DNA of 31,630 nt, taken from assembly GCF_007678255.1 (NCBI RefSeq), contig NZ_VEED01000032.1:1-31630 (forward strand), in the 5' to 3' direction. The DNA is from Bacillus sp. X1(2014) (GTDB lineage Bacteria; Bacillota; Bacilli; Bacillales_B; DSM-18226). A program made the translations under genes and the position numbers. Numbering within the stretch: the first letter of the stretch is position 1; every line of letters begins with the position of its first letter. This document shows, one piece after another, positions 1 through 31,630 of the stretch. The notes below the pieces were generated by a model. It saw only the letters and a list, made by a program, of their open reading frames with translations, did no database searches and was not told the origin of the DNA.

Positions 1-83
1 ACAAAAAATAAATCAGCTGCTTAACATTGTTTTTCATCAGGAATGAATTTACACATAATAATGGGCTTGACTAAAAAAGGCAT

Positions 84-225
84 AAATAGGCGGAGAGATT
101 CCGCCTATTTACTCGAAAAATTCGAAAATGTGAGATTTTGCTTTGCATAACCGGAAAACCTTCCCTTATTTACTACGAAACGAGCTCCATTCTGTATTTA
201 ACCGGAAAATCTCCGTTTATTTTAT
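84..225. repeat. Three degenerate CCGGAAAA-type repeat units, the first a perfect hairpin
   Basis: Three related blocks begin near 89 (GGCGGAGAGATTCCGCC), 151 (CCGGAAAACCTTCCC) and 202 (CCGGAAAATCTCCG). Each is followed by a TTATTTA/TTTATTT stretch, and the first two then by ACT(A)CGAAA. The first unit is an 11-bp perfect hairpin (84-94 with 100-110, loop GAGAT). It could serve as a terminator for a gene upstream of the window, although no clean T-run follows. The layout resembles short intergenic repeats seen in Bacillus genomes, but copy number cannot be judged from one window. Confidence 0.4.
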
Positions 226-454
226 TTTTGCTAGTTACTCTATTAAGGTCAAGAAATCATATTTAAGAAGCAGTGAGTTCCAAGAGAACCTCATATTGAT
301 ACAATACGGTGGTTATATATAAATAATGTTTTTATATACCAATCACGATGCTAATATGACTGTCAATTCGGCACGTAATTTAAGAAAAGCACCTGAAAAC
401 GGAAACCTTACTTCGATATGAATCCAATGCATCTTTGTTCTTGCGTCATTCACT
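226..454. other. Intergenic stretch with no recognisable gene
   Basis: AT-rich sequence with stops in all frames and no ORF with a ribosome binding site. A CGGCACG at 369-375 recalls a sigma-54 -24 element but has no GC at -12. A weak cre-like sequence (TGAAAACGGAAACC, 394-407) is too degenerate to call. Confidence 0.5.
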
Positions 455-480
455 TATTCAAACCTGAGTAGGTTATGCAT
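455..480 (+). promoter_or_regulatory. Candidate upstream activator site of the putrescine importer
   Basis: TATTCAA at 455-461, nine bases, then GGTTATGCA at 471-479. Almost the same arrangement (TATTCAA-N10-GGTTATGCA) occurs at 6456-6481 before the catabolic operon, and a weaker form before the glutamate dehydrogenase operon. It lies 52 bp upstream of the -24 element, within the usual range for enhancer-binding protein sites. Binding by the activator at 4256-6379 is inferred. Confidence 0.4.
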
Positions 481-530
481 TTTTTCATAAAAAATTGTGA
501 TTAAAGATAAGATTTATAAAGAAAGATAAT

Positions 531-546
531 TGGCATGAAAATTGCA
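531..546 (+). promoter_or_regulatory. Sigma-54 (-24/-12) promoter of the importer gene
   Basis: TGGCATG-AAAA-TTGCA: GG at 532-533 and GC at 544-545, with the required 10-bp gap. There is one mismatch to the TGGCACG-N4-TTGCW consensus. Transcription would start near 557, giving a leader of roughly 145 nt before the importer gene. Two perfect-consensus sites at 2207 and 6544 and a sigma-54 activator gene nearby support the call. Confidence 0.82.
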
Positions 547-649
547 ACTATTTTAAATAGTTAGATTAGTAGGTAGAATGGAGGGAGGAGCCGATCTACA
601 ATTATTGGGCGTTTTTTTAAGATTTAAGTTCTTCATAGCTAAAACAAAA

Positions 650-663
650 TGAAAGTGCTTACA
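650..663 (+). promoter_or_regulatory. cre (CcpA) site in the importer leader
   Basis: TGAAAGTGCTTACA matches 13 of 14 positions of the Bacillus cre consensus TGWAARCGYTWNCW; only the central C of CG is changed. It lies downstream of the predicted sigma-54 start and upstream of the coding region, the position of roadblock cre sites. Repression of import when good carbon sources are present is an inference. Confidence 0.5.
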
Positions 664-704
664 AATTTTTACTAATAAACAAATAGCCGGATATAAAAGG
701 AGAG

Positions 705-2066
705 ATGGTTAAATTGGAGAATACTACTCTTAAGCGTTCACTTGGGCTATGGGCAATCGTTATGCTTGGATTGGGCTATATGACACCAACGATCGTGTTT
801 GATACATTTGGAATTGTTTCTGAAGAAACGAATGGGGTCGTCCCACTCGCATACCTTGCAGCACTAGTGGTTATGGCATTTACCGCAATTAGTTATGGGA
901 AAATGGTCCGAGTGTTTCCAAGTGCGGGATCGGCTTATACGTATACACGAGAGACCATCAGTCCGCATCTAGGATTCTTAGTCGGCTGGGCAGCGTTGCT
1001 TGATTATATATTGCTTCCTATGGTTAATGCATTGATTATTCGAATTTATATGGTTTCAGTATTTCCAGAGGTGCCAGCATGGATTTGGGTTGTTACATAT
1101 GTTGCGATCATCACGGCGATTAACGCTTGGAGCATGGGGAAAACATCGAGCTTAAATTCCCTGCTTGTCATTTTTGAAGTGGTTTTAATTGCGGCATTTA
1201 TAGTTCTTGCCTTTGTCCAGCTTTCCAAAGGAATGGGACAAGGGACCATTTTCACCACCGCACCCTTCTTCCATTCTGATATTCACCTCGGAGCCATTTT
1301 GACAGGAGCTACGGTAGTTTGTTTCTCCTTCATTGGTTTTGATGCCGTAACCATGTATGCCGAAGAAGCTATCGATCAAAAAACGATGCCGAGAGCGATT
1401 ATGTTAACGGTCTTTATTGGCGGGGCCATTTTCTTCACCTGTAGTTATTTCGCCCAAGCTCTATTTCCAGATGTTACGGGCTTCAAGGTAACCGATGATA
1501 CACTACCTGAAATTGGGTTGTTTGTGGGTGGAACCATTTTTAAACTAGTTTTCCTTTCCGGTGCTTTTGCAGCCACTGTAGCTTCCGGGCTAGCTTCCCA
1601 TGCAAGTGTATCAAGGCTTTTGTATGTTATGGGACGAAATGGTGTGTTGCCTAAAAAGGCTTTTGGGTATGTTCATCCCAAATTTCGGACACCGGTTTTT
1701 AATGTCATCTTGGTTGGGGTTGTCTCATTACTTGCGATTGCTCCAAGTTTAGAGCTCATTTCTTCATTTATAAATTTCGGCGCATTAATTGCTTTTACAT
1801 TTGTTAACCTATCGGTCATCGCTCATTTCATTTTTCGCCAGAAGAGATATAAAACAGCGAAAGATATTTTCTCCTATCTCATTATGCCAGTCATTGGAGC
1901 AGGGTTAACAGGAATATTGTGGGCGAATTTACAATTTGATGCTCTCATTGGCGGGATTGTCTGGATCGTTATTGGTGTAGTGTATATGCTTTACCAAACA
2001 AAATTTTTCCAAATCAAAATAGCTGATTTAAATATCGATGATGCGGAGAAAACCTCTTCCTTATAA
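705..2066 (+). CDS. puuP: PuuP-like putrescine importer, APC family
   Basis: A 453-aa amino acid-polyamine-organocation permease of the cytoplasmic membrane with about 12 hydrophobic segments. It reads very close to E. coli PuuP along its whole length: the N-terminal VFDTFGIVS, then AISYGKMVR, FPSAGSAYTYT, the segment VCFSFIGFDAVT, and ASGLASHASVSRLLYVMGR with FGYVHPKFRTP. PuuP is a proton-driven putrescine uptake system, so putrescine is the likely substrate; the downstream putrescine aminotransferase agrees. The ATG at 705 sits only 2-3 nt after AAAGGAGAG, so a TTG at 714 (about 10 nt spacing) is a plausible alternative start. It is transcribed alone from the sigma-54 promoter at 531-546, with a cre site in its leader, and ends at the terminator at 2077. 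Substrate could also be another amine or amino acid. Confidence 0.88.
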   Translation: MVKLENTTLKRSLGLWAIVMLGLGYMTPTIVFDTFGIVSEETNGVVPLAYLAALVVMAFTAISYGKMVRVFPSAGSAYTYTRETISPHLGFLVGWAALLDYILLPMVNALIIRIYMVSVFPEVPAWIWVVTYVAIITAINAWSMGKTSSLNSLLVIFEVVLIAAFIVLAFVQLSKGMGQGTIFTTAPFFHSDIHLGAILTGATVVCFSFIGFDAVTMYAEEAIDQKTMPRAIMLTVFIGGAIFFTCSYFAQALFPDVTGFKVTDDTLPEIGLFVGGTIFKLVFLSGAFAATVASGLASHASVSRLLYVMGRNGVLPKKAFGYVHPKFRTPVFNVILVGVVSLLAIAPSLELISSFINFGALIAFTFVNLSVIAHFIFRQKRYKTAKDIFSYLIMPVIGAGLTGILWANLQFDALIGGIVWIVIGVVYMLYQTKFFQIKIADLNIDDAEKTSSL

Positions 2067-2076
2067 AAATTACTTG

Positions 2077-2103
2077 AGCCAGGCGATATCGCTTGGCTTT
2101 TTA
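2077..2103 (+). terminator. Rho-independent terminator after the importer gene
   Basis: AGCCAGGCG/CGCTTGGCT stem with ATAT loop (2077-2098, one G-T pair) followed by TTTTT, 11 nt after the importer stop codon. Confidence 0.85.
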
Positions 2104-2153
2104 TTGTTCAAAAGAGTTGGTATGCAGAAGTGAATAATTGACTCATTTCTTCA
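2104..2153 (+). promoter_or_regulatory. Candidate activator site upstream of the glutamate dehydrogenase operon
   Basis: TGTTCAA (2105-2111), seven bases, GGTATGCAG (2119-2127): a shortened version of the motif at 455-480 and 6456-6481. It overlaps an imperfect inverted repeat TGCAGAAGTG (2123-2132) / CATTTCTTCA (2144-2153), 8 of 10 pairing. It sits 54-100 bp upstream of the -24 element. Weakest of the three candidate sites. Confidence 0.28.
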
Positions 2154-2206
2154 TAGGACTTCTCCTTTTTTTACTAGATTACCTATTAAGACCGCGATTA
2201 CTAAGT

Positions 2207-2221
2207 TGGCACGAAACTTGC
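2207..2221 (+). promoter_or_regulatory. Sigma-54 promoter of the glutamate dehydrogenase operon
   Basis: TGGCACG-AAAC-TTGC followed by T is a perfect match to the TGGCACG-N4-TTGCW consensus, with GG and GC 10 bp apart. Transcription would start near 2233, 26 nt before the ATG at 2259. In B. subtilis, rocG (glutamate dehydrogenase) is likewise sigma-54 dependent. Confidence 0.92.
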
Positions 2222-2258
2222 TTTAACCTTAAGTAACAAATAAAAATGAGGTGTTAGA

Positions 2259-3545
2259 ATGACAGTCGAATCTCTTGACATGAAGAATATGAAAGGAATA
2301 GAACAGGATAATTCCCTTGTTGAGTTTCAAGAAATATTAAAAGAAGCAGTGAACATCCTGAATTACCCACCCCAAGTATTCGAATTTCTAAAGAAGCCAA
2401 TGAGGTTTTTAGAAGTAAGCATTCCTGTTCGAATGGACAATGGTCAGACAGAAATATTCCAAGGGTACCGTGCACAGCATAATGATGCCTCAGGTCCAAC
2501 CAAAGGAGGTATCCGGTTTCATCCAGATGTCACGCCTGATGAGGTAAAGGCATTGGCCGGATGGATGAGCTTAAAATGCGGTATAACCGACCTTCCTTAT
2601 GGCGGTGCTAAAGGAGGCATCATCTGCGATCCTCGTAATATGAGTTTAGATGAATTGGAAAGGTTGAGTCGCGGCTACGTAAGGGCTGTTAGTCAACTTG
2701 TCGGTCCCACAAAGGATATTCCAGCACCTGATATGTATACAAACTCGCAAATTATGGCATGGATGCTCGATGAATACGACCATATCCGTGAATTCGACTC
2801 TCCCGGTTTTATCACCGGAAAGCCACTTGCACTCGGGGGATCGAAGGGAAGGGAAACAGCAACATCAAAAGGTGTTTTATATACGCTGCAGATGGTCTGT
2901 GAATTAAAGAAAATGCAGTTAAAAGATACACGTGTCATCATTCAAGGGTTCGGTAATGTTGGCAGTTATCTTGCCCAGTATTTATATGAGATTGGTGCAA
3001 AAGTAATTGGTATCGGCGACATGCTTGGCGGTGTATATGATGAGAACGGACTAGATATACCATTTCTTCTGGAAAATAGAGATTCCTTTGGTATTGTATC
3101 TAATCGCTTTAAAAGCCCCATTTCTAACCAAGATTTATTAGAAAAAGAATGTGATATCCTTATCCCTGCTGCAATCTCAGGAGTAATCAATAAGTATAAT
3201 GCCAGTAAACTTAACTGCAGCATTATTATTGAAGCTGCCAATGGACCTACCACAAAAGAAGCGTTAAAGATTCTAGATGATCACAAGACCCTTGTTGTCC
3301 CTGATATCCTCGCCAATTCAGGCGGTGTCATTGTCTCTTATTTCGAATGGTGTCAGAACAATCAAGGCTATTACTGGACCGAGGAGATAGTTGATGAACG
3401 TCTCAAGGAGAAAATGACAGAAAGCTTTTTAAAGGTTTACCATACCTCTGAAAGATTTGGTGTAAATATGAAAGTTGCTGCTTATATTGAAGGAATCCAA
3501 AAGCTAGCAGAGGCTTCAAGACTTCGTGGCTGGTTGAAATATTAA
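2259..3545 (+). CDS. NAD-type glutamate dehydrogenase (RocG/GudB family)
   Basis: A 428-aa cytoplasmic enzyme of the Glu/Leu/Phe/Val dehydrogenase family, the usual length for RocG/GudB. It converts glutamate to 2-oxoglutarate and ammonium. Visible landmarks are PYGGAKGGI with the catalytic Lys118, DIPAPDMYTN with the catalytic Asp158, the nucleotide-binding GFGNVG at 230-235, and a C-terminal NSGGVIVSYFEW segment. The start follows GAGGTG. First gene of a three-gene operon ending at 4138 and driven by a perfect sigma-54 promoter. Both transaminases downstream (PatA, GabT) turn 2-oxoglutarate into glutamate, so this enzyme would regenerate their acceptor; that role is inferred from context. 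Whether it is the ortholog of rocG, of gudB or a third copy cannot be told here. Confidence 0.92.
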   Translation: MTVESLDMKNMKGIEQDNSLVEFQEILKEAVNILNYPPQVFEFLKKPMRFLEVSIPVRMDNGQTEIFQGYRAQHNDASGPTKGGIRFHPDVTPDEVKALAGWMSLKCGITDLPYGGAKGGIICDPRNMSLDELERLSRGYVRAVSQLVGPTKDIPAPDMYTNSQIMAWMLDEYDHIREFDSPGFITGKPLALGGSKGRETATSKGVLYTLQMVCELKKMQLKDTRVIIQGFGNVGSYLAQYLYEIGAKVIGIGDMLGGVYDENGLDIPFLLENRDSFGIVSNRFKSPISNQDLLEKECDILIPAAISGVINKYNASKLNCSIIIEAANGPTTKEALKILDDHKTLVVPDILANSGGVIVSYFEWCQNNQGYYWTEEIVDERLKEKMTESFLKVYHTSERFGVNMKVAAYIEGIQKLAEASRLRGWLKY

Positions 3546-3574
3546 AAATGAAACGGAAAAAAGGAGGGAATTTA

Positions 3575-3868
3575 ATGAAGCTGGATATATTAGCAGAACA
3601 AAAAGAACAGCAGCTGTTACATTACTTTTGTTTAATTTCACATAACCACCGCTACGATTTGATGATTGGCTATTCAGAGCAATTTTTTGGTAAAGCGATG
3701 GTCACTTCGATTCAGTCAGGGAATATGGTTTTACTTTGTCAAGAAGACACTTTATCAGATGATCATTGGGCAGATAGATTGGGAATCGAGACGGAGGATA
3801 TCCCAGAATTTCAGGAATTTTTTAGTCAAGTATTACAGACACGACCTTTTCACGAGCAATATTATTAA
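3575..3868 (+). CDS. Small conserved protein, DUF3055/SAV0927-like
   Basis: 97 aa. The start is set at the ATG at 3575, 7 nt after AAGGAGG; an upstream in-frame ATG at 3548 has no ribosome binding site. The middle, RYDLMIGYSEQFFGKAMV followed by SGNMVLLCQED, and the acidic end with FHEQYY recall the small DUF3055/SAV0927 proteins of Bacillales, whose function is unknown. That match is from memory and tentative. There is no signal peptide or membrane segment. It is the second gene of the glutamate dehydrogenase operon, 29 nt after the dehydrogenase and 21 nt before the lipoyl-like gene, so it should be induced together with amine catabolism. No function is proposed. Confidence 0.75.
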   Translation: MKLDILAEQKEQQLLHYFCLISHNHRYDLMIGYSEQFFGKAMVTSIQSGNMVLLCQEDTLSDDHWADRLGIETEDIPEFQEFFSQVLQTRPFHEQYY

Positions 3869-3889
3869 AGGAAAAAGGAGAGAGATTCC

Positions 3890-4138
3890 ATGTATTATGG
3901 TGTTGTTCTAAGCCCATGTTACGGTAAAGTGGAAAGGATTTCAATTAAAAGTGAGTCGAGAATTTATGAGTGGGAAACCCTATTTATCATTACTTCCGAC
4001 GCAGGAAAAGAGGAAACGGTTCAGACATGTTTAAGTGGTGAAGTAGAATCGCTCGAAGTTCAGGAAGGAGATTATGTTATTCCCGGGATGGTTCTCGCGT
4101 ATATAAAAGAAGATTTATTTGTTACCGGTAGTGATTAA
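3890..4138 (+). CDS. Stand-alone lipoyl/biotinyl-like domain protein
   Basis: 82 aa, almost exactly one lipoyl/biotinyl barrel. The first half (GVVLSPCYGKVERISI) and second half (SGEVESLEVQEGDYVIPG followed by MVLAYIKED) show the pseudo-twofold GxV...EGDxVxxGxxL pattern. The hairpin between them, SDAGKEETVQT, contains one lysine about one residue from where the modified Lys falls in E2 or BCCP proteins, but without the usual DK-A or MKM context, so it may be unmodified. Start follows AAAGGAGAGAG. Third gene of the sigma-54-driven glutamate dehydrogenase operon. It may be a GcvH/BCCP-like carrier or a non-covalent regulator; the function is unknown. Confidence 0.75.
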   Translation: MYYGVVLSPCYGKVERISIKSESRIYEWETLFIITSDAGKEETVQTCLSGEVESLEVQEGDYVIPGMVLAYIKEDLFVTGSD

Positions 4139-4145
4139 TGTCAAG

Positions 4146-4178
4146 AAAAAGAAGATGGGTCGCTCATCTTCTTTTTTT
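4146..4178 (+). terminator. Terminator of the glutamate dehydrogenase operon
   Basis: AAGAAGATG/CATCTTCTT stem (4146-4157 with 4165-4176, 7-nt loop) ending in a run of seven T, 8 nt after the stop of the lipoyl-like gene. Confidence 0.88.
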
Positions 4179-4255
4179 GTGTAATATTTAATTTAAAATA
4201 TTGCAAATAAAATGATAGTATTAGGTAGATAAGGTGTTAAGGGGGAAGTAATACG

Positions 4256-6379
4256 ATGTTTTCAGTTGCCAAAGAAAAAGTAAAACCAATTATTTCAGTG
4301 GACGTGGATGAAAGTGAAATAGTTTTTCAATCAACCTTAAATAACCTTAAAGAACCCTTTTTATTTTTAAAAAGACAAAATCATTTATTTGCGTATGTCA
4401 TGCTTGAAAACAATAATAAAGAGCATGCCTCGATTGAATCATTACTTGAACAAGCAAAATCTCTAGATAGCATCTGCCATCTTAGTGAACAAATCTCTTT
4501 GCCTGCGTTGTTCCAAATTATTGGCGAACCTTTTGCGATTATTAGAGATGTGGATGGTAATCCAGCTGGTTACATTAGCAGAGAAGATGTTCTTGCTGAG
4601 CTTTTTAAACAGGAAAATAAAAGTGTCGACTTACTTAAAATTATTCTAACCTCGATTCCGATGGGCATTTTTGTATTGGATAAAGAAAAGCGAATTATTA
4701 ATTATAATGAAGCTGGTTTAAAAATGATTAGATCGACCGCAGAAAAGGTTATGAATCTTCCAGCAGGAGAAATTTTTAGCCGCACCCATCTTGAACAGGT
4801 TTTTTCCACCGGTAAGACGCTTCTTAACCATTTGGTCATCAAGAATGAAATTGGGATCCTCGTCGATTATAGCCCTATCTTGAACTATGAGAATGAAGTC
4901 GATGGAATCATCATTGTTGCCCAGGATTTGCCAATGGTCGAAGAAATGGCTATGGAAATAGAATATATTAAAGATTTAAATAAGGACCTGAATGCGATTT
5001 TGTCTAGTATTTATGATGAAATTCTCGTGGTGAATAACAAAGGAGAGCTAATCAGGTTTAGTGAAAACATTATCCAAGATTTCTGGAAAGTTGATTTAAA
5101 AGAGCTGATTGGAAAGAATATTCTTGAACTTGAAGACCAGGGGCTGTTTACACCTTCGGTCACAAGACTTGTATTGGAGAAAGGAAAAAAAGTCTCTGTA
5201 GTACAAGAAACCAAAGCTGGGAGAAAAATTCTTGCCGTCGGAAATCCCGTCTTTAATGATCAAAATGAACTTGACCGGATTATCATTGCATCACGCGATA
5301 TTACCGAAACCACACGATTAAAAAGTGAATTGCAGGAAATGAAAAAGATATCAGAACAATATAAGAAGGAATTGGATGATTTTAAGAGTAAGGACCGCTT
5401 TTTGAAAAAACTCATTTATTGTAGTCCGAAAATGGAGAAGGTTATTAATCAGGCCAAGAAAATTGCTGATTTTTCCTCCACAGTACTTTTGAACGGCGAA
5501 TCTGGGGTCGGAAAAGAAGTAATTGCTCAAGCAATCCACCAATTAGGCAAACGCCAGGCGAAGCCCTTTCTTAAATTAAATTGCGGGGCAATTCCAGAAA
5601 GTTTACTCGAAAGTGAACTATTTGGATATGCGAAGGGATCTTTTACCGGTGCTGATAAAAATGGAAAAGAAGGCTACTTTAAACAAGCAGATGGTGGTAT
5701 TTTATTTCTAGACGAAATCGGTGAGATGCCAATCCATTTGCAGGTGAAACTATTACGAGTTCTTCAGGAGCAGGAAGTTATTCCGATTGGCAGTACAACC
5801 CCCATTAAGGTGAATGTGCAGATTATTGCAGCTACGAATAAAAAATTAGAAAAAATGGTTGAGGAAGGGAAATTCCGTGAGGATTTGTTTTATCGCTTGA
5901 ATGTCATACCGATACATATCCCGCCCTTAAGGGAAAGGACAGAGGATATTTCGCTGCTTGCCTTTCATTTCCTCCAACAATTGAATGAGAGATATGAGCG
6001 GAATTATCATCTCACTCCTGACGCTATTAATGTATTAGAGTTTTATCCTTGGCCGGGTAATGTCAGGGAACTTCAAAACATTATTGAAAGATTAGTAGTC
6101 ACGGCCGAACATCCGTCGATTGATGCGGAGTTCGTTAGCCAATTTTTATCCACGGGCTTGGAGCATAAAAAGATGAAGCCAGTCATTACAAGGGTCATTC
6201 CATTACAGGAGGCTATTGATCATGTCGAGGAGCAGTTAATTGTGATGGCAATGAACCAATACAAAACGACAACAAAAGCAGCAAAAGCGCTAGGAATCAG
6301 CCAGTCATCTGTTAGTAGAAAGTATCAAAAAATAGTAACTGAGAAAAATATAAAAATGGAAAACCTATCACCCTTTTAA
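4256..6379 (+). CDS. Sigma-54-dependent activator with CBS-like, two PAS, AAA+ and Fis-type HTH regions
   Basis: A 707-aa bacterial enhancer-binding protein. Residues 1-120 look like a CBS-type sensory segment (ending GNPAGYISREDVLAEL); PAS-like regions lie at about 125-225 and 245-350; a coiled-coil linker at 352-385. The AAA+ domain (about 390-630) has Walker A GESGVGKE at 414-421, the sigma-54 contact loop GSFTGA at 461-466 (Ser for the commoner Ala) and Walker B FLDE with Asp486-Glu487. A Fis-type helix-turn-helix (AAKALGISQSSVSRKYQ) lies at about 668-692. Overall layout recalls B. subtilis BkdR/RocR-type activators. It has its own terminator and lies between the operons with -24/-12 promoters, so it very probably activates them. 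The inducer (putrescine, GABA or another) is not known. Confidence 0.93.
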   Translation: MFSVAKEKVKPIISVDVDESEIVFQSTLNNLKEPFLFLKRQNHLFAYVMLENNNKEHASIESLLEQAKSLDSICHLSEQISLPALFQIIGEPFAIIRDVDGNPAGYISREDVLAELFKQENKSVDLLKIILTSIPMGIFVLDKEKRIINYNEAGLKMIRSTAEKVMNLPAGEIFSRTHLEQVFSTGKTLLNHLVIKNEIGILVDYSPILNYENEVDGIIIVAQDLPMVEEMAMEIEYIKDLNKDLNAILSSIYDEILVVNNKGELIRFSENIIQDFWKVDLKELIGKNILELEDQGLFTPSVTRLVLEKGKKVSVVQETKAGRKILAVGNPVFNDQNELDRIIIASRDITETTRLKSELQEMKKISEQYKKELDDFKSKDRFLKKLIYCSPKMEKVINQAKKIADFSSTVLLNGESGVGKEVIAQAIHQLGKRQAKPFLKLNCGAIPESLLESELFGYAKGSFTGADKNGKEGYFKQADGGILFLDEIGEMPIHLQVKLLRVLQEQEVIPIGSTTPIKVNVQIIAATNKKLEKMVEEGKFREDLFYRLNVIPIHIPPLRERTEDISLLAFHFLQQLNERYERNYHLTPDAINVLEFYPWPGNVRELQNIIERLVVTAEHPSIDAEFVSQFLSTGLEHKKMKPVITRVIPLQEAIDHVEEQLIVMAMNQYKTTTKAAKALGISQSSVSRKYQKIVTEKNIKMENLSPF

Positions 6380-6382
6380 TTG

Positions 6383-6422
6383 AGCTGCTTCAGGTCTAAT
6401 GATCTGAAGCAGCTTTTTTTTA
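6383..6422 (+). terminator. Terminator after the sigma-54 activator gene
   Basis: AGCTGCTTCAG/CTGAAGCAGCT, an 11-bp perfect stem (6383-6393 with 6404-6414) followed by eight T. Confidence 0.92.
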
Positions 6423-6455
6423 ATTAACTGCTAAATTTAGAGTAATATGTCCCCC

Positions 6456-6498
6456 TATTCAATCAATCATAGGGTTATGCAGATTTGAATAGTATTCA
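6456..6498 (+). promoter_or_regulatory. Candidate activator site upstream of the putrescine catabolic operon
   Basis: TATTCAA (6456-6462), ten bases, GGTTATGCAG (6473-6482), then a perfect palindrome TGAATA-G-TATTCA (6486-6498). The first two elements repeat those at 455-480. ATGCA lies 63 bp from the -24 element against 52 bp at the importer promoter, a difference of about one helical turn. Assignment to the activator at 4256-6379 is inferred. Confidence 0.42.
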
Positions 6499-6543
6499 TT
6501 CGGATTTTTTTAAAGATCATTATTTTGGTAGGTTTTATTCATT

Positions 6544-6559
6544 TGGCACGATTCTTGCA
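6544..6559 (+). promoter_or_regulatory. Sigma-54 promoter of the putrescine catabolic operon
   Basis: TGGCACG-ATTC-TTGCA is a perfect consensus -24/-12 element. The predicted start near 6570 lies about 29 nt upstream of the ATG at 6599, which rules out the in-frame GTG at 6572 as the translation start. Confidence 0.93.
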
Positions 6560-6598
6560 TATATATAGTTAGTGAGGGTGAATAAAGGAGGAATAAAA

Positions 6599-8092
6599 AT
6601 GGTTGAGGATAAAAAACGAGTTATAAACTTGAAGATGTTTATTGATGGTGAATGGAAAGATGCCGAAAATCAAGAGACAAGCCCAGTAATTAATCCTGCA
6701 AGTGGTGAGGTTATATCATATGCGCCAGAAGGAACAATAGCTGATGCGCGTGCGGCAATTTATGCTGCACGAAAAGCTTTCGATGAAGGTGTTTGGTCTG
6801 GGATTTCTGCTCAGGAACGATCCTCCTATTTATTAAAGATTGCTGACAAAATTGATGAATATGCCGATGAATTGACCCATCTGGAAACGATGGATAATGG
6901 GAAACCATTGAGAGAAGCTGGTTTTGATGTTGGGGATGCAGCCGCCTGTTTTCGCTATTATGCAGGACTGATTACTAAGCCTGATGGACAGACCTATCAT
7001 GTTGCCGATCCAATGCAGGCCATGGTTGTCCGCGAACCGGTGGGAGTATGCGGTTTGATTGTTCCTTGGAACTATCCACTGTTAATGAGTGTGTGGAAAA
7101 TTGCCCCTGCCTTGGCTGCTGGAAATACAATTGTCTTTAAACCGTCCGAAGTGACACCAGTTACACCGAAAAAACTTTTTGAGATTTTTGAGGAAGTTGG
7201 TTTACCTAAAGGGGTTGCTAATCTGGTCATGGGAGCTGGAGCGGTTGTTGGAAATGAAATCGCTTCCCACCCTGAGGTTGATATGATTTCGTTTACCGGT
7301 GGTACGAAAACAGGCAAGCATATTATGAAAACAGCAGCTGACACGATGAAAAAAATTTCGTTAGAGCTGGGCGGTAAATCGCCGAATATCATTTTTGCTG
7401 ATGCGGACTTTGAAACAGCAGTGGATTATGCGTTATTTGGTATCTACGCAGGTTCGGGTCAAATATGTTCCGCTGGCTCAAGGATCCTTGTGGAAGAAAG
7501 CATCTATGATCAATTTGTCCAGCGCTTTGTGGAACGAGCAAAGCAAATTCAAGTTGGACCTGGTAATGATCCTGCAACAGAAATGGGCCCGCTTGTCAGT
7601 CAGGAACACTTAGAAAAGGTTCTTTCCTACATTGAACTAGGTAAAAAGGAAGGTGCGACAGTAGCCTGCGGTGGAAAGCGGATGGTCGCTAACGGATTAG
7701 GAAATGGTTATTTTGTGGAACCGACGGTTTTTGTCGATGTCACCCAAGAGATGAGAATTGTTCAGGAGGAAATCTTCGGTCCTGTTGTAGTCATCCAAAA
7801 ATTCAAGGACGAAGCAGAAGCTATTAAACTAGCAAATGGCACAGTATATGGGTTAGCCGGTGGTGTGTTTTCTAATAATGGTGCAAAGGCACTAAGGGTC
7901 ATTAAAAAGCTGCGTGCAGGGATTACTTGGGTAAATTCCTACCATCCTACCTATAACGAGGCACCGTGGGGCGGCTATAAGCAAAGTGGAATTGGACGCA
8001 GTCTTGGTACGTTTGGACTTGAAGAATTTCAAGAAATAAAACAGATAAATATCAATTTGCAGGTTGAACCAATTGGCTGGTTTTCTAATTAA
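6599..8092 (+). CDS. NAD(P)-dependent aldehyde dehydrogenase, probable 4-aminobutyraldehyde dehydrogenase
   Basis: 498-aa cytoplasmic aldehyde dehydrogenase. The nucleotide-binding VPWNYPL segment, the general base Glu256 (LELGGKSPN) and the catalytic Cys290 (SGQICSAGSR) are all present, with the family's usual 34-residue spacing between Glu and Cys. The ATG at 6599 has AAAGGAGG 7 nt upstream. By sequence it belongs to the betaine-aldehyde/GbsA-DhaS-like group, whose members often accept 4-aminobutanal. As first gene of an operon with putrescine aminotransferase it most likely oxidises 4-aminobutanal to GABA, the step done by PatD in E. coli. The exact substrate is inferred from context only. 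It is 24 nt upstream of patA. Confidence 0.9.
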   Translation: MVEDKKRVINLKMFIDGEWKDAENQETSPVINPASGEVISYAPEGTIADARAAIYAARKAFDEGVWSGISAQERSSYLLKIADKIDEYADELTHLETMDNGKPLREAGFDVGDAAACFRYYAGLITKPDGQTYHVADPMQAMVVREPVGVCGLIVPWNYPLLMSVWKIAPALAAGNTIVFKPSEVTPVTPKKLFEIFEEVGLPKGVANLVMGAGAVVGNEIASHPEVDMISFTGGTKTGKHIMKTAADTMKKISLELGGKSPNIIFADADFETAVDYALFGIYAGSGQICSAGSRILVEESIYDQFVQRFVERAKQIQVGPGNDPATEMGPLVSQEHLEKVLSYIELGKKEGATVACGGKRMVANGLGNGYFVEPTVFVDVTQEMRIVQEEIFGPVVVIQKFKDEAEAIKLANGTVYGLAGGVFSNNGAKALRVIKKLRAGITWVNSYHPTYNEAPWGGYKQSGIGRSLGTFGLEEFQEIKQININLQVEPIGWFSN

Positions 8093-9490
<1,398 letters not shown>

Positions 9491-9518
9491 CGATTTTTTT
9501 AAAAGGGGGAGCACAGAA

Positions 9519-10889
9519 GTGGAGAAGAAATATGTCAAGCTCCAAACAGAAATACCTGGACCGAAATCGAGGGAAATTTTGGAGCGAAGAAATAAATATG
9601 TCCCAAAAGGAATCAGTAATAACTGCCATTCCTTTGTTAAAAAAGCACAAGGAGCTTTGGTAGAAGATGTGGACGGTAATTGTTATATTGATTTTGCTGG
9701 TGCTATTGGAACGATAAACGTTGGCCACTCACATCCTAGAGTAGTTAGAGCCCTTCAGGAACAAGCAAGTCAATTTATCCACACCGGTTTTAATGTAATG
9801 ATGTATGAATCGTATATCACCTTAGCTGAGCGGCTTTGCCAACTTGCACCGGGTGAATTTGAAAAGCAGGCTGCTTTTTTTAACAGTGGTGCGGAAGCGG
9901 TTGAGAACGCCGTTAAGATTGCCAGGAAATATACAAAGCGCCAGGGAATCGTTTCGTTCACAAGGGGGTTCCATGGCCGAACATTAATGACCATGACAAT
10001 GACAAGTAAAGTGAAGCCTTATAAGTTCGGCTTTGGACCATTCGCTCCAGAGGTATACAAGGCGCCATACCCATATGCTTACCACCGCCCTGAAGGAATG
10101 GATGAACAGCAATATAGTGCCATGATGATCGACCAATTTGAACAGTTTTTACTGGCCGAAGTGGCACCTGAAACGATTGCTGCAGTCGTGATGGAACCCG
10201 TGCAAGGAGAAGGCGGATTTATAGTGCCTGACACCGCCTTTGTGAAACGGGTCAGAGAAATCTGTACACAGTATGGTATCTTGTTTATAGCCGATGAAAT
10301 ACAAACTGGGTTCGCGCGGACAGGAAAGTATTTTGCGATTGATCATTTTGGGGTGGTACCTGATTTAATTACGATTTCGAAATCAATGGGCGCTGGCGTT
10401 CCTATTAGCGGCGTGATTGGCAGGGCGGAAATTATGAATACTGCCGAAATTGGTGAAATCGGTGGAACCTACGCGGGAAGTCCGCTAGGATGTAGGGCAG
10501 CACTGACAGTCTTAGATATTATTGAAAATGAACAACTTAATGACCGGGCAAGAAAAATTGGTATTCGCGTGCTTGAAAAGATGCACCTTCTAGCCGAGCG
10601 GTTCGAGGGAATTGGTGATATCCGAGGTCTAGGTGCGATGTGTGCGATGGAAATAGTGAAGGACCGGCAATCCAAAGCACCAGATAAAGAAGCGACTGGA
10701 AAAATTGTAAAAGCTGCTGGGGAACGCGGCCTGATGTTACTTAGTGCTGGGATTTATAGCAATGTGATTCGCCTTCTCATGCCAATTACCATCACAGATG
10801 ATCAACTGGAAGAAGGTTTGCAAATTATGGAGGAAGCGATAGAAGCAGTATATACAAATGATCCTGCCTTATCGGTTGGAGGGGAATAA
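9519..10889 (+). CDS. gabT: 4-aminobutyrate aminotransferase
   Basis: 456-aa class III PLP aminotransferase beginning TEIPGPKS after a short lead, as GabT proteins do. It has FNSGAEAVENAVKIAR, GFHGRT, EPVQGEGG, DEIQTGFARTG and the PLP lysine Lys288 (ITISKSMGAG). It converts GABA and 2-oxoglutarate to succinate semialdehyde and glutamate. The start is set at GTG 9519, 8 nt after AAGGGGGA; the longer reading from ATG 9483 would overlap patA and has no ribosome binding site. It lies 28 nt after patA and 2 nt before gabD, so the three are one transcript. Confidence 0.93.
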   Translation: MEKKYVKLQTEIPGPKSREILERRNKYVPKGISNNCHSFVKKAQGALVEDVDGNCYIDFAGAIGTINVGHSHPRVVRALQEQASQFIHTGFNVMMYESYITLAERLCQLAPGEFEKQAAFFNSGAEAVENAVKIARKYTKRQGIVSFTRGFHGRTLMTMTMTSKVKPYKFGFGPFAPEVYKAPYPYAYHRPEGMDEQQYSAMMIDQFEQFLLAEVAPETIAAVVMEPVQGEGGFIVPDTAFVKRVREICTQYGILFIADEIQTGFARTGKYFAIDHFGVVPDLITISKSMGAGVPISGVIGRAEIMNTAEIGEIGGTYAGSPLGCRAALTVLDIIENEQLNDRARKIGIRVLEKMHLLAERFEGIGDIRGLGAMCAMEIVKDRQSKAPDKEATGKIVKAAGERGLMLLSAGIYSNVIRLLMPITITDDQLEEGLQIMEEAIEAVYTNDPALSVGGE

Positions 10890-10891
10890 AA

Positions 10892-12349
10892 ATGGATATT
10901 GTAAATAAAAATTATCAAATCTATCCCATGTATATTAATGGGGAATGGGTTGGCAATGATTATGAGGTTTTAACTGAAATTAATAATCCAGCTACTAAAG
11001 AAGTAATTGGTGCTGTGCCAACAGGTGGTGCTTATGAAGCAGAACAAGCGGTGGATGCTGCCCATAAAGCCTTTAAGGTCTGGTCGAAAAAAACAGCGGA
11101 TGAGCGGTATCAACTCTTGATGAAATGGTTTTACTTAATTGAGGAAAACAAGCATGAAATTGCAAGGATCATGACAATTGAACAAGGTAAGCCACTTAAA
11201 GAAGCGCTGGGTGAAGTTCAGTATGCAAATGGCTTTATCTCTTGGTATGCCGAAGAGGGAAAACGGGTATATGGTGAGACGATTCCAGCTACACATCCAC
11301 ATAAAAGAATACTAGTTAGAAAAGAACCGGTTGGTGTGATTGCAGCGATTACTCCGTGGAATTTCCCGGCTGCCATGATTACGAGAAAAGTAGCACCTGC
11401 CCTCGCAGCAGGTTGTACGGCTGTTGTGAAGCCCGCAAATCAAACACCGCTTACGGCATTAAAAATGGCTGAGCTAGCCCATGAAGCAGGCATTCCTGCA
11501 GGGGTGCTGAACGTGATTACTGGAAGGTCGTCAGAAATTGGTGAAGTGTGGCTGAAGGATCCACGCGTGACAAAGATTACCTTTACAGGGTCAACCGAGG
11601 TAGGAAAGACGTTAATGCGTGGTGCCGCTGATACTGTCAAAAAGGTTTCCCTCGAGCTTGGTGGGAATGCCCCATTTATCGTAATGGATGATGCGAATTT
11701 AGCGAAAGCCGCTGAAGGACTTTTACAATCAAAATTTCGAAATGCTGGTCAAACCTGCATTTGTACGAATCGTGTTTATGTGCAGGAAGGGATTGCAGAT
11801 GAATTTACTAAGCTTTTTCAAGCAGAATTAGAAAAGCTAAAAGTCGGCAACGGACTGGAAGCGGGAACGGATATTGGTCCATTAATTGATCATGCCGCTT
11901 ATAAAAAAGTAGATGGGCTGGTTAAGGACGCAGTTGAGAAAGGTGGAAAAGTCATTTATAGCGGACTTACCCCAGCTGAAAATAACGGATATTTCTATGC
12001 ACCTACAATTTTGACCAATATTAATGATGAGATGGAATGTATGAAAGATGAAATCTTTGGCCCACTCGCTCCGATTTCCACTTTTAAAACCGAAGAAGAA
12101 GTTATTGAACGGGCCAACAATTCTTGTTACGGATTAGCTGCCTATGTGTATACAGAAAATTTAAGCCGTTCTTTTAGAATAACGGAACAGTTAGAGTACG
12201 GTATCATTGGCCTAAACGATGCCCTGCCTTCAGTCGTTCAAGCGCCTTTCGGGGGCTTTAAGGAGAGTGGTCTTGGCCGTGAAGGTGGACACTACGGAAT
12301 TGAAGAGTTTTTAGAAGTAAAATATATATCGATAGGTTTGGATTTATAA
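10892..12349 (+). CDS. gabD: Succinate-semialdehyde dehydrogenase
   Basis: 485-aa aldehyde dehydrogenase of GabD type and length. It has the nucleotide-binding TPWNFP, general base Glu255 (LELGGNAPF) and catalytic Cys289 in GQTCICTNR, the GabD signature with a second Cys two residues on, and APFGGFKESGLGREGG near the end. It oxidises succinate semialdehyde to succinate, feeding the TCA cycle. A GGAGGGG ribosome binding site lies inside the end of gabT, suggesting translational coupling. Last gene of the operon, followed by the shared terminator at 12374. Confidence 0.94.
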   Translation: MDIVNKNYQIYPMYINGEWVGNDYEVLTEINNPATKEVIGAVPTGGAYEAEQAVDAAHKAFKVWSKKTADERYQLLMKWFYLIEENKHEIARIMTIEQGKPLKEALGEVQYANGFISWYAEEGKRVYGETIPATHPHKRILVRKEPVGVIAAITPWNFPAAMITRKVAPALAAGCTAVVKPANQTPLTALKMAELAHEAGIPAGVLNVITGRSSEIGEVWLKDPRVTKITFTGSTEVGKTLMRGAADTVKKVSLELGGNAPFIVMDDANLAKAAEGLLQSKFRNAGQTCICTNRVYVQEGIADEFTKLFQAELEKLKVGNGLEAGTDIGPLIDHAAYKKVDGLVKDAVEKGGKVIYSGLTPAENNGYFYAPTILTNINDEMECMKDEIFGPLAPISTFKTEEEVIERANNSCYGLAAYVYTENLSRSFRITEQLEYGIIGLNDALPSVVQAPFGGFKESGLGREGGHYGIEEFLEVKYISIGLDL

Positions 12350-12373
12350 TAGCGTTTTAAAAAATTGCCATTG

Positions 12374-12426
12374 AAAAAGAACAAGCCATGTAGTAGGAAA
12401 CCTACCTAAATGGGCTTGTTCTTTTT
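12374..12426. terminator. Bidirectional terminator between gabD and the selenoprotein gene
   Basis: AAAAAGAACAAGCC (12374-12387) pairs perfectly with its complement at 12413-12426, with an inner GTAGG/CCTAC helix in the loop. A-rich on one side and T-rich on the other, so it can serve both convergent genes. Confidence 0.85.
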
Positions 12427-12973
12427 AATGTGTATTTAAAATGGATAAGATAGTATCTATGGAAGCATGATCAGCTGGCTCAGTATCGATGTGTTTCCAA
12501 ATTACCTTTCCCTTATCATCATAAATCCAAGTTCCACCTTGAATATAGATATCATGGGTTTTCATTGCTTTTTGGACAAGCTTTTTCTGGGCTTCGTCCT
12601 CTGGCAAAAATGCCTTTGACCCATGTTTTAAGTAGGCAGTTGCTGCCTGTAAAAGCAGTCTCCACTTAGGCATTGTCTGGTGGCCCATTTCACGATAAAG
12701 TTCCCTTTTTGGATCTCCATATATCGTATAGGGGAAGGGTCCAAATACTTGAACAAATTGTTCTAAATATGCCTGGATGGATGGGGTTATGACATGGACT
12801 TGATAGCCTGTCGACTCTAATTCTTCATACCTCTCACGCAACTGCGTAAGCATTTCTCGACAAACTGGTCAGCCAGGGTGTCTAACAAAGACAACGACGC
12901 TTTTCTGATTTTTAATGATTTCTTTCAAGGTTTGTTTATCGGCTGTAAATGGTTTTTCTAATGTGACTGCCAT
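12425..12973 (-). CDS. Probable selenoprotein: AhpC/TSA (peroxiredoxin/thioredoxin-like) protein with UxxC motif
   Basis: Read through a single in-frame TGA at 12871-12869, this gene encodes 182 aa. The N-terminus, with the thioredoxin-fold beta strand VVVFVRHPG, runs straight into Sec35-Pro-Val-Cys38-Arg-Glu-Met, the redox-active site of AhpC/TSA-like proteins that normally reads CPxC. The remainder continues the fold (YQVHVITPS, then GGTWIYDDKGKVIWKH). Homology on both sides of the TGA, a selenocysteine exactly at the redox position and a hairpin just downstream make selenocysteine insertion much likelier than a nonsense mutation. The start is set at the second of two adjacent ATGs (12973), 5 nt after GAGGTGA; 12976 is the alternative. 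It probably reduces peroxides or disulfides. The Sec machinery (selA, selB, selD, tRNA-Sec) is not in the window. Confidence 0.85.
12833..12871 (-). promoter_or_regulatory. Bacterial SECIS-like element with its UGA codon
   Basis: On the minus strand the UGA (12871-12869) is followed after 18 nt by CUUACGC-AGUU-GCGUGAG: a 7-bp stem (one G-U pair) with a 4-nt apical loop holding G at its second position. The UGA-to-loop distance is 25 nt, inside the 16-37 nt range described for bSECIS elements. The stem lies within the coding sequence, as expected in bacteria. Confidence 0.72.
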
Positions 12974-13013
12974 CATTCTCACCTCGGTGTGTTAAATAAA
13001 TTATTTTCTTATA

Positions 13014-13064
13014 AAATTTAAGTCGTGCACGATTAAATTTATAGCAATTTAATAAGAGTGTCAA
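13014..13064 (-). promoter_or_regulatory. Promoter and palindromic operator of the selenoprotein gene
   Basis: On the minus strand a perfect -35 TTGACA (13064-13059) is followed after 17 bp by TAAATT, or after 15 bp by TATAAA. The -10 region overlaps a large inverted repeat: AAATTTAA (13014-13021), G, the perfect palindrome TCGTGCACGA (13023-13032), TTAAATTT (13033-13040). A repressor there would block initiation; the form suits a MarR-type redox regulator, but the factor is not identified. The same element lies about 125 bp upstream of the divergent HAD gene. Confidence 0.6.
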
Positions 13065-13164
13065 CGGCAGATAATAAAATGTTTTATAAAATAATTTACT
13101 TCAAATTGTTTGTCCTACTGTGTTACGATAACGTAATAAAGTAAAAAGGAAATGAGGATGGAAT

Positions 13165-14289
13165 TTGATTAAAACCATTTTGTTTGATGTTGATGGGGTA
13201 CTATTAAGCGAGGAACATTATTTTGATGCTTCTGCACTAACCGTTTGGGAAATGCTGATCAGCCCAAATTACTTGGGACTCGAACCTATGCAGTTTAAAA
13301 CGGATTATAATGATGAGGAAATCCAGGAAATAAGAGATTTAGTATTTGAAAACGATAATGTTTTAAAGTTTATGAAATCACGCGGCCTAAACGCCAACTG
13401 GGACATGATCTACCTTGCATTCTGCCACCAGCTAATCCATCTGCTCGCGCAAATCAAAGATACTGAATTGGAGAAAATTAATACCTGGTGTCAGGCACCA
13501 ATCAATCGTGAAGCCCTAGTTGAGATGGGCAAGGTGTTAAGTAACTATTCTGTAAGGATGAACTTCGATTTGTTTGTGAAGGAGTTTGCTCGCTCAGAGG
13601 CAACGAAGCAGGAGTTGTTTAGTTATTTGAATGAGCTAGCCTCTGAGAAAATGGGGGTAGAAACTTCGATTTTTAATAAGGGTGAGCTTTGGTCCGTTTG
13701 TGAGCATGTTTCCCAAGAGTGGTATGTGGGGGATGAACATGTCCTCGCTTCGACTGGAAGGCAATCTGTTCAACATGGGAAAAAGGGCTTCTTGGCAAAT
13801 GAAACAACATTAGCTCCTAGGCAGGAAATTGACGAGTTATTCCAATTCCTGAATTCATCCGGATACATGATTGGTATTGGGACAGGCAGGCCCGAACTTG
13901 AAACTATTCAGCCATTTCAGCATTTAGATTGGTTGAAGCATTTTAATGAAAATCGGATCGTAACTGCTGATGATGTGCTAAAGGCGGAAGTGGAGCTTCC
14001 AGAACGAATGTCACTATCGAAACCGCACCCATTTACATATATTATGGGGCTGCTTGGGAAGGAGACACCCATTCAAGAGTGTTTAAATACGAGATTACCG
14101 CTTGAAAATGCTGAGACAGTTTTAGTTGTAGGAGACTCTTTGGCGGATTTATTAGCAGCAAGAAAACTTGGCTGTCAGTTTGCAGCCGTTCTAACCGGCC
14201 TTTCAGGAAAAGATGCGAGAAGTGACTTTGAAAAACATAAAGCAGACTACATTCTTGATACAGTGCTCGATTTGAAAGGTATATTATGA
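13165..14289 (+). CDS. HAD-superfamily hydrolase of unknown substrate
   Basis: 374 aa. It opens with the HAD motif I FDVDGV (nucleophile Asp8, acid/base Asp10) and has the late motif GDSLADLLAARKLG from 323, whose acidic residues bind magnesium. The stretch between (roughly 30-230) is a long, mostly helical insertion, larger than the cap of ordinary phosphatases. No signal peptide is present. Start is TTG at 13165 with GAGG 7 nt upstream; an ATG at 13158 runs into a stop at once. It stands alone, divergent from the selenoprotein gene and convergent with serA. A phosphatase activity is likely from the motifs; the substrate cannot be inferred. Confidence 0.85.
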   Translation: MIKTILFDVDGVLLSEEHYFDASALTVWEMLISPNYLGLEPMQFKTDYNDEEIQEIRDLVFENDNVLKFMKSRGLNANWDMIYLAFCHQLIHLLAQIKDTELEKINTWCQAPINREALVEMGKVLSNYSVRMNFDLFVKEFARSEATKQELFSYLNELASEKMGVETSIFNKGELWSVCEHVSQEWYVGDEHVLASTGRQSVQHGKKGFLANETTLAPRQEIDELFQFLNSSGYMIGIGTGRPELETIQPFQHLDWLKHFNENRIVTADDVLKAEVELPERMSLSKPHPFTYIMGLLGKETPIQECLNTRLPLENAETVLVVGDSLADLLAARKLGCQFAAVLTGLSGKDARSDFEKHKADYILDTVLDLKGIL

Positions 14290-14302
14290 AAAATATAGAA
14301 AA

Positions 14303-14324
14303 GGGATTGCCTCAGTGCAATCCC
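14303..14324. terminator. Hairpin terminator between the HAD gene and serA
   Basis: GGGATTGC/GCAATCCC stem (14303-14310 with 14317-14324). T-rich tail on the minus-strand side (TTTTCTATATTTTT), so mainly a serA terminator. Confidence 0.65.
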
Positions 14325-14335
14325 TCATTTCTTCG

Positions 14336-15979
14336 CTAGATATTCTCTAGCTTCTCTAATTCCATACGGCCAGGTTCAAATGTATCCACGTTCGACAACT
14401 CCAGAACTTGTGCTTCTTCTAATCCATCAATTAATTTTAAGACGTGAATGACGTCGGTTTTTAATGTTTTATCCACAGTTAATACCATGATTGCCTCACC
14501 GCCTACTTCCGTACGACCAACCTGCATCGTGCCAATATTGATTTGATGGTCTCCTAAGAGTGAACCTACCTTGCCAATCATACCTGGAACATCTCGATGT
14601 TTGATATATAATAGGAACTTTTCTGGTTTAACATCAATACGGTATTGGTTGATTTTTAGAATTCTCGCTCCATACCCGTTTAAGACGGTTGCCCCAATTT
14701 TTGCTGTTTCAATATCGTTGGAGACACTTAGTTCCATATAATTAGCAAATCCTTTATTCGTTGCATTTTTAACGACATTATACGAAACCCCTTGCTCTTT
14801 TAGTAAGTGCAAAGCATTAATTAGATTAACTGAATCGCTTAAATGATAGGACAAGACACCTTTTAACATGGTACGAGTCAACAATTCTGTATCTTCATCA
14901 ATTAAATTGCCATAATAATTGATTTCTATTTTAGCAGGAGCCTGCTTATTTAATAATTGAATGACGAGCTGCCCCATTTGGTCCCCAAGAAGTAGGTACG
15001 GCTGTAGCTTCGCTTGGGTTTCTCCTGACATTTGCGGCATATTAACAGCGTTTTGAATCGACTGTGATTCAAAAATCTCAATGATTTCCGCGCTGACTTC
15101 TTGGGCTACTTTTTCCTGTGCTTCGACCGTAGAAGCACCGAGATGTGGTGTTACAATGATATTTGGATTCTGCAATAATTCTGGGTCGGAAACAGGCTCT
15201 TTTTCAAATACGTCAAGCGCAGCACCTGCAACATGGCCGGACTGAATGGCTCTAACTAATGACTTTTCATCAATCACACCACCACGGGCACAATTGACAA
15301 ATCGGACGCCTTTTTTTGTTTTTCGTAAATACGCATCATTAATCAGTCCTCTTGTGTCATTGGTAAGAGGTGTATGAATAGTAATAAAATCTGATTCTTG
15401 TGCAATTACATCGAGGCTCGCTTTCGTCATTCCAAGTTTTTTTGCCCGTTCTTCGGTCAGGTACGGATCAAATCCTAAAATGTTCATCCCAAAGCTTTTT
15501 GCCCGTTTCGCTACTTCTGTTCCGATTTTACCCATGCCAATCACGCCAAGAGTTTTTTTGTATAATTCCACACCCTTAAAGGAGTTACGGTCCCATTGCC
15601 CAGATACTGTCTTTTGGTGGGCTTGAGGAATTTTCCGCGCCAATGATAGCATCATTGCTATGGTATGCTCCGTTGCTGCGATGGTATTGGCGCCCGGGGC
15701 ATTGATGACAATGATCCCTTTTTTCGTTGCCGCATTCACATCGATATTATCTACACCGACACCTGCTCTAGCAATCACGCGGAGACGGCCGGCTGCTTTG
15801 AGCAGTTCTTCACTTACTTTGGTTTGGCTGCGGACAATCAGGGCGTCGTATTCTCCAATTATATTTTTTAATTCTTTTGTAGGTAGTGTTGGCTGGCGTT
15901 CTACGGTAAAATTAGGGTGTTCAATTAAACATTTCAATCCTGTGTTGCTAATTCCATCGGTTACCAGTACCTTATACAT
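14336..15979 (-). CDS. serA: D-3-phosphoglycerate dehydrogenase
   Basis: 547-aa long-form SerA, slightly longer than the roughly 525 aa of B. subtilis. Order of parts: N-terminal substrate-binding half, NAD-binding domain with GxGxxG at 148-153 (VIGMGKIG), the catalytic segments CARGGVIDE, VFEKEPV and TPHLGAS, then an intervening domain and a C-terminal ACT domain (LLYIKHRDVPGMIGKVG). It oxidises 3-phosphoglycerate to 3-phosphohydroxypyruvate, the first step of serine synthesis; the ACT domain is the usual site of serine feedback. ATG preceded by AAAGGAGG. Transcribed alone behind a short T-box-type leader. Confidence 0.96.
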   Translation of the reverse strand: MYKVLVTDGISNTGLKCLIEHPNFTVERQPTLPTKELKNIIGEYDALIVRSQTKVSEELLKAAGRLRVIARAGVGVDNIDVNAATKKGIIVINAPGANTIAATEHTIAMMLSLARKIPQAHQKTVSGQWDRNSFKGVELYKKTLGVIGMGKIGTEVAKRAKSFGMNILGFDPYLTEERAKKLGMTKASLDVIAQESDFITIHTPLTNDTRGLINDAYLRKTKKGVRFVNCARGGVIDEKSLVRAIQSGHVAGAALDVFEKEPVSDPELLQNPNIIVTPHLGASTVEAQEKVAQEVSAEIIEIFESQSIQNAVNMPQMSGETQAKLQPYLLLGDQMGQLVIQLLNKQAPAKIEINYYGNLIDEDTELLTRTMLKGVLSYHLSDSVNLINALHLLKEQGVSYNVVKNATNKGFANYMELSVSNDIETAKIGATVLNGYGARILKINQYRIDVKPEKFLLYIKHRDVPGMIGKVGSLLGDHQINIGTMQVGRTEVGGEAIMVLTVDKTLKTDVIHVLKLIDGLEEAQVLELSNVDTFEPGRMELEKLENI

Positions 15980-16004
15980 GCTTGTAATCCTCCTTTAATT
16001 TTCT

Positions 16005-16118
16005 AATAAAAAACGCCCCTCATAACAGACTGATTTGTCTTGTTATGAGGGACGTGTGTAAATAGTGGTGCCACCCTCGTTTGCTGAGCCATATTCTTTA
16101 GGTCGTCTTTGTCATCAC
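16005..16118 (-). promoter_or_regulatory. T-box-type leader of serA, apparently lacking most of stem I
   Basis: On the minus strand the T-box signature AGGGTGGCACCAC lies at 16077-16065, followed by the antiterminator partner CGTCCCTC and a strong terminator (stem 16051-16041/16027-16017 plus GTC/GAC, then TTTTTT, about 25 nt before the serA start). Only about 40-50 nt of possible leader (GUGAUGACAAAGACGACC onwards) precede the signature; upstream lies very AT-rich sequence with a TATAAA at 16130-16125. The GAUGA-AAGACGA start resembles the 5' end of a normal stem I, but the specifier and AGUA/GGUG elements are not visible. tRNA-Ser would be the expected ligand. Confidence 0.75.
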
Positions 16119-16284
16119 TTGTTATTTATAGAAACGTAAAATTAATTGAATATTCAAAAATAAACTAAATATAGGGATTATTCTACAACCAAACCTTAAG
16201 GATTGTAAAGGGAAAGAAGATAAAATTAATAAAAAATATGATAAAAAATTTTGTTCAAAAGTTATTATCCTTTTATGACGCGGT

Positions 16285-16298
16285 GGTAAGCGTTTACA
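16285..16298. promoter_or_regulatory. cre (CcpA) site between serA and hom
   Basis: On the minus strand TGTAAACGCTTACC, matching 13 of 14 positions of the cre consensus, including the central CG. It lies 26 bp upstream of the hom -35 hexamer (an activating position) and about 155 bp upstream of the likely serA start region. Which gene it serves is not clear. Confidence 0.5.
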
Positions 16299-16323
16299 GA
16301 ATAGAATACTAGAAACATATCTA

Positions 16324-16352
16324 TTGTAAAAAAATTCAGAGAATAATATAAT
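16324..16352 (+). promoter_or_regulatory. Sigma-A promoter of hom-thrB
   Basis: TTGTAA, 17-bp spacer, TATAAT. Transcription would start near 16359, about 50 nt before the hom ATG. Confidence 0.75.
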
Positions 16353-16409
16353 GTCTACATTAGAAAAACAAATGTGCGTCATACAAGGACATAAATAGGA
16401 GGGTAAAAC

Positions 16410-17705
16410 ATGAAGGCAATCACGATTGGATTATTAGGTTTAGGTACTGTTGGTTGTGGTGTAGTCAAAATTATTAAAAAAAATCAAGATAAATTAATCC
16501 ACCAAGTGGGGTGCCCGGTTGTTATTAAAAAGGTCCTTGTTAAGGATTTACATAAAAACAGACCAGTAGAAGTAGATACAAAGCTTTTAACCTCAAATGC
16601 AGACGAAATCCTTTATGATGAAGAAATAGATGTAGTGATCGAGGTAATGGGCGGGCTCCAAGATACAAAAGATTACTTAATTACTGCCCTAAGACAAGGC
16701 AAGCACGTTGTCACTGCTAATAAGGATTTAATGGCTTTACACGGCTCTGAACTGTTAACAGTTGCTTCTGAACACGGCTGTGACTTGTTTTATGAAGCCA
16801 GTGTGGCAGGGGGAATTCCAATTTTGAGAGGATTAGTCGATGGACTTGCCTCTGACCGAATTAAACAACTTATGGGAATTGTAAATGGAACAACCAATTA
16901 TATACTAACTAAAATGAGTGAAGAAGGACGTACCTATGATGAGGTCCTTAAGGAAGCACAAGAGCTTGGCTTTGCTGAAGCTGATCCGACTTCAGATGTA
17001 GAAGGACTAGACGCTGCTCGTAAAATGACGATCCTAGCTACATTGGGCTTTTCTATGCATATTGATTTAGAAGATGTCCAAGTTTCAGGGATTTCGAAGG
17101 TGACCGACGAAGATTTACGCTATGGTAAACAATTGGGATATACTATGAAACTAATAGGTTATGCTCATCGTGAAGGAGAAAAAGTTGAGGTTAGTGTCGC
17201 ACCAACTTTCCTATCCAATAATCATCCGCTGGCATCTGTTCAAAATGAGTATAATGCCGTTTATGTCTACGGTGAGTCGGTAGGCGAGACTATGTTTTAT
17301 GGCCCTGGTGCCGGAAGTTTGCCAACAGCAACGGCCATCGTTTCAGACTTAGTTGCGGTAATAAAAAATCTAAGGCTTGGGGTAAATGGAAGAAGTGCAG
17401 TGACGCCACAATATCCAAAGCAATTGAAAGATAATGATGAAAAATACTCTAAATACTTCTTAAGAATCCATGTGCAAGACGAAGTGGGTGTTTTCGCTGA
17501 CATCACCACTATTTTTGCAAAATATGGCGTCAGTTTTGAAAAAATCTTACAGCTTCCTGTTAAGAAAAATGAAACATCAGAAATTGTGCTTGTCACTCAT
17601 CGAGCATCGTTATCCAATTATGATAAAATATTACTAGAATTGAATGATCTCCATGCGGTTAAGGAAATAAAAAGTGCCTATCGAGTGGTAAGAAAATCGT
17701 TATAA
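16410..17705 (+). CDS. hom: Homoserine dehydrogenase
   Basis: 431 aa, typical for the monofunctional Bacillus enzyme. It has the N-terminal nucleotide-binding GLGTVGCGV (from residue 10), the substrate-binding GIVNGTTNYIL, the GFAEADPTSDVEGLDAARK signature and a C-terminal ACT domain (LRIHVQDEVGVFADI) for feedback by threonine. It reduces aspartate semialdehyde to homoserine. ATG follows AGGAGGG. It precedes thrB by 60 nt and is co-transcribed with it. Confidence 0.96.
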   Translation: MKAITIGLLGLGTVGCGVVKIIKKNQDKLIHQVGCPVVIKKVLVKDLHKNRPVEVDTKLLTSNADEILYDEEIDVVIEVMGGLQDTKDYLITALRQGKHVVTANKDLMALHGSELLTVASEHGCDLFYEASVAGGIPILRGLVDGLASDRIKQLMGIVNGTTNYILTKMSEEGRTYDEVLKEAQELGFAEADPTSDVEGLDAARKMTILATLGFSMHIDLEDVQVSGISKVTDEDLRYGKQLGYTMKLIGYAHREGEKVEVSVAPTFLSNNHPLASVQNEYNAVYVYGESVGETMFYGPGAGSLPTATAIVSDLVAVIKNLRLGVNGRSAVTPQYPKQLKDNDEKYSKYFLRIHVQDEVGVFADITTIFAKYGVSFEKILQLPVKKNETSEIVLVTHRASLSNYDKILLELNDLHAVKEIKSAYRVVRKSL

Positions 17706-17765
17706 GATGGCCAATTTTATTAGCCTAAAATCAGTCACACAACATATACGAGGAGTTGTCCAGGG

Positions 17766-18683
17766 GTGACACTAAATGATCGTTTTATTATAAAAGTGCC
17801 AGCAAGTACAGCAAATCTAGGTCCAGGTTTTGATTCAATGGGCCTTGCTGTCGATTTGTATTTAACATTAGAAGTTGAGAAAAGTGACAAGTGGAAGATT
17901 CAGTCTGTAAGTGATGAATTGAATGCATTCCCTACAGATGAGACCAATTTTATCCTGCAGATTGCCATCAAAACAGCTAGTAAATACGGAATCGATTTAC
18001 AACCATGCCAAATCAAAGTTGCCAGTGACATTCCTTTGGCTCGTGGTCTAGGTTCAAGTGCCGCAGCAATTGTTGCAGGGATTGAACTTGCAGATTCAGT
18101 AGGTAATATCGGTTTAACTCAGCAAGAGAAATTGCTTATTGCGACAGAAGTGGAAGGTCATCCCGATAATGTGGGTGCCTCACTGTTTGGCGGATTATTC
18201 ATCGGCTCTTATCAGGACAATGAAGTAGACATGCTCAGCATCTCCAACATTTCTTTTGAGATGGTGGCCGTCATTCCAGATGAAATTCTCTTAACGAAGG
18301 ATTCTCGCGGGGTTCTTCCAGCAGAATTTTCTCGTGAATGTGCGATCCAAGCCTCTTCAAAGGCTAATCTGTTGGTCGCAGCCCTCTTAACTCAAAACTG
18401 GGGGTTAGCAGGGAAAATGATGGGCCAAGACCTTTTTCACCATCCATACCGTAAACCACTCATTCGCGCCTATGAGGAGATAGAGGAAAGGGCTATAGAA
18501 CTTGGTGCGTTTGGAGTGGCACTAAGTGGTGCAGGACCAACTGTTCTTTGTTTTACAGAGAAAGGGAAGGGGAAGTTTGTCGAACGAGGCTTAAGAAGTG
18601 AGTTTTCAACGATGTCTACAAAAATCCTGACGATTGATTATAGTGGAAGCAGTGTTAACCCAGTGGAGAGATTTGTGAGATAA
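17766..18683 (+). CDS. thrB: Homoserine kinase
   Basis: 305-aa GHMP-family kinase with the N-terminal PASTANLGPGFDSMG, the ATP-binding loop PLARGLGSSAAA (Gly94-Ala101) and the C-terminal GAFGVALSGAGPTV. It phosphorylates homoserine for threonine synthesis. The start is GTG 17766, 10 nt after AGGAG; no in-frame ATG is near. In B. subtilis the order is hom-thrC-thrB; here thrC (threonine synthase) is missing and only 60 nt separate hom from thrB, with no remnant of thrC visible. The last codons form the left arm of the terminator. Confidence 0.95.
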   Translation: MTLNDRFIIKVPASTANLGPGFDSMGLAVDLYLTLEVEKSDKWKIQSVSDELNAFPTDETNFILQIAIKTASKYGIDLQPCQIKVASDIPLARGLGSSAAAIVAGIELADSVGNIGLTQQEKLLIATEVEGHPDNVGASLFGGLFIGSYQDNEVDMLSISNISFEMVAVIPDEILLTKDSRGVLPAEFSRECAIQASSKANLLVAALLTQNWGLAGKMMGQDLFHHPYRKPLIRAYEEIEERAIELGAFGVALSGAGPTVLCFTEKGKGKFVERGLRSEFSTMSTKILTIDYSGSSVNPVERFVR

Positions 18684-18699
18684 TCTCTCCACTTTTAAT
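18662..18699 (+). terminator. Terminator overlapping the end of thrB
   Basis: AGTGGAGAGATT/AATCTCTCCACT, a 12-bp perfect stem (18662-18673 with 18682-18693), followed by TTTTAATTT. It includes the thrB stop codon and abuts the stop of the convergent GGDEF-EAL gene. Confidence 0.85.
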
Positions 18700-21226
18700 T
18701 TGAATTTCTTTTAAGAAAATGCTCAAATTCTTCTTTATTTAAAGGCTTACTGAATAAGTATCCCTGCATTTGTATGCAGTTTTTCGAGAGTAAGAATTCT
18801 TTTTGGTACTCTTCTTCTACCCCTTCAGCGATTACATTAAGATGGAGACTACGTGCAAGATTAATGATCGCTTCAGGAATCTCTGAATTTACATAATCCT
18901 CATGAATATCTTGAATAAAAGATTTATCAATTTTTAAGATATCAATCGGTAAATTCTTTAAATAGTTCAAGGAAGAATAACCTGTTCCAAAATCATCAAT
19001 GGAAATCCGAATCCCCATATTCTGAAGGGTTTTTAATGATTCGACAATTTCGGAAGAATTATTTAATAGAATGCTTTCGGTAATTTCTATTTCAAAATTG
19101 TTAGGACCCAATTGACTCGCAGCAAGAATTTCTTTGACCTGATTTACCATATTGCAAGGTTCTTGAAATTGCCGGGCTGAAAAATTAACTGAAACAGATA
19201 GTGGGAGGGAACGTGTTCGATTCCACTTACTAACCTGTTGACACGCCTCCTTCATTACATATTCCCATAAGGGATGGATTAATCCAATATCCTCAGCAAT
19301 CGGAATAAACAATTCGGGTGAGACGTATCCTAATTCTTCATCTTTCCATCTTATCAGGGCCTCTGCCCCAAAAATCACTCCTAATTCAACATTGACCTTC
19401 GGTTGATAGTAAACTTCCACACTTCTACTTTCGATTGCCTTCCGTAACCGTGCTTCAAGTCTTGGTCTTTCGATATTCGATTGAATTAATTTCTCCGAAT
19501 AGACGATGGCTTTGTTTCCCCCCAGCTTTTTAGCTGAGTACATCGCAAGATCTGCATAAACAATCAGTGCATCCATATTGTCCGTATGTTCCGGATACAA
19601 ACTAATACCGCAACTTGCACTAAGATAAATTTCGTTGCCATCTAAAAGATATATTTTTTTAAGATTATTGACGATTTTTTCTGCTGCGGCCTTTGTTTCC
19701 ATTAGACTATGACTTAATAACAAAATAATAAATTCATCGCCGCCTTGCCTAGTAATAATCGCATTATCATTAGGTATACTTGCGATAATCCGTTCAGCAA
19801 TGATTCTTAGTATTTCATCTCCTTTGTTATGTCCAAAAGAGTCATTCACTTGTTTAAAACGGTCCATATCGATGAATAAAACTGATAGGGTGTCACTAGT
19901 TTGATTGGCCTGCTGGATAAATGAATGTAGCTTTTCTTGTAAATATCTCCGGTTTAGCAAACCAGTTAATGGGTCATGATATGCCTGATATTCGATGAGC
20001 TCTTTGCTCTTGTTTAAATCATTTACGTAACTCTGCAAGTCTTTCGATAAGGCGTTCACATTTTCTGTAAGCAGACCTAATTCATCTTTTCTATTAAGAT
20101 GCAGGATATTTCCAAAGTTACCTTGTGCAATATCATTAACCTGCTCAACAATATACCCAATTGGCTGTGTAATGGAACGGGAGAAGATTAAACTGATAAT
20201 AAAGACAATCAACATAATGATAAATGAGAGTAGAACATGGACCATAAGTTCATGTGTGAGTTCCTTCTTAATGAGTCCATAATCATAGGCAAGTCCAATG
20301 ACAAAGGGTTCTGGTGCGGAATAAACAGGAACGAAGGTTTTCATCAAATTTCTGCCCTGAATATCATCTTCCTTATAGGATTGTACTTGTTTTGAATTTA
20401 TTGCCCGTTTGATATAGGAGGCATCCACTTTTTCGTTACGGTACTTATATGAGCCATACCATATTTGTTGAGCAGATATCCGAATATAGCTATTTCCGTT
20501 TAAATGGACAATTTCTTTCTTTTTGCCAAAGTTTTTGGGGTTGAAAACAGTGATTTCTAAAACCCCGCGTTCTTTTGTAAAACCTTTAATCACCTGTCCT
20601 GGACCAAACCGTCGCTCATACTCTAATACTTCATTGTCTCGAAAGTATGGATTAATAATATAGTTCGTCGTCCCATCAAAAAAATAGCCCCATTTATCGG
20701 TATGATCTGGATTGGAAGAAGCAACCTCAATCGGACCAGACCAAAAATGGGGCAGGGTTAAACCTTTTCCAACAGAAACAGGAGTTAAATTAAATAGCTG
20801 TTGGTAAGCATCATACCAATATCCCCAACCTTTTGTAGACATATTAATTTCTTTAGGGTCGGATGATCTTACTCCAATAATATCATCTGCTGTTTTCGCA
20901 AGCAGGGTTATATGTGATACCCTTACTTCCTGGGCCAGTTTTTTTAGCTGCTCATTTGTAATATCCTGATAATTTGGCGGCAGAGCGTGCTTAATTGCCA
21001 ATGAAGCCGTCCTTAAATCCCTGCCAAGAATATCTTCAACATACAATGAGCCCTCTCTTATATTTTCAACTTGGAATGACACTTCTTTAGAAATCATATC
21101 AATTTCTCGTTCGTTATTTGAAAGCAGCTGATTTTTTGAACGAAGATAATGAATCGTATTATTAGATACTAAAATTAAAAAAACTAACAAGCAAAAAATC
21201 AGTGGCATCTTTTTTTTGATTGACAA
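18695..21226 (-). CDS. Membrane-bound GGDEF-EAL cyclic-di-GMP protein
   Basis: 843 aa from a TTG start at 21226, chosen because GAGGTG lies 8 nt upstream; an in-frame ATG at 21259 (854 aa) has no good ribosome binding site. Layout: a transmembrane helix near residues 8-25, an extracytoplasmic sensory region of about 290 aa (Cache-like), a second helix near 325-350, HAMP, a GGDEF domain with intact GGDEF at 495-499, and an EAL domain with intact EALIRW from 622 and DDFGTGYSSL. Both catalytic motifs look complete, so it may make and degrade c-di-GMP, or one domain may act as a sensor. The ligand is unknown. It lies downstream of the small CxxC protein on the same strand. Confidence 0.92.
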   Translation of the reverse strand: MSIKKKMPLIFCLLVFLILVSNNTIHYLRSKNQLLSNNEREIDMISKEVSFQVENIREGSLYVEDILGRDLRTASLAIKHALPPNYQDITNEQLKKLAQEVRVSHITLLAKTADDIIGVRSSDPKEINMSTKGWGYWYDAYQQLFNLTPVSVGKGLTLPHFWSGPIEVASSNPDHTDKWGYFFDGTTNYIINPYFRDNEVLEYERRFGPGQVIKGFTKERGVLEITVFNPKNFGKKKEIVHLNGNSYIRISAQQIWYGSYKYRNEKVDASYIKRAINSKQVQSYKEDDIQGRNLMKTFVPVYSAPEPFVIGLAYDYGLIKKELTHELMVHVLLSFIIMLIVFIISLIFSRSITQPIGYIVEQVNDIAQGNFGNILHLNRKDELGLLTENVNALSKDLQSYVNDLNKSKELIEYQAYHDPLTGLLNRRYLQEKLHSFIQQANQTSDTLSVLFIDMDRFKQVNDSFGHNKGDEILRIIAERIIASIPNDNAIITRQGGDEFIILLLSHSLMETKAAAEKIVNNLKKIYLLDGNEIYLSASCGISLYPEHTDNMDALIVYADLAMYSAKKLGGNKAIVYSEKLIQSNIERPRLEARLRKAIESRSVEVYYQPKVNVELGVIFGAEALIRWKDEELGYVSPELFIPIAEDIGLIHPLWEYVMKEACQQVSKWNRTRSLPLSVSVNFSARQFQEPCNMVNQVKEILAASQLGPNNFEIEITESILLNNSSEIVESLKTLQNMGIRISIDDFGTGYSSLNYLKNLPIDILKIDKSFIQDIHEDYVNSEIPEAIINLARSLHLNVIAEGVEEEYQKEFLLSKNCIQMQGYLFSKPLNKEEFEHFLKRNSN

Positions 21227-21301
21227 TGACGCAACACCTCGGGTTAAGCTGTGACCCATAGGATATTACCCAAATGAGTCACAACCGATTTGATATGAAC
21301 T

Positions 21302-21445
21302 TTACCCTTTTAAACCTTCGAGCCATTCTTGATAGCATTCATCACACAATGATTCATCTCTTTCTTTGTTTGAAGAGAAAAAGGATACATAGTGCAGCTG
21401 CCTTTCTTCAATATCATTGGTACAATAAAAACATTTTTCAGACAT
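21302..21445 (-). CDS. 47-aa CxxC/CxxC small protein (probable zinc ribbon)
   Basis: Begins MSEKCFYCTNDIEERQLHYV and ends in LCDECYQEWLEGLKG. Two CxxC pairs (Cys5/Cys8 and Cys34/Cys37) are arranged as a small zinc-binding knuckle. The ATG at 21445 has an ideal AGGAGG 5 nt upstream, and the reading frame is tightly packed with charged residues, which supports a real gene despite its size. No family name recognised. It lies 75 nt upstream of the GGDEF-EAL start and may share its transcript. Confidence 0.72.
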   Translation of the reverse strand: MSEKCFYCTNDIEERQLHYVSFFSSNKERDESLCDECYQEWLEGLKG

Positions 21446-21592
21446 TGGAATCCTCCTCTAGTTCATCTATTGCAATAGTTTTTTCCATTATTTATTTTTA
21501 TTACCTAGAAAAAATCTCCACGTATGTTTTAACTTAGTTTGGCATGTAAAATATGTTTAAATACAAATAAAATAAGAATAGGTGGGAGACCA

Positions 21593-22342
21593 ATGGAATT
21601 TATAAATGAAGTGGTCATTGTAACAGGCGCTGCAAATGGGATTGGACGGGGAATTGCAAGTGCCTATTCAAACGCTGGTGCTAAAGTCATACTAGCCGAT
21701 GTTGATGAAGAGATAGGTAATTTAACGACGGAAGAAATCAGAAGTCTAGGAGGGGATGTTCTATTTGTAAAGACGGATGTTAGAAGAGCAGAAGATATTA
21801 TTAGGTTAGTTGACGTAACAAAACAGAAGTATGGAAAAATTGATATTCTAATTAATAATGCAGGTAAAGGGGTGTTTAAGTCCCCCTTAGAGTTAACGAT
21901 TGAAGAATGGGATGATGTGATTCATACGAACTTAAGAAGTGCCTTCCTCTGTTCGCGGGAAGTGGCAAAATATATGAGGGAGAATGAATTTGGCGGATCA
22001 ATTGTCAATATCGCCTCAACACGGGCACTTATGTCAGAACCTAACTCGGAAGCTTACGCTGCTTCAAAAGGAGGAATTGTTGCGATAACTCATGCTTTGG
22101 CTGCGTCCTTAAGTGAATATCGAATTACGGTTAATGCTATATCTCCTGGGTGGATACACAATGGGGATAAATCACAATTAACAGAACTCGACCATGAACA
22201 GCATTTCTCAAAACGTGTTGGCGAACCAAGAGATATTGCCCGTGCATGTTTTTATTTAACCAATCGTGAAAATAATTTTGTAACAGGGATAAATTTAGTA
22301 GTAGATGGGGGAATGACAAGAAAGATGATTTATGAGGAATAG
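21593..22342 (+). CDS. SDR-family NAD(P)-dependent oxidoreductase
   Basis: 249 aa, classical short-chain dehydrogenase. Nucleotide-binding TGAANGIG at 11-18, acidic Asp in LADVD favouring NAD, INNAG at 87-91, and catalytic Ser142, Tyr155 and Lys159 (SEAYAASKGG), with the C-terminal NLVVDGGMTRKM typical of the family. The start is set at ATG 21593 behind GGTGGGAG. It stands alone with its own terminator. Substrate not identifiable; the fold also fits glucose-1-dehydrogenase-like and 3-oxoacyl reductase-like enzymes. Confidence 0.9.
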   Translation: MEFINEVVIVTGAANGIGRGIASAYSNAGAKVILADVDEEIGNLTTEEIRSLGGDVLFVKTDVRRAEDIIRLVDVTKQKYGKIDILINNAGKGVFKSPLELTIEEWDDVIHTNLRSAFLCSREVAKYMRENEFGGSIVNIASTRALMSEPNSEAYAASKGGIVAITHALAASLSEYRITVNAISPGWIHNGDKSQLTELDHEQHFSKRVGEPRDIARACFYLTNRENNFVTGINLVVDGGMTRKMIYEE

Positions 22343-22380
22343 GACAAAAATGAAATAGGGATTGCCTATTGAATTTACTA

Positions 22381-22413
22381 AAAAAATGGAGAACGAAGTG
22401 TTCTCCATTTTTT
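22381..22413. terminator. Bidirectional terminator after the SDR gene
   Basis: AAAAAATGGAGAAC (22381-22394), loop GAAGT, perfect complement 22400-22413, continuing into T. Serves the SDR gene and the convergent coat-protein pair. Confidence 0.88.
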
Positions 22414-22417
22414 TATG

Positions 22418-22735
22418 CTAGTTTGAGGCATTTTCCTTTTTTTGAGCTAGATTTAATGCAGTCTCTGAGACTGTTAAGTCAATATGCAATTGTTCACCTA
22501 AATTGTGAGGATGATAGAAACCTTTTGCAATCATATAGTTGGTTATTTTTTCATGAGTAGCAATGGCATCATTTAATTGGGCACGTAAGGCTGCTTTTAA
22601 TTCGGGTGTTCCGGTTTCCGTAATTGCAACCGCATAGTTTCTTACACCGGCTTTGGCGGAAATGAGGAAATCTGTAGCAATAACTTGGTCGGTCATACCG
22701 CCCATGCCCATCATGTTTTGGATTAAATGATTCAC
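22418..22735 (-). CDS. CotF-like spore coat protein
   Basis: 105 aa with the CotF-family core: TDFLISAKAGVRNYAVAITE followed by TGTPELKAALRAQLNDAIATH and a MIAKGFYHPHN segment, then a helical end. CotF proteins are structural components of the spore coat. Its start overlaps the stop of the partner gene (ATGA at 22735-22732), so the two are translationally coupled. It is clearly paralogous to the plus-strand protein at 23306-23665 (shared VRNYxxAITET and HPHNL segments). Corresponds to the YraD/YraG-type proteins flanking adhB in B. subtilis. Confidence 0.87.
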   Translation of the reverse strand: MNHLIQNMMGMGGMTDQVIATDFLISAKAGVRNYAVAITETGTPELKAALRAQLNDAIATHEKITNYMIAKGFYHPHNLGEQLHIDLTVSETALNLAQKKENASN

Positions 22736-22938
22736 AGATTTCCCCTCCGATCCGTTAAAAACTGCTGCAGTTGTTGAATGTGCTGAATTCCCTTGGTGAC
22801 ATCGTCTGAAAGAATTGCTTTTAGCTCGACGTCCTGGGCCAAGACACTCATTGTTGTTGCTTTAGTTAAGCATAGATTTTTAAATGATAACAATTCATGA
22901 AGATCTAACGTTTCATGTAGGTCTAAATATTTTGTCAT
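22732..22938 (-). CDS. Small coat-associated protein, partner of the CotF-like gene
   Basis: 68 aa from the ATG at 22938, with GGAGGG upstream; the longer reading from 22956 lacks one. The motif LHETLDLHELLSFKNLCLTK is shared with the plus-strand protein at 23082-23291 (LHETMEAHEILNFKTVCLLR), so the two are paralogs. It resembles the short YraE/YraF-type spore proteins paired with CotF-like proteins in Bacillus. First gene of a minus-strand pair. Confidence 0.83.
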   Translation of the reverse strand: MTKYLDLHETLDLHELLSFKNLCLTKATTMSVLAQDVELKAILSDDVTKGIQHIQQLQQFLTDRRGNL

Positions 22939-22975
22939 TGTTGTTCCCTCCAACATGAACAGACTTAATCCTAAT

Positions 22976-23006
22976 TAGATTTTCTTAGATACTGCAAGTT
23001 TATTCA
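22976..23006 (-). promoter_or_regulatory. Possible sigma-G/F-type promoter for the minus-strand coat gene pair
   Basis: On the minus strand TGAATA (23006-23001), an 18-bp spacer, then AAATCTA (22982-22976), which fits 5 of 7 positions of the CATNMTA-type -10 of forespore sigma factors. The B. subtilis yra cluster is, as recalled, in the sigma-G regulon. No equally good match was found for the plus-strand genes. Confidence 0.3.
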
Positions 23007-23081
23007 CCTTAAAGAACCTGTGCATAATGGTTTACAGAAAATGGGGAAGATATGATTGTTATGAAACCGGAGGTGTTATGT

Positions 23082-23291
23082 ATGGAGAAGAATAGTTTGG
23101 CTTTACATGAGACGATGGAAGCACATGAAATACTAAACTTTAAAACTGTTTGCTTGCTCCGTTCAAAACTGATGCAAGGAATCTGTTTTGATAATGAATT
23201 AAAAGCACTAATGGAAAAAGATGTACAACAATCGATTAAAGATATTAATGAACTGCTAAGTTTTTATAAACAAAGTCAATTATTACAATAG
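23082..23291 (+). CDS. Small coat-associated protein, paralog of the minus-strand partner
   Basis: 69 aa. The ATG at 23082 follows GGAGGTG by 6 nt; an upstream in-frame ATG at 23052 lacks one. It shares LHETMEAHEILNFKTVCLLR and the DVQQSIKDINELLSF end with its minus-strand paralog at 22732-22938. It lies 14 nt upstream of a CotF-like gene, repeating the same pair order. Probably YraE/YraF-like. Confidence 0.83.
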   Translation: MEKNSLALHETMEAHEILNFKTVCLLRSKLMQGICFDNELKALMEKDVQQSIKDINELLSFYKQSQLLQ

Positions 23292-23305
23292 GTGAGGTGG
23301 GTAAA

Positions 23306-23665
23306 ATGGAAGATTATTTAGATCCGAGAAATGCAGAAGGGATGCCCAATTTGGCTGATTCCGCTTTTGCAATGGACTTTTTATTATCCGTGAAAACAGG
23401 AATTCGGAATTATGGTTTTGCGATCACTGAGACTGCACACCCTGATCTAAGAAGAGCTTTACATAAACAAATGGAATCTGCTATTGATTTACACACCGAG
23501 ATATCCGATTTGATGATAAAAAAAGGCTGGCTCCATCCACATAATTTGAAAGAACAATTTCCAATTGATTTAAAATCCGCAGAAACTGCCGTCCAAATTG
23601 CCCAGTTAAAGCTATTTCCTAACGATACTGACCGCCTTGGCATGTTCGCTACGCCAAACAAATAA
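23306..23665 (+). CDS. CotF-like spore coat protein
   Basis: 119 aa from the ATG at 23306 (GAGGTGGG upstream). The CotF-family core is AMDFLLSVKTGIRNYGFAIT followed by ETAHPDLRRAL, HTEISDLMIKKGWLHPHNL and an amphipathic helix. Paralog of the minus-strand gene at 22418-22735. It lies 17 nt before the adhB-like gene and is probably co-transcribed with it. Confidence 0.87.
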   Translation: MEDYLDPRNAEGMPNLADSAFAMDFLLSVKTGIRNYGFAITETAHPDLRRALHKQMESAIDLHTEISDLMIKKGWLHPHNLKEQFPIDLKSAETAVQIAQLKLFPNDTDRLGMFATPNK

Positions 23666-23682
23666 AAGGAGGAGAAAACCAT

Positions 23683-24819
23683 ATGAAGGCAGTTACATAC
23701 CAGGGCATAAAGAATGTTGAAGTGAAAGAGGTGAAAGATCCAGAAATAAAAAATGCGGATGATATCATTGTGAAAATTACTTCATCGGCGATATGCGGTT
23801 CTGATTTACATCTCATTCACGCGATGATTCCTAATATGCCAACAGACTATATTATTGGCCACGAACCGATGGGGATTGTGGAGGAGGTTGGTCCGGAGGT
23901 AACGAAATTAAAAAAGGGTGATCGTGTGATTATCCCATTTAACGTCAGTTGCGGCCATTGTTGGTATTGTACGAATGACCTAACAAGTCAATGTGATAAT
24001 TCCAATCCACATGGAGAGATCGGCGGTTACTTTGGGTATTCAGAATTAGCCGGTGGATATGCTGGCGGACAAGCTGAATATTTGCGTGTTCCATATGGGA
24101 ATTTTACTCCATTTAAGATCCCTGAGAATTGTGAAGTGGAGGATGAAAAACTAGCATTACTCGCAGATGCTGCACCGACTGCCTATTGGAGTGTCGATCA
24201 TGCCGGTGTGAAAGATGGGGATACGGTTATTATTCTTGGCTGTGGACCGATTGGATTGCTTGCCCAAAAATTTGCATGGTTAAATGGAGCAAAACGAGTA
24301 ATTGCCGTTGACTATATCGATTATCGTCTGCAGCATGCAAAGCGAACGAACAAGGTTGAAATCGTTAATTTTGAACAACATCAGAATACAGGGGAATATT
24401 TAAAGGAGATTACCCAAGGTGGGGCTGACATCGTGATTGACGCAGTGGGTATGGATGGAAAATGGACGCCGCTTGAATTTCTTGCATCAGGTCTAAAGCT
24501 TCATGGGGGTGCGATGGGAGCACTTGTTATGGCAACACAAGCTGTCAGAAAATGCGGTACGATTCAAATCACAGGTGCATATGGCGGCCGCTATAATGCC
24601 TTTCCCCTTGGGGATATATTCCAACGCAACGTGGAGATTAAGTCCGGTCAAGCTCCGGTTATTCCTTATATGCCATACCTATATGATCTAATTAATGATG
24701 GAAAAGTTGACCCAGGCGACATCATTACTCACGTGCTGCCATTGGATCAAGCGAAGCGCGGCTATGAAGTATTTGATACGAAAACAGAAGATTGTATTAA
24801 AGTGATTCTAAAACCATAA
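23683..24819 (+). CDS. adhB: Zinc-dependent alcohol dehydrogenase, AdhB/formaldehyde-dehydrogenase-like
   Basis: 378-aa medium-chain dehydrogenase. Catalytic zinc ligands Cys38 and His60-Glu61 (ICGSDLH, GHEPMG); structural zinc cysteines 90, 93, 96 and 104; Rossmann segment VIILGCGPIGLLAQ. The insertion after the structural zinc (GGYFGYSELAGGYAGGQAEY) is typical of the glutathione-independent formaldehyde dehydrogenase-like subgroup. Placement beside CotF-like gene pairs matches adhB in the B. subtilis yraG-yraF-adhB-yraE-yraD cluster, suggesting expression during sporulation. Substrate not known. Confidence 0.88.
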   Translation: MKAVTYQGIKNVEVKEVKDPEIKNADDIIVKITSSAICGSDLHLIHAMIPNMPTDYIIGHEPMGIVEEVGPEVTKLKKGDRVIIPFNVSCGHCWYCTNDLTSQCDNSNPHGEIGGYFGYSELAGGYAGGQAEYLRVPYGNFTPFKIPENCEVEDEKLALLADAAPTAYWSVDHAGVKDGDTVIILGCGPIGLLAQKFAWLNGAKRVIAVDYIDYRLQHAKRTNKVEIVNFEQHQNTGEYLKEITQGGADIVIDAVGMDGKWTPLEFLASGLKLHGGAMGALVMATQAVRKCGTIQITGAYGGRYNAFPLGDIFQRNVEIKSGQAPVIPYMPYLYDLINDGKVDPGDIITHVLPLDQAKRGYEVFDTKTEDCIKVILKP

Positions 24820-24830
24820 ACACAACAAAC

Positions 24831-24859
24831 TGGGCTCGAGAATGAACATTCTCAGCCCA
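24831..24859. terminator. Hairpin between adhB and the LysR gene
   Basis: TGGGCT(C)GAGAATG-AA-CATTCTC-AGCCCA, a 13-bp stem with one bulged C. The T-run is weak on both sides. It overlaps the last codons of the convergent LysR gene. Confidence 0.65.
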
Positions 24860-25760
24860 ATTTGCTGCCAACTAAATGGACGGCACTATCTATAAATAGT
24901 TTTGATAGCAGGGATTGTGTTTTATTAATGTTATAGACTAAATAAAAATATCTTTCGTCGTCAAATCCATTTATGGCATGCATCTTAAGCATGTTGTTGG
25001 AGGAATATTCTCTTGCTGCGATTTCGGAAATGATAGAAATACCAATGTCTTGTATGACAAACTGCATCAAGCTTTGTCCGCTTTCCGTGTAGGCAATGAT
25101 ATTTAATTGCTCCTTATGAATGTTATTTTTTTTAAGAACCCGCTCCAAAAGGGCATTTGTTCCTGAGCTTGAATTACGCATCACAAACGGATAATTTAAG
25201 ATATCGCGAATCTTTATTGGACCAACCATTTCGTTTTGGTTCGATGTAATAAGGACTAATTTTTCTTTTACTAGCGGAATATAACGAAGTTTATCGTTTT
25301 CATATTTTTCACCTAAGATACCGACATCAACAGATCCGTTTAACACCTTTTCGGCAACAATTTTTGATGAGGATTGGTTGATATGAAATGTCACTTCAGG
25401 ATAATGTTTCCTAAATTGTTTGACCATCCGTGGAATCATAAATTGCCCTGGAACAGAACTGGCTGCAATCCGAATCATCCCCCTCAGGTCAGTCATCCCC
25501 ACTTTTATATCGAGCAATGCTTGGTCTTTAATTAATAAGAGTTTAAGGGCCCATTGGTACAAACGTTCTCCCTGTGGAGTAAGAATACTCTCTCTTCCGA
25601 CTCGATCAAATAGCTTTATATTAAGCATTTTCTCTAATGCCTGAATGTGAGAACTAACCGTTGATTGGCTTAAAAATATTTCATCTGCTGCCTTAGAAAA
25701 GCTTTTGTTCTCGACCACCTTTGTAAAAACATACAACTGATGCAAATCCACTTTTATCAT
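24852..25760 (-). CDS. LysR-family transcriptional regulator
   Basis: 302 aa. The N-terminal winged HTH reads LYVFTKVVENKSFSKAADEI followed by FLSQSTVSSHIQALEKML, then the linker helix and a periplasmic-binding-protein-like effector domain (ASSVPGQFMIPRMVKQFRKH, GSVDVGILGEKYEN, PFVMRNSSSGTNALLE). The effector domain recalls, from memory, the LysR subgroup often encoded beside selenium-metabolism genes, and CysL/CbbR-type regulators; that assignment is tentative. Stands alone, with a perfect inverted repeat in its promoter suggesting autoregulation. Target genes unknown. Confidence 0.92.
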   Translation of the reverse strand: MIKVDLHQLYVFTKVVENKSFSKAADEIFLSQSTVSSHIQALEKMLNIKLFDRVGRESILTPQGERLYQWALKLLLIKDQALLDIKVGMTDLRGMIRIAASSVPGQFMIPRMVKQFRKHYPEVTFHINQSSSKIVAEKVLNGSVDVGILGEKYENDKLRYIPLVKEKLVLITSNQNEMVGPIKIRDILNYPFVMRNSSSGTNALLERVLKKNNIHKEQLNIIAYTESGQSLMQFVIQDIGISIISEIAAREYSSNNMLKMHAINGFDDERYFYLVYNINKTQSLLSKLFIDSAVHLVGSKLG

Positions 25761-25823
25761 CTCCTTATATATATAAAATCGATTAATTTACATTGGTAAG
25801 ATAGATAAATAATTCGAAGTCAT

Positions 25824-25852
25824 TATATCAATTACTGTGCATGAATTGATTC
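25824..25852 (-). promoter_or_regulatory. Promoter and LysR-type operator of the LysR gene
   Basis: Perfect inverted repeat ATCAATT-N10-AATTGAT (25829-25852) lies where the -35 would be, directly upstream of a minus-strand TATAAT (25829-25824) that has no good -35 hexamer. This is the usual arrangement at LysR-controlled promoters. Autoregulation is inferred. Confidence 0.5.
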
Positions 25853-25868
25853 TAACAATCAAATAAAA

Positions 25869-25898
25869 AGAAGGAGTGAAATTTTCATCACTCCTTCT
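25869..25898 (-). terminator. Terminator of the RBBP9-like hydrolase gene
   Basis: AGAAGGAGTGA/TCACTCCTTCT, an 11-bp perfect stem (25869-25879 with 25888-25898), followed on the minus strand by TTTTTATTT. Confidence 0.88.
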
Positions 25899-25904
25899 AT
25901 TACC

Positions 25905-26480
25905 TTAAACATATAGAGAATGCTTTTCCTCCGCCAGGCATAAATCTAATATCCATGGCCATTTTCCGTGTCCTGACTGTGTATTTATATGACCTGCATT
26001 AGGGATGGTGATGGAAGGAAAGCTAAGATTTGAATAGCTTTTTACATCTGCCAAGCTGCAATAAGGATCATTAGATGAATGAATAAATAATGTATTTTCA
26101 GCTGCATTCGTTAGATTGTTTCCATCCAAAGGGACAGGGTAGAATGATTTTGCTTCAGTGAGAATATGGTTTGGAGAAGGCGGTGCGACTAAAATCACCC
26201 GGTTGGCAATTGGTTTATTTAGAGTAGAAGCATAATGAAGCCATAATAAGCATCCTAGACTGTGTGTAATGACGGTTAAATTATTTCCCTCTGGAATCAT
26301 CCGAAGTGTTGCAGACAATTCCTTCAGCCAAACGCTTTTATTAGGCGAGTCAAAGTTTGTGAAGGTTGGATATTGTACATGATAATTATTTCTGGTTAAT
26401 TCTTGTGCCAGCCAGGTTTGCCAATGATCAGGTCCACTACCGCCTAATCCATGAATGATAACAAAGCTTTGTTGGTTCAT
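25905..26480 (-). CDS. RBBP9/YdeN-family serine hydrolase
   Basis: 191-aa small alpha/beta hydrolase, the usual length for the family. N-terminal FVIIHGLGGSGPDHWQTWL, nucleophile Ser74 in THSLG (Thr replaces the first Gly of GxSxG), Asp138 in HSSNDPYC and His164 in NAGHINTQSG complete the triad. No signal peptide. ATG behind AGGTGGGG. Members such as B. subtilis YdeN have no known substrate. Stands alone. Confidence 0.9.
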   Translation of the reverse strand: MNQQSFVIIHGLGGSGPDHWQTWLAQELTRNNYHVQYPTFTNFDSPNKSVWLKELSATLRMIPEGNNLTVITHSLGCLLWLHYASTLNKPIANRVILVAPPSPNHILTEAKSFYPVPLDGNNLTNAAENTLFIHSSNDPYCSLADVKSYSNLSFPSITIPNAGHINTQSGHGKWPWILDLCLAEEKHSLYV

Positions 26481-26683
26481 TTAATCCCCACCTAAATTTT
26501 AATTTTTACTATTCCGATGAAATAAGTTGGTTTTATTGAGATTATAGTTGTTTTAAACGAAAAAGGCAATAAATGTCTCAATATTTATTAATTTTTTTGA
26601 TAAACGACTGAAAAGTATATTTGCAATTGTACTGATAAACAATCAAAATAAATTGATTGGATAAATAGAAAGTAGGGGTATTT

Positions 26684-28024
26684 TTGTCAGATTTTTTATC
26701 ATTAGGTATTTCAGAACCACTCGTGGAAAAATTACGCGGTCACGGTATTGCTAAACCAACACCGATTCAAAAACAAACAATTCCATTAGTAATGGATGAT
26801 ATCGATATCATAGCACAGGCACAGACAGGAACAGGAAAGACGTTCGCTTTCATCCTGCCAATCTTAGAAAAGATTAATCCTGGAGCAGATCATGTTCAAG
26901 CGCTGATTGTAACGCCAACGAGAGAATTAGCCCTGCAAATAACGGAGGAAATTGAAAAACTAATTTCTGCTCTAACAGGTATCGATGTTCTAGCAGTATA
27001 TGGAGGTCAGGATGTTGATAAACAACTGAAAAAGTTAAAAAGGGGAATGCAGATAGTAGTTGGAACACCCGGTCGGCTCTTGGATCATATTAGAAGGGAA
27101 ACCATTCGTTTATCAGAAATAGATTACCTTGTTTTAGATGAAGCAGACCAAATGCTCCATATTGGGTTTCTCAATGAAGTGGAAGATATTATAAGAGAAA
27201 CACCAGCAAGCAGGCAAACGATGCTTTTTTCAGCAACCATGCCGCCTGAAATTCGCACACTAGCAAAAAAACATATGCGTGAACCGGAATATATTCAAGT
27301 GGAAAAAAACCAAGGACCTGCTGAAACGGTGAAACAAATTGCGATTCATACGACTGATCGTGGGAAACAAGGCACACTTATTCAACTAGTAGAAACGTAT
27401 CGTCCGTTTTTAGCGGTTATTTTCTGCCGGACAAAACGCCGTGTAAGTAAACTGTTTGATGTTCTGAAGGCAAACGGATTTTCTTGCGATGAATTACATG
27501 GGGATTTGTCTCAGGCAAAGAGAGAGCGGGTGATGAAGCGGTTTAGGGATGCAGAGATACAATTGCTCGTTGCGACAGATGTGGCGGCAAGAGGACTTGA
27601 TGTTGAGGGGGTTACCCATGTGTTTAATTATGATATCCCTCAAGATACGGAAAGCTATGTCCATCGCATTGGCCGGACAGGAAGAGCTGGGATGACTGGC
27701 CTGGCAATTACCTTTTATACTTCGACAGATCGACCTATGCTTGAAACCATTGAAGCTGAACTAAATATCACGATTGCAAAACAAAATATGGGAAATACCA
27801 AAGAGGGCAATGAGAGCAAAATAAACGATAATAAAGAGTACAGTACCCAAAAAGAGAAACATGGAATTAGAAAAGCAAAACCAAGTACACCACGAAATCG
27901 AAACGAATCTGGAAGAAGAGAAAATAGTACTGGTCGAAGTGGAGGATCTGAAAGAAGGTCCAATTCCATTAAGTCTAGAAGTAACAGTTCGAACAGTGGT
28001 GCAGGAAGAAAAGGAAAAAAATAA
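26684..28024 (+). CDS. DEAD-box ATP-dependent RNA helicase
   Basis: 446 aa with all helicase motifs: Q motif (GIAKPTPIQ), AQTGTGKT at 46-53, PTRELA, TPGR, DEAD at 152-155, SAT at 183-185, [17 protein letters not shown] and HRIGRTGR. The tail after about residue 375 is low-complexity, rich in Arg, Ser, Asn, Lys and Gly, fitting non-specific RNA binding. TTG start at 26684 behind AGTAGGGG. Likely roles are ribosome assembly, mRNA turnover and cold adaptation. It resembles the CshA/RhlE type but cannot be assigned to one ortholog by eye. Monocistronic. Confidence 0.93.
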
Positions 28025-28055
28025 ATTTCTTAGGAAAAGTTCATATGGACAATGA

Positions 28056-28085
28056 AAATGGGACTGAAGCAATTCAGTCCCATTT
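28056..28085. terminator. Bidirectional terminator between the helicase and symporter genes
   Basis: AAATGGGACTGAA/TTCAGTCCCATTT, a 13-bp perfect stem with GCAA loop, T-rich after (CTTTCTT). Serves both convergent genes. Confidence 0.88.
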
Positions 28086-28094
28086 CTTTCTTAA

Positions 28095-29633
28095 TTAGCT
28101 ACCAATGTTAATGCCAGTATTAGACTTAACCAAAACTTCTTCATATCTTTTCACATCGGCTTTTTGACTAGAGAAGATCGTTCCAAGGTATCCCGCAATA
28201 AATCCTAGTGGAATTGAAACAATTCCAGGAGTTGTATATGGGAACCAAGCTTCGCCAACAAAAATGGCTTTTCCAACTTCAGGGCTGAAAACATTCGGGC
28301 TGACAATCACCAAGCCGATGGCTGAAATAAGCCCAACCACCATCGCCCAAATGGCACCAGTTGTATTGAAGCGTTTCCAGTAAATAGTATATAGAATTAC
28401 CGGAAGATTAGCGCTGGCTGCGACTGCGAAGGCAAGTGACACAAGGAAGGCAACATTTAGGGTTTGTGCACCTAGAGCTAGAATAATAGAAATCACTGAA
28501 ACGCCCACTGCTGCCCATCGAGCCATACCAACTTGCTGCTTTTCTGTTGCTTTTCCTTTTTTCAGGATAACGTTATAGAAATCATGAGCAAATGCAGAGG
28601 CAGCTGTCAATACAAGGCCAGCCACAACAGCTAATATCGTTGCAAACGCTACGGCTGATATGAAGGCAAACAGCATATTCCCACCAAGAGCTTGTGCTAA
28701 AAGCGGAGCAGCCATATTTCCTGCAGGATTGGCAGCTACAATTGCACTATTACCAACAAAGGCTGCGGCACCGAAGCCGAGGAAAATAGTCATAACGTAA
28801 AAGATCCCAATGATCCATGTGGCATAAACTACCGAAGAACGAGCAGTTTTGGCATCCTTTACCGTAAAGAAACGAACCAGAATATGTGGCAGACCAGCTG
28901 TTCCAAGAACTAATCCCATATTTAGTGAGATGGTATCAAGGCCAATTTTGTATTTTACACCAGGATTTAAGAAGGTTTCCTTTAATGGAGTGGCAGTTTT
29001 CATTTGCGCAAACATATCCGTAATACTCCAGTTAAATTTAGCAAAAACAATAATTGAGATTACTAAGGTACCGCCCATTAAAAGAACTGCTTTAATAATT
29101 TGAACCCAGCTTGTTGCATGCATACCTCCAAAGATAACGTATACGGTCATTAGAACTCCAACGATTAATACGGATGTAGTATATTCTAAGCCTAATAATA
29201 ATTTAATAAGTGCACCTGCACCAACTAGCTGTGCAATCATATAAAAAATAGAAATCGTAACCGTATTCATGGCAGCGAAGCCACGGACCTTTTTAGCATC
29301 AAAACGGGCAGCAATCATATCAGCAAATGTATATTTTCCAAGGTTCCTTAGCGGTTCAGCAACTAAATAAAGTACAACAAGATAGGCTACAAGGAAACCA
29401 ATACTATAAAAGAAACCATCAAAGCCCGTTAAGGCAACTGCACCTGCAATTCCAAGGAACGAAGCAGCAGACATGTAATCTCCAGCAATAGCAAGTCCAT
29501 TTTGCCAGCCGGTTAGACCACCGCCAGCGGTGTAGAACTCACTAGCATTTTTTGTTCGTTTTGAAGCGTAGTATGTAATAACTAACGTTACAAAAACGAT
29601 ACAAAGAAACATCGTAAAAGCAGCGGTATTCAT
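28095..29633 (-). CDS. actP: Cation/acetate symporter (ActP/YwcA-like, SSS family)
   Basis: 512-aa sodium:solute symporter with about 13 transmembrane segments. Early YYASKRTKNASEFYTAGGGL and AIAGDYMSAASFLGIAG are typical of the ActP/MctC acetate and monocarboxylate branch, and TAGLPHILVRFFTVKDAKTA is the ActP signature. It carries acetate or related short carboxylates with Na+ or H+. Its start shares one base with the stop of the DUF485 gene, the usual yjcH-actP or ywcB-ywcA arrangement. Exact substrate not certain. Confidence 0.9.
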   Translation of the reverse strand: MNTAAFTMFLCIVFVTLVITYYASKRTKNASEFYTAGGGLTGWQNGLAIAGDYMSAASFLGIAGAVALTGFDGFFYSIGFLVAYLVVLYLVAEPLRNLGKYTFADMIAARFDAKKVRGFAAMNTVTISIFYMIAQLVGAGALIKLLLGLEYTTSVLIVGVLMTVYVIFGGMHATSWVQIIKAVLLMGGTLVISIIVFAKFNWSITDMFAQMKTATPLKETFLNPGVKYKIGLDTISLNMGLVLGTAGLPHILVRFFTVKDAKTARSSVVYATWIIGIFYVMTIFLGFGAAAFVGNSAIVAANPAGNMAAPLLAQALGGNMLFAFISAVAFATILAVVAGLVLTAASAFAHDFYNVILKKGKATEKQQVGMARWAAVGVSVISIILALGAQTLNVAFLVSLAFAVAASANLPVILYTIYWKRFNTTGAIWAMVVGLISAIGLVIVSPNVFSPEVGKAIFVGEAWFPYTTPGIVSIPLGFIAGYLGTIFSSQKADVKRYEEVLVKSNTGINIGS

Positions 29634-29959
29634 TAGTTAGCCCTCCCTTCTTGGATTACTTCATTAGCCAATTCATCGAATCTTGCTGCTTTTTTCGAAT
29701 AAATCATACATAAAGCCCAAGTCATAACGAATTGTAAAAAGGCGAAAACCCATGCCCAAGTAATACTGCCGATAAACTTGTGATTTAACACGGTAGAATA
29801 AGAAGTTAGTACTGGTAGTGCAAAGTAAAAACAAAAAAAGAATATGGTGACCGGGATGATGAATTTTTTCTTTTCGGAGAGTAATGTTTGAAAAGATGAT
29901 GACTGTACAATCGAGGTGTAATCGCTTTCAGAATAAGTTTTAGTTTTTTTGGCCTCCAT
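29633..29959 (-). CDS. DUF485 membrane protein (YwcB/YjcH-like)
   Basis: 108 aa with a cytoplasmic N-terminus containing the DUF485 start (DYTSIVQSSSFQTLLSEKKK) and two transmembrane helices (about 34-54 and 67-88). ATG behind AGGGGAG. It is the constant upstream partner of ActP-type symporters and may help assemble or regulate them; its biochemical role is unknown. First gene of the operon. Confidence 0.9.
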   Translation of the reverse strand: MEAKKTKTYSESDYTSIVQSSSFQTLLSEKKKFIIPVTIFFFCFYFALPVLTSYSTVLNHKFIGSITWAWVFAFLQFVMTWALCMIYSKKAARFDELANEVIQEGRAN

Positions 29960-30236
29960 GGAAGCTCCCCTCTCATATAAAATCCTTTGTACAAACTGAG
30001 GTCAATAAAGATACAGCTGATCGGTCGTTGGTTGAGGAAAGAAAAAAATGTAGCAAGGTGCTTAATATTTTTTATAAATCCCCCCTTAAATACAGATTTT
30101 TCTAAATTTTTAAATTACATTTATGATTTTATTATAGTGATAAGGTTATATGCAATAGGAATTTTTAAAAAAAGGTAAAAATACCCATTGGAGGTAGTTA
30201 TTATAATGAGGGAAGGAGTTATTTTAGATTTCTGAG
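29960..30236. other. AT-rich intergenic region upstream of the DUF485-symporter operon
   Basis: No gene seen. A minus-strand TATAAT at 30136-30131 could be the -10 of the operon promoter, but no -35 hexamer lies at the right distance. A GGAGG at 30190-30194 precedes a 9-codon plus-strand frame that is too short to call. Confidence 0.4.
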
Positions 30237-30270
30237 AAAAAAAAGAAAACCTCTGCATCGCAAAGGTTTT
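30237..30270 (-). terminator. Terminator downstream of tRNA-Ala
   Basis: Minus strand: AAAACCT(T)TGC/GCA(G)AGGTTTT stem (30270-30260 with 30256-30246) with one internal mismatch, then CTTTTTTTTCT. Confidence 0.85.
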
Positions 30271-30277
30271 CAAATAA

Positions 30278-30350
<73 letters not shown>

Positions 30351-30370
30351 AAAATATTGGTACAAGAAAA

Positions 30371-30399
30371 ATTATATCCGTATTATTAAAATCTTGCAA
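30371..30399 (-). promoter_or_regulatory. Sigma-A promoter of tRNA-Ala
   Basis: Minus strand TTGCAA (30399-30394), 17-bp spacer, TATAAT (30376-30371). Start expected about 12-14 nt upstream of the tRNA. Confidence 0.8.
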
Positions 30400-30427
30400 G
30401 AGAAAATGTAAATAAGGATAAATTTTT

Positions 30428-31123
30428 TTAACTAATACTTTCGATTTCTACTTTTTGAACACCTTCTAAATTAGAAACAGAGGCATAAACATCAGTTGTT
30501 TTTTCACGATAGTCCACGGCAACTAATATTTGAACAAGATGGTCCCCATTATCTAAATCCTTAATCTTAAGTCTACGAACGATATAATTTTTTTCTATTA
30601 GAAAGGAAATAGCTTTTTCGATTTGACCTTGATCCCTAATAAATAGTTGCAGCATAATTTCTTTTTCCCTTAATTGTTTCGGCCCAATGATTTTCATTAA
30701 AAATGGGACAAATTCAACACTAAGTATAAGTAATGCTACCCCAGCGAATGCTTCTATGAAAAAACCAGCTCCAACTGCAATGCCAATTCCTGCAGCACCC
30801 CAGATCATTGCAGCAGTAGTTAAACCAGATATACTATCATTTCCCCGTCTTAATATTACACCTGCACCTAAGAAACCAATACCTGAAACAATTTGTGCAG
30901 CTAAGCGAAGAGGATCCATAGTAATTTTGACATCATCTGAATCAGGAAACATGTACGCTGATTCAATGGATACAATCGTCAACAGGCAGCTTACAACAGA
31001 AATGACTAGGCTTGTTTTTAGGCCTACCGGTTTCCTTTTTAATTCACGTTCAAGACCAATAATAAGCCCAAAAACAGCAGAAACACCAAGTTTAATTAAA
31101 ATTTGCATATCGACACTGCTCAT
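30428..31123 (-). CDS. MgtC/SapB-family membrane protein
   Basis: 231 aa. About five hydrophobic helices in residues 7-150 with the family signatures GLIIGLERELKRKPVGLKTS and GIGFLGAGVILRRG, and GLTTAAMIWGAAGIGIAVG; then a cytoplasmic C-terminal ACT-like domain of about 80 aa. This family is linked to magnesium limitation and to control of ATP synthase or phosphate uptake in some bacteria; the role here is not known. The ribosome binding site is weak. No M-box or other magnesium riboswitch was recognised upstream. Confidence 0.9.
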   Translation of the reverse strand: MSSVDMQILIKLGVSAVFGLIIGLERELKRKPVGLKTSLVISVVSCLLTIVSIESAYMFPDSDDVKITMDPLRLAAQIVSGIGFLGAGVILRRGNDSISGLTTAAMIWGAAGIGIAVGAGFFIEAFAGVALLILSVEFVPFLMKIIGPKQLREKEIMLQLFIRDQGQIEKAISFLIEKNYIVRRLKIKDLDNGDHLVQILVAVDYREKTTDVYASVSNLEGVQKVEIESIS

Positions 31124-31313
31124 TTTAAATCACGTCCATTTATACAGTCATTGACTGAAATTTTGATTCTTTGAAAAAATACCAATTACAAAAGATAAAT
31201 ATAGAATTCCTTTCTTTAATTCTACACATAAACGAGTAGCTATGGGAAGAACCATATGAATGTTGTTTGCTTAACGATATAGAAAGTAGTTTCGAAAAAA
31301 ACCTAAAATTATA
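31124..31313. other. Intergenic region between the MgtC-family gene and the rrn operon
   Basis: AT-rich, no gene. A short inverted repeat CAGTC-ATT-GACTG at 31145-31157 lies just upstream of the MgtC-family gene; its meaning is unclear. Confidence 0.4.
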
Positions 31314-31342
31314 TTGCAAACATTTATTTATCATGTTATATT
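31314..31342 (+). promoter_or_regulatory. rrn promoter P1
   Basis: TTGCAA, 17-bp spacer, TATATT. First of two tandem promoters upstream of the 16S gene, as in other Bacillus rrn operons. Confidence 0.7.
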
Positions 31343-31397
31343 AAATCTCGTCCTCATCGAGCGGTTCAACAAATGAAAAAAGAAATTAAAAAAGTTG

Positions 31398-31427
31398 TTG
31401 ACACCACGATGTGAGATGTGATAAATT
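31398..31427 (+). promoter_or_regulatory. rrn promoter P2
   Basis: Consensus TTGACA followed after 16-18 bp by GATAAATT. About 85 bp downstream of P1 and 165 bp upstream of mature 16S. Confidence 0.78.
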
Positions 31428-31490
31428 AGTGAAGTCGCTTTCGAGCGCTTGATTGAAATTCAAAAAGTGACTTGTTCACTTGTTAAAAAT

Positions 31491-31505
31491 TGTTCTTTGA
31501 AAACT
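31491..31505 (+). promoter_or_regulatory. boxA-like antitermination sequence of the rrn leader
   Basis: TGTTCTTTGAAAACT, the conserved Bacillus rrn leader motif recognised by the Nus antitermination complex. Confidence 0.6.
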
Positions 31506-31588
31506 AAACAAACAAAATCGTGCAAACAAACAATGAATTTTAGTTTCAATTATGAAACTAAGCCAACGTAACAAATGAGCTAATCAAC

Positions 31589-31630
31589 TTTCTTGGAGAG
31601 TTTGATCCTGGCTCAGGACGAACGCTGGCG
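31589..31630 (+). rRNA. 16S ribosomal RNA, 5' end only
   Basis: GAGAGTTTGATCCTGGCTCA and the following GGACGAACGCTGGCG are the universal 5' end of 16S rRNA. The gene continues beyond the window. The mature 5' end is placed at TTTCTTGG by comparison with B. subtilis and may be off by a few bases. Confidence 0.97.

Follow-up and report, generated by a model that had tools for sequence, protein, structure and literature searches.

The minus strand of the window (the whole 31,630-nt stretch of DNA analysed in this study) carries a gene that, judging from its conservation, almost certainly encodes a 182-aa selenoprotein, in which the UGA at codon 35 would be read as selenocysteine (Sec) by way of a bacterial SECIS (bSECIS) hairpin. 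Selenocysteine insertion at this codon, as proposed in a preliminary description of the window, is supported by the conserved TGA, the conserved hairpin and the co-occurrence of the gene with the Sec machinery.

Gene structure and signals

The UGA-interrupted frame is real: on the minus strand, the frame 12973-12425 begins with ATG, contains a single TGA (12871-12869) and is open until the TAA at 12427-12425. The earlier reading of an extension upstream through one TGA to an ATG with a ribosome binding site was borne out (GAGGTGA at 12985-12979), as was the expectation that standard annotation would yield only a 142-aa fragment, the ORF starting at the ATG at 12853. A second ATG is present at 12976; the start at 12973 is favoured because a relative that is 83% identical (L001) has AAG at the position of the other ATG. 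The terminator scan found nothing, and the inverted repeat downstream of the gene was not reported by it. The features of the locus are:

12425..12973, minus strand: predicted gene for a peroxiredoxin-like selenoprotein (PF13911/PF00578), 182 codons followed by TAA (frame reading, Pfam, TGA conservation)
12869..12871, minus strand: TGA predicted to be read as selenocysteine, codon 35, motif HPG-U-PVC (TGA in the window and 49 full-length loci)
12860..12862, minus strand: Cys38 codon, UxxC partner of Sec35 (Cys in 49/49 sequences, window included)
12833..12850, minus strand: bSECIS-like hairpin with a 7-bp stem and an AGUU loop, the loop 25 nt after the UGA (folding, covariation, locked codons)
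12979..12985, minus strand: Shine-Dalgarno-like GAGGTGA, 5 nt 5' of the ATG at 12973 (GAGGTG likewise precedes the start in several relatives)
13036..13064, minus strand: sigma-70-like promoter TTGACA-17-TAAATT, 10/12, a weak candidate (1 found vs 3.2 expected in shuffles)
12377..12423, unstranded: inverted repeat between two convergent genes, candidate bidirectional terminator (seen in the sequence)
12425..12853, minus strand: 142-aa ORF of standard gene calling, active site absent (codon 41 is ATG in 10/49 sequences)

Conservation of the TGA codon

Homologues with Cys or Sec at codon 35 were sought in three samples: 100 relatives (match at E 0.001), 397 genomes of the order (E 1e-20) and 398 genomes of the phylum (E 1e-15). 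Matches were found in 15 of the 100 relatives, nine of which contained full-length homologues (48-83% identity) with exactly one TGA each, while the other six contained decayed pieces (G009, G031) or weak matches of 23-29% identity (G058, G085, G094, G019). In the order, 69 of the 397 genomes matched, and all 69, from 26 genera, had an in-frame TGA; it was the only stop in 68 of them, the exception being a partial match with an additional TAG (G235). The codon was read directly in the window and in 48 of 50 loci tried, those in which a motif pattern was found (P fixed, Cys or Ser allowed), and was TGA in every case; 39 of these 49 sequences are distinct, and this direct reading covers only part of the order matches. 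Of the two loci without the pattern, L049 nevertheless has TGA at the motif and L052 is a decayed copy with an unrecognisable 5' part. Only one of the 398 phylum genomes matched, a member of the window's own family. Within the sampled genomes, the protein is restricted to the order and, as far as the codon indicates, nearly always a Sec form.

Values of pN/pS over the 22 codons before the TGA ranged from 0.18 to 0.68 in nine pairs (0.49 for L002 and 0.68 for L005), compared to mostly lower values of 0.12-0.29 after it. By this measure, the codons upstream of the TGA are under purifying selection. The preliminary description had named a genome free of sel genes, with TGC or TGT in related strains and decay of the upstream part, as the sign of a nonsense mutation or sequencing error; the relatives instead carry sel genes and keep the TGA and a conserved upstream part.

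The weak matches include two further candidates. L013 (in G094, 24% identical) and L015 (in G019, 29%) contain GTW-U-PNC and a lipoprotein-like TYT-U-GLC, respectively, each with its own TGA at the site and, on visual inspection, a possible short hairpin after it. SelB and tRNA-Sec are present in both genomes, and the two are probable additional UxxC selenoproteins. Two other distant relatives have Cys at the site by eye, L014 (G085, 27%; SWCPVC) and L012 (G058, 23%; YYGCSLC); G058 has both SelB and tRNA-Sec over the cut-off and G085 has neither.

A conserved hairpin downstream of the TGA

The 7-bp hairpin with an AGUU loop beginning 18 nt after the TGA was located as first described (CUUACGC-AGUU-GCGUGAG, 12850-12833, minus strand). 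The limits for bSECIS elements given in the available part of PMC13188914 are a loop of 3-9, a stem of 4-16, a G within the first two loop bases, a spacing of 16-37 nt and an energy of <= -7.5. According to a purpose-written script, the hairpin falls within all of them (loop 4, stem 7, spacing 25, -8.3 kcal/mol), in agreement with its initial identification as a bSECIS hairpin with a G in the first two loop bases. The window contains 1190 TGA triplets, 16 of which are followed by a hairpin within these limits and 11 by one at least equally stable. Only two of the 1190 lie in a frame open for at least 30 codons before and at least 100 after, and the TGA at codon 35 is the only one of these with such a hairpin. 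The fold energy of the hairpin region is unexceptional (z -1.29 and -1.31) and would not by itself have revealed the element; the case for a SECIS is made by conservation.

Among 38 distinct sequences, standard pairs occupy 98.1% of 266 cells and 5/266 cells are unpaired. Both members of one stem pair differ in three sequences, where A-U has become G-C. The covariation score (0.156) exceeded those of all 500 shuffles (mean 0.107), while two of five covariation measures, both-side-changed pairs and further pair types, were each reached by 198 of the 500. RNAalifold recovered the same helix. The codons beneath the hairpin are also unusually fixed: Gln44 is CAG and Leu45 is TTG in 39/39 distinct sequences, and codon 46 is only CGT or CGC. 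At other conserved columns, Leu and Arg make varied use of their six codons, and most other conserved columns show near-background codon entropy. The fixed codons at 44 and 45 and the restricted codon 46 therefore indicate that selection acts on the RNA. At gathering thresholds, Rfam matched only a tRNA in the window.

Distribution of the selenocysteine machinery

The preliminary description called selenoproteins uncommon in Bacillaceae, and 3 were counted in Bacillales in 2006 according to the available part of PMC1794560. The supposed rarity does not extend to the machinery in the order, where SelB was found in 179 of the 397 genomes and tRNA-Sec in 180. Both were present in 69/69 carriers of the gene, compared to 110 (SelB) and 111 (tRNA-Sec) of the 328 non-carriers (Fisher 2e-28 and 3e-28, respectively, values that ignore shared ancestry). 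By genus, SelB was found in 26/26 carrier genera and in 40 of the 109 others.

The proposed search for selA, selB, selD and selC recovered all four in relatives of the window strain, the genomes that it covered. Of 13 genomes inspected for SelA and SelD, 12 had both over the cut-off, including all nine full-length carriers among the 100 relatives, and eight of these nine had SelA, SelB, SelD and tRNA-Sec. The ninth, a 720-contig draft (G044), has tRNA-Sec and no SelB over the cut-off. The window strain presumably has sel genes of its own, given that, in the genus to which the nearest genome belongs, 58/60 genomes have SelB over the cut-off and 59/60 have tRNA-Sec. One member of the genus (G051) has no SelB, tRNA-Sec or SelD over the cut-off and only weak SelA pieces, one of them broken by stops, and has probably lost selenocysteine use. 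All 12 genomes with SelD over the cut-off (e.g. G080, G063, G021) have one in-frame TGA in the gene; selD is therefore probably a selenoprotein gene too.

Database proteins and alternative readings of the TGA

The protein search found 163 proteins, the best 120 of which were examined, including the window's own 142-aa ORF (P0002). Among these matches, 114 of the other 119 are 130-156 aa long and start past the Sec codon; since these relatives lack the active site, function is not guessable from the database records. The remaining five are longer, four with W at the site and one (P0055) with Cys. A search with P0055 as the query gave 20 proteins, none of them another long form, with P0122-P0125 judged on length alone.

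That the TGA is a nonsense mutation or sequencing error within what is otherwise an ordinary Cys protein has a negligible probability in light of an in-frame TGA in all 69 matches from 26 genera, its position at the motif in 49 loci, the single close Cys form among the best 120 of 163 proteins, and the purifying selection on the upstream codons. The predominance of short database forms (114/119, the window's own ORF excluded) would be expected if the true start were an internal codon past the TGA, giving a protein of about 140 aa; codon 41, however, is ATG in only 10/49 sequences and Tyr in 30, and the frame upstream of it is conserved as protein and holds three strands and half the motif in the structural model. 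Translation from an internal start is thus highly improbable as the whole explanation, and may at most give an additional product.

Reading of the UGA as tryptophan, or general readthrough, is about as improbable. The W in the four database proteins (P0003, P0021, P0034, P0036) would fit it, but these come from a single source and probably reflect gene calling with genetic code 4. Against tryptophan are the two of 25 main genes picked in the window that end in TGA, the presence of SelB and tRNA-Sec in all carriers of the order sample, the selection on the hairpin, and the alignment of the site with a Cys of a CxxC protein. Read error, nonsense mutation, internal start and tryptophan were accordingly rejected on the basis of TGA conservation, upstream conservation, the Sec machinery and the hairpin, in favour of selenocysteine. 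As a separate observation, entries with Trp at a Sec site, such as these four, could be mined for selenoproteins.

Protein fold and redox centre

Read with Sec, the 182-aa product matches PF13911 (49.7 bits, cut-off 27), PF00578 (44.4 bits, cut-off 26) and PF08534 (39.5 bits, cut-off 26.6). A UPVC or UPIC motif is present in 49/49 sequences (the window and 48 loci). AlphaFold2 predicted a confident thioredoxin-type fold (pLDDT 91.4) with a helix starting at residue 36, just after Sec35. Human prostamide/PGF synthase, the closest relative with a solved structure, topped both fold lists, its Z tied with those of peroxiredoxins; its CxxC aligns with U35-x-x-C38, Sec35 taking the place of the N-terminal Cys. 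In the Bcp-type peroxiredoxin 2cx3, Sec35 aligns with a Ser/Thr three residues before a Cys that we take to be peroxidatic, and Cys38 aligns with that Cys. The earlier placement of the TGA at a resolving-motif residue was therefore wrong, as the alignments put Sec35 at the N-terminal position of a UxxC pair. As modelled, the protein belongs to the peroxiredoxin-like 2 (AhpC-TSA_2) type, with a thioredoxin fold and a Sec35-Cys38 pair. This pair is probably the whole redox centre because the window protein and 40/49 sequences have Cys38 as their sole Cys.

In the proposed mechanism, the downstream hairpin would act as the SECIS element and SelB would deliver Sec-tRNA to the UGA at codon 35. Sec35 would attack and reduce a peroxide or disulfide and would then be joined by Cys38 in a selenenylsulfide, which a thioredoxin- or bacillithiol-type system would reduce again. 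We infer Sec incorporation, the roles of Sec35 and Cys38, the substrate and the reductant; incorporation is very probable, and the mechanism is the most likely one.

Gene neighbourhood and gene loss

The nearest genome (G001) encodes the flanking HAD-like protein at 96% identity and lacks the selenoprotein gene: alignment extends from window position 13037 upwards and over 12465-12377, which includes the terminator-like repeat, with the interval between the two absent. G031 retains the 3' part (12602-12371) and G009 a frame-broken 3' part. All three genomes retain SelB and tRNA-Sec. In these three cases, the only ones seen, the gene was thus lost through deletion or decay, with no change to Cys.

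Across the neighbourhoods of the window and 21 loci, the HAD-like gene adjoins in 10/22, including those from the genus of the window. Some of the loci with the HAD-like gene have neighbour clusters 9 and 14 in common with L043 (Bacillus dakarensis); Rossellomorea-type loci have a different neighbour set. No gene is common to all 22 neighbourhoods, and an operon is not suggested. In a search for mobile carriage, there was no match in 72,556 plasmid and 50,697 phage records.

According to the available part of PMC13188914, nearly all selenoproteins have Cys homologues. Close Cys forms of this protein number one among the best 120 of 163 proteins and none among the 69 genome matches, and their scarcity makes the family a direct test of Sec function beyond that of Cys. 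It is possible, though held with slightly less than even confidence, that this is a Bacillaceae-type selenoprotein subfamily in which Sec is practically irreplaceable, so that lineages delete the gene, even with the Sec machinery still in place, instead of swapping to Cys. If so, the subfamily would serve as a natural test of the need for selenium in some redox enzymes of spore-formers.

Other features of the window

Exact sigma-54 (-24/-12) consensus sites occur on the plus strand at 2207-2222, before a glutamate-dehydrogenase-like gene (2259), and at 6544-6559, before an aldehyde-dehydrogenase-like gene (6572); a site with one mismatch (531-546) precedes a permease-like gene (705), and a sigma-54-activator-like gene is located at 4256-6379. 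The names of these four genes were assigned from the look of the sequences. Allowing up to two mismatches, the scan gave 20 matches compared to 14.6 expected, a number reached by 9/100 shuffles, and the two exact matches stand out. The sole RNA gene found in the window is a tRNA-Ala (GGC) at 30277-30351 on the minus strand.

Comparison with known selenoproteins

The available part of a recent catalogue (PMC13188914) gives UxxC or UxxU for Prx-like thiol:disulfide oxidoreductase selenoproteins (PF00578), UxxC for a redoxin (PF08534) and UxxS for a peroxiredoxin-like family (cd02970); a term search of that part for 'Bacill' gave no match. The window protein resembles the Prx-like UxxC/UxxU subfamily of this catalogue in its AhpC/TSA-type domain, UxxC motif and single Sec, a likeness drawn from the description and not from comparison with the representative WP_010940744.1, but differs in matching PF13911 best. 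PF13911 is the family of the peroxiredoxin-like UxxS selenoproteins in the available part of PMC9312934, so the window protein shares its Pfam family (AhpC-TSA_2) with the cd02970 selenoprotein and differs from it in having UxxC. Judging from titles, the beginnings of abstracts and openly accessible papers, none of the publications found deals with this family in Bacillaceae, and term searches within the available parts of PMC5330540 and PMC12013277 gave no match.

Among NCBIfam models, the best match is SelL/SelL-related (NF040769; residues 9-178, E 1e-28), which is also matched by all 10 members of A1. The score of 100.1 bits is below the curated cut-off of 120, and the motif is UxxC compared to the UxxU of SelL. 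Human prostamide/prostaglandin F synthase (9us9/9usa, presumably PRXL2B) differs in being eukaryotic and having CxxC, and is 19-23% identical in the aligned parts. Classical 2-Cys peroxiredoxins have PxxxTxxC and a separate resolving Cys, whereas the window protein has Sec at the T position and, as in 40/49 sequences, Cys38 as its sole Cys. By its motif and family matches, the protein is a UxxC member of an already known kind of selenoprotein.
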